This document shows, piece by piece, positions 1 through 64,000 of a stretch of DNA of 64,000 nucleotides. The translations under genes and the position numbers were made by a program. Origin of the DNA: Dermabacter hominis NBRC 106157 (GTDB taxonomy: Bacteria; Actinomycetota; Actinomycetes; Actinomycetales; Dermabacteraceae). Numbering within the stretch: position 1 is the stretch's first letter; every line of letters starts with the position of its first letter. The stretch spans positions 496,001 through 560,000 of the forward strand of contig NZ_BCSI01000001.1 in NCBI RefSeq assembly GCF_001570785.1, written 5' to 3'. The notes beneath the pieces were generated by a model. The model saw only the letters and a list, made by a program, of their open reading frames with translations, did not search any database and was not told where the DNA came from.

Positions 1-1101
1 GCGTGCGCGGCGCACGCCGAGCTCGAAGTCAGGCTTTTCCTCGCGCGAGAGGCCCTCGCCGAAGCGGTAGCCGTGATCGAAGCCGTAGCGGGTCGCGTGG
101 CGGATCGTATCGTGGTTGGACAGCACCCAGGTCGTGGGGGCGCCGACCTCGTTCGCGAAGGTCAGCGGCTCCATGATCGCCGAGGTAAGGGTCTCAACGC
201 TCCAACCGGCCTGCAAGAATCCGAAGTTGAAGATCTGGTGCATTTCGTCGGGGCGCACGTAGAGGTGCTGGCGGTTCTTAGGAACCCAAGCCTCGGCGAC
301 CATCATGCGATCGCCGTCGTATTCGTTCATGATGGCGCGCCACTCGCGGTAGATCTCGTGCACGCCGTCCTGATCGAAGTACACGGGGATGTCGTCGTCA
401 TCGCCCGTATCGAGCATCGCGGTTTCCTTGGCCTCGGGCGCATCGGGAAGTCCCTCGGGCTTCACCATGCCGTGCGCGACGTCCACGCGGAAGCCGTCGG
501 CCCCGCGCTCCATCCAGAAACGCAAAACGCCCTCGAACAGTTCGTGAACCTTGGGGTTTTCCCAGTTCCAATCGGGCTGAGACGTATCGAAGATGTGGAG
601 GTACCACTGGCCGGGCTTGCCGTCGGCCTCCGTGACGCGAGTCCAGGCGCTTCCGTGGAAAATCGACTGCCAGTTGTTCGGCGGAAGTTCGCCGTTTTCG
701 CCCTTGCCGTCGCGGAACATGTACATATCGCGTTCGGGCGAGCCGGGCTGTGCCGCAAGGGCCTTCTGGAACAGCTCGTGCTGATCGCTCGAGTGGTTCG
801 GAACGATATCGACGATCACTTTGATGCCGAGCTCGTGTGCGCGGGCGATGAGGTCGTCGGCGTCGCTGATCGAGCCGAAACGTGGATCAACGTCGGTGTA
901 GTTCGAGACGTCGTAGCCGCCGTCCTTTTGCGGGGACGTGTAGAACGGGGAGAGCCACAGCGCATCGACGCCCAGGTCCTTGAGGTAGTCGAGCTTGGCG
1001 GTGATGCCGGGCAAGTCGCCCATGCCGTCACCGTTTGCGTCAGCGAACGAGCGCGGATACACCTGATAAACAACGGCGTCGCGCCACCATTCGTTGGCCA
1101 T
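1..1101 (-). CDS. GH13 alpha-glucosidase (oligo-1,6-glucosidase type), 3' end cut by window edge
   Basis: Hydrolyses terminal alpha-glucosidic bonds of maltodextrins or isomalto-oligosaccharides in the cytoplasm. 367 codons are visible; the C-terminus lies outside the window. It opens with WWRDAVVYQVYPRSF, typical of GH13 alpha-glucosidases. Conserved regions are in order: DIVPNH (~98-103), GFRVDVAH with the nucleophile Asp207, MVAEAW with acid/base Glu270, and SNHD with transition-state Asp331. The start ATG (1101) has a good GGAGG site seven bases upstream. It is the last visible gene of the mal operon, 64 bases after the CBM34-type GH13 gene on the same strand. That placement fits the final cut of imported maltodextrins to glucose. 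The exact bond preference (alpha-1,4 or alpha-1,6) cannot be read from the sequence. Confidence 0.9.
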   Translation of the reverse strand, partial: MANEWWRDAVVYQVYPRSFADANGDGMGDLPGITAKLDYLKDLGVDALWLSPFYTSPQKDGGYDVSNYTDVDPRFGSISDADDLIARAHELGIKVIVDIVPNHSSDQHELFQKALAAQPGSPERDMYMFRDGKGENGELPPNNWQSIFHGSAWTRVTEADGKPGQWYLHIFDTSQPDWNWENPKVHELFEGVLRFWMERGADGFRVDVAHGMVKPEGLPDAPEAKETAMLDTGDDDDIPVYFDQDGVHEIYREWRAIMNEYDGDRMMVAEAWVPKNRQHLYVRPDEMHQIFNFGFLQAGWSVETLTSAIMEPLTFANEVGAPTTWVLSNHDTIRHATRYGFDHGYRFGEGLSREEKPDFELGVRRAR

Positions 1102-1165
1102 GTGGATTCCTCCTTGGGTTGTACGGGGTGCCCACGAGGTGCGGGCGGGAACAGTTGGGGGCGGC

Positions 1166-3115
1166 TCAGTGGCCGCGAGTAGGTGCGGCCGTGAGAGGTC
1201 GCAAGGGCACGAGGGCGAAGCCCGCGCGTTCGGCGTGCAGGGTCAGTGTGTGTTCCGACGGCTGCTTGCCACGTGTGGAGCCCGCGGTCTCGAGAGTGAG
1301 GCCCGGGGAGCACACGGCGGCGCGGTCGTGCCCGCTGGGGGAAGCAAGTACGAGCGATTCGGGAAGAGCGATCTCGCCGTGCGCCGCTCGCGCAAGATGG
1401 ACGAGAACCGGCTCTTGTTCATCGGTGCGTATGAAGGTCAGAGAGTCGCACCCAGCGTGCAGCCAGCGAATGCCGCCGCTTCGCAGGGCTCGAAACGCGT
1501 GGCGCGCCGCAAAAACTCGCTTGGTGAGCTCTCGCCAACGCTGCGCCTTGTCGGGAAGAGCGCCGGCATCGATAGCCCCCCACGGCATCGGGGTGCGTGA
1601 GTGCTCGCCGTTGTTGCCTTCGAGTGCGAGCTCGTCCCCGGCAAAAAGGGTGGGGATGCCCGGCAACCCCACGAGCGCGCCGAGGGCGGCCGCGTGGCGG
1701 TCCGGGTCGGCGAACACGGTGCGGCTACGTGCCGTGTCGTGCGAGCACAGTTGGTTTTGTGAGTGGAGGCGAGCCTCGTAGGGGAGTTGAGCGTTGTACT
1801 CACGAAGGGTCGCGAGCACGGCGCGCGTGGGTAGTCTCGGCACGCCAATGGGGAGGCCGAGCCAATTGACCGAGGAGTCCTCGGGGCTCAGCCACGCCCA
1901 CAGCGGCTTCGTGAAGCCGGTGTAGTTCATCGCGCCATCCCAGCCGTCACCGGCAAGGTCGGCTGAGGCATCGTGGAAATGCTCGGCGACAAGCCACGTG
2001 TCCTCTCGCATTGCCTCGCGGATTTCGCGGGCTACCTCGTGCGTGAGATCCTGCGCGCCGTGGCGACCCGTCATGTTCGCAACGTCGATGCGCCAGCCGT
2101 CCACGTTAAACGGGGGCTCGAGGTAGCGGCGCACGATCGAATTCTCGCTCGCGTACATACGCTCGCGAAGCGAGGCGCTCTCGTAATCGAGCTTCGGGAG
2201 CGAATCGATGCCGAGCCAGCCGTCGTAGCGGTCAGGGTGCTCGGTGAAAAAGTAGAAGCCTGCTTCTTCACTCGTCGCGTCAGCCTGCGCTCGTGCGAAC
2301 CACTCGTGGGTATTGCCCGTGTGGTTCGTCGTGAGGTCCATGACGATCTTCATGCCGCGCGCATGAGCGGCCCGGGTGAGCGAAACCAGGGCCTCGTTGC
2401 CGCCCAGTAGAGGATCGACGTACTCGAACGTCGAGGCGTCATAGCGATGCGCCGAACCTGCCGGGAAAATCGGGCACATGTACACGACACTGACGCCAAG
2501 ATCCTGGAGGTAGCCAAGCCTCTCTTCGAGGCCTTTGAGGTCGCCACCGTAGATTTGGCGACCGTTGCGCTCGCCGTTCTCCTCGCACGGCTCGTCCCAC
2601 TTCATAGGGAGTGCCCACTCGGGAAGCTCGTGCACGGGAAGTTCCCCGCTTGAGACCGAACGTGCGAAACGGTCCGGGAACACCTGGTACACGATCGCGC
2701 CCTCTAGCCACTCGGGGGCCTTCGAGCCGCGCGCGAGATACGTGAAATCGTGGGCGTCAGAGACATCGTGATCGGCGATTCCCGCGGCCGTAAGCCACTC
2801 GTACACCGAGTGGCCATCTTCGCGCCCCGTCACGAGGAAGCGATACCTCGTCACCGGATTGCGCGCGAGAAGCTCGGCCTCAAACCAGTGCCCGGCACCG
2901 TCGGAATCGCCCCGCGTACACGTGACGAACCGGGGCTCCCCGTCCATTAATTGGCGCAAAACAACCGTCGGATTCTCCACCGAATCGGGAACCCACACGC
3001 GAAGTGGAACGGACGCGTCGAGCCCCGCGGCCCGGGAGGGAACCCCAATGCGCGAGTTGTCGTGGAAGGGTTCGCGCGCCAAAAGCGTGCCTGAGTCCTC
3101 GTCGTACGACCTCAC
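1166..3115 (-). CDS. GH13 neopullulanase/cyclomaltodextrinase/maltogenic-amylase type enzyme
   Basis: Cytoplasmic maltodextrin hydrolase, 649 aa. Residues ~1-125 form a beta-rich N-terminal domain with CBM34-like features (VRVWVPD, RYRFLV). The GH13 barrel begins at AIVYQVFPDRF (~140-150). Catalytic residues are Asp344 in GWRIDVAN, Glu378 in WLVAEHF and Asp460 in LCSHDTAR; DLTTNH is at ~260-265. An N-terminal domain plus this 'FPDRF' barrel is the architecture of neopullulanases, cyclomaltodextrinases and maltogenic amylases, which open cyclic or branched dextrins. The start is GTG at 3115. Its AGGG ribosome site lies inside the last codons of malG, and the gap is only 7 bases, so it is cotranscribed and probably translationally coupled with malG. 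Confidence 0.88.
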   Translation of the reverse strand: MRSYDEDSGTLLAREPFHDNSRIGVPSRAAGLDASVPLRVWVPDSVENPTVVLRQLMDGEPRFVTCTRGDSDGAGHWFEAELLARNPVTRYRFLVTGREDGHSVYEWLTAAGIADHDVSDAHDFTYLARGSKAPEWLEGAIVYQVFPDRFARSVSSGELPVHELPEWALPMKWDEPCEENGERNGRQIYGGDLKGLEERLGYLQDLGVSVVYMCPIFPAGSAHRYDASTFEYVDPLLGGNEALVSLTRAAHARGMKIVMDLTTNHTGNTHEWFARAQADATSEEAGFYFFTEHPDRYDGWLGIDSLPKLDYESASLRERMYASENSIVRRYLEPPFNVDGWRIDVANMTGRHGAQDLTHEVAREIREAMREDTWLVAEHFHDASADLAGDGWDGAMNYTGFTKPLWAWLSPEDSSVNWLGLPIGVPRLPTRAVLATLREYNAQLPYEARLHSQNQLCSHDTARSRTVFADPDRHAAALGALVGLPGIPTLFAGDELALEGNNGEHSRTPMPWGAIDAGALPDKAQRWRELTKRVFAARHAFRALRSGGIRWLHAGCDSLTFIRTDEQEPVLVHLARAAHGEIALPESLVLASPSGHDRAAVCSPGLTLETAGSTRGKQPSEHTLTLHAERAGFALVPLRPLTAAPTRGH

Positions 3116-3122
3116 GCAGCGA

Positions 3123-4019
3123 TCAGCCCTTCACTGCGCCGGCGGTCGAGCCACCCACGATGTACTTCTGGAGGAACTGGTATAGCGCGATCACCGGGAT
3201 CATCGTCATGACCGCACCGGCCGCAAAAATGCCGAGGTTATTCGAGCGATCGCCCTGGAGCATGCCGTAGAGCCCGACCGCGAGAGTCTTCTTGCTGTCA
3301 TCCGTGAGGAAGATCGAGCCGAGGAGGAAGTCGCTCATGACACCGACGAGGGACAGCACGAAGGTGGTCGCGAGAATCGGCGTGAGGGTCGGCACGAGAA
3401 TGCGCCAGAACACCTGCCAGTGGCTTGCGCCATCAATGATTGCGGCTTCGTCGAGTTCCTTCGGAACAGTGTCGAAGAAGCCCTTGATGAGCCACACCTG
3501 GCCGAGTGAACCGCCGAGCATCACGATGATGTAGCCCGGAAGCGAGTTGAGGCCAAGGAACGGAATCGCCTGACCGAGATCCGCGATCATCGTGTACACC
3601 GCAATCATCGAGAGGATCGCCGGGAACATCATGACGAGCAGGAGCGCGAGGAGACCTCCGCGGCGGCCCTTGAACCGCATTCGGCTGAAGGCATAGCTCG
3701 CAAGCAGCGACAGGAAGATCTGCGTGAACGAGACGACCGCGCAGACGATGACCGTATTCAGGGCCCACTGCAAGAAGTTTCCGCGTGCACCGCTCAGGAG
3801 GGTTTCGAAATGCACGAGGCTGAACTGCGTCGGGATCACCGAGGTCGAGCTGACCGTGCCGAGCGGGTTGAGCGACGCAGAGATCACGTAGAGGATCGGG
3901 ATCGCCGCGAAAATCATCGCGGCAATACCCACGAGGTGACGCCACCCGATTTCGGCGCACCATCGGCCGAAGGGCATCTTGTTGGAACGCTCGAAGTCTT
4001 GAGGATTGTTCTTAGACAT
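3123..4019 (-). CDS. malG: Maltose/maltodextrin ABC transporter permease MalG
   Basis: Inner-membrane permease, 298 aa. It pairs with MalF to form the sugar channel fed by the MalE-like lipoprotein. Six hydrophobic spans can be seen, starting with LVGIAAMIFAAIPILYVIS after a short cytoplasmic N-terminus. The cytoplasmic EAA loop, which docks onto the ATPase, is DEAAIIDGASHWQVF with the EAA at ~191-193. The ATG at 4019 is preceded by TAGGAG at good spacing. It sits 23 bases after malF and 7 bases before the GH13 gene. No ATPase gene is present in the operon. Confidence 0.93.
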   Translation of the reverse strand: MSKNNPQDFERSNKMPFGRWCAEIGWRHLVGIAAMIFAAIPILYVISASLNPLGTVSSTSVIPTQFSLVHFETLLSGARGNFLQWALNTVIVCAVVSFTQIFLSLLASYAFSRMRFKGRRGGLLALLLVMMFPAILSMIAVYTMIADLGQAIPFLGLNSLPGYIIVMLGGSLGQVWLIKGFFDTVPKELDEAAIIDGASHWQVFWRILVPTLTPILATTFVLSLVGVMSDFLLGSIFLTDDSKKTLAVGLYGMLQGDRSNNLGIFAAGAVMTMIPVIALYQFLQKYIVGGSTAGAVKG

Positions 4020-4042
4020 TGTTTTCTCCTACCTCGCGCGCC

Positions 4043-5626
4043 CTAGTTGAAGTCCTCGAGCACTCGCGTCGCGCGGAACTGCAGCGCGGCGAGAAGACCC
4101 GTGATGAAGAACAGTGCGACCGACACCGCCGAGGCGAAGCCGAAATCGGCGCCGGAACCGCCGAACGCGATGCGGTAAATCATCGAAATGAGAATGTCGG
4201 TTCCGCCGGCCGTGTATTCGCCCTGGCCGAACGGGCCGCCACCCGTAAGCAACTGGATCGCGTTGAAGTTATTGAAGTTGAACGCGAACGACGACACGAG
4301 CAGGGGCGCAACGGCGACGAGCAGAAGCGGGGCGATAACCCGAACCGTTGTCTGGAAGCGGCTCGCGCCATCGATGCGGGCGGCCTCCTTGATGTCCTCC
4401 GGAATCGACTGGAGAGCGCCCGTGCAAATGATGAACATGTAGGGAAAGCCCATCCAGAGGTTCGTGAGCAGCACCGCGACCTTCGCCATCGTCGGATCCC
4501 CGAGCCAGTTGATGTCGAGGTGGAGCAAGTTATTGATGAGGCCGAAGTCCTTGTTGTAGAAGTTCGACCAGATGAGCAGCGAGATGAAGCCTGGGACCGC
4601 GTACGGAAGGAGCAGGAAGGAGCGGTACAGTCGCTTGCCCTTGAGGCGGTCGTCGTTGAGGACGAGCGCGAGGAAAAGCCCCAAGATAAACGTCGTGGCG
4701 ACGCTCAGGAATGCGAACGCGAGGGTCCACAGGAACACCTTGAAGAACTGCGCGCCGATCTTGCCATTCGTGAACAGGCGCGCGTAGTTATCGAGACCGA
4801 CGCCTTGGAGCCAGCCCTGTGAGAGCGCCTGCCCCGTCTTGTCGCTGACGAACTTCTCGCTGCTTCCGACCTTCTTGATCGACCAGGTCTCGCCCGTTTC
4901 GGAATTCGTGATCGTGTCGGACGCCTCGTCATAGCGCATGACCTTCGTACCCTCGAAGGCCATCGTCGGAGTGAGCAGGCGGATCGCCTCTGTATCGCTC
5001 TTTTCAACGGCGATCTCGAGGACCTTCTTTCCTGCCTGGTTGATCTCCTTGTTTGTGAGGATCTGGACGCCCTTGCCGGCCTCAACGACGCGTTTATTCT
5101 CGACTTTGACGTCGGCCGGATCGACCTTCTCAAGCGGCTGCTCGGTGCTTCCGTGGAAGATCTCTCCCGTTTCTGGATTCACGAGATACAGCTCGAACGG
5201 GCCGTCGGCGGCGGTGCCGGTCGTCGCAACGCTCGCGTTGAAGCGCGTCGACCCTTCCACTTCTTTCACCGAATTGCCGGTGATCGAAGCGATCGCCTGT
5301 TCCTTCGTGCCGCGCGTGCCGTCACCGTAGTTCGTGAACGAGTAGTTCACGGTGAGGAGGATCGGCGTAATGAGGAAGATCAGAAGGAAGAACGTTCCCG
5401 GGAAGATGTACTTCGCGGGGATGAAGCGTTTAGTCGAGTAGATGCAGAAAATCGCGATCGTGACGACGATGGTGATCGCGAGCCACATCCACAGCTTGAG
5501 GCCGATCAGCACGGGCACAAGCCAGCACGCGGTTGCGAGCACCGCGCCGAGGAAAACGATTTTGAGGATAAGGGGCAAGAGCGACGTGGAGCGTTCCTTG
5601 AACGCGGGCGCATCCGTTGCGGTCAT
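4043..5626 (-). CDS. malF: Maltose/maltodextrin ABC transporter permease MalF
   Basis: Membrane permease, 527 aa, partner of MalG. Three hydrophobic segments lie in the first ~95 residues. A large polar loop (~97-283) follows that matches the size and place of the periplasmic P2 loop of enterobacterial MalF, which contacts MalE. Five more spans come after it. The EAA loop EDIKEAARIDGASRF (EAA at ~414) is the ATPase-contact motif. The ATG at 5626 has AAGGG about 11 bases upstream. The 117-base gap to malE holds a large stem-loop, so malF expression may be set lower than malE. Confidence 0.93.
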   Translation of the reverse strand: MTATDAPAFKERSTSLLPLILKIVFLGAVLATACWLVPVLIGLKLWMWLAITIVVTIAIFCIYSTKRFIPAKYIFPGTFFLLIFLITPILLTVNYSFTNYGDGTRGTKEQAIASITGNSVKEVEGSTRFNASVATTGTAADGPFELYLVNPETGEIFHGSTEQPLEKVDPADVKVENKRVVEAGKGVQILTNKEINQAGKKVLEIAVEKSDTEAIRLLTPTMAFEGTKVMRYDEASDTITNSETGETWSIKKVGSSEKFVSDKTGQALSQGWLQGVGLDNYARLFTNGKIGAQFFKVFLWTLAFAFLSVATTFILGLFLALVLNDDRLKGKRLYRSFLLLPYAVPGFISLLIWSNFYNKDFGLINNLLHLDINWLGDPTMAKVAVLLTNLWMGFPYMFIICTGALQSIPEDIKEAARIDGASRFQTTVRVIAPLLLVAVAPLLVSSFAFNFNNFNAIQLLTGGGPFGQGEYTAGGTDILISMIYRIAFGGSGADFGFASAVSVALFFITGLLAALQFRATRVLEDFN

Positions 5627-5662
5627 GGGCGTGGACCCTTCCTAAAGGGGCGAAGTAAGGGG

Positions 5663-5717
5663 TCACGCGCGCGGACAAGGCGGCGGCCGAAGCCGTGCGC
5701 CCTGCTCGCGCGCGTGA
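5663..5717 (-). other. Large stem-loop between malE and malF
   Basis: Perfect 11-bp arms (TCACGCGCGCG at 5663-5673 and CGCGCGCGTGA at 5707-5717) enclose a 33-base loop. The loop itself contains a smaller CGGC-CGAA-GCCG hairpin. No T-run follows, so it looks like an mRNA-stabilising or partial-termination element rather than a strong terminator. This would let the binding protein be made in excess over the permeases. The structure is seen directly; its role is inferred. Confidence 0.6.
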
Positions 5718-5743
5718 GTATCACGGGAGATCGTTCGTGGGGA

Positions 5744-7018
5744 TCAGATCTGCGACTTGATCTGTTCGCCTGCGGACTCCATGGCGTCCTTGGGGTCGGC
5801 GCCCTTGATGATGTTGGCCTGGGCGATTCCGAGCGGCTGCCACACAGCGGCCATGGCGGGGATCGCGGGCATCGGCAGCGCCTTCGAGGCGAACTCAGCG
5901 TTCTTGATCATGTCGGGATGCTCGCCCGCGAGCTTCTCCTGAATTTCCTTGTTGACCGGGGGAAGCGGGTTGATCGGGAACATTTCCTCGATCACGGTCG
6001 AATCCTCGGCGATGGACTGGATGAAGGTCTGGGCGTTGACCGCGTTCTTACCGTTGGCGGCAACGAAGAAGAGGTTGACACCAGCGAACGGCTCGGCCGG
6101 GTTCATGCCTTCGAAGCCGGGAATCGCACTCATCGTGTAGTCCATACCGGCCTTCTGGATGTCTGCGAGTGCCCAGGGGCCCGAGATGAGGTAGGCGGCT
6201 TTGCCGTCGGTAAAGCGCGCGATCGAGTTCTCGCCGGTGATCGAGGTCTTGAGAACGCCCTGCTCGCCGAGTTCCTTGAGCTTCTCGCCGGCAGCGATCG
6301 AGCCTTCCTTGCCCACGCCGATATCCGAGGGATCCGGGTCGCCCTCGGCGGTCTTACCGAAGAGGTAGCCGCCGCCCGAGGTGTAAAGAGGCTCCATGTG
6401 GTAGGCGTCGCCTTCTTCGCCGATCGGAAGGGAGAGGATGTCCTCGGCGCCCGAGGCCTTGCCGGCTTCAACGAGTTCCTCGATGGTCTTCGGTTCGGGA
6501 ACGTCCGTGAGGGCATTGTTCGAGTAGAGGACGAGGGTTTCGACGGCGTAGGGGAGGCCGTACACCTGGCCCTCGTACGTGGCGGCCTTCATGCCGATTT
6601 CGTCGATGGCTTCGGTTGCCTTCGCGCTCAGCTGAACCGGGGTGATGGCGGAGTTCTGGATGAGGTTACCGATCCAGTCGTGGGCCGCGAGGATCATGTC
6701 GGGGCCATTGCCGGCCTGGTTCGCGGTGATGAAGTTCGCCTGCGGGTCGGTCGCCACGATCTGCACGGCAACGGTCATACCGTTTGCCTCGCCCCACTTG
6801 GCTGCGGCGTCCTTGAGGGAGTTGGCCTTCTTCTCATCGGTCCAGATGACGAGGTCGGCGTCGGCACGTTCTGGGGCCTTGGACTTATCGCCACTCGCGC
6901 CGCCGTCCGAGGCGCCCGAGGAGTTCGAGCCCGATTTGTCGCCGCCACATGCGGCGAGGGCAGTAGCGCCGATGGTTGCTGCGCTTGCAGCGAGGAAAGT
7001 CTTGCGGCGAATCTTCAC
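5744..7018 (-). CDS. malE: Maltose/maltodextrin-binding lipoprotein (MalE-like solute-binding protein)
   Basis: Extracellular sugar-binding component of the ABC importer, 424 aa from the chosen start. Residues 1-23 form a lipoprotein signal: basic KIRRK, a hydrophobic stretch and the lipobox LAAC, followed by a Gly/Ser/Asp linker. The mature protein shows SBP family 1 features such as ADLVIWTDEKK, GNGPDMILAAHDWIG, YGLPYAVETLVLYSNN and FAGVNLFFV. The frame is open far upstream, but the GTG at 7018 is the real start: it has AAAGGAG and gives a proper signal peptide at the N-terminus. The gene is first in the mal operon and divergent from the LacI-type regulator. Confidence 0.92.
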   Translation of the reverse strand: MKIRRKTFLAASAATIGATALAACGGDKSGSNSSGASDGGASGDKSKAPERADADLVIWTDEKKANSLKDAAAKWGEANGMTVAVQIVATDPQANFITANQAGNGPDMILAAHDWIGNLIQNSAITPVQLSAKATEAIDEIGMKAATYEGQVYGLPYAVETLVLYSNNALTDVPEPKTIEELVEAGKASGAEDILSLPIGEEGDAYHMEPLYTSGGGYLFGKTAEGDPDPSDIGVGKEGSIAAGEKLKELGEQGVLKTSITGENSIARFTDGKAAYLISGPWALADIQKAGMDYTMSAIPGFEGMNPAEPFAGVNLFFVAANGKNAVNAQTFIQSIAEDSTVIEEMFPINPLPPVNKEIQEKLAGEHPDMIKNAEFASKALPMPAIPAMAAVWQPLGIAQANIIKGADPKDAMESAGEQIKSQI

Positions 7019-7077
7019 CGTGTTCTCCTTTGAAATGGTGGACCCGCGTAGGCGCGGGGCGACGGGGGTGTGTCGTG

Positions 7078-7097
7078 CTTTCACCGTAGCGTGAAAG
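7078..7097. promoter_or_regulatory. Inverted repeat upstream of malE (candidate operator or hairpin)
   Basis: Perfect 7-bp arms CTTTCAC and GTGAAAG separated by six bases, about 60 bp upstream of the malE start. It could be a regulator site or a hairpin in the malE leader. Its role is inferred from position only. Confidence 0.4.
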
Positions 7098-7127
7098 CGA
7101 AAGTTGTGCAAAAATAGCAGAAAGATC

Positions 7128-7140
7128 GCAAGAAACTTGC
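7128..7140. promoter_or_regulatory. Candidate MalR/LacI-family operator between malE and the regulator gene
   Basis: Perfect inverted repeat GCAAG-AAA-CTTGC in the 205-bp divergent intergenic region. CTTGCA/GCAAG half-sites resemble known operators of actinobacterial MalR-type LacI proteins. It is the best candidate site for the regulator at 7224-8225 to control malE and itself. Confidence 0.55.
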
Positions 7141-7223
7141 AGTTCGATAATTCAGCTCGCGCGCATGGTTTACCAATGTGGACGCCGCTCCACGCGCGAC
7201 ACTTTTGGCCCTGGAGGGACCGT

Positions 7224-8225
7224 ATGGCGAAGGTGCGACTCATCGATATAGCGCGCAAAGCGCACGTGAGTGAAGCAACCGTGTCGCGCGTCCTTGCGGG
7301 CAAACCCGGTGTCAACGCTGCAACTCGCGACAAGGTTCTTTCAGTCGCGCGCCTGCTCGGTCGCACCGACGGTGCAATCGATGACGCGGCGCCTCTCGTA
7401 GGCCTTGTCATGCCCAACATGGAAAACCCGATCTTCCCGCTCTTTCTCGAGCGCCTCGAAGCTGAGGCCTACGCCGCGGACCTCGAGACTCTCGTGAGCA
7501 TCAACGCGCGAAGCGAGGCGCAAGAAGCCGCCTCCATGGAGCGCCTCATACGCGCCGGCGCGCGGGGGGTCGTTCTTGTCTCGGGTCAGCACGCGCACGA
7601 TGAAACGAGCATCGATCACTACATCGCGTGCGCCGAACGCGGCATCAAGCTCTGCCTCATTAACGGGGTGCGGCCCGGGCTAGACGCGAGTTTCATCAGC
7701 ACCGATGATTCGAAAGCGGTCTTTCTCGCGCTCGAGCACTTGCGGCACCTCGGTCACGTGCGCGTGGGCCTCGCGGTTGGCGACGAGCACTCGTGGCCGG
7801 TACGCGGCAAGGTTGCGGCGTTCGAGGAGCACTGGCCCCACGAGTTCGGATGCGTCGCCTACACCGATTTTTCGTTTGCGGGTGGTTACCAGGCCGCACT
7901 TGAGCTCTACGACCAAGGATGCACGGCCATGGTGTGCGGGAGTGATCAAATGGCGCTCGGGGCAATCGCAGCGATTCGTGATCTTGGGCTCCAAGTGCCC
8001 GCGGACATGTCGGTCGTGGGGTACGACGATATTCCGCTCGCGGCGCACCATACTCCCGCGCTTACAACAATTCGCCAACCGGTGCCGGCCATCGCGCGTA
8101 CCGCCATACGAAGCGTGAGCAGTGCAACGGGGGAGTCGAGGCAAGCCCCTCGCGCCGTCTACGTTGTGCGTCCCGAGCTCGTGGTTCGGCAAACCACCTC
8201 ACCGCCCGCGAACACGATAGGCTAA
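7224..8225 (+). CDS. LacI-family transcriptional regulator, probable maltose regulator (MalR-like)
   Basis: DNA-binding repressor, 333 aa. The N-terminal helix-turn-helix is a clean LacI type: [23 protein letters not shown], then the hinge region. The effector-binding domain starts at [14 protein letters not shown] (~60) and includes [25 protein letters not shown] and [11 protein letters not shown]. The frame is open 40 codons upstream, but the ATG at 7224 puts the HTH at the N-terminus and has GGAGGG upstream. It is divergent from malE across a 205-bp region with inverted repeats, so local control of the mal operon is likely. The inducer is not visible. The end is 5 bases from trpS. Confidence 0.9.
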
Positions 8226-8230
8226 AAGGC

Positions 8231-9331
8231 GTGAACACCACCGACTCTGCCCCCACGACCCATATTGCCGACATTCCCAATAAGACCTACGAGGCGGCGC
8301 TCAAGCGCAACGCTCAGGTTGAGGAACAGCTCGCGAAGGACCCGTCGGTCTTTCGCATGCTCACCGGAGATCGCCCCACGGGTGCTCTGCATATCGGCCA
8401 CTATTTCGGCACGCTCAAGAACAGGGTTCGCCTTCAGCAACAGGGGGTAGAGACCTGGATCCTCGTCGCTGATTACCAGGTGATTACGGATCGTGACGTC
8501 GCGGGGGATATCAAGGGCTCGGTGCGCGAGCTCCTCACCGACTACCTCGCTGCGGGCATCGATCCTGAGCGCGCAACGATCTTCGCGCATTCGGGTGTTC
8601 CCGAACTCAACCAGCTCATGCTCCCGTTTCTCTCGCTCGTGACGCAGCCGGAACTCGAGCGCAATCCCACCGTGAAGTCGGAGATGCAGGCTGCGGGCAA
8701 GAGCGCGATGGGCGGCTTGCTGCTCACGTACCCCGTCCACCAGGCGGCAGACATCCTTTTCTGCCACGGCAATCTCGTTCCGGTTGGCAAGGATCAACTC
8801 CCGCACATCGAACAGACCCGCCTCATCGCGCGACGCTTCAATGAGCGCTTCGCCGGCGGCGAAAAGTACTTCCCGGAGCCTGATGCGCTGCTCTCGAAGG
8901 CCGCTGTGATTCTCGGCCTCGACGGCGACAAGATGTCGAAGTCTCGTGGGAACACGGTCATGCTCAAGATGACCGCCGCGGAAACGGCGAAGAAGATTAA
9001 GAAGGCCAAGACTGACTCGGAGCGCCTCATCACGTTCGATCCCGACAATCGCCCCGAGGTTTCGAACCTTCTCACCATTACTGCTGAATGCACCGGCCGC
9101 TCGCCGGAGGACATCGCCGAGGAGATCGGTGATAAGGGTGCGGGGACACTCAAGGTGATGTGCGCCGATGCCCTCAATGCTCATCTCGAACCGGTGCGGG
9201 CGCGTCGCGCCGAACTCGAGGCGAATCCCGACTACCTCTTCGAGGTGCTGCGCGCGGGCACGGAGCGTGCGCGTGAGCGGGCGGTCCAAACCCTCGATGA
9301 GGTCCGCGACCGCATGGGCATGCGCTACTGA
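8231..9331 (+). CDS. trpS: Tryptophan--tRNA ligase
   Basis: Class Ic aminoacyl-tRNA synthetase that charges tRNA-Trp, 366 aa. The ATP-binding signature is TGALHIGHYFG (HIGH at 54-57), and the mobile loop is DKMSKSRGN (KMSKS at 234-238). About 40 residues precede the catalytic core, more than in the short bacterial TrpRS; actinobacterial forms often have such an extension. It starts with GTG at 8231; the AAAAGG just before it overlaps the end of the regulator gene. This may allow some read-through, although the function is housekeeping. Confidence 0.95.
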   Translation: MNTTDSAPTTHIADIPNKTYEAALKRNAQVEEQLAKDPSVFRMLTGDRPTGALHIGHYFGTLKNRVRLQQQGVETWILVADYQVITDRDVAGDIKGSVRELLTDYLAAGIDPERATIFAHSGVPELNQLMLPFLSLVTQPELERNPTVKSEMQAAGKSAMGGLLLTYPVHQAADILFCHGNLVPVGKDQLPHIEQTRLIARRFNERFAGGEKYFPEPDALLSKAAVILGLDGDKMSKSRGNTVMLKMTAAETAKKIKKAKTDSERLITFDPDNRPEVSNLLTITAECTGRSPEDIAEEIGDKGAGTLKVMCADALNAHLEPVRARRAELEANPDYLFEVLRAGTERARERAVQTLDEVRDRMGMRY

Positions 9332-9339
9332 GTGCGCGC

Positions 9340-10128
9340 GTGAAAACTCGTTCGTTTGAGCTTCGACCCCATCATGAGCGGGTCGTCGCGCTGACCGGCG
9401 CCGGTCTGAGTGCTGCGGCCGGGCTTGCGACGTTCCGCGGGCCGGGTGGGATCTGGGAGGAAAACCCCGATCTCGAGGCGGCAATGGACGTCAGTCGTCT
9501 TCCGGGAAATGTGCCGATCCTGTGGCGCGTGTGGGGGAGCGTGTTTGAGCGGGCGCTCATCGCGGGGCCGACCCCCGGGCATCGGTCTCTCGCAGCGCTC
9601 GACGCAACGATTCTGACCCAGAACGTCGACGGGCTGCACCAGTTCGCCGGTTCGCACGATGTTGCCGAACTGCACGGAAGCGCGGCGGAGGCCGTGTGCC
9701 TCACCCCGGAGTGCACGTGGCGCGCGCAACTCGCCGTGCGCCTCGATCCCGAGCGTGATCCTTCCGATCCCGAGCATTACGGGGTGACGCGTGACTGCCC
9801 CGTGTGCGGGGCCCTCACGCGTCCCGACATCGTCCTTTTCGGCGAGATGCTCCCGAGCGGAGTGCTCGAGTATTCGGAAAACGCGGCGCGTAACTGCGAC
9901 GTGTTTCTCGCCGTCGGTACGTCGAACGCGGTTGCTCCGGCATCGCTGCTCGCGCCGCTTGCGCGCGCTTCGGGTGCGGTGACCGTGTGTATCGACCCGT
10001 ACGCGGACTCGGACCGCCTCGCGGGTGTGTTCGACTATGTGGTGCGGGAAGACGCCCACACGGTGCTCGCGCGCTGGGCGGAACACCGCGGGCGCGAGAG
10101 GCGCAACCCGTTCCTCGACCCGTTTTAG
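9340..10128 (+). CDS. Sirtuin (NAD-dependent protein deacylase)
   Basis: Removes acyl groups from protein lysines using NAD+, 262 aa. Family motifs are in order: GAGLSAAAGLATFRG (~20-34), TQNVDGLHQ (~93-101) and ELHGS with catalytic His112. A four-cysteine zinc site is formed by Cys120, Cys125, Cys153 and Cys156. Further NAD contacts appear at VLFGEMLP and VGTSNAV. The GTG start at 9340 is 8 bases after trpS, so the two are probably cotranscribed. The 3' end overlaps the convergent acetyltransferase gene by 4 bases. An acyltransferase beside a deacylase is suggestive, but the GNAT looks like a RimJ type, not a known partner. Confidence 0.92.
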   Translation: MKTRSFELRPHHERVVALTGAGLSAAAGLATFRGPGGIWEENPDLEAAMDVSRLPGNVPILWRVWGSVFERALIAGPTPGHRSLAALDATILTQNVDGLHQFAGSHDVAELHGSAAEAVCLTPECTWRAQLAVRLDPERDPSDPEHYGVTRDCPVCGALTRPDIVLFGEMLPSGVLEYSENAARNCDVFLAVGTSNAVAPASLLAPLARASGAVTVCIDPYADSDRLAGVFDYVVREDAHTVLARWAEHRGRERRNPFLDPF

Positions 10129-10745
10129 AGTGTGGGGACCTCGGGTGCGGTGACGGAGGTCCGACACTCGCCCGGCTCGGCTTGCAGCGGATATTCCATG
10201 AGGAGCTGCTGGCCCCCGAATTCTTCGAGTCCGCGCCTTACGCGGAAGCCGATCTTTTTGAGCTGTTCAACCGAGCGCTTGTTCGATGTTTGAACAACGG
10301 CGATCATGACGGGTTCGTCGAGGTTGTCTCTAGCGAACTCGATGACGCGCCTGACGGCTTCGCGCGCGTAGCCGTGACCGACGAATTCGGGCAGGAGCGC
10401 GTACGTGATTTCGAGCTCGTCGCGGTCGTAGTTCAGGTTGACGATACCGAGCATCTGATCCGTTGCGCCGTGCGCAATGATCCAGGCGCCCCACGTGTTC
10501 CCGAGCGGCGAAAGTTCGAGGGCCTGGCGCGAGCCGAAATTCACGGCTCCGCCGAGGTAGTGACTCGCCGAGGGATCGGTCATGAGCCGCACGTAGTCGT
10601 CCCGGTCTGCCTCTCCGGGTTCCCGGATATGAAGTCGTTCGGTGCATAGCCGAACTGGCCAATAGGGTTCGTGTTCGCGTCTCACGCCCACTACTTTAAC
10701 TGTGACGCCTGAGACATTCCGAGGTGCGCTCGCGATGCGGGTCAC
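10125..10745 (-). CDS. GNAT-family N-acetyltransferase (RimJ/RimL-like)
   Basis: Acetyl-CoA-dependent transferase, up to 206 aa. The fold is seen from LCTERLHIREPGEADRDDYVRLM (~33-55), the acetyl-CoA loop EFVGHGYAREAV and the C-terminal VVQTSNKRSVEQLKKIGFRV. This matches the RimJ/RimL branch, which acetylates ribosomal proteins or small substrates; the substrate here is unknown. The start is uncertain. The first ATG is at 10745, but GTG codons at 10691 and 10685 lie closer to the conserved region, and none has a strong ribosome site. Confidence 0.8.
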   Translation of the reverse strand: MTRIASAPRNVSGVTVKVVGVRREHEPYWPVRLCTERLHIREPGEADRDDYVRLMTDPSASHYLGGAVNFGSRQALELSPLGNTWGAWIIAHGATDQMLGIVNLNYDRDELEITYALLPEFVGHGYAREAVRRVIEFARDNLDEPVMIAVVQTSNKRSVEQLKKIGFRVRRGLEEFGGQQLLMEYPLQAEPGECRTSVTAPEVPTL

Positions 10746-10844
10746 CGTGTGTTTTAGTCGTGTTCATGTCACTGCAACCCGGACACCCCGCGAAGACGCG
10801 GGAAACACCGCGCGAGTATCGCGCAAGAAAGGGCAGGAAATCCG

Positions 10845-11966
10845 ATGGCCGAGCTCATCAACAGCCCACTGTTCGCCGTTCACGAGCGTGAGGGCGCCTC
10901 GTTCACCGATTTTGCGGGCTGGAATATGCCCGTGCGCTACACCTCGGATCTTGCCGAGCACGCCGCCGTGCGCGAGCGTGCCGGTCAGTTCGACCTCTCG
11001 CACATGGGTGAGGTGTTCTTTACGGGCCCGGAGGCTGGCGAAGCGCTTGACTATGCGCTTGCGGGAAAGATCAGTTCGCTTGAGGTGGGCCGCGCGAAGT
11101 ACTCGCTCTTGCTGAGCGAGGAAGGCGGCATCATCGATGACCTGATCGTCTACCGCCTCGCAGAGGATCGCTTCCTCACCGTCCCGAACGCGGGCAACCG
11201 TCTCGTGGACGCGAAGACTCTCAAGGAGCGTGCTGAAGGTTTCGATGTTGAGGTTGCCGATCGCAGCGAGGAGATCGCGCTCGTTGCGGTTCAGGGCCCG
11301 AAGTCCGCGGAAATCGTGCGCGGCTTTGCTGAACGTGAAGGTGTCGAGGCGGATCTCGACGCGCTCGATGCTCTCAAGTACTACCGCATTCTTGCGGGGA
11401 CCTATGAGGGCGAGGAAATCCTTTTTGCCCGCACCGGTTACACGGGCGAAGACGGCTTCGAAATCTACGTGCCGAACGCCTTGGGCGTGAAGACATGGGA
11501 GGCCATCGCCGAAGTCGGCGGCGAGAACATCCAGTCGTGCGGTCTCGCGTGCCGCGACACGCTCCGCCTCGAAGCCGGCATGCCCCTTTACGGCCACGAG
11601 CTGAGCCTCGATATCGTCCCGGCACAGGCGGGCCTTCGCCGGGTGGTCGCCTTCAAGTCGAAAGGCGATTTCGTCGGGCGCGAAGCCCTCGAGGGCAAGG
11701 ATTTTTCGGATCGCCGAGTGCTCGTGGGGCTCAAGGCCGACGGTCGCCGCGCCGGCCGCGCGGGCTACGTTCTTCACGATGAGAACGGCACGGAGGTAGG
11801 GGAGCTGACCTCGGGTGCGCTCGCACCGACTCTCGGTTACCCGATTGCGCTCGCTTACGTTGAGCCTCACCTCTCGAACGAAGGTCAGGAACTGTCGATT
11901 GATGTGCGCGGCAAGGCGCTGCCCGCAACCGTCGTATCCCTCCCGTTTTACTCGCGCGCCAAGTGA
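10845..11966 (+). CDS. gcvT: Aminomethyltransferase, glycine cleavage T protein
   Basis: Transfers the methylene group from the aminomethyl-lipoyl H protein to tetrahydrofolate, releasing ammonia. 373 aa, the usual length. It shows FTDFAGWNMPVRY near the start, QFDLSHMGEV, the central folate-site stretch FARTGYTGEDGFEIYVP, GLACRDTLRLEAGMPLYGHEL, and the C-terminal barrel with TSGALAPTLGYPIALAYV. The ATG at 10845 has AGGAAA upstream. First gene of gcvT-gcvH-gcvP. The ~100-bp leader shows no glycine riboswitch. Lipoamide dehydrogenase (L protein) is not in the window. Confidence 0.96.
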   Translation: MAELINSPLFAVHEREGASFTDFAGWNMPVRYTSDLAEHAAVRERAGQFDLSHMGEVFFTGPEAGEALDYALAGKISSLEVGRAKYSLLLSEEGGIIDDLIVYRLAEDRFLTVPNAGNRLVDAKTLKERAEGFDVEVADRSEEIALVAVQGPKSAEIVRGFAEREGVEADLDALDALKYYRILAGTYEGEEILFARTGYTGEDGFEIYVPNALGVKTWEAIAEVGGENIQSCGLACRDTLRLEAGMPLYGHELSLDIVPAQAGLRRVVAFKSKGDFVGREALEGKDFSDRRVLVGLKADGRRAGRAGYVLHDENGTEVGELTSGALAPTLGYPIALAYVEPHLSNEGQELSIDVRGKALPATVVSLPFYSRAK

Positions 11967-12044
11967 CGCGTGGGGCTGCCTACCAGGAGGCGGCCCGTAG
12001 GATTTTCACGAAGGTACGCTTCACACACTCTGAAAGGAACGAAG

Positions 12045-12413
12045 ATGTCGGATCTGAAGTACAGCAAGGACCACGAATGGGTGCGCGAGGAAGGCGACGG
12101 CACCGCAACGATCGGCGTGACCGACTTTGCTGCTGACCAGCTCGGCGACGTTGTCTACGTCGACCTGCCCTCCGTCGGTGAAGAAATTGAGGCCGGCACC
12201 GAGATGGGCGAGATCGAGTCGACGAAGTCGGTCTCGGATCTTTTTGCGCCGCTGTCGGGCGAGGTCACCGAGGTGAACGAGGACGTCGTCGAAAGCCCCG
12301 AGAAGGTCAACGACGACCCCTTCGGCGAAGCATGGCTCATCAAGGTCAAGGTCACCGACACCCCCGATGATCTGCTCTCGGCCGAGGAATACAGCGAACT
12401 GACCAGCAAGTAA
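12045..12413 (+). CDS. gcvH: Glycine cleavage H protein (lipoyl carrier)
   Basis: Lipoylated shuttle protein carrying the aminomethyl group between the P, T and L proteins, 122 aa. The lipoyl lysine is Lys61 in [17 protein letters not shown]-like [18 protein letters not shown] precedes it. The frame is open 25 codons upstream, but the ATG at 12045 gives the family start [11 protein letters not shown] and has GAAAGGA. It lies 78 bases after gcvT and 22 bases before gcvP. Confidence 0.97.
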
Positions 12414-12435
12414 ACATTTGAGGAGTTTCCCGTTC

Positions 12436-15429
12436 ATGTCTGAACACCACAGCAACGTCGCTGTCGATAATTCGGCGATCGACGGTCTTCATTCGTTCGT
12501 TCGTCGTCATGTCGGCACTGCGAGCGAGGACCAGAAGAGAATGCTCGAGGCGCTTGGCCTCGACTCGCTCGGTGCACTTCTTGAAAAAGCCGTGCCGGGC
12601 ACGATCCTTCTCGACGAGGGGCTGGATTCCCTGCTTCCCGAAGGCGCGAGCGAAGCCGAGGCTCTCGAGGAGCTTCGCGCTCTTGCGAAGAAAAACACCG
12701 TGAAGCGATCGCTCATCGGCCACGGGTACTACGGCACGTACACGCCCTCGGTCATTCAGCGAAACATCCTCGAGAACCCAGCTTGGTATACGGCGTACAC
12801 GCCGTACCAGCCTGAGATCTCGCAGGGTCGACTCGAGGCGCTGCTCAACTATCAGACCATGATCGGGGACCTCACGGGCCTCGAGATCGCAAACTCGTCG
12901 ATGCTCGATGAGGCCACTGCGGCTGCCGAGGCAATGCTTCTTGCGCGCCGCGCGGCCCGCGGCAACAAGTCGAATGTGTTCCTCGTGGACACCGACGTGT
13001 TGCCATCGACCCGTGCTGTTCTCGGCGGCCGTGCCGAGGCCGTTGGCATTGAACTGAAGGACGTCGATTTCGCGAACGATGGCGCTCCGTCGGGCGAGTA
13101 CTTCGGCGCGCTCGTGCAGTACCCGGGTGCTTCGGGTCGCGTGTGGGATCCTCGCGACGTGATTGCGGCGGTTCAGGCCAACAAGGCCAAGGCAATCGTG
13201 GCCGCGGATCTGCTCGCGCTCACGCTCCTTGCCTCGCCCGGCGAGCTCGGCGCGGATGTTGCGGTGGGTAACTCCCAGCGCTTTGGCGTTCCGCTCGGCT
13301 TTGGTGGCCCGCACGCTGGCTACATGGCGGTCTCGAAGGGGCTTGAGCGGCAGATTCCCGGCCGACTCGTGGGTATCTCCCTGGATGCGGAGGGCAACCC
13401 CGCGTATCGCCTCGCCCTCCAGACTCGTGAGCAGCACATTCGCCGCGAGAAGGCAACGAGCAATATCTGCACGGCGCAGGTCCTGCTCGCTGTCATGGCG
13501 TCGATGTACGCCGTGTACCACGGCCCCGAAGGCCTCAAGCAGATTGCTAGCGAGGTCGCTGGCCGCACCGCCGCGCTCGCTGCGTGGCTCACATCGAACG
13601 GTTTCCAGCTCAAGCACGAGACGTTCTTCGACACCCTTGAAGTGACCGTCAACGGCAAGGCCGAGGACATTGCTCAGGCCTTCGACGACCGAGGCATCCT
13701 CGTCGCTCATCCCGATGCGGACACTGTCCACATCAGCCTCGACGAGACTGTCACGCCGAACGCGCTTTCGGAGATCATCGAGGTATTTTCGGAGTTCTCG
13801 CCCTCGCACGTCGGCGACGTGGCTTTTGACGACTGGGCTCAGCCCGGTGAGACATGGGGCGAACTCGCGCGTACGTCCTCGTTCCTTGAGGCGCCCGTGT
13901 TCAACTCGTTCCGCTCGGAGACCGCGATGATGCGTTACCTGCGCCGTCTCGCGGATAAGGACTACGCCCTCGATCGCGGCATGATCCCGCTCGGTTCGTG
14001 CACGATGAAGCTCAATGCCGCGACCGAAATGGCCGCAGTTACGTGGCCCGAGTTCAACGCGATCCACCCGTCCGCGCCTGCAAGCGACGTTCAAGGCTAC
14101 GTCGAGCTCATTACTCAGCTCGAGACCTGGCTCGCCGACGTCACAGGCTACGACACTGTGTCGCTTCAGCCGAACGCTGGTTCGCAGGGCGAGTACGCGG
14201 GTCTTCTCGCGATCCGTGCCTACCACGCGAGCCGCGGCGAATCCGCCCGTACCGTGTGTCTCGTGCCGAGCTCGGCCCACGGCACAAACGCCGCTTCCGC
14301 GGTCCTCGCGGGCCTGCGCGTCGTCGTTGTTGCGAGCGACGCAAACGGCAACGTGGATCTCGACGACCTCAAGCAGAAGATCAAGGATCACGCTGATGAA
14401 CTCGCGTGCATCATGATCACGTACCCGTCGACCCACGGCGTGTACGAGTCCGAAGTCCGTACGATCACGCAGCTTGTGCACGATGCCGGCGGGCAGGTGT
14501 ACGTTGATGGCGCAAACCTCAACGCGCTGCTCGAAGTGGCGAAGCCGGGCGAATTCGGCGGCGATGTCTCGCACTTGAATCTGCACAAGACGTTCTGCAT
14601 TCCGCACGGCGGTGGCGGGCCTGGCGTCGGCCCCGTTGCGGCAAAGGCCCACCTCGCACCGTTCCTGCCGGGGCACCCGGACATGCAAAATGCGGAGCAC
14701 CCCGTCATCGGCGGTGCGGATCGCGCCCACGGCGGCGCGCCTGTGTCGCAGGCACCGTACGGTTCCCCGTCGATCCTGCCCATCCCGTGGACCTACATCC
14801 GCCTCATGGGCGCGAAGGGGCTGCGCCACGCGACCGCATCGGCCGTGCTTGCCGCGAACTACATGGCGAAGCGGCTCGGCGAGAAGTTCGAGATCCTCTA
14901 CCGTGGGGAAAACGGGCTCGTGGCGCACGAGTGCATCGTGGATCTGCGCCCCTTCACCGACCGCACGGGTATTACCGTCGATGATGTTGCCAAGCGTCTC
15001 ATTGACTACGGTTTCCACGCGCCGACCATGAGCTTCCCCGTTGCGGGCACCCTCATGATCGAGCCGACCGAATCGGAAGACCTGTGGGAGATCGAGCGCT
15101 TCATCCTCGCGATGCACCGGATCGCGGACGAAGCCGAAAAGGTTGTGTCGGGCGAGTGGCCGAAGGACGACAACCCGCTCGTCAACGCCCCGCACACCGC
15201 GTATTCGGTTGCGCGCGAGGACTGGGATCATCCCTACTCGCGTGACGAAGCGGTGTACCCGGGTGTGAATGCTGCGAGCGAAGCGGGCTATGACCCTGAC
15301 TTCCACATGACAAAGCAGATGCAGTACCAGGCGAAGTACTGGCCGCCGGTCAGGCGCATCGACCAGGCATACGGTGACCGCAATCTCGTGTGCTCGTGCC
15401 AGCCACTTGACGCCTACGAACAGGGCTAA
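12436..15429 (+). CDS. gcvP: Glycine dehydrogenase (decarboxylating), glycine cleavage P protein
   Basis: PLP enzyme that decarboxylates glycine and loads the aminomethyl group onto GcvH. 997 aa, the single-chain form with both halves fused. The N-terminal half has [21 protein letters not shown] and [17 protein letters not shown]. The C-terminal half has [13 protein letters not shown] and the PLP lysine Lys718 in [15 protein letters not shown]. The ATG at 12436 has AGGAG at 12421 with a 10-base spacer. A TTG 18 bases earlier lies upstream of that AGGAG and is unlikely to be the start. The operon ends at a strong terminator just downstream. Confidence 0.97.
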
Positions 15430-15440
15430 TAGCGCAGCCT

Positions 15441-15476
15441 AAGGGTGGGGCGTTCCTTCGGGAACGCCCCACCTTT
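15441..15476 (+). terminator. Rho-independent terminator after gcvP
   Basis: Perfect 13-bp stem (15444-15456 with 15461-15473) around a TTCG tetraloop. It extends to about 16 bp through flanking A/T pairs and ends in TTT. It closes the gcvTHP operon. Confidence 0.9.
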
Positions 15477-15553
15477 GCGTTGGTCTTGGGAAACATGAAC
15501 GAGCGTGAACTGGAGTTTGGCCACGCCATTGCGAATCTCGTAGGTTGATGGCC

Positions 15554-16777
15554 ATGACAGAGATACTCACCACACACGCGGGCTCGCTCCCGCGCACCCA
15601 AGAACTGATCGACGCGAACTACAACAGGGAGCTTGAGGCCGACGGCTTCACCCCAAAGAAATCGCCTGAGTTTGAACGCATTCTCGCGGACGCGGTCGAT
15701 GGCGTCGTGGCCCGCCAGAAGGAGATCGGTATTTCTGTGCCGGGCGATGGCGAGTACGGCAAGGCGATGGGCTCAGCCGTGAATTACGGCTCCTGGTGGT
15801 CATACATCTACGACCGCACCGAGGGGCTCGAGCTCACGGGGACCGATTTCTTCAATGCAAAACCGCAGCGCAGCGAGCCCGGCAAGATTGTCTTGACGAG
15901 CTTCGAGGATCGCCGCGACCGCAGCCTTTTCCCTGGAGCGTACGCCGATCCCATTACCGGTGTTCCCACGACCAACGACAAGCCCGAAACGTTCATCATT
16001 CCTGCTGCCACCGGGCCGGTTGCCTTCTCCGAACTCGGTAAGGACCTGTGCGCGAACGACATTCGAAACTTCTCGCACGCACTTGAGAAGTCGGGGTATG
16101 AAAAGGGCTACCTTTCGACCCTGTCGCCGGGCTCGGGCGCCAGAATTCACGACGAATACTACGGTGATCCGGATGCGTTCCTCGACGCGTGGGTGGAGGT
16201 GATGCGCCCCGAGTACAAGGCCATCACCGACGCCGGCATTCAGATCCAGATCGATGACCCTTCGCTTGCCGAAAACTTCGACCAGATCAACCCTGAGCCG
16301 AGCGTTGAGGACTACCTCGCGTTCACGAAGAAGCGCGTCGATGCCATCAACCGTGCGATCGATGGAATCCCTCGCGAGCTCGTGCGCCTGCACACGTGCT
16401 GGGGTTCGTGGCACGGGCCGCACGTGACGGACTTCGAGTTCAAATATCTCGCCGAGCTCATGCTCGAGGTTAACGCGAAGTACTACTCGTTCGAAGCGGC
16501 GAATGTGCGCCACGAGCACGAGTGGGTTGTCTGGAAGGACGTCACGCTGCCCGAGGATCGCGTGATCGTTCCCGGCATCGTCTCGCACTCGACGAACGTC
16601 GTGGAGCATCCCGAGCTCGTGGCGCAGCGCATCGAGCGCTTTGCGGACATCGTGGGCCCCGAGCGTGTGATTGCGTCGACCGACTGTGGTCTTGGCGGCC
16701 GCATCCACCCGGAGATCGCATGGGCGAAGCTCGAGTCCCTCGTGGAGGGCGCGGGCATCGCCTCGGCGAAGTACTGA
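15554..16777 (+). CDS. MetE C-terminal-domain-like methyltransferase (cobalamin-independent methionine synthase family)
   Basis: Stand-alone barrel of the MetE/UROD superfamily, 407 aa. It begins TEILTTHAGSLPRT, the usual opening of this short family. Predicted zinc ligands match MetE: His280 and Cys282 in RLHTCWG, Glu313 in FEAAN and Cys378 in STDCGLGG. Members move a methyl or alkyl group to a thiol, but the N-terminal MetE half that binds folylpolyglutamate is absent. The methyl donor and acceptor are therefore unknown; homocysteine methylation is possible. The start at 15554 is chosen for GTAGG at ~10 bases; ATG at 15548 is an alternative. It is monocistronic, between the gcvP terminator and its own hairpin. 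Confidence 0.85.
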   Translation: MTEILTTHAGSLPRTQELIDANYNRELEADGFTPKKSPEFERILADAVDGVVARQKEIGISVPGDGEYGKAMGSAVNYGSWWSYIYDRTEGLELTGTDFFNAKPQRSEPGKIVLTSFEDRRDRSLFPGAYADPITGVPTTNDKPETFIIPAATGPVAFSELGKDLCANDIRNFSHALEKSGYEKGYLSTLSPGSGARIHDEYYGDPDAFLDAWVEVMRPEYKAITDAGIQIQIDDPSLAENFDQINPEPSVEDYLAFTKKRVDAINRAIDGIPRELVRLHTCWGSWHGPHVTDFEFKYLAELMLEVNAKYYSFEAANVRHEHEWVVWKDVTLPEDRVIVPGIVSHSTNVVEHPELVAQRIERFADIVGPERVIASTDCGLGGRIHPEIAWAKLESLVEGAGIASAKY

Positions 16778-16804
16778 GGTTATCCGCGACCAGCCGCGAA
16801 AGTC

Positions 16805-16838
16805 ACGGGGGCGTGACGCGTAGCGTTCACGCCCCCGT
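16805..16838 (+). terminator. Strong hairpin after the MetE-like gene
   Basis: Perfect 12-bp arms (16805-16816 and 16827-16838), G/C-rich, with a 10-base loop that can pair further (CGC/GCG). There is no clear T-run after it, so it is a terminator-like hairpin rather than a textbook one. Confidence 0.65.
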
Positions 16839-16897
16839 CACATTGGGGACACGTGTCTTTATCGTGGGCGTTGCTCCGAGGCTGCACAATCGGAAGC

Positions 16898-18040
16898 GTG
16901 AAAATCCTCGTAGTTGCCGAATCGTTCCTTCCCCACATGAACGGCGTGACCAACTCCGTTCTTCGCGTCGTCGAGTGCTTCGCTCTCTCCGGCCACGAGG
17001 TGCGGATTGTCGCCCCCGGCGCGCCCGGTATCCCGAATGAATTGACGTTCGGCGCGGAGCGCGTGCCAATCATCCCCGTGCTGTCGATCCCCATGATGGG
17101 CTACGGGCAGGTGCGCATGAGTGCGACGACCAACTACCGCATTCGCTCGATCATCGACGATTTTCATCCCGATGTCGTCCACCTTGCCTGCCCCGCCCTG
17201 CTCGGCAACGCAGCGTCGAAGGCCGCCGTCAAAAGAGGTATCCCAACGGTCGCGATCTACCAAACTGACCTTCCTGGCTACACGCGCAAGTACGGGGCGC
17301 CAGTTCTCGAGGAAGCGATGTGGATGTTCCTCCGCGACATCCATAACCGCTGCGAGGTGAATCTTGCACCGTCGTCAAGCACGCGCAACCAGATCGTCGA
17401 GCACGGCATCGAACGCGTGCAGATCTGGCGCCGTGGGGTCGACACTTCGCAATTCTCGCCCTCGCGGCGCAGCGACGAGCTTCGCGAGCGCCTTGCCCCG
17501 AATGGTGAAAAGCTCGTGGTGTACGTCGGGCGCCTTGCAGCCGAGAAGCAGGTCGAGGACCTCGCCGTGCTTGAATCGCTTCCCAACGTTCGCCTTGTGA
17601 TCGTTGGCGAAGGGCCCCTCGAGGCAGAGCTTCGCGCGGCCATGCCGGGCGCGTATTTCGCGGGGTTCAAGAAGGGCGCCGAGCTCGCGGAGGTTGTGGC
17701 TACGTGCGACCTGTTTGTGCACACGGGAGAGCTCGAAACTTTCTGCCAGACGATCCAGGAAGCGATGGCTTCCGGGCTGCCGGCGATAGCCCCCCGCTCC
17801 GGCGGCCCCATCGACCTCATCGACCATTCGCGAACGGGCTGGCTGTACACACCCGGCAAGCTCGATGAGCTTCGTGCCTACGTCGAGGACCTCCTCGGGG
17901 ACGATACGAAACGCGAGCATTTCGCTGTGGCCGCTCAGGATTCGGTGCGCCAGCGCACGTGGCCGGTTCTCGCCGAACAGCTCCTTGGTTTCTATCGCGA
18001 AGCTGCGCGCGTGCATGAGGCATCAGCGCAAGCCGCGTAA
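16898..18040 (+). CDS. GT4 glycosyltransferase, MgtA-like GDP-mannose-dependent alpha-mannosyltransferase
   Basis: Membrane-associated sugar transferase, 380 aa. The N-terminal Rossmann half shows KILVVAESFLPHMNGVTNSV. The C-terminal half has VVYVGRLAAEKQVEDL and the donor-site E-x7-E region ELETFCQTIQEAMASGLP followed by APRSGGPIDLI. These segments closely follow actinobacterial MgtA, which adds mannose to glycolipid cores during lipoglycan synthesis. The acceptor here is inferred, not shown. The GTG at 16898 is chosen because the family begins with this KILVVAE stretch; an upstream ATG at 16853 adds 15 unmatched residues. Confidence 0.88.
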   Translation: MKILVVAESFLPHMNGVTNSVLRVVECFALSGHEVRIVAPGAPGIPNELTFGAERVPIIPVLSIPMMGYGQVRMSATTNYRIRSIIDDFHPDVVHLACPALLGNAASKAAVKRGIPTVAIYQTDLPGYTRKYGAPVLEEAMWMFLRDIHNRCEVNLAPSSSTRNQIVEHGIERVQIWRRGVDTSQFSPSRRSDELRERLAPNGEKLVVYVGRLAAEKQVEDLAVLESLPNVRLVIVGEGPLEAELRAAMPGAYFAGFKKGAELAEVVATCDLFVHTGELETFCQTIQEAMASGLPAIAPRSGGPIDLIDHSRTGWLYTPGKLDELRAYVEDLLGDDTKREHFAVAAQDSVRQRTWPVLAEQLLGFYREAARVHEASAQAA

Positions 18041-18061
18041 CCTTCCATCGCGCGGCCGCTC

Positions 18062-18844
18062 CTAGTGGCGGGCTGGCTGCACAAGGTGAAGGAAAGCTTC
18101 GAGTAGCCGCAAGGCGCCGTCGGAACCGTGCGCCCCCTGGGCGCTCGCGCGCCACTGTTCAATCTCGCGCGCGAAGGAATCGCGTTCTCGTTCGGCGGGC
18201 GTGAGTGCGCTCGTAGCGGCCCAGCGCGTCGCAATTGCGGGCGTGACCTCGGGGTGGAACTGCACACCCCATGCCGCCTCGCCAGCCCGGAATGCTTCGA
18301 GTCGACCCTCGCTATCGACGGCGAGGGGAACGATGGGCGTGCCACCGGGAGTGGTCGTGGGGAGTGCGGAGACTTCGTCCTTGTGCCACTGGAATGCGCG
18401 GAACACCGTCCCGGTTTCGTGAAGCCCGGCATGGGAAAAGAGGGGATCGGTGGCGGCAGCCGGCTGCGTTTTTACGGTGCAGAGCCCGACGGCAGGCTCC
18501 GGCCTGCGGGTAATCGCACTTCCTAGTGCAGCTCCGAGAAGTTCCTCACCGAGGCAAATTCCAAAGAGCGGAAATGTGATCTCGACAGCGTCGAGACAGA
18601 GCTTTCGGCACGGTGCGAGCCAGTCGTAGCGATCGTCCTCGAGTGGGCCCGGGCCGCCGCCGAGGATGATGAGACCGCGGGACGTGGAGGCGATGCTCGA
18701 GAGGGACGGCAGTGTTTCGCCCCGGTAGGGTCGAATAACGTTGAGCGTGAGGCCCGCGGCACGCGCGAGCGGTTCGAGCATGCCCGGTGGGCAGTCGTCC
18801 TCGTGTTGAATGACGGTGAGCGCTCGGCGTGCGTTTTTCTCCAT
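18062..18844 (-). CDS. Class I glutamine amidotransferase-like protein (GMP-synthase-type domain)
   Basis: 260 aa from the chosen start. A type 1 glutamine amidotransferase fold is clear: ALTVIQHEDDCPPG at the start, LILGGGPGPLEDD, the nucleophile elbow FGICLGEELLG with Cys97, and WGVQFHPEV with His197 and Glu199, completing a Cys-His-Glu triad. No synthase domain is attached, as in stand-alone family members of unknown substrate; some such enzymes act on gamma-glutamyl compounds. The frame is open to an ATG at 18901 (279 aa). I prefer 18844 because relatives start just before the VIQHE strand. Neither start has a strong ribosome site. Confidence 0.82.
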   Translation of the reverse strand: MEKNARRALTVIQHEDDCPPGMLEPLARAAGLTLNVIRPYRGETLPSLSSIASTSRGLIILGGGPGPLEDDRYDWLAPCRKLCLDAVEITFPLFGICLGEELLGAALGSAITRRPEPAVGLCTVKTQPAAATDPLFSHAGLHETGTVFRAFQWHKDEVSALPTTTPGGTPIVPLAVDSEGRLEAFRAGEAAWGVQFHPEVTPAIATRWAATSALTPAERERDSFAREIEQWRASAQGAHGSDGALRLLEAFLHLVQPARH

Positions 18845-18971
18845 GTCCCCGTTATACAGGAGATAGACTCGCCGCGAAGCACTTGGAGGACTTTCGTCCA
18901 TCGTTTAGACTGAGGTCGCGGCGGCCGCTTGCGGCGGCCGACATTCCTACCCGACCATCATGGAGAAAAGC

Positions 18972-19196
18972 GTGACCCAGCACAATAACGCCGCGGCAAG
19001 CAACGAAACCTCGCAGGGCTACAGCCTCGGCTTTTCGATTCTCCTCACCGCGGTCGTGTTCTTGCTTTTCGCTGGCGGCCTTTACGTTATGAGCCTCTAC
19101 ACGGTTGCCCCGATTTGGTTCGTCGTTGGGCTTGCCATGTCGATTGTCGCGCTCTTTCTGGCGTTCGATATCGTCCCGCGCTTCTTCACGAAGTAG
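18972..19196 (+). CDS. Small two-helix membrane protein, unknown function
   Basis: 74 aa. The N-terminus is polar (TQHNNAAASNETS), followed by two hydrophobic spans (~22-42 and ~47-66) and a short FFTK tail, so a hairpin membrane protein is likely. I do not recognise the family. The GTG at 18972 has GGAGAAAAG just upstream; the ATG at 18960 is part of that ribosome site, so GTG is the better start. It is followed by a strong bidirectional terminator. Confidence 0.72.
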   Translation: MTQHNNAAASNETSQGYSLGFSILLTAVVFLLFAGGLYVMSLYTVAPIWFVVGLAMSIVALFLAFDIVPRFFTK

Positions 19197-19212
19197 AACA
19201 GACAGCGATAAC

Positions 19213-19244
19213 AAAAGGCCTCGGCGCGGTTGCCGAGGCCTTTT
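19213..19244. terminator. Bidirectional Rho-independent terminator
   Basis: Perfect 13-bp stem: A4 plus GGCCTCGGC at 19213-19225 and the complement ending in T4 at 19232-19244, with a 6-base loop. A-run and T-run flanks let it serve the small membrane protein gene (+) and the convergent deoD (-). Confidence 0.92.
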
Positions 19245-19267
19245 CGTTGCGAAGAAGCAGGAGCGAG

Positions 19268-20002
19268 CTATTGCGCACGCTTCTTATCTGCGCTTTTATC
19301 GAGGGCCACGACGGCCTCGAGAGCCATGACGATCATTGAGTCGAACGTCTCCTGGCGTTCTTGAGCGCTCGTTTCTTCACCCGTGAGCAGATGGTCGGAA
19401 ATCGTGCACACGGATAGCGCCTTGCGGCCGAACTGTGCGGCGAGCGTGTACAGCCCAGCGGTTTCCATCTCGACTCCAAGCACACCGTAGTTGGCGAGGG
19501 TTTGGGTGATCGGATTCGGGTTGTAGAACTGGTCGGCGGAGAACAGACCGCCAACGCGATAGGGGAGTTCTTGCGCTTCGGCAGCTTCCACCGTGAGGCG
19601 CAGGAGTTCGAAGTCGGCCGCGGGGGCGTAGGTGACGTCACCGAAACGCGCGCGGTTCATGGCCGAATCCGTGCTGGCGGTGCTCGCGATCACGACGTCG
19701 CGCACCTTGACCTCCGGCGCCATACCGCCCGCGGTGCCCACGCGGATGATGGCCTGGACGTCGTAGTCGTTCATGAGCTCGTGCGCGTAGATCGCCATCG
19801 ACGGCTGGCCCATGCCTGAGCCCTGCACGCTCACACGCACACCCTTGTAGGTGCCCGTGTAGCCGAGCATGCCGCGCACCTCGTTATAGAGCTTCGCATC
19901 GTCAAGGAAGGTTTCCGCGATCCACCTCGCGCGATAGGGGTCGCCGGGGAAGAGGACGTAGGGCGCGATCGCGCCTTCGGGGGCATTAATATGAGTAGAC
20001 AT
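19268..20002 (-). CDS. deoD: Purine-nucleoside phosphorylase, DeoD (hexameric) type
   Basis: Phosphorolysis of purine (deoxy)nucleosides to base and (deoxy)ribose-1-phosphate, 244 aa. The family start [21 protein letters not shown] and phosphate-binding features are present. [38 protein letters not shown] and the catalytic-site segment [18 protein letters not shown] follow the hexameric DeoD pattern. The length is standard. It is divergent from the MFS transporter across a 29-base gap and ends at a shared bidirectional terminator. Confidence 0.96.
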
Positions 20003-20031
20003 GCCTTAAGCCTACGGTGTTTGGAGATGGG

Positions 20032-21324
20032 ATGCCCGAAACTTGTCTGCCAGATCGTGAAGCCGTCCGCGCAAGGTGGGCGGTCTCGCTTGTGTTTCTC
20101 CTCAATGGCGTGAGTTTCTGTGCGATTCTCCCGCGCTACCCGGAGATAGTGCGGCAGCTGGGCATCAACAACGCGGAACTTGGACTCGCCGTCGGTCTCG
20201 GACCGCTCGGCGGCCTCGCTTTTGGCTTGCTCGCCGCGCCGATTATGAAGCGGCTCGGATCCGGGAAAACCGCGGTGATCTTTCAGATCCTCGCCTCGAG
20301 CGCGCACGTGCTCATCTATCTAGCTCCGAGCTGGGGCATGCTCGCGCTCGGCTTCGTGCTCGCGATGAGCTTCGACGCCATCACCGATATCGCGCAGAAC
20401 GCCCACGGGATGAGGGTCGAGCGCCGTTATCGCCGCTCGATCATCAACAGCTTTCACGGATTTTGGTCCCTCGGTGCTGTGCTCGGGGGCGTGATCGGCT
20501 CCGCGTGCGCGCAATTCGGTGTCCCGCTCGCCTGGCAAGGCTGGGGCGGGCTCGTCGTGTTTGGGGCCATCGCGATTGCGAACTTCCCGTTCCTGCTCAA
20601 AGGTTCCGACGCTTCCGAGCGCGTCAAAGAGGTCTCGTCTCCAAGCGCCTCCTCCGCGAACGAAGCCCCGGCTGACCTCATGGGGGAGACGAGCGGCGCC
20701 CCCCTCTTCGAAAGCACCACGCCACAACGCGGGAAGCTCGGTGCGCTCGCGCTCCTCGGCGCGCTCGGCATGGTTCTTGTATTTGCCGGCTCGACCGAGG
20801 ATGCGGGTAGCACATGGGGTGCGCTCTTCATGACCCACACCTTCGATGCTTCGCCGTTCGTCGCGGGGCTCGCTTTCGTCGCCCTCCAAGGTGCGCAGAT
20901 GGTCGGTCGATTCGTGGGAGACCCGATCGTCGATGCGTGGGGCGACCGAAAAACGGCGCGCGTCGGCGCGGTAATTTCGTTCGTGGGTATGGGCTTCATG
21001 CTCGTGTGGCCAAACGCCGTGACGGCGGTCATCGGCTTCGCCGCTGCGGGCTGGGGTGTCGCGACCCTCTTCCCGGCTGTCTTCCGTGCGGGCGACAACA
21101 TTGAAGATTTCGGTCACGGGGTCGGCATCACCGTTGTCGGGTGGTTCGCGCGCATCGGGTTCCTTCTCGCCCCACCGATCGTCGGCTGGCTCGCCGACCT
21201 CTTCACTCTCCGCTATGCCCTCGCGCTCGTGCCCCTCTACGCGATCGGGATCTTCATCTTCGCCGGTGCCCTCGAAGACATGACAAAGACCGATAAGCGC
21301 GCGAAGGCCGCGGGTACAGCGTAG
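20032..21324 (+). CDS. MFS transporter (YbjJ-like)
   Basis: Major facilitator permease, 430 aa, with about 12 hydrophobic spans. The first is SLVFLLNGVSFCAILPRYPEI. A helix 4-5 region ALGFVLAMSFDAITDIAQNAHG and a repeat in the second half (GLAFVALQGAQMVGRFVGDPIVD) fit the YbjJ-like branch. Substrate is unknown. A polar insert at ~205-240 is the central cytoplasmic loop. The ATG at 20032 has GGAG five bases upstream; the GTG at 20017 would add five residues. It is divergent from deoD, so a nucleoside-related role is possible but unsupported. Confidence 0.82.
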   Translation: MPETCLPDREAVRARWAVSLVFLLNGVSFCAILPRYPEIVRQLGINNAELGLAVGLGPLGGLAFGLLAAPIMKRLGSGKTAVIFQILASSAHVLIYLAPSWGMLALGFVLAMSFDAITDIAQNAHGMRVERRYRRSIINSFHGFWSLGAVLGGVIGSACAQFGVPLAWQGWGGLVVFGAIAIANFPFLLKGSDASERVKEVSSPSASSANEAPADLMGETSGAPLFESTTPQRGKLGALALLGALGMVLVFAGSTEDAGSTWGALFMTHTFDASPFVAGLAFVALQGAQMVGRFVGDPIVDAWGDRKTARVGAVISFVGMGFMLVWPNAVTAVIGFAAAGWGVATLFPAVFRAGDNIEDFGHGVGITVVGWFARIGFLLAPPIVGWLADLFTLRYALALVPLYAIGIFIFAGALEDMTKTDKRAKAAGTA

Positions 21325-21371
21325 GCTCGGCAGACGTCGGCCCCGTCCCACGCCCCTCGAGCCCGCTCCTG

Positions 21372-21992
21372 CTATTCGAACGCGCGTGTGTCGCCCGCAC
21401 CGTCGCGCAGAACGCGCGGGACATCGCCCGTGAGGTCAATGATGCTCGTGGGCTCTGAGCCTGTGACCTCCCCGTCGATAATCGCAGGAATGAGGTGGCC
21501 GAGGCGATCCTCGACGACCCATGATTCCGTGAGCACGGAGCTCTCACCGGGCATGATGAGGCTCGAGCTCATGAGCGGCTCCCCGAGTGCCTCAACGATC
21601 GCGCGTGCCACCACGTGATCGGGAATGCGCGCACCAACCGTGTGTTTCTTCGGGTGGAGCATGCGGCGCGGGAGCTCCTTCGTTGCCGGCATGATGAACG
21701 TGTACGGGCCCGGGGTGTGGGCGCGCAGCAAGCGGTAGTTGGGATTCGAAATGCGCACGTAGGTGCCAAGCTGACCAAATTCGCTGCACATGACCGTAAA
21801 GTGGTGGTCTTTACCGGTGTGGCGAATCGTGCGGATCTGCTCCAACGCCTCGTGAGCACCGATGCGGCAGCCGAGCGCGTACCCCGAATCAGTGGGGTAC
21901 GCGATGAGCTCGCCGCCCTTTAGCCGCTCAACAGCCTGGTCGAGCAGGCGCTGCTGTGGAGTGACGGGGTGTATCGAAATGAGGCGTGCCAT
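21372..21992 (-). CDS. YciO-like protein (Sua5/YrdC/YciO family)
   Basis: 206 aa. The Sua5/YrdC/YciO fold is clear from ELIAYPTDSGYALGCRIG (~28-45), the KxR-like ATP/tRNA-site stretch IRTIRHTGKDHHFTVMC, PGPYTFIMPATKELPRRML and GARIPDHVVARAIVEALGEPLMSSS. The HPVTPQQRLL opening and HHFT wording fit YciO rather than the essential TsaC. YciO proteins may make threonylcarbamoyladenylate for tRNA t6A but are usually not the main enzyme. It sits just before the AMP-ligase-like gene on the same strand, separated by 9 bases. Confidence 0.85.
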   Translation of the reverse strand: MARLISIHPVTPQQRLLDQAVERLKGGELIAYPTDSGYALGCRIGAHEALEQIRTIRHTGKDHHFTVMCSEFGQLGTYVRISNPNYRLLRAHTPGPYTFIMPATKELPRRMLHPKKHTVGARIPDHVVARAIVEALGEPLMSSSLIMPGESSVLTESWVVEDRLGHLIPAIIDGEVTGSEPTSIIDLTGDVPRVLRDGAGDTRAFE

Positions 21993-22001
21993 GACCCCAT
22001 T

Positions 22002-23411
22002 TTAGTGCGGCGGCGCGGGAGCGAGCGTGACGTAGCCGTCCGCGTCAATCGAGGCGAGCGAAGTGGTCAGCACCCAGCCGTCCGCGCTCAGCACGGCCGT
22101 GCTTTTATCGGGCTTCTTCCAATACCCGTGGAACACCTGAGGGCCTTTGATCATGAGCTTGCCGACGGTTCCCGGGCCCACGACGCGCCTGCGGTCATTC
22201 AGATCGACGACCCGCACCTCGATCGAGGGGAGCGGTGTCCCCACGGTGTGCTCGCGCCCCTCTTCCGCGGTGCGCAAACACACGGTGACGCCCGCTTCAG
22301 CGCCGCTGTAACCGACCATGAGCGGCCAGCCAAGGTCCCGTGCCCAGTCCCGAAAACTCGGTGCATGGTCGCGGCTCACGGGAGTCAGCGCGAGCCTCAA
22401 CGTGAGGGACCGGCCTGTTGTGCGGGCATGCTCGGCGAGGAAGCGGAAGACCTCGGTATCGCCGGAGATCACCTCGGGAGGGTGCTTCTTGAGAGAGCGC
22501 ATTAGGCCGGCGCGGTCGAACCGCGGGAAGAGAATCGTGTGCCGACCGTAAAAGAGGCTGGTCGTGAGAGTATCGGCGATCCCGATCACCGAGTGCAGCG
22601 GCCAAAGCGCGTAGCCGGTCTCGGTCCCGGCCGGTGCCGACTCGAGATACTCCAGGGACTGGTGCGCGAGCGCCGTGAGATTGTCGTGGGTGAGCATCGC
22701 CCCGAGCGAGCTGGCCCGCGTGTGCCCTTCGTACACGATGGCCGCGAGGTCACGCGGGCTGGGGTAGGGGTAGTCGTCAGGGAGCGGCGCTGAGCAGAGC
22801 AGGTCCTTGAGGCGCGTGCGCGTACCAAAATTGAGGGGAAGCTGCGCGGGGCCCTTTGGCGGTGACGCAACCCGCATGACTCCCTTGCCTCCCGCTTTCG
22901 CAATCTCTGCGAGCGCCCCCGTAAGCGTGAGCCGACGCGGGGCAGTCTTCGGAAGCTCCGGCGCTTGGACGGTGATGACGGTTTTTGGTCGCGCGTGCTG
23001 GTCGAGACCCGCGAGCGCATTGAGACGATACTCGGCGATGATGACCGCGACCGGTGTGTAATCGGCAAATTCCCGGCTTAGGCGCATCATCGGTTCGCGA
23101 TCGGAGTGCTGTACGGCGATCGCTCCGATCCGAAGGACCGCGTGGAACGCGACCACGGCTTCGATGCTCATAGGCAGGACGATCGCGACGCGGTCGCCCG
23201 CACGGATTCCCGAATCCAAGAGACCCTGCGCAAGGCATCGAATGCGGCGGCCAAGCTGCCCATAGCTCACGCGCGTTCCGCCCATCTCGATAGCCGTGCG
23301 GGAACGGAAATGCGAAATGGCAAAATCGAGAAGTTCCGAGGCATTCAGGGGGAGGGGTTGCGCGCTCGCCTCGGAAGCCGGATCGACGACGTACGGCCGT
23401 GCCGCGGGCAT
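22002..23411 (-). CDS. Eroded AMP-binding (ANL superfamily) protein, probable non-catalytic
   Basis: 469 aa; resembles long-chain acyl-CoA ligases through GTRVSYGQLGRRIRCLAQGL, AGDRVAIVLPMSIEAVVAFHA, the A5-like GYSGAEAGVTV and KGPQVFHGYWKKPDKS. Key sites are changed. The Ser/Thr/Gly P-loop with Lys is replaced by IVYEGHTRASSLGAML (~224). The ribose-binding Asp of the GD motif is missing in GWVLTTSLASIDADGY. The protein stops right after this, so the C-terminal lid domain with the catalytic Lys is absent (family usually 500-600 aa). The frame itself is open and intact. It is either a pseudoenzyme or the remains of an acyl-CoA ligase. Convergent or divergent neighbours give no pathway clue. 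Confidence 0.72.
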   Translation of the reverse strand: MPAARPYVVDPASEASAQPLPLNASELLDFAISHFRSRTAIEMGGTRVSYGQLGRRIRCLAQGLLDSGIRAGDRVAIVLPMSIEAVVAFHAVLRIGAIAVQHSDREPMMRLSREFADYTPVAVIIAEYRLNALAGLDQHARPKTVITVQAPELPKTAPRRLTLTGALAEIAKAGGKGVMRVASPPKGPAQLPLNFGTRTRLKDLLCSAPLPDDYPYPSPRDLAAIVYEGHTRASSLGAMLTHDNLTALAHQSLEYLESAPAGTETGYALWPLHSVIGIADTLTTSLFYGRHTILFPRFDRAGLMRSLKKHPPEVISGDTEVFRFLAEHARTTGRSLTLRLALTPVSRDHAPSFRDWARDLGWPLMVGYSGAEAGVTVCLRTAEEGREHTVGTPLPSIEVRVVDLNDRRRVVGPGTVGKLMIKGPQVFHGYWKKPDKSTAVLSADGWVLTTSLASIDADGYVTLAPAPPH

Positions 23412-23590
23412 GAGCGCCTCCTCTCCGGGATCCTGTTTGGGGCGTGCGAGACTCGCCCCTGCATCTGACGTGTGCAGTCTAAGGAGCGAACCTGCATATT
23501 AACCCGAGACACCCGGGGTGCTTCATGGGAGGAGTAGCAACGTCGCACGTGGTTGCACTTTGGGCAAGCCGAGTGTGCGAAAGTAGCACC

Positions 23591-24022
23591 GTGAATGAGA
23601 ACAAGCAGGCGGGAGCGGTGAGCGTGCGTCTTGATACGTGGCTGCACGCGGTGCGGCTATTCAAAACGCGTTCCCTCGCCGCGAGCGCGATCAGAGCCTC
23701 GCACGTGCGCGTCGATGGCGAGGTCGTCAAGCCGAGCTTCCGCTTGAGCGTGGGCAGCACGGTTGCCATACGCCACCCCGGTTACACGAATGAGTACGTA
23801 GTCAAAAAACTGCTTGCGAAGCGTGTGGGGGCGCCACTCGCGCGCGAGGCCTATACCGACATCTCCGTTCCGCCGCCCCCGCAGCTCTTCGCGGCGCCAC
23901 CGCGACGTGAGCGTGGGACTGGCCGCCCCACGAAGAAGGAACGCCGGGCGCTCGACCGTCTGCGCGGTCGCGAATCGCAAAACGGCAGGTGGACGACCAT
24001 TTTCGACAATGATGAAAGTTGA
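23591..24022 (+). CDS. S4-domain RNA-binding protein (Hsp15/HslR-like)
   Basis: 143 aa. A single S4 domain runs from VRLDTWLHAVRLFKTRSLAASAI through HVRVDGEVVKPSFRLSVGSTVAIR (~12-60). A long basic tail follows (RRERGTGRPTKKERR). This is the HslR/Hsp15 architecture; Hsp15 binds stalled 50S subunits with nascent chains after heat shock. It lies directly upstream of clpB, and its stop codon is inside the HAIR-like operator, which suits a heat-shock link. The start is uncertain: GTG at 23591 is used. GTG at 23618 or 23624 is closer to the S4 domain, and the latter has GGGAG at good spacing. Confidence 0.82.
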   Translation: MNENKQAGAVSVRLDTWLHAVRLFKTRSLAASAIRASHVRVDGEVVKPSFRLSVGSTVAIRHPGYTNEYVVKKLLAKRVGAPLAREAYTDISVPPPPQLFAAPPRRERGTGRPTKKERRALDRLRGRESQNGRWTTIFDNDES

Positions 24023-24040
24023 GTGGAATAGACTCAACTT
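24016..24040. promoter_or_regulatory. HAIR-like HspR operator upstream of clpB
   Basis: Perfect inverted repeat AAGTTGAGT-N7-ACTCAACTT. The HAIR consensus bound by HspR is CTTGAGT-N7-ACTCAAG. The TTGAGT/ACTCAA core and 7-base spacer match exactly; only the outermost base of each half differs. It overlaps the stop codon of the S4 gene and lies 112 bp upstream of the clpB start. HspR itself is not in the window. Confidence 0.85.
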
Positions 24041-24050
24041 TGGTGGCGTT
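24025..24050 (+). promoter_or_regulatory. Candidate SigH/SigR-type promoter of clpB
   Basis: GGAAT (24025-24029), then 18 bases, then GTT (24048-24050). This matches the GGAAT-N18-GTT consensus of actinobacterial SigR/SigH oxidative and heat-stress promoters. The -35 element lies in the spacer and right half of the HAIR repeat, so a bound repressor would block it directly. Confidence 0.65.
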
Positions 24051-24151
24051 GCATAGAGCGTAAGCGTGAGAACGAGGAAAGCTCGGCAACCGTCGGACCT
24101 GCCAGGCCACAACCCCGCTCCACGCACACCCACGTGAAAGGAGCGGAAAAT

Positions 24152-26770
24152 ATGCAATTTTCCTTCACCCAACGCTCGCGCGAAGCCGTCGAGTCGGCAA
24201 CGCGCGCGGCGGAAGCACTGCGCAACACCAACGTCACCGGTCTGCACTTGCTCGCGGCACTGCTCGAACAAGAAGACTCAATCGCGACGGCTGTCCTCAC
24301 CGACACGGGCGTCCACATCGGCGCGCTCAAAGAGCGGATCAACCAAGAAATCCAGCGCTTGCCACGCCTCACCGGGAGCACCGACCAAAAACCCGTCTTC
24401 CAGGGCGATGGCTACGACGCACTTGAAGCCGCCGGGAAAGAAGCCGGCGCCGGCATGGGGCGAGGGGCAGAAGGGTACATCTCGACCGAGCACTTGCTCT
24501 ACGGCATCGCCAAGGCCGTAAAAACCCCTGGCGACATCCTCAAAGACTTCGGCGCGACCCCGAAAGCGATCCGCGCCAGCATCGCAAAACTCACCAAAGG
24601 AACAAGCATGAACAAAGAAAACCCGGAAGGCTCCTTCAAGAGCCTCGAAAAATTCGGGGTCGACCTCACCGCCCGCGCGCGTGAAGGCAAGCTCGATCCC
24701 GTCATCGGCCGCGATAGCGAAATCCGCCGCGTCGTCCAGGTGCTCAGCCGCCGCACGAAGAATAATCCCGTGCTCATCGGCGAGCCCGGTGTCGGCAAAA
24801 CCGCCGTCGTCGAAGGCCTCGCCCAGCGCATCGTTGAGGGAGACGTGCCCGAATCGCTCCGCGGCAAGACCCTCGTCTCGCTCGACCTTTCCTCGATGGT
24901 CGCCGGCTCGAAATACCGTGGCGAATTTGAAGAGCGCCTCAAGAGCGTCCTCGACGAAATCCGCGACTCGAACGGCAACGTCATCACGTTCATCGACGAG
25001 CTCCACACAGTCGTCGGCGCAGGCGGCACAGGCGAGGGTTCCATGGACGCCGGCAATATGCTCAAACCCATGCTCGCGCGCGGCGAACTTCGCATGGTAG
25101 GTGCGACGACCCTCGACGAATACCGCGAACGGATCGAAAAAGACCCGGCTCTCGAACGCCGCTTCCAACAGGTCTTCGTGGGCGAGCCAAGCGTCGAAGA
25201 CACGATTACGATCCTCCGCGGCCTCAAAGATAAATACGAGGCGCACCACAAGGTCACCATTTCAGACTCGGCGCTCGTCGCGGCGGCCTCGCTTTCCGAT
25301 CGCTACATCAACAGCCGCCAGCTCCCCGATAAGGCCATCGACCTCATTGACGAAGCTGCCTCGCGCCTGCGGATGGAACTCGACTCCTCACCCGTTGAGC
25401 TCGATGTCCTTCGCCGCCAGGTCGACCGGCTCAAGATGGAAGAGCTCGCCCTCAAAGGCTCGGATGATCCAGGGTCGCTCGCGCAACTCGCGAGCGTCCG
25501 CGAGCATCTCGCCGCGCGCACCGAGGAGATGAACGAGCTCTCCGCCCGCTGGGAGCGCGAGAAGTCCGGCCTCAACGAGGTAGGCGAGCTCAAGGCAAAG
25601 CTCGAGGATCTTCGCATGCAGGCCGATCGTGCCCAACGCGAAGGCGACCTGAGCCGTGCCTCGAAGATCCTTTACGGCGACATCCCCGAGCTCAAAAAGA
25701 AGCTCGTGGAACTCGAGCACGGGGAAGGTGCCGAGAGTCGAGCTGATGACGAGGAGCAAAAGCCGCTCGTCGCCGACAAGGTCGGGCCCGACGACATCGC
25801 CGGCGTGGTGTCCTCGTGGACCGGCATCCCCGCTGGCCGACTCCTCAGGTCCGAGACGCAAAAGCTTCTCGACATGGAGGACATCATCGGCAAACGCCTC
25901 ATCGGTCAGCGCAAGGCCGTCGCCGAGGTCTCTGATGCCGTGCGCCGCTCACGTGCTGGAATCGCCGACCCGAACCGTCCTACGGGATCCTTCCTCTTCC
26001 TCGGCCCCACGGGCGTTGGCAAGACCGAACTCGCCAAATCCCTCGCCGAGTTCCTCTTCGACGACGAACGCGCAATGGTTCGCATCGACATGTCCGAATA
26101 CGGTGAAAAGCACAGCGTCTCCCGCCTCGTGGGTGCGCCCCCGGGCTACGTTGGCTACGAAGAGGGAGGGCAGCTCACCGAGCAGGTCCGACGCCGCCCC
26201 TACACCGTCATTCTCCTGGATGAAATCGAGAAGGCTCACCCGGACGTTTTCGACATCCTCCTCCAGGTGCTCGACGACGGCCGCCTGACCGACGGCCAAG
26301 GGCGCACGGTCGACTTCCGGAACACCATTGTGATCCTCACGTCCAACTTGGGCGCGCACTTCCTCCAGGACGAGAGCCTCGACGACAGCGCGAAACGCGA
26401 GGCGGTCATGAACGCTGTTCGCGCCGCGTTCAAGCCCGAGTTCGTCAATCGTCTCGACGACATCGTCATGTTCGATTCCCTCAGCCGCGAGGAGCTGCGC
26501 CGCATCGTTGGCCTCCAGGTGGCGTCGCTTGCCGCGCGTCTCAAGGATCGCCGCATCACCCTCGAGGTGAGCGACGCTGCCGAGGACTTGCTTGCGGAAC
26601 GCGGATTCGACCCAGCGTATGGCGCGCGCCCGCTCAAGCGTCTCGTGCAAAAGGAGATCGGCGATGCGCTCGCGCGCCTCATCCTCACGGGCGAGGTCAC
26701 GGACGATCAGAAGGTCACGGTTGACGTGGAGCACGAGGAGGGGGCGCCGGCCCGCCTCGTCCTCCACTGA
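24152..26770 (+). CDS. clpB: Chaperone ClpB (Hsp100 disaggregase)
   Basis: Hexameric ATPase that threads and refolds aggregated proteins with DnaK. 872 aa, full length. It has a Clp N domain (1-~145), first AAA+ with GEPGVGKT at 210-217, a long coiled-coil middle domain (~400-530, [18 protein letters not shown] onward), and second AAA+ with GPTGVGKT at 618-625. No ClpP-binding IGF loop is seen, as expected for ClpB. The ATG at 24152 has AAAGGAG (24136-24142). An in-frame GTG at 24134 precedes that site and is not the start. Control is probably by HspR and a SigH-like factor. Its TGA stop is also the first three bases of a repeat. Confidence 0.97.
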
Positions 26771-26839
26771 ATTCCATAGGGGTTGTGGGGGGTTATTCGC
26801 ACCCTCCACTGGATTCCATAGGGGGTGTGGGGGTTATTC
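26763..26839 (+). repeat. Two tandem copies (A, B) of a G-rich repeat at the 3' end of clpB
   Basis: Copy A starts at 26763 and copy B at 26805, a 42-base period. Both read TCCACTG(A/G)ATTCCATAGGGG, then a TGTGGGGG block and TTATTC. The clpB stop codon is formed by bases of copy A (26768-26770). The core (26768-26794 and 26810-26835) reappears inverted next to leuS. The TGTGGGGG of copy B can pair with CCCCCGCA at 26851-26858, giving a hairpin just before the end of the accessory gene. Confidence 0.88.
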
Positions 26840-26860
26840 CTCGGGTTTAGCCCCCGCAAC

Positions 26861-28075
26861 CTACCGCATTGCCTGGCGTCGGAATGCTTCGCGAACCTTG
26901 ACGACGAGAGGCCACTCGCGAGGCTCCGGCGCCAGCGCATATGGCGATGACTTAAAGTTGACGCGATTGATGCGAGGCATCCCCGGCGCGTCTATTCGGT
27001 ATTTTGTTGGAAACTCGTCGCACCAACCGACATACGGGAGGTCATCTTTAAAAATCGGGACGACCTCCCACCCCGCCTCCCGAAGAATCTCGGCGTGGTA
27101 GTGATCGCGCGCCGCCCGTTCCGGCTCCTCGTGGGAGCTTCCCTGATACTCCACAACGACCTTCTGCGCCGGATAGACGAGATCGCGGTCGGGAATCACA
27201 ACCCCGCCGGGAAGAAGAATCGGAATGTTGAGCTTCGGTTCGGGGAGACCCGCCTCGACAAGAAGGAGGCGGCACAGAGTCTCTTGGGGCGAATCCGAGC
27301 CCACGCGAATATTGTCGAGTGCCCATCGCGTATTGGTGGCCCCGTCAATCTTTGGGTATCTCTTCCGTGCGTCCTCAAGGCAAGCAATCGTGCAGAAGGG
27401 CTGGCTTCGCCCCTCGTAGTTCGGGCGCGGTCGACGCACGAGATAGTCGCCTACGGCCACGAGCTCAAACGGGTTCAGCACCGTCGCAAGATCAAGAAAC
27501 GTTCTCTCGCGGGACATGATCCTGAGCGGCTTTGTCCACAAGGGCGCGGTGGAGGGGTGCCACGGCATTCCGACGCTTGCTGAGCCACCGTCGGCACCTA
27601 AACCCGCACAAATCTGCTCGGGCCCCACAACAATGACATCGTCGCTTGCCAAAAGATGCTGCCGCCACTCGGCACATGGCTGCGTGGGGGAGCGGTGATG
27701 GTAGGGGTAAACAAAGTTCGGAAGGCTATTGAGTTTTTCGGGTATGCGCGCGTGAGCGCCTTGGATACGCGCCAGTTCCGGAGCTGGTGGGCATTCCTGC
27801 GCGAGGAATCTGGCGGGTAGAGGAAATCCCCACAGGAGTGCAGCAGAAATCTGAGAGAGTGCGGCTGTGGGGCATGCGTGAGTCACGATGCGCGCGTAGT
27901 CCCAACTTGTGGGCGAAAGATCCGTCGGAGCATAGATTCCCCGGTGGAGCTGCTGATAACTCGGCCCGCGGAGCTGATCGCGCGTGACAGCCTGCGCATA
28001 GGCCTCTTGGGACGTGAATGCGGTGTGCGCGAGGGCGGCCGGGATAGGAGCTCGGGTGCGTGCCATGGCTTGCAT
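26861..28075 (-). CDS. Accessory protein with AbiEi-like N-terminus and DUF559/PD-(D/E)XK-like C-terminus
   Basis: 404 aa. The N-terminal ~90 residues (AHTAFTSQEAYAQAVTRDQLRG, YQQLHRGIYAP, AALSQISAALLWGFPLP) resemble the AbiEi-type antitoxin/winged-helix region found ahead of DUF559 domains in actinobacteria. The C-terminal part has the order of a Vsr/RecB-like nuclease core: Glu265 in SPQETLCRLLL, Asp298 in PDRDLVYP, then Glu309-Tyr-Gln311 in VVVEYQGSSH, and AARDHYHAEILREAGWEVV. Biochemical activity is unknown; no toxin partner lies beside it. Base use looks less GC-biased than its neighbours. It is alone between convergent clpB and leuS, bounded by inverted repeats, so it appears acquired. 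The start could be ATG 28075 or 28066; neither has a clear ribosome site. Confidence 0.78.
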   Translation of the reverse strand: MQAMARTRAPIPAALAHTAFTSQEAYAQAVTRDQLRGPSYQQLHRGIYAPTDLSPTSWDYARIVTHACPTAALSQISAALLWGFPLPARFLAQECPPAPELARIQGAHARIPEKLNSLPNFVYPYHHRSPTQPCAEWRQHLLASDDVIVVGPEQICAGLGADGGSASVGMPWHPSTAPLWTKPLRIMSRERTFLDLATVLNPFELVAVGDYLVRRPRPNYEGRSQPFCTIACLEDARKRYPKIDGATNTRWALDNIRVGSDSPQETLCRLLLVEAGLPEPKLNIPILLPGGVVIPDRDLVYPAQKVVVEYQGSSHEEPERAARDHYHAEILREAGWEVVPIFKDDLPYVGWCDEFPTKYRIDAPGMPRINRVNFKSSPYALAPEPREWPLVVKVREAFRRQAMR

Positions 28076-28211
28076 GCTATGGATCGGCAGCTGTCACCAT
28101 GCGCGCCCCTGGGCGGAGTGGGAGAAACCAAGAAATGTGGAGCGCGAGCCGCCTCAGAGCGTTCGGCGAGAGTCGCTGTTCCGTCTCGAAGTGTCCCTCA
28201 CATCCAAGAAG

Positions 28212-28247
28212 TGTGGGGGCCTGAGTCACGCGACTCAAACCCCCACA
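28212..28247 (-). terminator. Composite hairpin within repeat copy C
   Basis: On the minus strand an 8-bp arm TGTGGGGG pairs with CCCCCACA. A 2x2 mismatch follows, then a 6-bp inner stem TGAGTC/GACTCA around GCGT. It lies downstream of leuS in its direction of transcription, with no T-run, so terminator function is likely but unproven. Confidence 0.55.
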
Positions 28248-28318
28248 ACCCCTATGCAATCCAGGGAGAGGGAGCCTGAGCCACGCGACTCAAACCCCCA
28301 CAACCCCTATGCAATCCA
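28220..28318 (-). repeat. Two tandem copies (C, D) of the G-rich repeat at the 3' end of leuS
   Basis: Copy D (28275-28318) starts one base after the leuS stop codon; copy C is at 28220-28263. Read on the minus strand they begin TGGATTGCATAGGGG, then TTGTGGGGGTT as in copies A and B. Each continues into a short palindrome TGAGTC-GCGT-(A/G)CTCA. The cores are 28238-28263 and 28293-28318. They face the clpB copies, so the accessory gene is bracketed by inverted pairs. Confidence 0.9.
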
Positions 28319-28319
28319 C

Positions 28320-31304
28320 TTAGGAGAGGACGATATTGACGAGCTTCGGTGCGCGCACGATCACCTTACGAACCTCGTGGCCCTCGATGAGTTTTTGCAC
28401 GCGCTCCTCGGCAAACACTGCCTTCTCGAGGTCCTCCTCCGAGATCTCCGGATCAACTTCGATGCGGTGGCGAACCTTGCCCTTGACCTGGATGACGCAC
28501 GTGACGGCGTCGGCAACGAGGTACTGCGGATCCGCGACGGGGTAGGAAGCGCGTGCGAGCGACTCGTCGTGGCCGAGCTTCGCCCACAGTTCCTCGGCGA
28601 GGTGCGGGGCGAACGGCGAGACCATGAGCACGAGAGCCTCGACGGCCGATCGCGGGGCGCCGTCGGCGTCGCTCGCGACCTTCGTGAGGTGATTGACGAG
28701 CTCGATGAGGCGCGCGATAGCGGTGTTGAAACGCATGTGTTCCATGTCGGCGCTCACCGCGTCGATGGTCTTATGCACGGCACGCAGCGTATCCACGCTG
28801 GCCTCGGCGTCGCTCACGACGCACTCACCGGTCTCTTCCGATACCGCGAGGCGCCACAGACGCTGAAGGAAGCGTTGCGAGCCAACGACATCGCGCGTGT
28901 TCCAGGGGCGCGACAGATCGAGCGGCCCCATCGACATTTCGTAGACGCGGAACGTGTCGGCGCCGAACTCGTCGTACATGTCGTCCGGGGTCACGATGTT
29001 GCGCAGGGACTTGCCCATTTTCCCGTATTCCTGGCGCACCGGCTTGCCGTCGTGAGTGAAGGTACCGTCGGCTTCCTCGACAACCTCGGAGGCGTTGACG
29101 TAGACGCCGCGCTCGTCGCGGTACGCGTAGGCCTGCACATACCCCTGGTTGAACAGGGTGTGGAACGGCTCTGCGCTCGCAAAGTAGCCGCGGTCGAACA
29201 GGACCTTGTGCCAAAAGCGCGCGTAGAGCAGGTGGAGAACGGCGTGCTCAACACCGCCGACGTACAGGTCGACACCGCCCGTGGGCGCGCCTTCGCGCGG
29301 GCCCATCCAGTACTGCTCGTTGGCGGGCGCGGAAATCTGTTCGTCGTTCGTGGGGTCCGTGTAGCGGATTTCGTACCACGAAGAGCCTGCCCACTGAGGC
29401 ATGACGTTCATTTCGCGGCGGTAGCGCTTCATGCCGTCGCCAAGATCAAGCTCGACCCAGGCCCAGTCCTCCGCGCGTGAGAGCGGGGTCTGCGGCTCGG
29501 TGTCGGCGTCTTCCGGGTCGAACGTCTTGGGTGAGAAGTCGTCGAGTTCGGGCAGCTTAACGGGAAGCTGATCGAACGGGAGCGCGATCGGGACTTCGGG
29601 TGCGTCTTCCGCGTACACGATCGGGAAGGGTTCGCCCCAGTAGCGCTGGCGACTGAAAAGCCAGTCGCGCAACCGGTACGTCGTCTTTGCGTGGCCGAAG
29701 CCCTTCTTCTCGGCGAATTCGGTCGCGGCGGCGATCGCCTCGTCCTTGCTCATGCCGTTGAGATCGAGCTCGTCGCTGCGCGAATTGATCTTCTTCCCGT
29801 CGCCCGTGTAGGCCTGTCCCTCTTCGAAGTCGGCGGGCGGCTGAACGGTGCGGATCACGGGAAGCTCGAAAGCGCTCGCGAACGCGTAGTCACGTTCGTC
29901 TTCGGCGGGAACGGCCATGATGGCGCCCGTGCCGTAGCCCATGAGTACGTAGTCGGCGGTGAACACGGGAAGCGCACGGCCGTCCATCGGGTTCACGGCG
30001 AAAAGGCCCGTGAACACTCCCGTCTTTTCGCGCGAATCGGCAGTGCGCTCGGTGTCATCGAGTGCGGCGGCACGTTCTTTGTAGGCGGCGACGGCCTCGC
30101 GCGGGCTCGACGCTCCGCCGGTCCACGCGGACTTCGTGCCTTCGGGCCACGCCTCGGGAAGAGCGCTGACGTCAGACAGCAGCGGATGCTCGGGCGAGAG
30201 CACCGTGAAGGTCGCGCCAAACAGCGTGTCAACGCGCGTCGTGAAGACGTCGAACGTGGAATCGGCGAAGGCTGGGCAACCGTCGGAATCCAGCGTAAAC
30301 GTGACCTGCGCACCGCGCGAGCGGCCGATCCAGTTCCGCTGCATGGACTTGACCGATTCGGGCCAGTTGACGGTGTCGAGATCCTCGAGAAGTCGATCGG
30401 CATACGCGGTGATGCGCAGGTTCCACTGGCGCAGGCGGCGCTTGAACACGGGGAAGTCGCCGCGCTCGGATCGGCCCTCGGCCGTGACTTCTTCGTTCGC
30501 GAGCACTGTGCCGAGGCCGGGGCACCAATTGACCGGCGTGTCGCTGACGTAGGCGAGGCGGAAGCAGTCGACGAGCTCCGTCATCTCCTCCGGCGTGTAC
30601 TGGATGAGGAAGTCGAAGGGAGTATCGTGCTCGGGATTCCAGTGCTCGTGATCCGGCTTGCGGTCGTACCACATCTGCGGAATGTCGATGCTCTGCTGCT
30701 CGGCTAGGGCGTACGGATCAACGTCGCGATCCTGGATCGCACCCTTGAGTTCCGAAATGGGTCGTGCAGAGCCGCGTGTGCCGTCAGCCTTCACGAAGTT
30801 CGGGTCGTACCACGAGTCGAACAACTGGAGGAAGACCCACTGTGTCCACTTGACGAAATCGAGGTCGGTTGTGCGAAGCGAGCGGCGCGAGTCGTGCGAA
30901 AGGCCCAGGCGGAAGAGCTGACGGGCCATGTTCGCAACGTTTTCGTCGGTCGTGACGCGCGGGTGGGTGCCGGTTTGAATCGCGTACTGCTCCGCGGGCA
31001 GGCCGAAGGCGTCGTAGCCCATCGTGTACAGGACATTCTTGCCGAGCATGCGGTTGTGGCGCGCGACGGCGTCGGTCGCGATGTAGCCAAGCGGGTGGCC
31101 CACATGCAGTCCCTTGCCCGAGGGGTAGGGGAACATGTCCATAATGAACATCTTCTCGCCGAGTTCTTCGGCGCTGCGCCCATCGGAGAGCTCGCCCACG
31201 GGATTGACGGCGTTGAAAGTACCCTGCTCGAGCCACAGCTTCTGCCATTTCTGCTCGATCTGTCCCGCGAGTTCGGCGGTGTAGCGGTATGGGGCCTCAG
31301 CCAT
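28320..31304 (-). CDS. leuS: Leucine--tRNA ligase
   Basis: Class Ia synthetase charging tRNA-Leu, 994 aa, long as in actinobacteria because of insertions in the first half. Motifs are HVGH (67-70) in KGLHVGHPLGYI, the CP1 editing domain in the middle (TTRVDTLFGATF, GYGTGAIMAVPAEDERDY), and the KMSKS-loop variant KMGKS (762-766). The anticodon-binding helix bundle and a C-terminal domain ending VIVRAPKLVNIVLS follow. The ATG at 31304 has AAAGGGAC upstream. It is convergent with clpB, with the repeat-bounded accessory gene between them. Confidence 0.97.
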   Translation of the reverse strand: MAEAPYRYTAELAGQIEQKWQKLWLEQGTFNAVNPVGELSDGRSAEELGEKMFIMDMFPYPSGKGLHVGHPLGYIATDAVARHNRMLGKNVLYTMGYDAFGLPAEQYAIQTGTHPRVTTDENVANMARQLFRLGLSHDSRRSLRTTDLDFVKWTQWVFLQLFDSWYDPNFVKADGTRGSARPISELKGAIQDRDVDPYALAEQQSIDIPQMWYDRKPDHEHWNPEHDTPFDFLIQYTPEEMTELVDCFRLAYVSDTPVNWCPGLGTVLANEEVTAEGRSERGDFPVFKRRLRQWNLRITAYADRLLEDLDTVNWPESVKSMQRNWIGRSRGAQVTFTLDSDGCPAFADSTFDVFTTRVDTLFGATFTVLSPEHPLLSDVSALPEAWPEGTKSAWTGGASSPREAVAAYKERAAALDDTERTADSREKTGVFTGLFAVNPMDGRALPVFTADYVLMGYGTGAIMAVPAEDERDYAFASAFELPVIRTVQPPADFEEGQAYTGDGKKINSRSDELDLNGMSKDEAIAAATEFAEKKGFGHAKTTYRLRDWLFSRQRYWGEPFPIVYAEDAPEVPIALPFDQLPVKLPELDDFSPKTFDPEDADTEPQTPLSRAEDWAWVELDLGDGMKRYRREMNVMPQWAGSSWYEIRYTDPTNDEQISAPANEQYWMGPREGAPTGGVDLYVGGVEHAVLHLLYARFWHKVLFDRGYFASAEPFHTLFNQGYVQAYAYRDERGVYVNASEVVEEADGTFTHDGKPVRQEYGKMGKSLRNIVTPDDMYDEFGADTFRVYEMSMGPLDLSRPWNTRDVVGSQRFLQRLWRLAVSEETGECVVSDAEASVDTLRAVHKTIDAVSADMEHMRFNTAIARLIELVNHLTKVASDADGAPRSAVEALVLMVSPFAPHLAEELWAKLGHDESLARASYPVADPQYLVADAVTCVIQVKGKVRHRIEVDPEISEEDLEKAVFAEERVQKLIEGHEVRKVIVRAPKLVNIVLS

Positions 31305-31470
31305 CGTGTCCCTTTCCTCGTGTCGGTGTCGTGCGCCCTCGGTCTCGAGCGCGCATTCAATGTCTCTAGTCTACGTGCTGTGCCTTTGGGTGACCTCGTG
31401 AGGGCCCGACGGCCGCCGAGCCACCATCAGCCCGGCTGTACGCCCCGTTTCTCGCCCGTAGGATGGGTGC

Positions 31471-32007
31471 ATGGCGATTCATTTGAGCGAGTATTCGGAA
31501 TCTTGGGTGGGCGATTTTATGGGGGTCGCAACGACCCTCGTAGACGCCCTCGACGGCCACGGCGGCCAGGGGATTGAGCACATCGGCGCGACCTCGGTTC
31601 CGGGCATGGTTGCAAGACCGATCATCGATATCGCGGTGGTCGCGGCGCCACTCGCGCTGGACGAGGCGTGCGAGGCGCTTGCCCCGCTCGGCTACGTGCC
31701 CGGCGGCGACGACCAAGAGGGCGAGGGGTTCCGAAAGCTGAACACCCCCACGTCAAGTGTGCTTCACTCCCTCACCGTTTTCGATGAGGGATCGCCGCTG
31801 CTTCACGCGAGCGTTGCGGCGCGTCAGGTTCTCATGAACAGTCCCGAGCTCGTGGCGGAGTTTTCGGGCTACAAGCGGGGTCTTGCGTTCACGGGGGCGA
31901 TCGACGTGGACGAGTACCGCCGAGCGAAGGCGCCCATGTTCCAGAAGGTCCTGCGCGAGGCAGGGATGGACGAGGACGCGCTTACGAGCCTCGCCGCAAG
32001 TTTCTAG
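31471..32007 (+). CDS. GrpB-family (UPF0157) nucleotidyltransferase-fold protein
   Basis: 178 aa. The family signature EHIGATSVPGMVARPIIDIAV (~36-56) is clear, followed by RKLNTPTSSVLHSLTVF and a C-terminal helix with ELVAEFSGYKRGLAF and DEYRRAKAPMFQKVLREAG. GrpB proteins have a minimal nucleotidyltransferase fold; their role is not well established, and some are fused to CoaE. No CoaE is attached here. The 3' end overlaps the convergent phosphatase gene by 4 bases. Confidence 0.85.
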   Translation: MAIHLSEYSESWVGDFMGVATTLVDALDGHGGQGIEHIGATSVPGMVARPIIDIAVVAAPLALDEACEALAPLGYVPGGDDQEGEGFRKLNTPTSSVLHSLTVFDEGSPLLHASVAARQVLMNSPELVAEFSGYKRGLAFTGAIDVDEYRRAKAPMFQKVLREAGMDEDALTSLAASF

Positions 32008-32468
32008 GACTCTTTCACGAGGCGCTCGGCGAGGCGCGGCATGGCGCGCTCGAGAACGTCGAGCGTTCGATCGAAGTCCTCGGCGCCGCCATACCAGGGA
32101 TCGGGGAGGGGATCGCCTGGCTCCGAGTCGGGGTCGAAGTCCGTCATGAGCGCGAGTTGTTCCTCGCGCGCGCCGAGCGCACGGAGCCGGTCGAGGTGGA
32201 ACTGCTCGGCTGCCACGAAGAGATCGGTGCGCTCAATGTCGGAAGCGCTCACCTGTCGAGCGGCGTGGCCGCCCGCGTCGTAGCCCTGGGCTTCGAGCAC
32301 GCGAGCCGCGCGGGCATCCATAGGGTTGCCGATTTCCTCGCTGCTCACCCCGACGGAGTTCACGGTAATGTTCTCGCCGCCGTCGAGAGAGGAAAGCGCG
32401 GAAAGAAGAATGCGTTCGGCCATCGGGGAGCGGCAAATGTTGCCCCAGCACACGGTAGTGACGATCAT
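32004..32468 (-). CDS. Low-molecular-weight protein-tyrosine phosphatase
   Basis: 154 aa, the standard length. The catalytic P-loop is at the N-terminus: VCWGNICRSPMAE with nucleophile Cys7 and Arg13 (C-x5-R). The general acid Asp is in LPDPWYGGAEDF. Actinobacterial relatives act on phosphotyrosine proteins and can be secreted, but no signal peptide is visible here. The ATG at 32468 starts directly with MIVTTVCWGNICRS. Confidence 0.92.
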   Translation of the reverse strand: MIVTTVCWGNICRSPMAERILLSALSSLDGGENITVNSVGVSSEEIGNPMDARAARVLEAQGYDAGGHAARQVSASDIERTDLFVAAEQFHLDRLRALGAREEQLALMTDFDPDSEPGDPLPDPWYGGAEDFDRTLDVLERAMPRLAERLVKES

Positions 32469-32516
32469 GCCTCGACCCTAACCAAAGAGGCTCCTTGCAG
32501 CCTTGAGAGCGGGGTA

Positions 32517-32924
32517 TTACCTCGAGGGAATCTGGTCGGGAGCTCCCGGCACGGCCTGGGCAGGATCGTTGCCGATTGCGACGATCCGATTCTTGTCATC
32601 GACGTGGACAACCCGCGGCGTGTGAGCGGCGGCCTCCTCCGGCGTGAACTGACCGTAGGCGATCAGGATCACGAGGTCGCCGGGGTGCACGAGGTGGGCC
32701 GCAGCCCCGTTGATCTTGATCTCCCCGCTACCCGCTTCGCCTCGAATCACGTAGGTTTCAAGCCGAGCCCCGTTCGTCACGTCGACGATGGCGACGAGTT
32801 CGTTTTCGATGAGGCCCGCGGCATCGAGTAAATCGGCATCGACGGTTACCGACCCCACGTAGTGAAGGTCGGCTTGCGTGACGGTGGCGCGGTGGATCTT
32901 TGAGGTCATGAGTGTTCGCAACAC
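32517..32924 (-). CDS. panD: Aspartate 1-decarboxylase
   Basis: Makes beta-alanine for pantothenate. Pyruvoyl enzyme, 135 aa from the chosen start. The self-cleavage site is Gly24-Ser25 in [15 protein letters not shown], the canonical position. NGARLETY and [21 protein letters not shown] are typical of the family. The start GTG at 32924 gives [15 protein letters not shown], matching the family N-terminus ([14 protein letters not shown]). The longer frame to 32984 adds unmatched residues. The partner gene panC is 24 kb away. Ribosome site is weak. Confidence 0.95.
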
Positions 32925-33124
32925 GATGCTCAAGTATTCCACCCCGTGGGCCATCGGGCAGCAGTCATAGACGTGAGTTTGCAAACGAATTGAGCGACCG
33001 TCTCTTCCGGTGCCGAGATGGCTCGCGGATACTTGAGGTGTTTACCGCCCCCTTGGGGCCCGGCGCCACGGCGCCCATGAGAAGCACAAGACCGCGCACA
33101 CGCGCGCAGAAAGGGGCCGCTGCC

Positions 33125-34588
33125 ATGCCCAAGTCACGACGGACACACAAAGCCGAGCGCTTCGATGCGATGGCGCTTCCGGAAGAGCTCGTTCAAGAAC
33201 TCCAGGCGCAGGGTTTCGAGCGTGCCTTCGAAATCCAAGAAGCAATCTTGCCCGATGCGCTCGCGGGACGCGACGTTCTTGCCCGCGCTGAAACTGGATC
33301 GGGTAAAACCCTCGCTTTTGCCCTGTCGATGTGCGCGCGTTTTCGGCATCGCAGCTCCCACAGGCGTCGCCCACTGGGAATGGTGCTCGTGCCTACTCGC
33401 GAGCTCGCCGTCCAGGTCGTCGACACAATTCACCCGTTCGCGCGTGCCGTCGGTATCAAGGCTCAGCTTGTTTCGGGCGGCATGAACATCGACAAACAGG
33501 CCGATGCGCTGCGTCGGGGCGTTGAGATTATCGTCGCGACACCGGGGCGCGTCGTCGACCTCGCCCAGCGGGGAGATCTCTTCCTTGACCGCATCGAGAC
33601 GACGGTTATTGACGAGGCGGATCACATGGCCGACCTCGGTTTCCTTCCCGTCGTCACCGAGATTCTCGCGCACGTTGAGATGGGCACGCAGAAGATGCTC
33701 TTTTCGGCAACGCTCGACGACCAGGTCGATGCGATCACCGACCGCTTCCTCGTCGACCCCGTGACGCACGAGACGACCCCTGTCGCCGCGGCGGTGCAGA
33801 ACATGCGGCACGTCGTCTACGCCATCAACCCAAAAAAGAAGCGCCAGATCACGGCCCAGATCGCGGCGCGCGATGGTCGCACCCTCCTGTTTACGCGCAC
33901 GCAACTCGGTGCCGAACGCGTCGCCCAGGAACTCATTGAGGTGGGCATTCCCGCCGCGGCTCTTCACGGCAATAAACAGCAGGGCCTGCGCACGAACGTC
34001 CTCGCGGGGTTCCGCCAGGGGGCCTTCGACGTGCTCGTCGCGACCGATGTGGCCGCTCGCGGCATTCACATCGACGACGTTTCGCTCGTGCTGCACGTCG
34101 ATCCTTCCGATGACGCGAAGGAGTACGTGCACCGCTCGGGCCGCACGGCACGCGCCGGGGCTTCGGGCGTCGTGGTCACTCTCGCCCTCCCACACCAGAA
34201 GGACAAGACTCGCCAGGTGCTCGAGACTGCCCAGGTGAGCCCCGAATGGAGCGAGGTGAATTCGGAAACTGACGAGGTGATCCGGTATGTCGGAGGAAGG
34301 ACACCGAGCGGGACCCCCGCCCGGGACCCTCAGCTCGTCAAATACAAGGGCGCGCCCCGTAAGCTCGATGTCACCAGGATGCGCGGAGCTAACTCGAGAA
34401 ACGCCGCGGAACGGCGCGAGAACGAGAAGCGCCGCGCGGTTTACGACGAGAACGAAAAGTCACCTTTCTCGCGTACGTCGGGTTCTGGCAAAGGCCGCCG
34501 CACGGGCGGGAAGAAACGAGGGCCCGACGCTCGCCGGGCACGCGGTGCTTCCCCAGCCCGGTCGCGTGGCCAACGCCGGTCGCGCTAA
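33125..34588 (+). CDS. DEAD-box RNA helicase (RhlE-like)
   Basis: ATP-dependent RNA unwinding, 487 aa. Motifs in order: Q motif FEIQEAILPDAL, Walker A AETGSGKT (55-62), PTRELAVQV, TPGR, DEAD box VIDEADHMADLGF (163-166), SAT (194-196), and in the second RecA domain ATDVAARGIHIDDV and HRSGRTARAG. The C-terminal ~110 residues are low-complexity and Lys/Arg/Ser-rich, suited to RNA binding. ATG at 33125 has AAAGGGG upstream; earlier in-frame ATGs add a non-conserved leader that overlaps panD. Confidence 0.92.
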   Translation: MPKSRRTHKAERFDAMALPEELVQELQAQGFERAFEIQEAILPDALAGRDVLARAETGSGKTLAFALSMCARFRHRSSHRRRPLGMVLVPTRELAVQVVDTIHPFARAVGIKAQLVSGGMNIDKQADALRRGVEIIVATPGRVVDLAQRGDLFLDRIETTVIDEADHMADLGFLPVVTEILAHVEMGTQKMLFSATLDDQVDAITDRFLVDPVTHETTPVAAAVQNMRHVVYAINPKKKRQITAQIAARDGRTLLFTRTQLGAERVAQELIEVGIPAAALHGNKQQGLRTNVLAGFRQGAFDVLVATDVAARGIHIDDVSLVLHVDPSDDAKEYVHRSGRTARAGASGVVVTLALPHQKDKTRQVLETAQVSPEWSEVNSETDEVIRYVGGRTPSGTPARDPQLVKYKGAPRKLDVTRMRGANSRNAAERRENEKRRAVYDENEKSPFSRTSGSGKGRRTGGKKRGPDARRARGASPARSRGQRRSR

Positions 34589-34640
34589 AGCTTCACCACA
34601 CGTCATATGATCCGCGTTCGACACGATAAGGAGTCCCTCG

Positions 34641-36056
34641 ATGAGCGTCAGCTTGTTTGACCTGTTCAAGATCGGGATCGGCCCCTCGAGTTCGCACACC
34701 GTCGGCCCTATGCGCGCCGCGAAAGAATTCGCCGACGAGGCCCTTGCCCACCCCACGATTGGCCCCGACATCGCCGATGTCGAGGTGCACCTGTACGGCT
34801 CGCTAGCGGCGACCGGCATGGGCCACGGAACACTCGACGCGGTCGTCCTCGGTCTCGAGGGCAACGACCCCGCCACAATCGATCCCACCGAAGCCTGGGC
34901 GCGAGCGAAAGACATCGACGCCAACGGTGGACTCATGCTCGGCGGGCGCGTCCCGGTCAGCCTTCGTCCGTCCACGATCGTGTTGCACCCCCTCACCTTC
35001 CTTCCCGAGCACTCGAACGGCATGACCTTCGCGGTGCTCGATGAGGACGGCAACGAGCTCGACAAGCGCACGATGTTTTCGATCGGTGGCGGCTTCGTCG
35101 TCGACAAGGAGGAGCTCGAAGCCACGCGGGCGTCGGAAGCCGCCGAAGGCGACAGTGCATCGGGCACCGAAGACGATGTGAAACCGATCTTCCAAAGCGG
35201 AGAAGAGCTTCTTCGCGTATGCGAAGAAAACGGCATCACGGTTTCGCAAGCGATGCTCATGCGCGAGCGGCAATGGCGAACCGACAGCGAAATCCGCCAG
35301 GGGATCCTCGATATTTGGGCGGTCATGGAAGCCTGCATCGAGCGTGGCATGCAGACCTCCGGTGTGCTCCCGGGCGGCCTCAACGTGCGGCGCCGCGCAG
35401 CAACCTGGCACGACGCTCTTCAGCTCGAAGACCCGAACCATCGCGCCGACAACGCGTTCGAATGGGTGAGCCTCGCCGCGCTCGCGGTTAACGAGGAAAA
35501 TGCGGGCGGCGGGCGCGTCGTGACAGCTCCCACGAACGGCGCGGCCGGAATTATCCCCGCGGTGATGTACTACGCACTCACCTACCTCAACTACGACGAT
35601 CGCGACGACGTCATCGTGCGCTTTATGCTCGCAGCGGCCGCGTTCGGGTCGCTGTGCAAGGAGCGCGCGTCGATTTCCGGCGCGGAAGTGGGCTGCCAGG
35701 GTGAAGTTGGCTCGGCGAGTTCGATGGCCGCGGCGGGGCTTGCCGAAGTTATGGGCGCGAAGCCCCGGCAGGTCGAAAACGCTGCCGAGATTGCGATGGA
35801 ACACAACCTCGGCCTCACATGCGACCCCGTCGGTGGCCTCGTGCAGGTGCCTTGCATCGAGCGCAACGCGATGGGCGCGATCAAGTCGATTACCGCGGTG
35901 CGCTTCGCGATGCGCGGCAATGGCGAACACTTCGTCTCGTTCGACACCGTGCTCGAGACCATGCGGCGCACGGGTAAGGACATGCACGAGCACTACAAGG
36001 AAACCGCAATGGGCGGCCTCGCCGTCACGGTGCCCGTGTCCTTGCCCGCGTGTTGA
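34641..36056 (+). CDS. sdaA: L-serine ammonia-lyase (iron-sulfur, single-chain)
   Basis: Converts L-serine to pyruvate and ammonia using a [4Fe-4S] cluster, 471 aa with beta and alpha domains fused. It opens with [22 protein letters not shown]. Cluster cysteines sit in [23 protein letters not shown] and [19 protein letters not shown]. The chain ends in Cys (VSLPAC); in characterised relatives the C-terminal Cys folds into the active site as a cluster ligand. AAGGAG precedes the ATG at 34641. A LacI-type regulator follows after 82 bases on the same strand. Confidence 0.95.
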
Positions 36057-36138
36057 GGCACGTGGGCTACGGTTAAAGGCGAATGTCACGCGCCATGTGG
36101 GCGCGACTTCCAGGACAGAAAAGGACGGCCAAGGCCTC

Positions 36139-37302
36139 ATGAACGATAAAGCACGCGGCGACATCAACGGCGATTTCGCACCCGGAGAGAGCCCCGAAGA
36201 GCTCGAAGCGGCGGCGAAGGTCGCCCCGGAGGTCTCGGAGCAGCGCTCCGAAAGTGAACGCGCAACGCTCACCGAGGTTGCCAACTCCCTCGGCATCACG
36301 GCCGCGGTTGCGCTTCGCGCCCTTCGCGGCGAATCCGACATCAATTCGAAACTCGTGACGTCCGTTCGCGAGACCGCCGAGCGGCTCCACTACCCGCTCG
36401 AAGATCTCGCCCAGGAAGATGACCACCGCGGTGTCGTCGCCGTGCTCGTGAACACGATGCGCAACACGTGGATCTCTGATCTGGTTCGCTCGATCCGCAT
36501 CGAGCTCGCTGCGACCGGCCGCCACGTCGTGGTGGTGCCCACTCGCCGCCGCATGCCCGAATATCCCGTCACGCTCGAGGAAGAGACGATCTCCTCACTC
36601 ACGGCACTCGGGGTGGATGGCTTCATCATGGCCAGCGAGCTTCCCGAGCTCGACAAGGTCTTCGAGGCCATCGGCAATCGCCCCCTCGTCGCGATCGGTG
36701 GCTCGAAAGAGCGCATCGGGAAGTCGGACACGGTCCGTATCGACGATGAAGCGGGCTTTGGTCTCCTCGTCGACCACCTTGTGAGTCTCGGCCACAAGGA
36801 CATCGCTCACGTGGGCGGCGTGGGGTATGCCGTGGCGAAGGAGCGTGCGACTGCCTTCAAGGCCGCGATGAAGCGTCACGGACTCGAGGATCGTGCGCGC
36901 GTGGAGCCGGCGGACTTCAGCGAGCAGGTTGGGCAGACCGCCGGAGCGATGCTTCTGCGGGGCAGCCAGGTTCCCACCGCGATCACGTGCTCGAACGACG
37001 TGACCGCCGTCGGTGTGCTCTCAGCAGCAGCCGACGCCGGCTTCGATGTTCCCGCTCAGCTTGCAGTGACCGGCTATGGCAATACGTCGCTCGCGTCCTC
37101 GGGAATTGCGCAGGTGACCAGCATCGACCCGAACTCGCGCCGCATTGGGGCGCTTGGCGCGCAGATGCTCGTCGAGCGCATCGGCGGTTTCGAGGGCCCC
37201 GCACGCGACACCGCGGTTTCGCCGCACCTCATCGTGCGTCGTTCCTCGTCGGCAGGGCCCCGCCCCGAGCAGCAGCGCCGCAAGCGCGTGACGATCGACT
37301 AA
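36139..37302 (+). CDS. LacI-family regulator with N-terminal extension and divergent HTH
   Basis: 387 aa. The effector domain is normal for LacI/GalR: GVVAVLVNTMRNTWISDLVRSI, VDGFIMASELPEL, DTVRIDDEAGFGLLVDHLVSLGH, HVGGVGYAVAKERATAF and AITCSNDVTAVGVL. The HTH is shifted inward by a ~42-residue acidic leader, and it reads ATLTEVANSLGITAAVALRALRG with INSKLVTSVRETAERLHY. This lacks the usual VSxxTVSRVL recognition-helix wording. The chosen ATG at 36139 has AAGG five bases upstream. The sequence from 35701 is also open in this frame but overlaps sdaA. The target and inducer are unknown; a link to serine catabolism is only positional. Confidence 0.85.
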   Translation: MNDKARGDINGDFAPGESPEELEAAAKVAPEVSEQRSESERATLTEVANSLGITAAVALRALRGESDINSKLVTSVRETAERLHYPLEDLAQEDDHRGVVAVLVNTMRNTWISDLVRSIRIELAATGRHVVVVPTRRRMPEYPVTLEEETISSLTALGVDGFIMASELPELDKVFEAIGNRPLVAIGGSKERIGKSDTVRIDDEAGFGLLVDHLVSLGHKDIAHVGGVGYAVAKERATAFKAAMKRHGLEDRARVEPADFSEQVGQTAGAMLLRGSQVPTAITCSNDVTAVGVLSAAADAGFDVPAQLAVTGYGNTSLASSGIAQVTSIDPNSRRIGALGAQMLVERIGGFEGPARDTAVSPHLIVRRSSSAGPRPEQQRRKRVTID

Positions 37303-37377
37303 ACATCACACGACTAACCGGAGAAAACCCTTCGAAACCCCTGAATGACGCAGGGCCCGCATTGATAGGCTGAATGC

Positions 37378-37884
37378 ATGATCAATTCCTCGAACGACCG
37401 CTCCTCGAACGAACGCCGAGCGAGCACGACCTCGCGGTCGATTGGCGAACTCGTCGCCTCGATCAAGAACGAATTCACCTCCGTGATCGACCAGCAGGTC
37501 GCGATCGCGAAGAAGGAAATCACCGGGATCGCCGTTAAGGGCGGCGCCGTTGCGGCGCTTGCCGCGGTTCTCGTGTTCTTCCTCCTGAGCGCGTGGGTGA
37601 TGTTCCTCTTCTTCTGTGCGTGGGGGCTCGTGGCGCTCGGTCTGCCGGCATGGGCGTCGTTCCTCATCGTGTGTGGCGCGCTCGTGGTACTCGGCGCGAT
37701 CCTCGGCCTCATCGCCTTCCTGATCGTCAAGAAGATCACCGCGCCCGAAGTCACCATCGAGACCGCTAAGAGCGCCGTCGAATCCGTTCAGGGCAAGCGC
37801 CGCGCCAATAGCGTTGACTACGACGACGCTTTCGAAGAACTCTACGGTAAGCAGGTCAGCGCCGCGACGCCGCGCGAGATCTGA
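37378..37884 (+). CDS. Membrane protein of the actinobacterial phage-holin-III-like superfamily
   Basis: 168 aa. A polar N-terminus with SIGELVASIKNEFTSVIDQQVAIAKKEITGIAVKGG precedes two hydrophobic spans (~55-88 and ~92-118) and a charged C-terminal tail. This is the PF07332-type 'holin III' layout, chromosomal and widespread in actinobacteria despite the phage name; no phage genes are nearby. Function unknown. It ends at a terminator before cysS. Confidence 0.78.
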   Translation: MINSSNDRSSNERRASTTSRSIGELVASIKNEFTSVIDQQVAIAKKEITGIAVKGGAVAALAAVLVFFLLSAWVMFLFFCAWGLVALGLPAWASFLIVCGALVVLGAILGLIAFLIVKKITAPEVTIETAKSAVESVQGKRRANSVDYDDAFEELYGKQVSAATPREI

Positions 37885-37900
37885 CATTACGACCAACACG

Positions 37901-37935
37901 AAGCGAGGGGCGCCGCAAGCGCTCCTCGCTTTTTC
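37901..37935 (+). terminator. Rho-independent terminator before cysS
   Basis: 11-bp stem (37902-37912 and 37920-37930) with one G-T wobble and a 7-base loop, followed by TTTTT. Confidence 0.88.
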
Positions 37936-37963
37936 GGTACCCACGAGAGGCTAGGCTTAAGAC

Positions 37964-39400
37964 GTGACTCTACGACTGCATGACTCGAAGACCAGGACCG
38001 TTTCGGACTTCACCCCGCTCAAGGACGGTGAAGTCTCGCTCTACGTGTGTGGGCCGACTGTCCAGGACGGTCCCCACGTGGGGCATATCCGCACGTTCCT
38101 CGCGTTCGACGTGCTCGTGCGCTGGCTGCGCAGGAGCGGTTACCGCGTGACTTACGTGCGCAACGTGACTGACATCGACGATAAGATCCTCGCGCGCGCC
38201 GCCGAGGAAGGTGAGCCGTGGTGGAAGTGGTCGTACGCCAACGAACGAAAGTTTGGCGAGATCATGGACCGGCTCGGCGCCGTGCGCCCCGACTACGAGC
38301 CCCGCGCGACCGGTCACGTCACGGAGATGATTGACTTCATGCAGCGTCTCATTGAGCGCGGCCACGCGTATGCCGACGGTGAAGGAAGCGTCTACTTTGA
38401 CGTGTCCTCCCTGCCCGAATACGGCTCGCTCACCAACCAATCCATCGAGAACATGGTTGACGATGCGGAAGCCGCCTCTAACCTCAAGCAGGACCCTCGA
38501 GACTTCGCCTTGTGGAAGAAAGCTAAGGACGGCGAGCCTGCGACAGCGAAGTGGTCAACCCCGTTCGGCGACGGACGGCCCGGCTGGCACCTCGAGTGCT
38601 CGGCGATGGCGAAAAAATACGTGGGGGAGAGCTTCGACATTCACGGTGGCGGCCTCGATCTCCGCTTCCCGCACCATGAAAACGAGCAAGCGCAAAGCTA
38701 CGGAGCTGGCTACGGCTTTGCGCAGCGCTGGATGCATTCGGGGATGCTGACGGTCGACGGGATGAAAATGGGCAAGAGCCTCGGCAACTTCATCACGGCC
38801 GAAGACGTTCTGGCCAAGCACTCGGCAGCAGCCGTGCGCCTCGCGATCGTTGGCTCCCACTACCGCACCAACGTGGAGTTCAACGAGACTACCCTCGCGG
38901 AAGCCGAGACCGTGCTCTCGCGCCTCGAGGGCACCCTCACGCGCGCACTCGAAGCAGTCAGCCAGCAAGGCGCGAGCGAAGCCCTGCGCGAGGTGGGCGA
39001 GAGCGAGCTTCCCGCGCGCTTCGTCGACGCGATGAATGACGACCTTTCCGTCGCCGAAGCTCTCGCCGTGATCCACGAGCGCCAGGGCGAACTGAACTCG
39101 CTTCTTGCCGAGCACACGAGCGACGCCCACGAGATTGCGCGCCGCGTAGGCGAGCTTCGCGACATGCTCGATGTTCTGGGACTCGACCTCGCAGGGCCCC
39201 AGTGGGCCGACGAATCAAGCGCCACCAATGCCGAACACGACGCCCTCGATGCGCTCATTAGAGCCCAACTCGAGGAGCGCGCCGAGGCACGTGCCAACAA
39301 AGACTGGGCGAGCGCCGACGCGATCCGAGATCGCTTCGCTGCCGCCGGCATTCGCATCGAAGACTCCGCGGGCTCCTCCCGCTGGAGTCTCACGAACTAG
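37964..39400 (+). CDS. cysS: Cysteine--tRNA ligase
   Basis: Class Ia synthetase charging tRNA-Cys, 478 aa. Zinc/active-site opening YVCGPTVQDGPHVGHIRT (HVGH at 38-41), GRPGWHLECSAMAKKY and the second zinc part GGGLDLRFPHHENEQAQS are present. The KMSKS loop is KMGKS (268-272). The DALR-type anticodon helix region follows. GTG start at 37964. rlmB follows 8 bases downstream; the cysS-rlmB pair is a common actinobacterial arrangement. Confidence 0.96.
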   Translation: MTLRLHDSKTRTVSDFTPLKDGEVSLYVCGPTVQDGPHVGHIRTFLAFDVLVRWLRRSGYRVTYVRNVTDIDDKILARAAEEGEPWWKWSYANERKFGEIMDRLGAVRPDYEPRATGHVTEMIDFMQRLIERGHAYADGEGSVYFDVSSLPEYGSLTNQSIENMVDDAEAASNLKQDPRDFALWKKAKDGEPATAKWSTPFGDGRPGWHLECSAMAKKYVGESFDIHGGGLDLRFPHHENEQAQSYGAGYGFAQRWMHSGMLTVDGMKMGKSLGNFITAEDVLAKHSAAAVRLAIVGSHYRTNVEFNETTLAEAETVLSRLEGTLTRALEAVSQQGASEALREVGESELPARFVDAMNDDLSVAEALAVIHERQGELNSLLAEHTSDAHEIARRVGELRDMLDVLGLDLAGPQWADESSATNAEHDALDALIRAQLEERAEARANKDWASADAIRDRFAAAGIRIEDSAGSSRWSLTN

Positions 39401-39408
39401 GAGAGACC

Positions 39409-40371
39409 ATGGCAGGACACAAGAGCTCCCGCAAGGGCCCGAAGGTCGGATCCGGCGGCGTGCGCCGCCGCCGCCTCGAAGGGCGCGGCCCCACCCCGAA
39501 GGCGGAGGATCGCCCGCATCACAAGGCCTACAGGGGAACGCACGACACCGTCGGAAAATCCGGTGCCAAATCCGGCAAGCGCCGCCCACCGCGCAAGTCC
39601 CCTAAGGACACTGCAAACCGCCCCACGGTGATCGCGGGACGCAACTCCGTTCTCGAGGCGCTCCAAGAAGGCGTGGAGGCGCTTTCGCTCACTCTTGCCA
39701 TCCGGCTTGATGCAGACGAGCGCGTACGCGAGATCATGCGCCTTGCCCATCAAAAGGGCCTTCAGTTGCACGAAGCCACGCGGGCCGAACTCGACCGGCT
39801 CACCGACGATGCTATTCACCAGGGCGTCGCTCTCACGCTCCCGCCCTACGAGTACGCGAATCCCGCGGATCTCCTCGAGATCGCCGCGAATGATTTCGAT
39901 ACCCCGCTTCTCGTCGCGCTCGATGGCATCACCGACCCACGCAATCTCGGGGCGATACTCCGTAGCGCGGGCGCGTTCGGCGCCCACGGTGTGATCATTC
40001 CCGAGCGTCGAAGCGTCAACATGACCGCGAGCGTCTACAAGGTTGCTGCGGGCGCCGCGACGCGCGTGAAGGTCGCCCAGGTGACGAACCTCAACCGCGC
40101 GATCGATTCGCTCAAGAAACAGGGCGTCTTTGTCGTTGGTCTCGATGCCGATGGTGAACTCGAGCCGCGGGATATGGACCTCGCAACGTCCCCGATCATG
40201 CTCGTCGTCGGTGCCGAAGGCAAGGGAATTTCGCGCCTCACGCGCGAGAAATGCGATGCGATCGTATCGATCCCCATGGCGGCCACGACCGAATCGCTTA
40301 ACGCCTCTGTAGCCGCCTCGATCGTGCTGTACGAGATTGCAGGCACGCGCGCTCGCACGGGCCGAGCCTAA
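39409..40371 (+). CDS. rlmB: 23S rRNA 2'-O-ribose methyltransferase, TrmH/SpoU family
   Basis: SAM-dependent SPOUT methyltransferase, 320 aa. A strongly basic leader (~1-70: HKSSRKGPK, RRRRLEGRG, KSGKRRPPRKSPKD) precedes the substrate-binding domain (TVIAGRNSVLEALQ). The knotted catalytic domain shows DGITDPRNLGAILRSAGAFG, MLVVGAEGKGISRL and ESLNASVAASIVLYE, the three SpoU motifs. RlmB (Gm2251 type) is the most likely member, though related actinobacterial enzymes cannot be excluded. The ATG at 39409 has AGGAGAG. Confidence 0.9.
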   Translation: MAGHKSSRKGPKVGSGGVRRRRLEGRGPTPKAEDRPHHKAYRGTHDTVGKSGAKSGKRRPPRKSPKDTANRPTVIAGRNSVLEALQEGVEALSLTLAIRLDADERVREIMRLAHQKGLQLHEATRAELDRLTDDAIHQGVALTLPPYEYANPADLLEIAANDFDTPLLVALDGITDPRNLGAILRSAGAFGAHGVIIPERRSVNMTASVYKVAAGAATRVKVAQVTNLNRAIDSLKKQGVFVVGLDADGELEPRDMDLATSPIMLVVGAEGKGISRLTREKCDAIVSIPMAATTESLNASVAASIVLYEIAGTRARTGRA

Positions 40372-40383
40372 GGTCAGCGGGGT

Positions 40384-41637
40384 CTAGAACTCCGTGTCCG
40401 TCACGATCGGGATCGCCGAGGTCTCCGACGTGATGAGGGCGCGTTCGTCTTGGCGATAGGTAAGGACGTTCAGGATGTAGTCCTGGACGGCCTTATCCCA
40501 CGTCACATCCTTGCCGAGGCGCTGCGACATGAACCACTTGTGTTCGAGAAGCTCGTGGTAGAACTCGGGAGCCGGGAGCTTCTTGCGCATCGAGCGGGGG
40601 ATCGCCCGCACGACCGGCTCGTACTGCTCCTGAAGCCACTCGTGGGCGACGAACTCTTCTTCCTCACCCTGCTGATTCGTGAGAACCCGGTACTGGTCGA
40701 GGTCGTTGAGGAGCCGGCGCGCCTGGTTTTCTTGAGCGTCGATTCCCGTAAGGCGCATGAGCCGCCTTCTGTGGTGCCCGGCGTCCACAACTTTCGGCTG
40801 CACCGACACGGTCGTGCCGTCGAGGTCGGTTGTCATGTCGAGCTCGTCGACGTCGAAACCGAGCTCGTTAAGTTTCTCGATACGGGCGCTCACGCGCCAG
40901 CGTTCATTCGCGCTGAACGTTTCGCGGCCAGTGAGCGCATCCCACAGCTCGGTGTACCGCTCGAGTAGGAGATCACCGATGGCAATGGGATCAACGTTGT
41001 CAGGCAGCTGCTCTGCAGCCTGGAGATCGAGCATTTCGCCCACGATATTGGTGCGCGCAATGTCGAGATCGTATTCGCGCTGGCCTGTCGTCAGCTGGCT
41101 TTCGAGTTGACCCGTTTCGACGTCAACGATGTAGGCGGCGAACGCGCCCGCATCGCGCTTAAAGAGGGTGTTGGACAGCGAGACGTCACCCCAGTAGAAG
41201 CCGACGAGGTGGAGGCGGACGAGCAGCACGGCAAGCGCGTCAAGAAGCTTGCGTGCCGTGTCCTCGCTGTTGAGCTGGGAGAACACCGCCCGGTAGGGGA
41301 GGGAGTACTGAAGGTGCCTCGTGATCAGGATGGCGTCGAGGTCGCGGCCGTCCTCGGCCGATTCGCGCCCGCTCACAACCGCAAACGGTTCAACGGCGGG
41401 GATTCCGAGTTTTCCGAGCAGACGCAAGGTCGTGAATTCGGCGCGCGCGAGGTTTTCGTTGATTTCCTTGAGAGCGAGAACTCGCCCACTTACACGGGCA
41501 AAACGGACGACGTGTCGCGAGATGCCGCGGGGGAGCGATGCGAGGAGCGAATCGGGCCAGTCGGCAAGGGGGAGGCTCCACGGCAGATCGAGGAGCGCCT
41601 CGTCCGCTCGCGCTGCGGAGATCTCGATGGGTGCCAT
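40384..41637 (-). CDS. DUF4032 protein with a kinase-like fold
   Basis: 417 aa. The first half looks like a small-molecule or lipopolysaccharide-kinase fold: an ALKEI lysine (~55), a glycine-poor N-lobe, a catalytic-loop-like GFYWGDVSLSNTLF (~146-159) and a metal-binding IVDVETG. The second half (after ~230) is the DUF4032 region with RRRLMRLTGIDAQENQARRLLNDLDQYR and HEWLQEQYEPVV. Actinobacterial family, substrate unknown. It is transcribed in the same direction as the upstream sugar ABC ATPase but separated from it by a perfect terminator, so it is probably its own unit. Confidence 0.78.
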   Translation of the reverse strand: MAPIEISAARADEALLDLPWSLPLADWPDSLLASLPRGISRHVVRFARVSGRVLALKEINENLARAEFTTLRLLGKLGIPAVEPFAVVSGRESAEDGRDLDAILITRHLQYSLPYRAVFSQLNSEDTARKLLDALAVLLVRLHLVGFYWGDVSLSNTLFKRDAGAFAAYIVDVETGQLESQLTTGQREYDLDIARTNIVGEMLDLQAAEQLPDNVDPIAIGDLLLERYTELWDALTGRETFSANERWRVSARIEKLNELGFDVDELDMTTDLDGTTVSVQPKVVDAGHHRRRLMRLTGIDAQENQARRLLNDLDQYRVLTNQQGEEEEFVAHEWLQEQYEPVVRAIPRSMRKKLPAPEFYHELLEHKWFMSQRLGKDVTWDKAVQDYILNVLTYRQDERALITSETSAIPIVTDTEF

Positions 41638-41672
41638 GCCTTCTATTCTCTCCTACTCTCGGGCGATGTATG

Positions 41673-41705
41673 CAAAGAAGGCACGCGATTCGCGTGCCTT
41701 CTTTG
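41673..41705 (-). terminator. Perfect-stem terminator after the sugar ABC ATPase gene
   Basis: 15-bp perfect stem (41673-41687 and 41691-41705) with a 3-base loop. On the minus strand the right side ends CTTCTTTG. It separates the ATPase gene from the DUF4032 gene. Confidence 0.88.
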
Positions 41706-41736
41706 TGAATGTTTCCTCGTTTGAGGAGTGGGGCGA

Positions 41737-42816
<1,080 letters not shown>

Positions 42817-42830
42817 GGGTATTCCCTTCA

Positions 42831-42887
42831 CCGGCAGGTACGTGCCGGACGATCCGTTGTGAAGTACAGTCAGCGGTCTTTGCTGAC
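42831..42887. promoter_or_regulatory. Two inverted repeats in the ATPase/def divergent region
   Basis: CCGGCA-N6-TGCCGG (42831-42848) and GTCAGC-N7-GCTGAC (42869-42887), 15-70 bp upstream of the ATPase start. They may be operator sites or leader hairpins. The remaining ~220 bases up to def show no gene or clear promoter. Confidence 0.4.
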
Positions 42888-43108
42888 GTATGGACAACAA
42901 TACCCCACTGTGGCGCCGACCATACGGGACGCGCCGAGGGGTGTTCCCGACCTTCCACACTCGCGGAGCCGTAGTGTTGTCGGGGGAGTCCGACGCTTGC
43001 CGCCTCCCGGAGTTCCTTCTGCTCTCGCAGCGGAGAGGAACGCGGGAGAAATGGGCGTGGCCCGGGCCTTCGAGGCGATGACGATAGACGACGAAAGGCG
43101 GCGATGGC

Positions 43109-43816
43109 ATGACGAGCCTCGCGCAACTGATTGAGAAAACCCTCGCAAAGAGGTCGAGCGAAAACGCTCCGCTCCGGATCGTGCAGGCGGGACATCCGGC
43201 ACTTCGCGCCAAGTCAAAGGACGCCGCAGGTTCGCTCGATCCGGAGCTCCTTGCGCAGTTCATCGACGCGCTCGTCGTGACGATGCACGATGCTCCCGGC
43301 GTCGGGGTCGCTGCCCCGCAAGTGGGGATCCCGATTCGCCTCGTTGTCATGGAGGATGTCGTTCGCGAAGAGGGGGAGGAGCGCGACGCCGATGACGAGC
43401 TGTACGACCGTGACAATCTTCCCCTCATGGCAGTGATCAACCCGCGCTACGAAGAGATTGATGGCGAGGACACCGTGACGTTTGGGTGGGAGGGTTGCCT
43501 CAGCGTCGAGGGCTGGCGCTCACTCGTTCCGCGTCCAAAGAGCGTACGCGTGCGCGGCACGGCGATCGTCGCCGGCGGTGAGGTTCGTGAACTCGACGAG
43601 GTCTGGACCGGCTGGCGCGCACGGATTTTCCAGCACGAGAGCGATCATCTCGATGGCATTTTGTGTCACGACCGCGGTGTTGAACGTTCGTTTGTTCAGG
43701 ATTCCTACCTGCATCGATACACCGAACTTTCAGACGCGGTTCGCTACCTTGGTCTGCGCGGTGGCGTGGCCAAACTTGAGCCCGGCGCCGTTGATCTTCA
43801 CCGCACGCGGGCGTGA
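43109..43816 (+). CDS. def: Peptide deformylase
   Basis: Removes the formyl group from the N-terminal methionine of new proteins; Fe/Zn enzyme, 235 aa. Motif 1 GVGVAAPQVG, motif 2 EGCLSV (metal Cys) and motif 3 QHESDHLDG (two metal His and catalytic Glu) are intact. An acidic insert (EEGEERDADDELYDR) lies between motifs 1 and 2, and there is a ~35-residue N-terminal extension, so it is longer than the typical 170-190 aa enzyme. AAAGG precedes the ATG at 43109. The next gene begins 43 bases downstream. Confidence 0.94.
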   Translation: MTSLAQLIEKTLAKRSSENAPLRIVQAGHPALRAKSKDAAGSLDPELLAQFIDALVVTMHDAPGVGVAAPQVGIPIRLVVMEDVVREEGEERDADDELYDRDNLPLMAVINPRYEEIDGEDTVTFGWEGCLSVEGWRSLVPRPKSVRVRGTAIVAGGEVRELDEVWTGWRARIFQHESDHLDGILCHDRGVERSFVQDSYLHRYTELSDAVRYLGLRGGVAKLEPGAVDLHRTRA

Positions 43817-43859
43817 GAACGCCCGGATGCGCCCGATAGCGTCCACGATAAGGAGAGCA

Positions 43860-44603
43860 ATGGCCTCGAAGGACCTGCGCACGTCTAAGAAATCGAGCGG
43901 GAAGGAACAGGGCGAAAATTCGCCCATCGATGACAAACAGTTTGAACTGATCGATAAGGCTCTTGCACTTCAGGGGCCGATCGCCCGCAAGTACGTCGAC
44001 TCTCTTCGCCGCAAGAACCCCACGTGGAGTGATGAGCAGATCATCGCTCGACTCGAGGGGCACTTCACGAAACTGGCCGTCGCCACGGGCGTCGGCATCG
44101 GCGGCGTGGCCGCACTTCCCGCGGTTGGCACCGCTACCGCGGTCGCGCTCACCGCGGGTGAGGGCTTCGCCTTTGCCGAGGCATGCGCCTTTTTGACGCT
44201 CGGCATTGCCCATGTGCGTGGCGTCGACATGAGTGATCCGACAGTGCGCCGCACGGTGATTCTCGCCATTCTCGGTGGTGAGCGAGGCACCGAGATCGTC
44301 ACAAAGGCCCTCGGCAAGAGTGGCCTGCAGTGGTCGACGGTGCTCGATGGCATGGCGCCCCCGTTTGTCGCGGATGCGGTGAACACACAAGTCAATCGCT
44401 GGATTCGACGTACGGTCACGCGTCGCTTCACGGGGCTGTGGGCCGGGCGCCTCATCCCGTTTGGCATCGGCGCAGTGATCGGTGGCCTCGGGAACAAGGC
44501 GCTCACGAAGACCGTGATCGAGGCGGCCCGAGAGGTCTTTAGCCACGTGGATGATCCGGTCCCTTCGACGCTTGCCGAGAAAACAGAAAATAGCGACGAA
44601 TAG
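43860..44603 (+). CDS. EcsC-like membrane-associated protein, unknown function
   Basis: 247 aa. A Lys/Ser-rich leader is followed by KYVDSLRRKNPTWSDEQIIARLE, then a hydrophobic Gly/Ala-rich stretch (VGIGGVAALPAVGTATAVALTAGEGFAFAEA). GVDMSDPTVRRTVILAILGG and the C-terminal IPFGIGAVIGGLGNKALTKTVIEAARE resemble the YGYDPSDPxER and IPVVGAxxGGxxNxxLTRxxGxxA patterns of the EcsC family. I read it as EcsC-like, but only from these patterns. AAGGAG precedes the ATG at 43860; it is probably cotranscribed with def. Confidence 0.68.
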   Translation: MASKDLRTSKKSSGKEQGENSPIDDKQFELIDKALALQGPIARKYVDSLRRKNPTWSDEQIIARLEGHFTKLAVATGVGIGGVAALPAVGTATAVALTAGEGFAFAEACAFLTLGIAHVRGVDMSDPTVRRTVILAILGGERGTEIVTKALGKSGLQWSTVLDGMAPPFVADAVNTQVNRWIRRTVTRRFTGLWAGRLIPFGIGAVIGGLGNKALTKTVIEAAREVFSHVDDPVPSTLAEKTENSDE

Positions 44604-44627
44604 CGAAAACGCTGCTCGCGAAAGAAC

Positions 44628-44659
44628 GAGGGCGCTCCCGATGAGACGGGAGCGCCCTC
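44628..44659. terminator. Bidirectional terminator between the EcsC-like gene and ppa
   Basis: Perfect 13-bp stem (44628-44640 and 44647-44659) with a 6-base loop, placed between two convergent genes. Flanking T-rich (ATTATT) and A-rich sequence fits use from both sides. Confidence 0.88.
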
Positions 44660-44677
44660 ATTATTGGGGGATACGGA

Positions 44678-45190
44678 CTAGATGTCCTGGGTGAACTCGT
44701 TTTCGTGTTCCGTGCCCTTCGCGCGGCGGTAGGAGGCGCGGATTTCCTCTTCCGCGTCATCCCGGCCTTCCCAGTGAGCACCTTCCACGCTCTTGCCTGG
44801 CTCAAGATCCTTGTAGACCTCGAAGAAGTGCTGGATCTCGAGTCGGTGGAACTCCGAAATGTCGGTGAGCTCCTGCCGGCGGATCTGGCGCTTGTCACCA
44901 ACGGGGACCGCGACGATCTTGTCGTCGCCGCCCGACTCGTCGCGCATGCGGAACATTCCCAGTGCGCGGCAGCGAATCAGGCAGCCGGGGAACGTCGCCT
45001 CTTCGAGAAGGACGAGGACGTCGAGCGGGTCGCCGTCCTCACCGAGCGTGCCCTCAATGAAGCCGTAATCATCGGGGTAGCGGGTTGCCGTAAAAAGCAT
45101 GCGATCGAGTCGGATGCGACCATTGTGATGGTCGACCTCGTATTTGTTGCGATTCCCCTTCGGGATCTCGATCGTGACGTCGAATTCCAC
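44678..45190 (-). CDS. ppa: Inorganic pyrophosphatase
   Basis: Soluble family I enzyme, hydrolyses PPi to two Pi, 170 aa. It begins FDVTIEIPKGNRNKYEVDH; metal-binding signature DGDPLDVLVL, plus YPDDYGFIEGT and GDDKIVAVP, are intact. Length and order are standard. It is divergent from dacB across ~195 bp. Confidence 0.97.
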   Translation of the reverse strand: MEFDVTIEIPKGNRNKYEVDHHNGRIRLDRMLFTATRYPDDYGFIEGTLGEDGDPLDVLVLLEEATFPGCLIRCRALGMFRMRDESGGDDKIVAVPVGDKRQIRRQELTDISEFHRLEIQHFFEVYKDLEPGKSVEGAHWEGRDDAEEEIRASYRRAKGTEHENEFTQDI

Positions 45191-45385
45191 GTGCGTGACT
45201 CCATTGCCTAAGGTGTTCTATGTTGACCGAGGGGCATGCCCTCTGCGTGTAACAATAGCGAAGTTCAGCGCTCACAGGCGCTCGATTGTGCCGCGAGTGG
45301 TTCATGCGCGCGTAAACTTTGCACGAAGTCACAGACACACGGGGCGCGTCGCGCGTTTTCTTGAGGCGGGAAGGAGTGGGCAGCA

Positions 45386-46885
45386 ATGGCGAACTCGAAG
45401 GCAGTGGAGGTTCTCGCTGCCGCCCTCGCACTTGCGCTGCCGCTGTCCTTTTATACGTTTGGCGACCTCGTCGATGCTTTTCCGGGTGTGCTCACCGTGC
45501 GCACGCAGAAGAAGGCCGTGGTCGAAGGGGTTCCTGCCGAAGGTGAATCGTGGGAGCGCACGGATGACGAGCGTCCGTACGATGCGGTATCGCCCGCAGC
45601 ACGCGTGGGCGCCGATCAGATTAACGCCGCGATAGCGGATCTTCCGCGGCTCAAGGAGTTCTCGGGCAAGATCTCCTATGCGGTTGTGGATGCGGAGAGC
45701 GGCGACACCATCGCCGAGCACGGATCAGGCGTGCAGCTCACTCCCGCCTCGACCATGAAGCTTCTGTCCGCGCTTGCCGCTGCGAAGGCTATTGGTCCGG
45801 ATACAACGTTTACGACGCGAGCCGTGCTCGATGGGGAGCGTCTCGTGCTCGTCGGTGGTGGCGACAACCTCCTCACCGTGCAAGCGAAGGAGACAAAAGA
45901 GGGCATCGAACGAGCCTCGCTCGCCTCGCTCGCCGATCAGAGCGCAGCAAAGCTCAAAGAGGAGGGGCGAACCAAAGTCCAGCTCGTTTTCGACGACTCG
46001 CTTTTCGGCAACGATCCGGTCAATCCGGCGTGGGGCGATAACGGCCCGGCCGGTGGGTGGGTTGCTCCTATTACCCCGCTCGGTGTGGATGGTGGCCGCG
46101 CCGATGGTACTCCCTATGGCCCGAAAGTCGAGGATCCGTCCCTCGAAGCAGCGAAGGCATTCGCGCAGCTCTTGACCGAGCGCGGTATCACGGTGGAGGC
46201 GGCACCTACTCGCGCTTCCGCTCCCGAGGGGGCGCGCGAGATCGGCGCCGTGCACTCCGCGCCGCTACGCGACTGGATCAAGCACACACTTCTGTATTCC
46301 GATAACTCGCTCGCAGAAACGCTCGCGCGACTTTCCGCGGTGCACACGGGGCATCCCGGAACGGTCGCTGGGGCGCGAGAGGCGGTCAAAGCCGAGCTCG
46401 ACGACGTCGCTCGGGAGGGTGGCTTCACCACCGAGGGGCTCGTGATTGCTGATAATTCGGGCCTCTCGAAGGACAACCGAATCTCACCGTTGCTTCTTGC
46501 GCAGCTCACGGCGTGGGCGTCGGGGGAGGCGCCCACTGCGATCAAGGATACTTTCGCGCTTGTCCCAATCGGTGGCCTTACGGGGACTCTCACGAAACGC
46601 TTTGGCGAAGGTGGTGCGGAGCAAGCGCGCGGAATCGTGCGCGGGAAGACGGGCACCCTCTCGGGGACCTCGACCCTTGCAGGCACGATGGTGCTGGCTG
46701 ACGGCCGTGTGGTTGGCTACGCGATTTTCGCCTACGATTCAACCTCGGCAGGGTACGGGGAAGCACGAGCAGTCGTGGACTATGTGGCGAGCGCCATTGT
46801 CGCCGCGGGGGGTCCGACGCCTGCCGGCCTCTATGACTCTTCTGCTTCTCCTGCCGGCGACGGAGCGCCCGAGGAGGCCGGGTAG
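45386..46885 (+). CDS. dacB: D-alanyl-D-alanine carboxypeptidase/endopeptidase (PBP4, class C)
   Basis: Cell-wall peptidase, 499 aa, exported. An N-terminal hydrophobic segment (~6-27) serves as signal or anchor. Active-site motifs: STMK with Ser122 and Lys125, SDN at 305-307, KTG at 421-423. The ~180-residue gap between STMK and SDN is the extra domain typical of PBP4/DacB. The C-terminus is Ala/Gly/Pro-rich. GGAAGGAG lies upstream of the ATG at 45386. Its stop overlaps the tilS start by one base, so the two genes are coupled. Confidence 0.94.
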   Translation: MANSKAVEVLAAALALALPLSFYTFGDLVDAFPGVLTVRTQKKAVVEGVPAEGESWERTDDERPYDAVSPAARVGADQINAAIADLPRLKEFSGKISYAVVDAESGDTIAEHGSGVQLTPASTMKLLSALAAAKAIGPDTTFTTRAVLDGERLVLVGGGDNLLTVQAKETKEGIERASLASLADQSAAKLKEEGRTKVQLVFDDSLFGNDPVNPAWGDNGPAGGWVAPITPLGVDGGRADGTPYGPKVEDPSLEAAKAFAQLLTERGITVEAAPTRASAPEGAREIGAVHSAPLRDWIKHTLLYSDNSLAETLARLSAVHTGHPGTVAGAREAVKAELDDVAREGGFTTEGLVIADNSGLSKDNRISPLLLAQLTAWASGEAPTAIKDTFALVPIGGLTGTLTKRFGEGGAEQARGIVRGKTGTLSGTSTLAGTMVLADGRVVGYAIFAYDSTSAGYGEARAVVDYVASAIVAAGGPTPAGLYDSSASPAGDGAPEEAG

Positions 46886-47985
46886 TGAGCGGCCCGCCCG
46901 AACCAGTTGCCCGTGCTCGCGTAGCGGTGAACGCCGCCCTCGCCCCCCGGCTCGAGGAATGCGCCGATCGCTCCGACGGGGCGGGCCTTCTACCGCGCGT
47001 TCTCGTGGGGGTGAGCGGCGGCGCAGATTCGCTTGCCCTCGCCGCGACGACCCAGTGGGTCGCGTCACGGCTCGGACTCGAAGTCGAAGCGGTGCTCATC
47101 GACCACGGCCTATCAGAGCACTCCGCCTCGGTGTCTGAGCGGGCGGCGCTCCAGTGTGAGCGGCTCGGGCTTGCACGCTGCCACATTCGCCGGATCCACG
47201 TCGATACCGCCGGAGAAGGCGGACTTGAGAACGCGGCGAGGGTCGCCCGCCACGAAGCCTTCGCGGCTGCCCTCGAGGAGCGCCACGCGCTCGGGCTTCT
47301 CCTCGGGCACACCCTCGACGATCAAGCTGAGCAGGTGCTGCTCGGGCTTGCACGCGGAGCGGGGGCGCGCTCCCTCGCGGGGATTCCCCGCCAGCGAGGA
47401 GCACTCCTTCGCCCTTTCCTCGGGACGGGAAGGGACGAGAAGACGGGGCTGTGGCGGCGTGACACCCGGGCCGTGTGCGACGCCCTCGATCTCGACGTTT
47501 GGGACGATCCCATGAACGACGACGAGAAATACTTGCGGGTCGCGGCCCGTACGCGCGCCTTGCCGATGCTCGCCGACGTTCTCGGCGAGCACGTGGCCGC
47601 GAACCTCGTGCGGACCGCCGACCTTCTGCGAGACGATGCCGACTACCTCGACAAGGAAGCGGAAGAGGCCTATGAGGGCCTGCGTCGGAACCCCCCGAGT
47701 GCCACCCCCGGACTACTCGCGCTTGACGCTTATTCCCTGGCCCCGCTTGACCGAGCCCTGCGCACGCGCGTGCTGAAGCGCGCGATCGCCCATGCGAGCG
47801 CGCGTTCGGGCTCGAGTTCCGGGAAGTCGCTCCTTCGGCGTCAGATCCTTCACGTTGACTCCCTCGTTTCCGCCTATCGAGGCCAGGGCCCCATCCCCCT
47901 TCCGGGTAAGATCGAAGCGGTACGCGACGAAGGACTCATCGTTTTCCGGGCCCGAGACAGTCGCGTGCGCGATACATCAGGCTGA
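46885..47985 (+). CDS. tilS: tRNA(Ile)-lysidine synthase
   Basis: Makes lysidine at C34 of tRNA-Ile2 so it reads AUA, 366 aa. The PP-loop ATPase motif SGGADS is at 44-49; VLIDHGL, LGHTLDDQAEQVLLGLARGAGARSLAG and RPFL are typical. GTG start overlapping the dacB stop. The order dacB-tilS-hpt-ftsH is conserved in actinobacteria. Confidence 0.95.
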   Translation: MSGPPEPVARARVAVNAALAPRLEECADRSDGAGLLPRVLVGVSGGADSLALAATTQWVASRLGLEVEAVLIDHGLSEHSASVSERAALQCERLGLARCHIRRIHVDTAGEGGLENAARVARHEAFAAALEERHALGLLLGHTLDDQAEQVLLGLARGAGARSLAGIPRQRGALLRPFLGTGRDEKTGLWRRDTRAVCDALDLDVWDDPMNDDEKYLRVAARTRALPMLADVLGEHVAANLVRTADLLRDDADYLDKEAEEAYEGLRRNPPSATPGLLALDAYSLAPLDRALRTRVLKRAIAHASARSGSSSGKSLLRRQILHVDSLVSAYRGQGPIPLPGKIEAVRDEGLIVFRARDSRVRDTSG

Positions 47986-48028
47986 GGCCCCGTGACCTCG
48001 ATAACGCGACGCACCGGGAAGGACCCCC

Positions 48029-48574
48029 ATGACCATGGATGAGGACGTCGAGCGCATCCTGCTCGACGAGCAGACGATCCGCGAGCGGATCAGCGAACTC
48101 GCCGCAGAGATTGACCGCGACTACAAAGATGAGGCCCCGATTCTCGTTGGCGTGCTCAAGGGCGCAGTCATGGTCGTGGCCGATCTCGCGCGCGCCATCA
48201 CGCTTGACGTGGACATGGATTGGATGGCCGTGAGTTCTTACGGCAGCGGCACGAAATCTTCGGGTGTCGTGCGTATTCTCAAGGACCTGAGCGCTGATAT
48301 CACCAATCGCCATGTGCTCATCGTCGAGGACATCATCGACTCCGGCCTGACCCTGAGCTGGCTTCGCACCAACCTCCGCTCGCGCGGGCCAAAGAGCGTC
48401 GAAATCTGTACCCTCCTGCGCAAGCCGGAGGCGGTCAAGGTCGATATCGACGTGAAATACGTTGGTTTTGACATCCCAAACGAGTTCGTGATCGGTTACG
48501 GCCTCGACTATGCCGAGAAGTACCGCAACCTTCCCTACATTGGGATTCTCAAGCCAAGCGTCTACGCCGATTGA
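48029..48574 (+). CDS. hpt: Hypoxanthine phosphoribosyltransferase
   Basis: Purine salvage: hypoxanthine or guanine plus PRPP to IMP or GMP, 181 aa. The PRPP-binding signature [14 protein letters not shown] is at 96-109. [11 protein letters not shown] (flexible loop) and the base-binding [19 protein letters not shown] are in place. AAGGA precedes the ATG at 48029. It follows tilS by 43 bases and precedes ftsH by 119. Confidence 0.96.
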
Positions 48575-48581
48575 GAACATT

Positions 48582-48599
48582 GGGGCTTCTGACAGCCCC
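48582..48599 (+). other. Short hairpin between hpt and ftsH
   Basis: GGGGCT-N6-AGCCCC (6-bp arms) 8 bases after the hpt stop, without a T-run. It may be a weak terminator or processing site. The rest of the 119-base gap gives no clear promoter, and the ftsH ribosome site is weak. Confidence 0.4.
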
Positions 48600-48693
48600 T
48601 GTCCAGCGATTCGGGGTAGATTCGCGCTCATTCACCACACGCGCGCGGGGCGTTTGCTCCGCCCTCAAGAGAACGTAAGAATTAGCACCTCAC

Positions 48694-50727
48694 ATGGCAG
48701 AAAAAAAGAAATCCCCCGCCCGTAATCTGTGGCTGTGGAGCCTCGCGACTCTCGCGATCGTCCTTCTCGCCCTGAACTTTTTTGGACGCGGCGGTTTCCA
48801 GGACATCGACACCGAGCAGGGGCTTGAGCTCCTCAAAGGCAACACCGTTGAGCAAGCCGAAATCATCGACGGCAATCAACAGCGCGTCAACCTCGTGTTG
48901 ACGAAAGACTTTGAGGACAAAGGGAAGCGGGTAGCGTTTTCGTACGTCACCGACCGCGGCGATGACGTCGTCAAAGCGGTAAGCGAAGCGAAGCCGGCGA
49001 AGGGCTACACGGATAAGATCGCAACGCCATCGTGGTGGAGCCAGCTTCTGCTCACGTTCTTCCCGCTCCTCGTGATCCTTGGCCTCTTCTGGTTCTGGAT
49101 GATGAATGCCCAGGGTGGCGGGCGCGCCATGCAGTTCGGCAAGTCGAAGGCGAAGCTCTTCAACAAAGACATGCCGAAAGTGACGTTCGCGGATGTTGCG
49201 GGTGCTGACGAAGCGGTCGAGGAACTCGATGAAATCAAGCAGTTCCTCGTGAGCCCCGAGCGCTATCACGCCGTGGGCGCGAAGATTCCGAAGGGCGTCC
49301 TCCTCTACGGCCCTCCGGGCACGGGTAAGACCCTCCTCGCGAAGGCCGTTGCCGGTGAGGCAGGGGTTCCGTTCTACTCCATTTCGGGCTCCGACTTCGT
49401 GGAGATGTTCGTGGGCGTTGGTGCGAGCCGCGTGCGCGATTTGTTCAATACGGCGAAGGAAAACGCACCGGCGATCATCTTCATCGACGAGATCGACGCC
49501 GTGGGGCGCCACCGCGGAGCCGGTATGGGCGGCGGCCACGACGAGCGCGAGCAGACCCTCAACCAGATGCTCGTCGAGATGGACGGTTTCGAGGAGCACC
49601 AAAACGTCATCCTCATCGCCGCGACCAACCGCGTCGACATCCTCGATCCGGCACTACTTCGCCCGGGTCGTTTCGACCGCCAGATTGCGGTGGAAACTCC
49701 GGACCTCAAGGGTCGACGCAAGATCCTCGAGGTGCACGCGAAAGGCAAGCCTCTCGCTGCCGACGTCGATCTCGATAACATCGCGCGCCGTTCGATCGGC
49801 ATGAGCGGTGCCGATCTCGCCAACGTTCTCAATGAGGCTGCGCTTCTCACGGCTCGTTCGGGCAATCAGATCATCGACATGCGTGCACTCGACGAGGCGA
49901 TCGACCGAGTATCGATGGGCCCGCAGCGCTACTCGAAAGTCATGACCGAGCGCGAGCGCCAGATGACGGCCTACCACGAGGGTGGGCACGCACTCGTCGC
50001 CGCGGCACTCAACAACTCAGCACCCGTCACGAAGGTGACGATCCTGCCGCGCGGTCGCGCGGGCGGCTACACGATGGTGGTGCCGACGGCGGACCGCAAC
50101 TATCAAAGCCGCAACGAGCTACTCGACCGCCTCGCCTACGCAATGGGTGGCTACGCGGTCGAAGAGGGCATCTTCCACGATGTCACGACCGGCCCGAGCT
50201 CCGATCTCAAGAATGCGACGGGCATCGCCCGCGCGATGGTCACTGAACTCGGTATGAGCGGTGTCGTGGGCCAGGTGGCCCTGAGCAAGGGACAGGACGA
50301 GGTCTTCGTAGGCATGCAGCAGGGCCAGGGTCCCGGCTACAGCGAGGACACGGCTCGCCTTATTGATGAAGAGATCCGCCGCTTGCTCGACAACGCGCTC
50401 GATGAGGCCTGGAGCGTGATCAAGACCAACCGCCCCGTGCTCGATCATCTCGTCGAGGAACTCCTCGAGAAGGAGACTCTCGGTGAGAAGGAGCTCGCTG
50501 AAATCTTCAAGGACGTCACAAAGCGCCCGCCGCGCGAGGTGTGGCAGTCGAGCGAGGACCGCCCCGTGTTCAACGAGCCGCTCGCGGGTAGCGACCGCCC
50601 CGGCACGATCGGTAGCAGCGTTCCTGACGGTACCGAGAACCAGCAGGCTGGCGAGGAACTCGGCGGCACCCCTCCCGAGCTACCGCAACCGGGTGACGGT
50701 TCTCCGCACATCCCGGGTGCCGAGTAG
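48694..50727 (+). CDS. ftsH: ATP-dependent zinc metalloprotease FtsH
   Basis: Membrane-bound AAA+ protease for membrane and regulatory proteins, 677 aa. Two N-terminal spans (~11-30 and ~118-137) flank an extracytoplasmic domain. AAA+: Walker A GPPGTGKT (206-213), Walker [10 protein letters not shown] and SRH with RPGRFDR. The protease site is HEGGH (His428, Glu429, His432; the Gly form is common in actinobacteria), with the third zinc ligand Asp in SSDLKNAT. The C-terminal ~70 residues are Pro/Gly/Glu-rich and disordered. folE follows 24 bases downstream, starting the folate genes. Confidence 0.97.
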
Positions 50728-50751
50728 CGAGCCCGGGAAAAGAAAGTAGAG

Positions 50752-51357
50752 ATGATGAGCGAGAGTCACAACGCGGTGGGTAGCATCGATCACGCGAGGA
50801 TCGAACACGCCGTTCGTGAGATCCTCGAGGCGATTGGTGAGGACCCAAGCCGCGACGGGCTTGTGGATACTCCCCGTCGCGTCGCCCGCATGTACGCGGA
50901 GGTTTTTCGCGGCCTCCACGAGGATCCCCGCGTCCACATGCAGACGAAGTTTGAGGTCGAGCATCGCGAGCTCGTTCTTGTGCGCGATATCCGCTTCTAT
51001 TCCATGTGCGAGCATCACCTCGTGCCTTTCTTCGGCCGCGCCCACGTGGGGTACGTTCCCGGCAAGGACGGAACTGTCGCGGGGCTGTCCAAGTTCGCAA
51101 GGCTTGTCGAGGGATACGCGGCGCGGCCCCAGGTGCAGGAGCGGCTCACCAGCCAGATCGCCGATGCGATCCACGAGGAGCTCCAGGCGCACGGCACGAT
51201 TGTTGTTCTTCAGGCCGAGCACCTGTGCATGGCGATGCGTGGCGTGAAGTCTCCGAATGCGGAGACCGTGACGAGTGCCGTGCGTGGTTCCCTGCAATCG
51301 AACGCGGCCACGCGTTCGGAGGCGATGAGCCTCATTCTTACGGGTCTGCACCACTGA
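50752..51357 (+). CDS. folE: GTP cyclohydrolase I
   Basis: First step of folate synthesis: GTP to 7,8-dihydroneopterin triphosphate, 201 aa. Zinc ligands are Cys86 and His89 in [10 protein letters not shown] and Cys159 in [24 protein letters not shown] and [23 protein letters not shown]-like sequence (here [13 protein letters not shown]) are conserved. Starts at ATG 50752 or the adjacent ATG 50755. First of folE-folP-folBK. Confidence 0.97.
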
Positions 51358-51397
51358 GATTGGCGATGTCGCCCACCGAGGCGAGAAAGGGCATCAC

Positions 51398-52348
51398 ATG
51401 AGCAAAGTGCGATCGGTTTTGGACTTCTCTAGCGCTCCCGCTTGGCGGCATGTGAAAGGCCTGCCCTCCTCGCTCACGTGCGAGCGGACGCTCGTCATGG
51501 GGGTGCTCAACGTGACCCCGGATTCGTTTTCCGACGGTGGCCGGCACAACCAGTTTGAGGATGCGATCGTCCATGCCGAGCGCCTGGTGAGCGAGGGCGC
51601 GGACATCATCGATGTCGGGGGTGAATCGACGCGTCCGGGGGGAAGTCGCGTGAGTGAAGAAGAGGAGCTTCGCCGCACGGTGCGCGTTGTTGAGGCCCTT
51701 GCACAGCGCGGCATGTGCGTGAGTATCGATACGATGCGCGCTTCGGTTGCGCGTGCCGCGGTCGAAGCGGGCGCGCTCATCGTCAACGACGTGTCGGCTG
51801 GACTCGCTGATCCCGCCATGTTCTCCACGGTCGCCGGCCTCACGACCCATCTCGGTACCGCCCCCGTCTATATCGCGATGCATTGGCGCGGCCACTCTCA
51901 GGAGGCAATGTCTCGCACAGGCTACGAGGCCATTGGCACAGACGTCGCGCGCGAATTAGGCGAGCAAATCGACAGGGCGGTGAGCGCGGGCATTGCCCGT
52001 GAAAGTATCGTCGCAGATCCCGGCTTCGGTTTTTCGAAGACCGGCGAGGACAACTGGGATCTCTATGACCAGATCGGTGAGGTCGAGGCACTCGAGCTCC
52101 CACTTCTCATCGGCGTGAGCCGCAAACGCTTTGTGAGCGCTCTCGATGTTGATCGGGACGCCGGCACGGCGGCGTTGAGTGGCCTTGCGCAGCTTCGCCG
52201 CTCGTGGGCGGTGCGCGTCCACGACGTCGCCTCGAGCGTCGCGAACATCCGCGTCATGCAGCGACTGATGGCGGGTCCTGATGGGCGCGATATGGGGCTC
52301 GGCGCAGGCTTTGCGGACCGCAACTATGAAAGCGGTGCTCGAGCATGA
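51398..52348 (+). CDS. folP: Dihydropteroate synthase
   Basis: Joins para-aminobenzoate to the pterin pyrophosphate; sulfonamide target; 316 aa. VMGVLNVTPDSFSDGG, GADIIDVGGESTRPG, SIDTMRASVARAA and DPGFGFSKTGEDNW are the family motifs. AAAGGG precedes the ATG at 51398. About 25 residues precede the usual start of the barrel. The stop overlaps folB-folK by 4 bases (ATGA), so translation is coupled. Confidence 0.97.
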   Translation: MSKVRSVLDFSSAPAWRHVKGLPSSLTCERTLVMGVLNVTPDSFSDGGRHNQFEDAIVHAERLVSEGADIIDVGGESTRPGGSRVSEEEELRRTVRVVEALAQRGMCVSIDTMRASVARAAVEAGALIVNDVSAGLADPAMFSTVAGLTTHLGTAPVYIAMHWRGHSQEAMSRTGYEAIGTDVARELGEQIDRAVSAGIARESIVADPGFGFSKTGEDNWDLYDQIGEVEALELPLLIGVSRKRFVSALDVDRDAGTAALSGLAQLRRSWAVRVHDVASSVANIRVMQRLMAGPDGRDMGLGAGFADRNYESGARA

Positions 52349-53271
52349 CGTGGAGTGATATTGCCTTTTCTGTACCCGCGCCGCTATCCCACGTCGCGGT
52401 CGACGGCGTGCGCGTACACGGCAAGCACGGCGTTTTCGAGAGTGAAAAAGCGCAGGGTCACGACTTTCTCATCGATGTCGATATGCGTGTCGACACGCGC
52501 TCGGCGGGGCGGGATGACGCGCTCGAGCGCAGCGTGAGTTACGCGGACGCCGCGGCAATCGCCGAGGAAGTCGTCGCGGGGCGAAGCGTCGACCTGATCG
52601 AAACTCTCGCCGAGCGCATCGCTCAGTGCGTACTTGAGCGGCATCTCCTCGTGCGCGAAGTGAGCGTGAGCGTCCACAAGCCCACCGCGCCGATTCCGCA
52701 GCCGTTCACCGACGCACGCGTTCGTCTCACGAGGCGCGCGGCACCCGTGAGCGCCTTTATCGCGCTCGGCTCAAATCTTGGCGATAGCGAGGACTTCCTC
52801 GCCGGCGCTCTCGCGGCACTTGCGCGGATCCCCGAGACCCGTCTCATCGCCGCGAGCCGCGTTTTTGAAACCGATCCCGTAAGCGATATTGATCAGGACG
52901 TGTACCTCAACGCCGCCGCGCTCCTTGAGACATCGCTCAGTCCGTGGCAGCTTCTCGACTCACTTCACGAGATCGAGAATGCTGCAAGGCGCACCCGCAC
53001 CCTTCGGTGGGGGCCGCGCACCCTCGACCTCGACCTCATTTCCTGGGGACAGCTCACGTGCGACGATGAGCGACTCACGCTTCCGCATCCGCGAGCACAC
53101 GAACGCGCCTTTGTTCTCGCACCGATGCTTGACATCGACCCCGAGTGGAGTTTCCCCGATGGCCGGCAAGCGTCGGACCTCGTGAAGGTCGCCCCTGACC
53201 GTGCGGGGCTGCGCCCCGGTCCCCGCGTTGCTGGTTTCGCGAGCGAGGCTCGCCCACGCAAGGGCGTGTGA
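52345..53271 (+). CDS. folBK: Dihydroneopterin aldolase / HPPK fusion (FolB-FolK)
   Basis: Bifunctional folate enzyme, 308 aa. Residues ~15-130 are FolB (VDGVRVHGKHGVFESEKAQGH, VSYADAAAIAE, SVSVHKPTAPI). Residues ~135-295 are FolK: FIALGSNLGDSEDFL and the signature RWGPRTLDLDLI. The fused form gives aldolase and pyrophosphokinase steps in one chain, just ahead of FolP in the pathway. It overlaps folP by 4 bases and DUF3180 by 1. The last ~20 residues are a basic tail outside the HPPK fold. Confidence 0.95.
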   Translation: MTWSDIAFSVPAPLSHVAVDGVRVHGKHGVFESEKAQGHDFLIDVDMRVDTRSAGRDDALERSVSYADAAAIAEEVVAGRSVDLIETLAERIAQCVLERHLLVREVSVSVHKPTAPIPQPFTDARVRLTRRAAPVSAFIALGSNLGDSEDFLAGALAALARIPETRLIAASRVFETDPVSDIDQDVYLNAAALLETSLSPWQLLDSLHEIENAARRTRTLRWGPRTLDLDLISWGQLTCDDERLTLPHPRAHERAFVLAPMLDIDPEWSFPDGRQASDLVKVAPDRAGLRPGPRVAGFASEARPRKGV

Positions 53272-53786
53272 TGTCAAAAACTCCTGCGCTCCGACTTGTA
53301 GGAATAGCCCTCGTGGCAGGCCTAGCGGGCCACGGGCTGTCTCTCGCGTTCGCCTCGCGAGGTGCCCCGGTCCCCGTTGCCGGCATCATGCCGGGAATGG
53401 TGTTCCTGGTTCTTTCCGCCGTCGTTCTTGCCCTGGGGCTTCGCGTGAAGAGATATCTCGATGAATCCCGTGAGCGCGCGCGAACTCACCCGCTCACGCC
53501 GCGCAAGCACCAGCTTGACATGGTTGTTGCCTATCAGATTCTCATCGCCGCGCGTGCCGCGGCCTACACGGGGGCAATTGGTGCAGGCTTTTACGCGGGT
53601 ATGTGCGCGTTTCTCGCGACATCCGGGGGCGGGACGCTTTCCGGCGCGATTCTTCCACTCGGATTCGACGCGCTTAGCGCGCTCATCCTCGCGGTGATCG
53701 GGCTTATCGTAGAACGGTGGGGGACTCTGCCGCCTACCGACTCCGGGTCCGTGGGCCGCGCGGGTGAGAGCGCAGGCTCCCTTTGA
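53271..53786 (+). CDS. DUF3180 membrane protein
   Basis: 171 aa with four hydrophobic spans (~8-28, ~37-57, ~84-115, ~124-145) and a polar loop ERARTHPLTPRKHQLDMVVAYQ between spans 2 and 3. This layout and its place right after folK are the mark of DUF3180, an actinobacterial family of unknown function. The ATG at 53271 overlaps the folBK stop (TGATG), so the gene is translationally coupled. Confidence 0.85.
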   Translation: MSKTPALRLVGIALVAGLAGHGLSLAFASRGAPVPVAGIMPGMVFLVLSAVVLALGLRVKRYLDESRERARTHPLTPRKHQLDMVVAYQILIAARAAAYTGAIGAGFYAGMCAFLATSGGGTLSGAILPLGFDALSALILAVIGLIVERWGTLPPTDSGSVGRAGESAGSL

Positions 53787-53819
53787 AGCCCCCGCAGCCG
53801 CTGTGCTAGAAAGATTCTC

Positions 53820-54380
53820 ATGAGTAACTCAGTAGTTCCGATGCCGACTCTCGAGGCGGCCGACATCGAGCGCACGATGCTCGACGAGCCTTTTTCCGCA
53901 ACCGATCCGCGTACGGCACGCGTGTCGCCAAAGCTCGTGAAGGCGCGTTTTCTCGGCAACCTCGCCTGGTGGGTGCTCATGATTGCGGCGTGCATCGCGC
54001 TCCACATTGTCACGGCCGTGTTGTCATGGCCGTGGTGGGTGCACCTGTGCACCATCCCCGTGTACCTCCTCGTGGCCCAGTCGATCGTGTTCACCCCTCG
54101 CCGCGCACGCGCTCTTGGCTACCTCACTCGCGACAACGACATCGTGTTTCGCAGCGGCATTATGTTCCGCTCAGTCACGATCGTTCCCTACGGCCGCATC
54201 CAGGACATCAACATCGACGAAGGCCCCATCGAGCGCGCGTACGGGCTTTCGACCATCACGCTGAAAACCGCGGGAGGCTCGATCTCGGACCTCTCGATTC
54301 CGGGCCTCGAGCGCAAGGAGGCCGAGCGCATTCGCGACCTCGTGACTCGCGAGGCAAGTGAAAAGATGGCGGCGCTGTGA
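53820..54380 (+). CDS. Membrane protein with bacterial PH domain (YdbS-like)
   Basis: 186 aa. Two close hydrophobic spans (~45-65 and ~69-88) are followed by one bPH2 (DUF304) domain: VFRSGIMFRSVTIVPYGRIQDINIDEGPIERAYGLSTITLKTAGG. YdbS/YdbT pairs are membrane proteins of unknown role. AGAAAG lies upstream of the ATG at 53820. It overlaps the next gene by 4 bases, so the two probably form a complex. Confidence 0.85.
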   Translation: MSNSVVPMPTLEAADIERTMLDEPFSATDPRTARVSPKLVKARFLGNLAWWVLMIAACIALHIVTAVLSWPWWVHLCTIPVYLLVAQSIVFTPRRARALGYLTRDNDIVFRSGIMFRSVTIVPYGRIQDINIDEGPIERAYGLSTITLKTAGGSISDLSIPGLERKEAERIRDLVTREASEKMAAL

Positions 54381-55999
54381 CCGAACAGTCTCCCGCTCTC
54401 GCCAATGACCCACCGGAGTCCGCATACTCGAGGTTCCACCCTCTCACGCCGCTCGTCATGGGCTGGAAATTCGTCACGGCGATCGTGGCGATCGTCGGTT
54501 TTCAAAACTACGAGCTCATCGAGGACCTCGCCAAGCACGGAGTCGTGAACGCCGATAATCTACGGCTCTTCGGGCTCGGCGCCCTTGGCATCATCCTCGT
54601 GGCGATTGTTACCGGCGCGCTCCCGTGGTGGATCACGACGTATGCGGTGACGGAACACGGCGTTTTCGTGCGTGAAAAATTCTTGAGCACGAAACGCAGA
54701 ATTGCCCCGCGTGAGCGCATCGACTCGGTATCTGTTGAACGGCCTTTCATGGCGCGGCTTGTGGGGCTCTCCAAGGTGCGCATCGAGCTTGCAGGCGCGG
54801 GCGAGTCCCACGTGGACCTTCAATACCTAGGTAGGGCGAAGGCCGAAGAAATCCACTCGACGATACTCGAGCTCGCCCGCGGGGATGTGCCGCCTCATGG
54901 GCGTGTGGCGGCGAACCCCGCACCCGGTGAGACCGCGCCTGAGGCTTCCGAAAACGCGGTGCCAGGCGAAGTGGGCGAAGGCGCACCGAGCATCGTAGAA
55001 CGCGCCGAGTCTGTTGCCTATGACTCGGATTCCAATGGCGAACTGCTGGCGCGGATCCCGACCTCGCGCATCCTTCACTCGCTCGTGCTTGATATTTCGC
55101 TCATGATCTGGCTCGCGTTCTCGATCGTCATGACGGCGATCTGGCTTATCGCGTCCTTTGCAAGTGGCGAGTTTTCGCTCTCGGCAGCATCGCTCTTCAC
55201 GCTGGTTCCCGCGCTGCTTGCGGCTCCTCGAATGATTTTCTCGCGCGTCGACTCCGGCTGGGGCTTCACCTCACGCGCGACCGAGACGGGTCTGCGTGCG
55301 CGGCGAGGACTTTTGAACTCGCGCAGCGATAACCTCACAGCCTCGAAGCTTCAAGAGGTAGAGATTTCGCAGCCGCTCCTGTGGCGTTCACGCGGTTGGT
55401 GCGACGTGACCGCGAAAACCGCGGGCATGGAGGAACTCGAGTCCGTGACGGAAGGCTCCGGCCGTATTCTTCCCGTGGGAACCGCCTCCGAACTCGAAGC
55501 GACGCTCTCGCATCTCATGCCGCCGACGGGCGATCTCATCGTGCACCCCGCGATGCATGACGGGGCTGAGGCGCCGAGCCCCGCTGTGCTGGGCACGAGC
55601 GACACGGCCCTGCTCCAGGGTTTTCTCGCGGCGCCGCAATCGCAGCTGCCCGGCGCGCGGCCCTTCCACTGGTCGAACCCGATCAGCCGGCGCACCCACG
55701 TGTACGCGCTCACCCGTCACGCGCTTCTTGGGCGCAAGGGGTGGCTTACTCGCACCGTCGCCGTGATCCCTCGCGACCGCATCCAGGGGGTTGAACTTTC
55801 GCAAGGACCAATCTCTCGGCGCATAGGCTGCGCTGATCTGTCAATCGCCTATGCGGGCGGGTCTTTCGAGATTCACGATATCCCCGTTGCTGATGCGGCA
55901 GCTCTGTGCGCGACCCTCGGCGCGGACGCAGGACTGTCACGCCGCTTTAGCGCGCGTGAAAGCTGGCTTCAGCCGCGATTGTTGGGCGGAACGGCGTGA
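54377..55999 (+). CDS. Membrane protein with multiple bacterial PH domains (YdbT-like)
   Basis: 540 aa. Two spans (~29-46, ~57-80), first bPH2 domain (~82-165, HGVFVREKFLSTKRRIAPRERIDSVSVERPFMARL), a polar linker with Pro/Glu, two more spans (~230-275), second bPH2 (~280-370) and a third (~430-530, LLGRKGWLTRTVAVIPRDRIQGVEL). This is the YdbT pattern. It overlaps the preceding YdbS-like gene and the following DUF2520 gene by 4 bases each. Confidence 0.85.
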   Translation: MTEQSPALANDPPESAYSRFHPLTPLVMGWKFVTAIVAIVGFQNYELIEDLAKHGVVNADNLRLFGLGALGIILVAIVTGALPWWITTYAVTEHGVFVREKFLSTKRRIAPRERIDSVSVERPFMARLVGLSKVRIELAGAGESHVDLQYLGRAKAEEIHSTILELARGDVPPHGRVAANPAPGETAPEASENAVPGEVGEGAPSIVERAESVAYDSDSNGELLARIPTSRILHSLVLDISLMIWLAFSIVMTAIWLIASFASGEFSLSAASLFTLVPALLAAPRMIFSRVDSGWGFTSRATETGLRARRGLLNSRSDNLTASKLQEVEISQPLLWRSRGWCDVTAKTAGMEELESVTEGSGRILPVGTASELEATLSHLMPPTGDLIVHPAMHDGAEAPSPAVLGTSDTALLQGFLAAPQSQLPGARPFHWSNPISRRTHVYALTRHALLGRKGWLTRTVAVIPRDRIQGVELSQGPISRRIGCADLSIAYAGGSFEIHDIPVADAAALCATLGADAGLSRRFSARESWLQPRLLGGTA

Positions 56000-56889
56000 G
56001 CCCTGCGGAGCCTGCACGCATGGGCGTCGGCATCGTTTCCGCGGGGCGCGTGGGCGCGGTGCTCGGCAACGCGCTTCGTGCGGCGGGGCACCAAGTCACG
56101 GGCGTGGTGGCACGGTCCGACGCCTCCCGGGAGCGCGCCGAGGTTCTCCTTCCCGGTGCGCCCCTCCTGGAACCCGAAGAGGTTGTGGAGCGCAGCGAGC
56201 TCGTCATCCTCGCCGTTCCCGACGACGACCTCGCCCCACTCGCGGCGAGCCTCGCGCAGCGCGGGGTCGTCCCGGGGGCGCAGATCATCGCGCACACCTC
56301 CGGCCGCTACGGGATAGACGTTCTTCGGCCCCTCGAAGAGGCGGGGGCGATCACCCTCGCGCTCCACCCGGCGATGACGTTCACGGGAACCTCGCTTGAT
56401 CTTGGCAGACTCGTGGGCTGCCCATGGGCGATTACGGCCCGGCCGATGTTCGCGCCAATTGCGAAAGCGCTCGTGCTTGAACTTGACGGAATAAGCGTCG
56501 ATATCGCGGAAGGGGACCGCGCGGCCTACCACGCGGCACTCGCGCACGGGTCGAACCATCTCGTCGTGCTCGTGAGTCAGGTGCTTGCGATCCTCGATTC
56601 GATCGGTGTCGAAGACCCTTCCCTGCTCGTGAGCCCCCTCCTTCAGGCGAGTCTCGAGGAGGTGCTTCGGCGTGGACCCGGCGCGCTCACGGGGCCCGTG
56701 CAGCGCGGTGATGCGGGAACCGTCGGAAACCATATTGCAGCACTTACTGAGCTGGACCTTGGCTCCACCTTGCCCACGTACCGAGCCCTCGCGCGTGCCG
56801 CGCTCGACATCGCGCCGATCAGCGATGCGGATAAAGCGGCATTAGAATTGCTTCTTGCACGCGATCACGAGACGAGGCAGGAGACATGA
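55996..56889 (+). CDS. Rossmann-fold DUF2520 protein, possible ketopantoate-reductase-like enzyme
   Basis: 297 aa. N-terminal NAD(P)-binding fold: MGVGIVSAGRVGAVLGNALRAAGH with GxxSxGxVG in place of the usual GxGxxG, and ELVILAVPDDDLAPLA. The middle HPAMTFTG and C-terminal helical DUF2520 domain (AYHAALAHGSNHLVVLVSQV, GALTGPVQRGD) follow the 6-phosphogluconate-dehydrogenase-like plan. The substrate is not established. It overlaps panC by 4 bases, and a dedicated PanE is not in the window, so ketopantoate reduction is a reasonable hypothesis. Confidence 0.85.
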   Translation: MSPAEPARMGVGIVSAGRVGAVLGNALRAAGHQVTGVVARSDASRERAEVLLPGAPLLEPEEVVERSELVILAVPDDDLAPLAASLAQRGVVPGAQIIAHTSGRYGIDVLRPLEEAGAITLALHPAMTFTGTSLDLGRLVGCPWAITARPMFAPIAKALVLELDGISVDIAEGDRAAYHAALAHGSNHLVVLVSQVLAILDSIGVEDPSLLVSPLLQASLEEVLRRGPGALTGPVQRGDAGTVGNHIAALTELDLGSTLPTYRALARAALDIAPISDADKAALELLLARDHETRQET

Positions 56890-57731
56890 CCACGCTCATC
56901 CGCACAGTTAAGGAACTGCAGGCATACCGGGCTGGCATCAAGGGCAAGGGGAGTATCGCGCTCGTACCTACGATGGGGGCGCTCCACGAGGGACACCTCA
57001 GTCTCATTCGCGAGGCACGCTCGCGTGCCGACCACGTGATCGTGTCGAACTTCGTGAACCCTCTTCAGTTCGGCCCCGGCGAGGACTATGAGCGCTACCC
57101 GCGTACGCTCGAAGCAGACCTCGAACTCGTCGACACGCTCGCCGATGCGATGTTTGCCCCCGAGGCTAGCGACATGTACCCGTACCCGGAACCGTTCCAG
57201 GTTGATGTGGGGCCGATTGGGCGCATGCTCGAGGGTGAGATTCGCCCCGGCCACTTTAATGGCGTGGCGACCGTCGTACTCAAGCTTTTCCTTCTTGCTC
57301 AGCCTCATGTCGCGATCTTTGGCCAAAAGGACGCGCAGCAGCTCGCGGTTATCCGTCGGCTCGTCCACGATTTTAATCTGGGCATCGAAATTGTGGGGGT
57401 GCCGATCGTGCGCGAAGAATCGGGTCTCGCGCGCAGCTCGCGCAATAGCTATTTGAGTGAAAGCGGGCGGGCGGATGCCCTCGCGCTTTCGGGTCTCCTT
57501 TCTCAGGCGCTTGAGTGCCCGACGGCGGCTGAGCTTCTCGCGCTTCTTCGCACGGATGAGGAATCTTCGCGAGTGACGTGGGATTACCGGCTCGCGGTCA
57601 ACCCGGCGACTTTCGAGGAGATTGACCAGGCTTTCGTGGGCGAGGCGCTCGTCGTGCTCGCCGCGAGGGTTGAGGGTGTACGTCTGATCGACAATGCGCT
57701 CGTGAACCTTGCTCCTGCCGACGAACAGTAA
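56886..57731 (+). CDS. panC: Pantothenate synthetase
   Basis: Joins pantoate and beta-alanine using ATP, 281 aa. The HIGH-like signature PTMGALHEGHLSLI starts at 28; FVNPLQFGPGEDYERYPRTLEADL, FGQKDAQQLAVIRR and ARSSRNSYLS (KMSKS-equivalent region) are conserved. ATG at 56886 overlaps the DUF2520 stop. Its substrate beta-alanine comes from panD at 32517-32924. Confidence 0.97.
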   Translation: MTTLIRTVKELQAYRAGIKGKGSIALVPTMGALHEGHLSLIREARSRADHVIVSNFVNPLQFGPGEDYERYPRTLEADLELVDTLADAMFAPEASDMYPYPEPFQVDVGPIGRMLEGEIRPGHFNGVATVVLKLFLLAQPHVAIFGQKDAQQLAVIRRLVHDFNLGIEIVGVPIVREESGLARSSRNSYLSESGRADALALSGLLSQALECPTAAELLALLRTDEESSRVTWDYRLAVNPATFEEIDQAFVGEALVVLAARVEGVRLIDNALVNLAPADEQ

Positions 57732-57750
57732 CCATCGAAGGAGGCGCACA

Positions 57751-57984
57751 GTGGGAAATATTGATTGGGCATTCGAGCTTGGAGCGCTCGTGCCTTCGAT
57801 CGGGATTGGGCTCCTTTTCTGGCTCGTTCTTCGCTCGATTGTGCGCGCCGATAAGCATCAGCGTGAGGCAGAAAGACAAGCCGAGCGCGAGTACATTGCC
57901 GCGCATCCCGAGGCGGCACGCTTTGTAAGAACGGGACAAACCGCCAACGAGGAAAAACGTAAAGACGCAACGACGTTGAAATAA
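57751..57984 (+). CDS. Small single-span membrane protein, unknown function
   Basis: 77 aa. One hydrophobic span near the N-terminus (~9-30: ALVPSIGIGLLFWLVLRSIV), then a charged helical tail (KHQREAERQAEREY). GTG at 57751 is backed by AAGGAGG at 57738-57744, much better than the in-frame ATG at 57709 inside panC. I do not recognise a function. It follows panC by 19 bases, so probably shares its transcript. Confidence 0.72.
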   Translation: MGNIDWAFELGALVPSIGIGLLFWLVLRSIVRADKHQREAERQAEREYIAAHPEAARFVRTGQTANEEKRKDATTLK

Positions 57985-58115
57985 AATCGCGCTTTCTAAT
58001 TGCGCTAAAGTGGTTGCCACCTTTGTTGTGAGCGATTATCCTGCCTTTAACCGTTGACGCGCTTCGCCGCTGAATCGGTCGACCAACGTTCTAAAACTTT
58101 AAGAGGATGGCCTCG

Positions 58116-58442
58116 ATGGCAACCAAGACTTTCACCGAACTCGTCGATGATCTTGACGGCTCGAAGGCGGATCTCACCGTCTCATTCTCCCTCGAGGGAG
58201 TCGACTACGAGATCGACCTCTCGGACGCTCACGTCGAGGAACTCCACGCGGATATGACCAAGTGGATCGTCGCCGCCCGCCGCGTGGGTGGTCGCGCGCG
58301 TCGCAGCTCGCGCACGCCAAGCAGCGCGAAGGAAACCGCGAAGATCCGCAAGTGGGCGCTTGAGAACAACTACAATGTTTCGGATCGCGGCCGCATTGCC
58401 GCCGAGGTTCGCGAGGCTTACTACGCCGCTCACGAAGGCTGA
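58116..58442 (+). CDS. lsr2: Lsr2 nucleoid-associated protein (H-NS-like xenogeneic silencer)
   Basis: Bridges AT-rich DNA and silences foreign genes in actinobacteria, 108 aa. The dimerisation domain (VDDLDGSKADLTVSFSLEGVDYEIDLS) is followed by a basic linker (GRARRSSRTPSS). The C-terminal DNA-binding domain has the AT-hook-like Arg-Gly-Arg in VSDRGRIAAEVREAY. AAGAGG at 58101-58106 fits ATG 58116 rather than the ATG at 58107 that directly abuts it. The 131-base upstream region is richer in A+T than the surroundings, possibly for autoregulation. It is followed by a terminator. Confidence 0.95.
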   Translation: MATKTFTELVDDLDGSKADLTVSFSLEGVDYEIDLSDAHVEELHADMTKWIVAARRVGGRARRSSRTPSSAKETAKIRKWALENNYNVSDRGRIAAEVREAYYAAHEG

Positions 58443-58457
58443 GCGTTTCCGTACCTC

Positions 58458-58497
58458 AAAAGCGCCGCGCCGGAGATTAATCCGGGCGGCGCTTTTT
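58458..58497 (+). terminator. Rho-independent terminator after lsr2
   Basis: GC-rich stem (AGCGCCGC at 58461-58468 with 58486-58493, plus an inner CCGG pair, one bulge) preceded by A4 and followed by TTTTT. It can also serve the convergent epimerase gene. Confidence 0.88.
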
Positions 58498-58515
58498 CTT
58501 TGCCTTGGGAAACCG

Positions 58516-59430
58516 CTAATCGAGTACGGTGCCGCCGATGGTCCACGAGGCGGTGTGCGAGGCCCCGGGGGTGAGGTGCACGAGGTTCGTGCCGGAGCGA
58601 AAAGCATCGGGTGGGCACGTCATGGGTTCGACGGCGAGGCCGGCACGATTCTTGCTCGGGTCCGGGTGATCGGCCGTGTGGATTTGTGCCCAGGGGAGTT
58701 CCTTCGGATCGAACTGGACCCACACTTCGCCGCTCGCGCTGCGCACGCTAATGCGTCCTTCAGAAAATCCCGTGTAGGCGTGGTCGATGGCGCGCTCGCC
58801 GATGGGGGAGCCGTTGAGGTCGAGGTCGGGGTTGTTTTGGACCGGCGAAAGGGCGACGGGAAGGAGCCGGTCGTCGACTTCGAGAACGTGGGAGGCTGGC
58901 ACGAGCGTGCTCCATTCGGCCATGTCTTCGGGCCCCGGCACAACATAAGGATGCGGGCACACGCCGTACGGGGCGGTGCGCTGACCGAGATTGGTTGCCG
59001 TCACTGCAGTCGCGATCGAGCGGTCGTGAAGCGTGTAGCGCACACGAATCTCGAGCGGGAAGGGATACCCCAGCACGGGGACGATACGGTGCGCGAATTC
59101 GACCGAGTTTTCCGTGCAGTTTTCTACGGAGAAATCGCTCCAGCATACGAGCCCGTGAAGCGCATTTCGCCTTTCGTGTTCGTTGAGCGGAAGTTCGTAT
59201 TCAACTCCGTCATACGTATAGACGCCGTCGCCGATGCGGTTTGGCCACGGCGCGATGATGCCGCCGCGATAGCCGAATTGCACCTCGTCGAGGGGGCTCG
59301 GCACGAGAAAATCTCGGCCGCCAATGCTGAAGCGATTGAGGGCGGCGCCCACGCTCGTGAGCTCTGCGCGTGCGTCACCGTTTGTGAGGGTAATAACCGT
59401 GCCCCTGAAAGGGGAATTGGTGAAGCTCAT
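58516..59430 (-). CDS. Aldose 1-epimerase family protein
   Basis: Galactose-mutarotase-like beta-sandwich, 304 aa; interconverts alpha and beta anomers of sugars. Sugar-site motifs: APWPNRIGDG, NALHGLV (His), CPHPYV (His) and the catalytic Glu in LAVEPMTCPPDAF. The substrate may be glucose, galactose or a sugar phosphate. ATG at 59430 has AAAGGAC upstream; a longer frame to 59496 runs into the mqo stop region and lacks support. It lies 10 bases after mqo on the same strand. Confidence 0.87.
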   Translation of the reverse strand: MSFTNSPFRGTVITLTNGDARAELTSVGAALNRFSIGGRDFLVPSPLDEVQFGYRGGIIAPWPNRIGDGVYTYDGVEYELPLNEHERRNALHGLVCWSDFSVENCTENSVEFAHRIVPVLGYPFPLEIRVRYTLHDRSIATAVTATNLGQRTAPYGVCPHPYVVPGPEDMAEWSTLVPASHVLEVDDRLLPVALSPVQNNPDLDLNGSPIGERAIDHAYTGFSEGRISVRSASGEVWVQFDPKELPWAQIHTADHPDPSKNRAGLAVEPMTCPPDAFRSGTNLVHLTPGASHTASWTIGGTVLD

Positions 59431-59440
59431 GAGTGTCCTT

Positions 59441-60931
59441 TCATCGAGGTGGTTGCGTAAGGCCAAGAATGCGGCTCGTGCGGTCGAGATTGTCACGCGG
59501 GCTCTCGCCCTCGGGGAACATCGCTCTCAGCCGCGGTGCCCACGCGCTGCTGTGCTCGGGGAAAGCGCGCGTGAGCAGGCCGAGCATGATGGAGGTAGCG
59601 GTCGAGGCACCGGGGGAGGCGCCTAGAAGTCCGCTCATGGTGCCATCGGCCGACGTGATGAGCTCGGTGCCGAATTGCAGCGTTCCACGTGTGCGCGATT
59701 TGGGCGCGATCACCTGCACGCGCTGACCCGCGGTGAGCAGTTCCCAATCCTGAGCTTCGGCGCGCGGCATGTACTCCCGAAGAGCTGAAAGGCGATCCTC
59801 GAAGCTCTGCGTGAGCTGGCTCGTGAGGTAGGCCAAGAGATCGAGGTTTCCCGGGGCCACGGATGCCATGGGAAGGGCGTTCGAGGGGCGAACGGAACGG
59901 AAAAGATCCGTGACGGAGCCGGACTTGAGGAACTTGGGACTCCAGCCGGCGTAGGGGCCGAACATGAGCTCGCGAGTCCCATTGATGATGCGCGTATCAA
60001 GATGGGGAACGCTCATCGGGGGCGCTCCGACGGCTGCCTTCCCATACACCTTCGCCTCGTGTCGCGCGGCGAGCTCGGGATTCGTGCACCGCAGCCACTG
60101 CCCCGAGATGGGAAAACCGCCGTAGCCGCGAATCTCATCGATACCGGAGCGTTGGAGGAGGGGGAGTGCCGCGCCGCCTGCGCCCACGAAGACGAATGGG
60201 GCTCGAACGACGTGCGTGCCGTTGCTCGTGCGGGCCATGACGCCCCACTCGCGCCCCATGCGCCGCAGGTCAACGACATCGGCGCCGTAGTGAACGCTGG
60301 TGTGAACGCTTTCGGCTGCGGCGAGGAGAGAACGGGTGAGCTCACCAAAGTCGACGTCGGTTCCCGCAAGGGAGCGGGTCGCCGTGAGAGTCTCGCGCGT
60401 GGATCGGCCCTCCATGACGAGCGGAGCCCACTCGGCGAGCGTAGCTGGGTCTTCGGTGTAGTCGAGCGAGGCAAAGAGCGGATGCGCGGCAAGGGCTTCG
60501 TGCCGGGCCTTGAGGAACCGTCGATTCTCGTGCCCGAGGACGAGGCTCATGTGGGGGACGGTTCGGATGAACTCGTGCGGAGCCTCGAGGTGGCCGGCGT
60601 CGACGAGATGGGCCCACCACGACCTCGAGATCTGAAATTTCTCGTTGATCGCGACCGCCTTTTCAATCGCGATACGGCCGTGCGCATCCACGGGCGTGTA
60701 GTTGAGTTCGCACAGTGCGCTGTGGCCGGTGCCCGCGTTGTTCCACGCGTGCGAGGACTCGAGCGCCGCCCCGTCAAGTCGCTCTAGCACGACAATCGTC
60801 CACGACGGCTCTAGCTCGCTTAGCAGCATTGCGAGCGTCGCCGACGCGATGCCCGCGCCGACGAGCACCGCATCGGCGCGCTCGACGGTGAGAGGCGCCT
60901 GATCGCGCGAAACAGTCGCGAAGTGACTCAT
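59441..60931 (-). CDS. mqo: Malate:quinone oxidoreductase
   Basis: FAD-dependent membrane-associated enzyme feeding malate electrons to the quinone pool, 496 aa. FAD site AVLVGAGIASATLAMLL with Glu50; SSHAWNNAGTGHSALCELNYTP, FVFVGAGGAALPLLQ and GGFPISGQWLRC are typical. The C-terminal part has LLGASPGASTATSIML. ATG at 60931 has GAAGGAG about 10 bases upstream; the open frame to 61117 is not part of the protein. Divergent from clpC. Mqo is common in actinobacteria, often beside or instead of malate dehydrogenase. Confidence 0.96.
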   Translation of the reverse strand: MSHFATVSRDQAPLTVERADAVLVGAGIASATLAMLLSELEPSWTIVVLERLDGAALESSHAWNNAGTGHSALCELNYTPVDAHGRIAIEKAVAINEKFQISRSWWAHLVDAGHLEAPHEFIRTVPHMSLVLGHENRRFLKARHEALAAHPLFASLDYTEDPATLAEWAPLVMEGRSTRETLTATRSLAGTDVDFGELTRSLLAAAESVHTSVHYGADVVDLRRMGREWGVMARTSNGTHVVRAPFVFVGAGGAALPLLQRSGIDEIRGYGGFPISGQWLRCTNPELAARHEAKVYGKAAVGAPPMSVPHLDTRIINGTRELMFGPYAGWSPKFLKSGSVTDLFRSVRPSNALPMASVAPGNLDLLAYLTSQLTQSFEDRLSALREYMPRAEAQDWELLTAGQRVQVIAPKSRTRGTLQFGTELITSADGTMSGLLGASPGASTATSIMLGLLTRAFPEHSSAWAPRLRAMFPEGESPRDNLDRTSRILGLTQPPR

Positions 60932-60966
60932 AAGTGGCGTTGCTCCTTCGATGTGTGAGGCGGGCA

Positions 60967-61029
60967 CCGTACGTACGGCTCGCCAGCCGCGTCTCAGCTG
61001 TGAATGCGACACCGGCGATGACTCGTCAT
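60967..61029. promoter_or_regulatory. Two palindromes in the mqo-clpC divergent region
   Basis: CCGTACGTACGG (60967-60978) is a perfect 12-bp palindrome, 36 bp upstream of mqo. ATGAC-TC-GTCAT (61018-61029) is a 5-bp inverted repeat further towards clpC. Both are possible operator sites. No HAIR, CIRCE or SigH-like promoter was seen ahead of clpC. Confidence 0.4.
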
Positions 61030-61140
61030 TCAATCCTAGGCGCTTGTGCGCGGGCCTTTCACGCCGCTGGCGAACAACCGCCCCTCGAAAGTAGGCAGGC
61101 AGTAGGCTCGTAGGCAACGCCGAAACACCAAGGGAGATTC

Positions 61141-63651
<2,511 letters not shown>

Positions 63652-63673
63652 CCTTCGTGCGTGAGTCCTAGAC

Positions 63674-64000
63674 ATGCACGTCGTTGAAGAGATTGTCGTC
63701 CACGCGGGAGAAGCGTGGTGGGTCCACCTCGTGGTCGCCGCCTTCTCCCTCGTGGACGCTTTCTTTCCCACGGTTCCCAGCGAATCGTTGCTCGTCGCGC
63801 TCGGGTCCCTGTGGGCGACCTCCGGTAAGCCGTCGCTTATTCTGCTCATCCTGGCGGGCTGGGCAGGGGCCGCGGTCGGCGACCACGTGACCTACCAGAT
63901 TGGCCGTATGCTTCCGTGGCAGAAGCTCTCTTTCTTTAACGAGGGCCGTCGCGGGCATCGAGCGGTCGAGGCCGCGGAGCGTGGCCTCGAGCGGCACGCC
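63674..64000 (+). CDS. DedA-family membrane protein, 3' end cut by window edge
   Basis: 109 codons visible. Hydrophobic N-terminus with AFSLVDAFFPTVPSESLLVALGSLW, the DedA re-entrant-loop pattern (PxxPSE), then LILLILAGWAGAAVGDHVTYQIGR, matching the family GxxxGDxxxYxxGR stretch. DedA proteins act as membrane-lipid scramblase or transporter-type proteins affecting membrane potential and lipid carriers. No strong ribosome site; it probably shares the clpC transcript. Confidence 0.85.
   Translation, partial: MHVVEEIVVHAGEAWWVHLVVAAFSLVDAFFPTVPSESLLVALGSLWATSGKPSLILLILAGWAGAAVGDHVTYQIGRMLPWQKLSFFNEGRRGHRAVEAAERGLERHA

Follow-up and report, generated by a model that had tools for sequence, protein, structure and literature searches.

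A predicted SigH-type promoter with its −35 element inside a predicted HspR operator upstream of clpB in Dermabacter hominis, and its conservation among Actinomycetes

Upstream of clpB in Dermabacter hominis, the predicted operator of the heat-shock repressor HspR (HAIR) encloses the −35 element of a SigH/SigR-type promoter. We propose that the two sites form a composite switch, in which HspR would mask the −35 element, so that clpB expression would require both that SigH is free and that HspR is gone. Our estimate of the probability of this reading is about 0.87.

The stretch of DNA analyzed here (64,000 nucleotides; hereafter the window, to which unprefixed positions refer) contains a perfect inverted repeat at 24015–24041, AAAGTTGAGT-GGAATAG-ACTCAACTTT, which we predict to be a HAIR operator for HspR and to which no strand is assigned. 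Its arms, AAAGTTGAGT and ACTCAACTTT, are 10 bp each and are separated by a 7-base spacer, GGAATAG. The preliminary description of this region had correctly recognized a perfect repeat with a 7-base spacer, but its 9-bp arms turn out to be one base too short on each side. It had also related the repeat to HAIR through the core TTGAGT-N7-ACTCAA, which is indeed present at 24019–24037. Measured against the CTTGAGT-N7-ACTCAAG type of operator preceding chaperone genes, the core before clpB is exact, and the outermost consensus pair is G/C rather than C/G. The exact core has no other match in the window or in the whole genome of 2,155,270 bases (2.16 Mb). When three mismatches were allowed, the window yielded 16 matches against 11.9 expected, a count so close to expectation that relaxed matches represent noise. 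The genome-wide search for additional HAIR copies suggested earlier did reveal one upstream of dnaK, with a single mismatch and about 35 kb away from the clpB operator. The clpB and dnaK copies are the only ones in the genome with at most one mismatch, and HAIR-like sites with two mismatches are those designated L003–L010.

The spacer of the operator is filled by GGAATA (24025–24030, forward strand), the −35 element of the SigH/SigR-type promoter; the published SigH −35 consensus is GGAAYR (PMC4803200). As had been claimed, GGAAT (24025–24029) lies inside the repeat and is followed by 18 bases and then by GTT (24048–24050, forward strand), the −10 element, in agreement with the pattern GGAAY-N18/19-GTT. 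Judging by the usual distance between the −10 element and the start at ECF promoters, transcription is predicted to begin at 24056–24060 on the same strand. On its own, GGAAT-N18-GTT occurs at near chance frequency and is not significant, with two occurrences in the window against 1.11 expected from shuffled sequences and 41 in the whole genome; its fixed place within HAIR is significant. The window count alone is therefore insufficient, and it is the conservation across the order that excludes chance as the source of the SigH-type match. The case for a composite site likewise rests on the exact HAIR together with this conservation. A promoter scan of the region 23450–24200 detected no sigma-70-type promoter.

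The downstream gene (24152–26770, forward strand) encodes 872 residues from the ATG at 24152 and scores 1246.4 bits against the ClpB disaggregase model TIGR03346, above the cut-off of 1232.1. A ribosome-binding site, AAAGGAG (24137–24143, forward strand), is found 8 bases 5′ of this ATG, and the longest clpB reading frame begins at GTG 24134. On the other side of the operator there is an Hsp15-like S4-domain ORF (23525–24022, forward strand; PRK10348, E-value 2.9e-11, below cut-off), the start of which is uncertain, GTG 23618 being an alternative in the same frame. Its stop codon, TGA 24020–24022, falls within the left HAIR arm, which bears out the overlap noted in the preliminary description, and an Hsp15-like stop codon inside HAIR is also seen at locus L012. 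The position directly before clpB is taken by an Hsp15-like ORF in this genus and one further genus (g4); most of the family lacks this arrangement (window 23525–24022, L012, L043 and L044).

The composite reading presupposes that the genome encodes both regulators, and both genes were found. The hspR gene is the last one in a dnaK-grpE-dnaJ-hspR operon, and its product scores 143.7 bits against NF047375 (cut-off 105). A single gene in the genome matches the model of SigH-type sigma factors (TIGR02947, 274 bits, cut-off 251.6). Directly after it there is a 108-residue RsrA-like ORF containing HLGECAAC, so that the sigma gene has an adjacent gene for a zinc-type anti-sigma factor, albeit one whose RsrA-like score (48.2 bits) is below the curated cut-off (62.5). 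A SigH-type site, GGAAT-N18-GTT, is located between sigH and the RsrA-like ORF (L101, G000:C3:56016-56041) and resembles the separate rshA promoter of Corynebacterium glutamicum. Further GGAAT-N18-GTT sites precede dnaK as well as an RbpA-like and a primary-sigma-like ORF, the latter two named by eye from their sequences. The site at the RbpA-like ORF (L112, G000:C4:120422-120447, reverse strand) is 73 bases 5′ of it, and RbpA is a known SigR/SigH target. The one at the primary-sigma-like ORF, GGAATAGATCCGAATATCGGGCCGTT (L110, G000:C3:247455-247480), is 93 bases 5′ of it. Streptomyces hrdB possesses a SigR promoter, and by analogy the L110 site may represent the same wiring. Together, these sites look like an ordinary SigH/SigR regulon.

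How widespread is the arrangement? Each of the 23 clpB loci sampled within the family carries the composite site; the nearest named relative, filed as Helcobacillus/Dermabacter, matches at 91% over the ClpB N-terminus. The survey of the order, which used the ClpB N-terminus, returned 70 loci, 67 of them with a HAIR. In 57 of these 67 promoters GGAA(C/T) is positioned at exactly +6, with GTT 17–19 bases further on, and almost no other offset recurs. Three of the 67 have GGAA(C/T) at about −24, and seven have a HAIR without a recognizable SigH promoter; these exceptions come mainly from family f6 (five with HAIR only and three at −24). Some low-scoring N-terminus hits may be ClpC rather than ClpB, and the three loci lacking HAIR (L069, L191 and L196) may be among them. 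At the level of the class, a search that tolerated one mismatch found the composite in 110 of 297 genomes, while HspR and SigH score above the cut-offs of their models in 287 and 286 of them, respectively. Base conservation was assessed for 78 non-redundant composites, for which GGAA(C/T) had been the selection criterion. At the fifth base of the −35 element, 87% of them have T, and at the sixth 99% have A. Conservation thus extends to bases that were not part of the selection, namely this A, CTTTG after the right arm and, in 85% of the composites, a G immediately after GTT. Upstream of the HAIR arms, the 78 composites share no conserved block.

At dnaK, the two sites are combined in a different register. 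Here, GGAAT begins 24–25 bases before HAIR, and the GTT of the −10 element overlaps the left arm; the clpB and dnaK registers are 30 bp apart. The dnaK register was observed in the present genome and in all 24 dnaK HAIRs of the family that had been picked for an exact core. Among the dnaK-upstream HAIRs listed in the family, none of 25 has GGAAT in the spacer, which indicates that HspR recognition alone does not account for the spacer sequence at clpB. Within the class, the dnaK-register pattern, with one mismatch allowed, is present in 120 of 297 genomes. Where coordinates were checked (e.g. G331, G370, G562, G050, G108 and G000), it is oriented like hspR and lies about 3.8–4.1 kb upstream of it, a distance that fits the dnaK promoter. 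A small number of clpB promoters use the dnaK register, and in two genomes (G386 and G500) both registers surround one HAIR.

Lineages without the composite site differ in the position of clpB. In families f29, f31, f32, f35 and f36, which lack the composite, clpB follows hspR in the same orientation at a distance of 128–639 bp in 13 of 13 genomes in which both genes could be placed, and because of this proximity it can share the promoter of the dnaK operon. In nine genomes clpB is 2.8–31.5 kb away from hspR, and in all nine it has a HAIR with at most one mismatch. A number of these entered the comparison because they had not yielded the full composite, and in those the SigH match is decayed or shifted by one base. 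The comparison of clpB positions is to be read as a natural experiment and not as a statistical test. In three f36 genomes (G404, G356 and G471), a variant HAIR, TTGAGTGGGAACGACTCAG, is located between hspR and clpB, with GGAAC one base off. In Streptomyces-like genomes of f37 and f35 (e.g. G337:C1:5852707-5852749), there is a recurrent element, GGAACATTC...GCATTGAGTCGGCATAGCTCAA, away from both dnaK and clpB, perhaps marking a further gene controlled by both HspR and an ECF sigma factor.

Taken across Actinomycetes, these observations could reflect a merged HspR/SigH element at chaperone genes that takes one of two fixed registers. Lineages would switch between the registers, or lose the element as clpB joins the hspR operon; repression would always strike one of the core promoter elements, and selection would maintain the AND logic. 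We consider the odds of this broader scenario to be roughly even.

Given the sites, their conserved geometry, both regulators and the anti-sigma gene, we modeled binding, masking and the stress response on Mycobacterium tuberculosis and C. glutamicum. Guided by the SigH/SigR-type ECF sigma factor, RNA polymerase would read GGAATA and GTT and start about 7 bases downstream. HspR, for which DnaK serves as co-repressor in relatives, would bind the HAIR arms flanking the −35 element and thereby cover it. Thiol oxidation or heat would free SigH from the RsrA-like anti-sigma factor, and HspR would leave the DNA either when damaged by heat or when misfolded proteins draw DnaK off; both HspR–DnaK co-repression and its heat-triggered loss are established in other Actinobacteria (PMC8223512). 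Expression of clpB would then be turned on when the two events coincide. This AND logic follows from the presence of a single SigH promoter, the position of its −35 element beneath the repressor and the lack of a detected sigma-70-type promoter in 23450–24200. Under such logic, thiol stress could induce clpB only if it dislodged HspR as well, for instance through recruitment of DnaK elsewhere. Thiol stress that leaves HspR in place is predicted to activate ordinary SigH genes and to leave clpB uninduced. Against the switch, read-through from the Hsp15-like gene could provide clpB transcript without SigH.

The most serious competing explanation takes the wording of the preliminary description, heat and thiol stress acting through one shared site, in its literal sense: the sites would be independent, and either loss of HspR upon heat or release of SigH upon thiol stress would suffice to induce clpB. 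C. glutamicum offers a known case of dual control, and the overlap of the sites stands. Sufficiency of either signal is less likely, since the sole visible promoter has its −35 element under the repressor and full expression should require more than one of the two events; clpB was, moreover, missed in M. tuberculosis SigH ChIP-seq (PMC4803200). We therefore regard independent induction as unlikely.

Another explanation, which we find still less probable, accepts HAIR as a genuine HspR operator and treats the GGAAT/GTT match as fortuitous, with clpB driven by an HspR-repressed housekeeping promoter. It is in line with the near chance frequency of GGAAT-N18-GTT alone, with HAIRs in some relatives that have other spacers and no SigH match, and with the similarity of TAGACT within GGAATAGACT to a sigma-A −10 element. 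Chance is difficult to reconcile with the exact offset in 57 of 67 promoters, and a sigma-A promoter sharing the HAIR site was rejected, as the scanned region offers no candidate and no conserved block 5′ of the arms could act as its −35 element. It would be more surprising yet if the repeat were mainly an RNA hairpin terminating the Hsp15-like gene. The transcript does fold well (−14.2 kcal/mol, z-score −4.5), and the stop codon of that gene falls within the repeat. However, no T run follows the repeat, which is also absent from the terminator scan; it is kept in other genera with different or no upstream ORFs, and the would-be loop is conserved as GGAATAG. A terminator or other RNA element was accordingly rejected, and the composite switch remains our preferred reading.

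Several parts of this arrangement have counterparts in known systems. In C. glutamicum, dual control has been reported (PMC3489674, PMC10012870), and the dnaK promoter P2 is of the SigH type and under HspR/HAIR (PMC10012870). The clpB promoter proposed here shares both features, but in the dnaK loci surveyed HAIR is positioned over the −10 and not the −35 element. In the M. tuberculosis ruc gene (Rv0991c), a heat-shock repressor site overlaps a SigH promoter (PMC7448276), but there the repressor is HrcA, whereas at clpB of D. hominis it would be HspR. The closest parallel is M. tuberculosis clpB, whose SigH promoter is overlapped by the HspR site; the authors of the SigH ChIP-seq study linked their failure to detect clpB to this overlap (PMC4803200). 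The gene, the two regulators and the overlapping sites are all shared with the present case. Genomes of family f22, apparently mycobacterial, have a geometry identical to that of the clpB site described here, although their −35 element is mostly GGAAC and that of Dermabacter clpB is GGAAT; in C. glutamicum, GGAAC promoters are read by SigE too (PMC10012870). The clpB type of overlap is thus already published for M. tuberculosis, and what is added here is its breadth and the two registers. In the open-access literature, we found no paper describing the two registers or the breadth of conservation, and a text search of open-access papers for the composite sequence gave no match. The two registers provide a natural series for comparing how masking of the −35 and of the −10 element affects the response, and the overlap at M. 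tuberculosis clpB emerges as widely conserved wiring rather than a local accident.

Follow-up and report, generated by a model that had tools for sequence, protein, structure and literature searches.

The clpB–leuS junction and its accessory gene

The window, a stretch of 64,000 nucleotides of the Dermabacter hominis NBRC 106157 genome (G000, 2.16 Mb), comprises a junction between clpB and leuS at which two repeats are located 3' of clpB and two inverted repeats 3' of leuS (Table 1). This arrangement, first reported in the preliminary description, is confirmed: all four repeats match the core, a number reached by none of 100 shuffles (shuffle mean 0.01). As was also reported there, the stop codon of clpB lies inside copy A, being the TGA (26768-26770) of its CTGAATT motif, and copy D ends at 28318, with the leuS stop codon starting at 28320. 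The single gene between them had been described as bracketed by inverted pairs. Four repeats do flank it, but a decayed fifth copy is present at its own 3' end, with a score that 0.9% of random segments equal. The order at the junction is leuS–(D, C)–gene–(decayed copy/B, A)–clpB. Elements thus lie close to each gene end, as opposed to one gene inside two symmetric ends. The 12-nt arm with which copy B pairs belongs to the 3' end of the accessory gene, and this pairing is retained in all three species that bear the repeat (G000, G001 and G003).

Table 1. Features of the clpB–leuS junction, in positions of the window.
Feature	Position	Strand	Core	Remarks
clpB	24134-26770	+		Stop TGA inside copy A; ORF list; ClpB orthologues in relatives (tblastn)
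Element copy A (TGAATTCCATAGGGGTTGTGGGGGGT)	26768-26793	+	26775-26793
Element copy B	26810-26835	+	26817-26835	Tandem, 42 bp past A; A/B duplication in G001, not in G003
Hairpin, G-rich arm of B with AGCCCCCGCAAC	26825-26860	+		Equivalent 12-nt stem retained in G001 and G003
Decayed inverted fifth copy	26851-26870	-		Weak; takes in the stop codon and 3' end of the accessory gene
Accessory gene, 404 aa	26861-28075	-		AbiEi-like N-terminal part; Vsr/DUF559-like PD-(D/E)XK C-terminal part
Hairpin from the G-rich arm of C (GTGGGGG...CCCCCAC)	28213-28246	-		Retained in 3/3 species
Element copy C	28238-28263	-	28238-28256
Element copy D	28293-28318	-	28293-28311	One base from the leuS stop
leuS	28320-31304	-		ORF list; orthologues in 35/35 genomes searched

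The accessory protein shares an AbiEi-like N-terminus and a Vsr-like nuclease C-terminus with the actinobacterial AbiEi/DUF559 (Vsr-like) single-gene family. Its predicted model exhibits a mean pLDDT of 77; Foldseek matched the AbiEi-like N-terminus to 6y8q (E 6.5e-4) and also returned 3r3p and 1vsr with a probability of 0.95-0.97, but with E > 0.1. In the structural model, the C-terminal part resembles Vsr and the homing endonuclease I-Bth0305I, and residues E265, D298, E309, H315 and D324 are conserved in the nuclease part. The DUF559 score (18.4) is below the Pfam cut-off (20.6), and the gene was unmatched by PADLOC. As its neighbours are clpB and leuS, a partner toxin gene is not apparent. 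A broken second AbiEi/DUF559-like copy, with an interrupted frame, is located at G000:C1:67142-67649, about 5 kb from an element.

The accessory gene is present in all three repeat-bearing species, with 85-90% identity, and none of them exhibits an empty clpB–leuS site. The only named match of the protein is 90% identical and comes from a record labelled Dermabacter indicis, whose sequence matches G003 at this locus. Homologues are widespread in the family. The gene is not at the clpB–leuS junction of all relatives: in G002, clpB and leuS are direct neighbours whose stops almost touch, and in G018 and G005 they adjoin with ordinary spacers between them. Its presence in the three species, together with these gene-free junctions, points to its probable gain on the Dermabacter branch. 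The gene had been proposed to have arrived as cargo; the gain is retained, but the gene is most plausibly a separate acquisition at the junction, rather than cargo of a mobile unit ended by the repeats.

A repeat family at gene ends in Dermabacter

The core is not unique to the clpB–leuS junction. The repeat, of about 27 letters, occurs just 3' of about two dozen genes in Dermabacter, and its consensus comprises a C/T-rich tract followed by the core YGRATTSCATAGGGGTTGTGGGGGTTW. Allowing up to three mismatches in the 19-bp core, we found 42 sites in G000, as against one for the reversed control, and a profile built from 59 copies gave 43 copies in G000, 46 in G001 and 38 in G003. By pattern or profile, no copy was found in 19 of the 20 other relatives searched, Brachybacterium among them; the remaining one, G036, yielded two weak profile matches at chance level (E=0.08). 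G002, which belongs to the same GTDB genus, is devoid of copies in the profile search, as are the other members of the family. Viral contigs gave no exact match to the element, and we found no description of the family in the open-access literature.

Most copies occupy identical junctions in G000, G001 and G003, with a limited turnover. Copies A and B form a tandem in G000 and G001 and correspond to a single copy in G003, which is a clean one-unit difference, while the C/D pair of G000 and G003 is a single copy in G001. One junction carries an element in G001 and G003 that is absent from G000, and at the junction ahead of a groES-like gene that has a CIRCE-like site (both named from sequence alone) G003 retains the opposite arm to that of G000 and G001. 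Along the single contig of G001 (G001:C1), copies are densely packed from 0.37 to 1.4 Mb, and few lie in the last megabase.

The placement of the copies is strongly polarized, although they do not always sit at stop codons. Among the 105 leading copies (second tandem copies being excluded), 61 begin no further than 45 nt from a stop codon on their own strand, the stops having been verified by reading frames confirmed through substitutions at third codon positions. In 17 of these 61, the element itself contains the stop, either as the TGA of TGAATT (11 times) or as the TAG of CATAG (six times). For single copies, the front faces a same-strand stop in 41/67 and the back an opposite-strand stop in 7/67. 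The genes served include clpB, leuS, polA, gnd, pgm, pdxK, qcrB and kbl, and several copies lie directly 3' of tRNA-Gly genes. The exceptions are copies upstream of gyrB, menC and purF and between pgi and pfkA. The idea that the sense arm alone is retained is weakened by the groES-side, menC, gyrB and pgi-pfkA copies.

Two of these locations exhibit further features. At menC, an inverted element extends over the probable gene start (L035:3279, L108:2592, L136:2546); the ATG in its CTATGCAATTC could be the menC start codon in G000, and G001 and G003 have an element at this position too. The tRNA-Gly(ccc) gene adjoins its element in G000 and G001, but in G003 about 2.2 kb lie between them (L142:146-2423, L132:4771-5001). 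Over its first 155 bp, this insert is identical to the sequence after tRNA-Leu(taa), which suggests a mobile element that would insert at tRNA 3' ends.

The 27-bp core is more conserved than its surroundings, with 92.6% identity between orthologous copies, compared with 70% for the next 40 nt, 74% for the spacer between stop and element and 87% for the preceding gene. The core value is somewhat inflated, since copies were gathered by similarity, yet a counterpart exists for nearly every copy of G000. The G-rich half often constitutes one arm of a hairpin and, with the next 50 nt, folds better than shuffles, with a mean z of -2.47 for inverted pairs and -1.48 for the rest; z is below -2 in 62% and 29% of these, respectively, compared with 6% of controls. 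In some copies the C-tract and the G-tract of one unit pair, but strong hairpins usually need a downstream partner arm, and a run-length stem test on single copies gave no gain over shuffles. The U-tract is mostly missing from the hairpins. A classical intrinsic terminator was rejected, as hairpins are present but the terminator scan found no T-run site at these repeats.

Inverted copies are often spaced by 33 or 42-43 bp and tandem copies by 33-75 bp, and the spacings fall near multiples of 10.5-10.8 bp (best period 10.6-10.8). At a period of 10.5, phasing reached R 0.56 for tandem copies (n=20, jitter p 0.0014) and R 0.66 for inverted copies (n=9, p 0.017), in an exploratory test made after the spacings had been seen and on loci that are not fully independent.

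Known systems and alternative explanations

The closest parallel is found in the REP/BIME repeats of enterobacteria and pseudomonads, which also comprise tens of intergenic copies near stops, in tandem and inverted groups with hairpin potential. To our knowledge, the G-rich sequence of the Dermabacter element is unlike that of known REPs. It also differs in its strong same-strand placement after genes, and no Y1/RAYT transposase was found: the Y1 (TnpA_REP) search was negative in all 19 genomes and positive in 5/14 control genomes. A RAYT-mobilised REP is thus excluded by the features tested. In E. coli, REPs are reported to be able to reduce translation when they lie no more than 15 nt from a stop codon (PMC12306157). 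MITEs share with the element a short length, inverted arms and a lack of coding capacity, whereas many Dermabacter copies are single, with gene-end polarity. A MITE was rejected as well, given that the Y1 transposase search revealed no parent transposon and that no target duplication was seen by eye in the flanks of palindromic pairs. A further parallel is offered by TRIT, the conserved-sequence terminator motif of Mycobacterium (Gardner et al. 2011, RNIE; cited in PMC3526491). TRIT is reportedly an actinobacterial family of hairpins that share a sequence and lie just past gene ends. The Dermabacter element matched no Rfam family at gathering score, and a low threshold returned nothing but chance-level microRNA matches to the palindrome.

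The same features bear on the possibility of a decaying MITE or REP-type selfish element whose spreading transposase has gone from these genomes. Its narrow lineage, the recurring spacing of its inverted 27-bp arms and the junction at which it is present or absent are in line with such an origin; the missing transposase and target duplications, the polarized single copies and a core more conserved than the neighbouring genes make it improbable. The preliminary description had instead regarded the repeats as marking a neutral insertion point, used by recombination or a trans-acting element. They are indeed dispersed at gene 3' ends, and the content of some junctions varies. Between facing copies, the ABC-transporter junction measures 0.07 kb in G003, 0.27 kb in G000 and 2.1 kb in G001, and the copC junction 3.7 kb in G000, 0.1 kb in G001 and 1.9 kb in G003. 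In G001, the sequence inside the pdxK junction (L114) is found a second time, in inverted orientation, at polA-rpsA (L117); the two are 89-96% identical, and the homology starts at the outer ends of the elements. Also in G001, a family of secreted PKD-domain genes has its three loci between elements. These observations would be expected if cargo landed between copies or swapped through them by short-homology recombination. Nevertheless, G002 exhibits four PKD-family copies without elements, and by hand count, based on simple open-frame gene calls, 5/22 element junctions differ in gene content between G000 and G001 (including copC, ABC-transporter and polA-rpsA), and convergent junctions that lack elements change about as often (6/36; p = 0.73). 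About 17/22 element junctions show no cargo change, and most copies, which are vertically inherited, enclose no cargo. A comparison of element junctions with all junctions was borderline (p = 0.057). The insertion-point reading thus has partial support only, and we regard insertion or recombination points as an unlikely explanation of the elements. A combined function, in which gene-end signals would also serve as landing or exchange points for single-gene swaps between facing gene ends, in a recombinase-free, cassette-like manner, appears still more doubtful; if true, accessory genes would be exchanged without a dedicated integrase. PKD-domain secreted genes are found at several element junctions of G001 and G003 (L117:2689-3714, L109:3334-4404, L124:377-2117 and L114); the G003 gene adjoins a DUF6318 gene, and one G001 copy is split by MFS/TetR-like genes.

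The resemblance of the accessory protein to I-Bth0305I in the structural model, and its position as the sole gene at a site where relatives have none, raise the idea of a homing-type nuclease that would target the element or the clpB–leuS junction and would have placed itself there. This is highly implausible, as matches of the protein occur in 29/35 genomes, nearly all of them element-free, and the clpB and leuS elements are undisrupted by the gene. The main rival to a role at transcript 3' ends is a DNA-level one, with elements acting as sites for a double-stranded DNA-binding protein, related to the nucleoid or to topoisomerase, at gene ends where supercoils collide, the hairpins being a by-product of inverted pairs. 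BIMEs bind gyrase and IHF in E. coli. The helical phasing of neighbouring copies suggests such a role and argues against a 3'-end signal, within the limits of that post hoc test; moreover, the exact core is retained even without a partner arm, and some copies do not follow a gene. In contrast, a DNA-binding site would not need the same-strand bias or the overlap with stop codons, and we consider this role possible, though somewhat unlikely.

A candidate 3'-end signal

The four repeats at clpB–leuS are ordinary members of the family and look like terminator-like signals at gene ends, beside which a gene settled later, rather than like the ends of a mobile element. We favour, with modest confidence, a Dermabacter-specific, REP-like and terminator-like 3'-end element, with the accessory gene as a separate gain into the junction. 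Action on transcript 3' ends appears most likely from the shared junctions, the conservation of the core, the same-strand stops, the tRNA-Gly ends and the folding z values, while the scarcity of U-tracts, the null result of the stem test, the copies upstream of genes and the opposite arm on the groES side weaken it. The element, at the 3' end of a gene or tRNA, would supply one hairpin arm in the transcript; the resulting signal may stop transcription, protect mRNA 3' ends, or both. Palindromic pairs may serve two facing genes or persist as hairpins. The copies probably arose on the Dermabacter branch, would now be inherited mostly vertically under constraint, and their groups could grow or shrink via tandem duplication. 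The analysis establishes the dispersal, lineage limits, position, conservation and hairpin potential of the repeats, as well as the gene gain, whereas the transcriptional role is inferred.

We place the element, as a lineage-limited addition, among the gene-end hairpin repeats that are REP-like in the broad sense. The human skin genus Dermabacter thereby has its own family of gene-end repeats, with stop codons supplied by the repeat and a near-helical spacing. This family lends itself well to the question of whether such repeats function at the level of RNA, at 3' ends, or of DNA, through protein binding, and also whether gene-end repeats guide the settlement of accessory genes.
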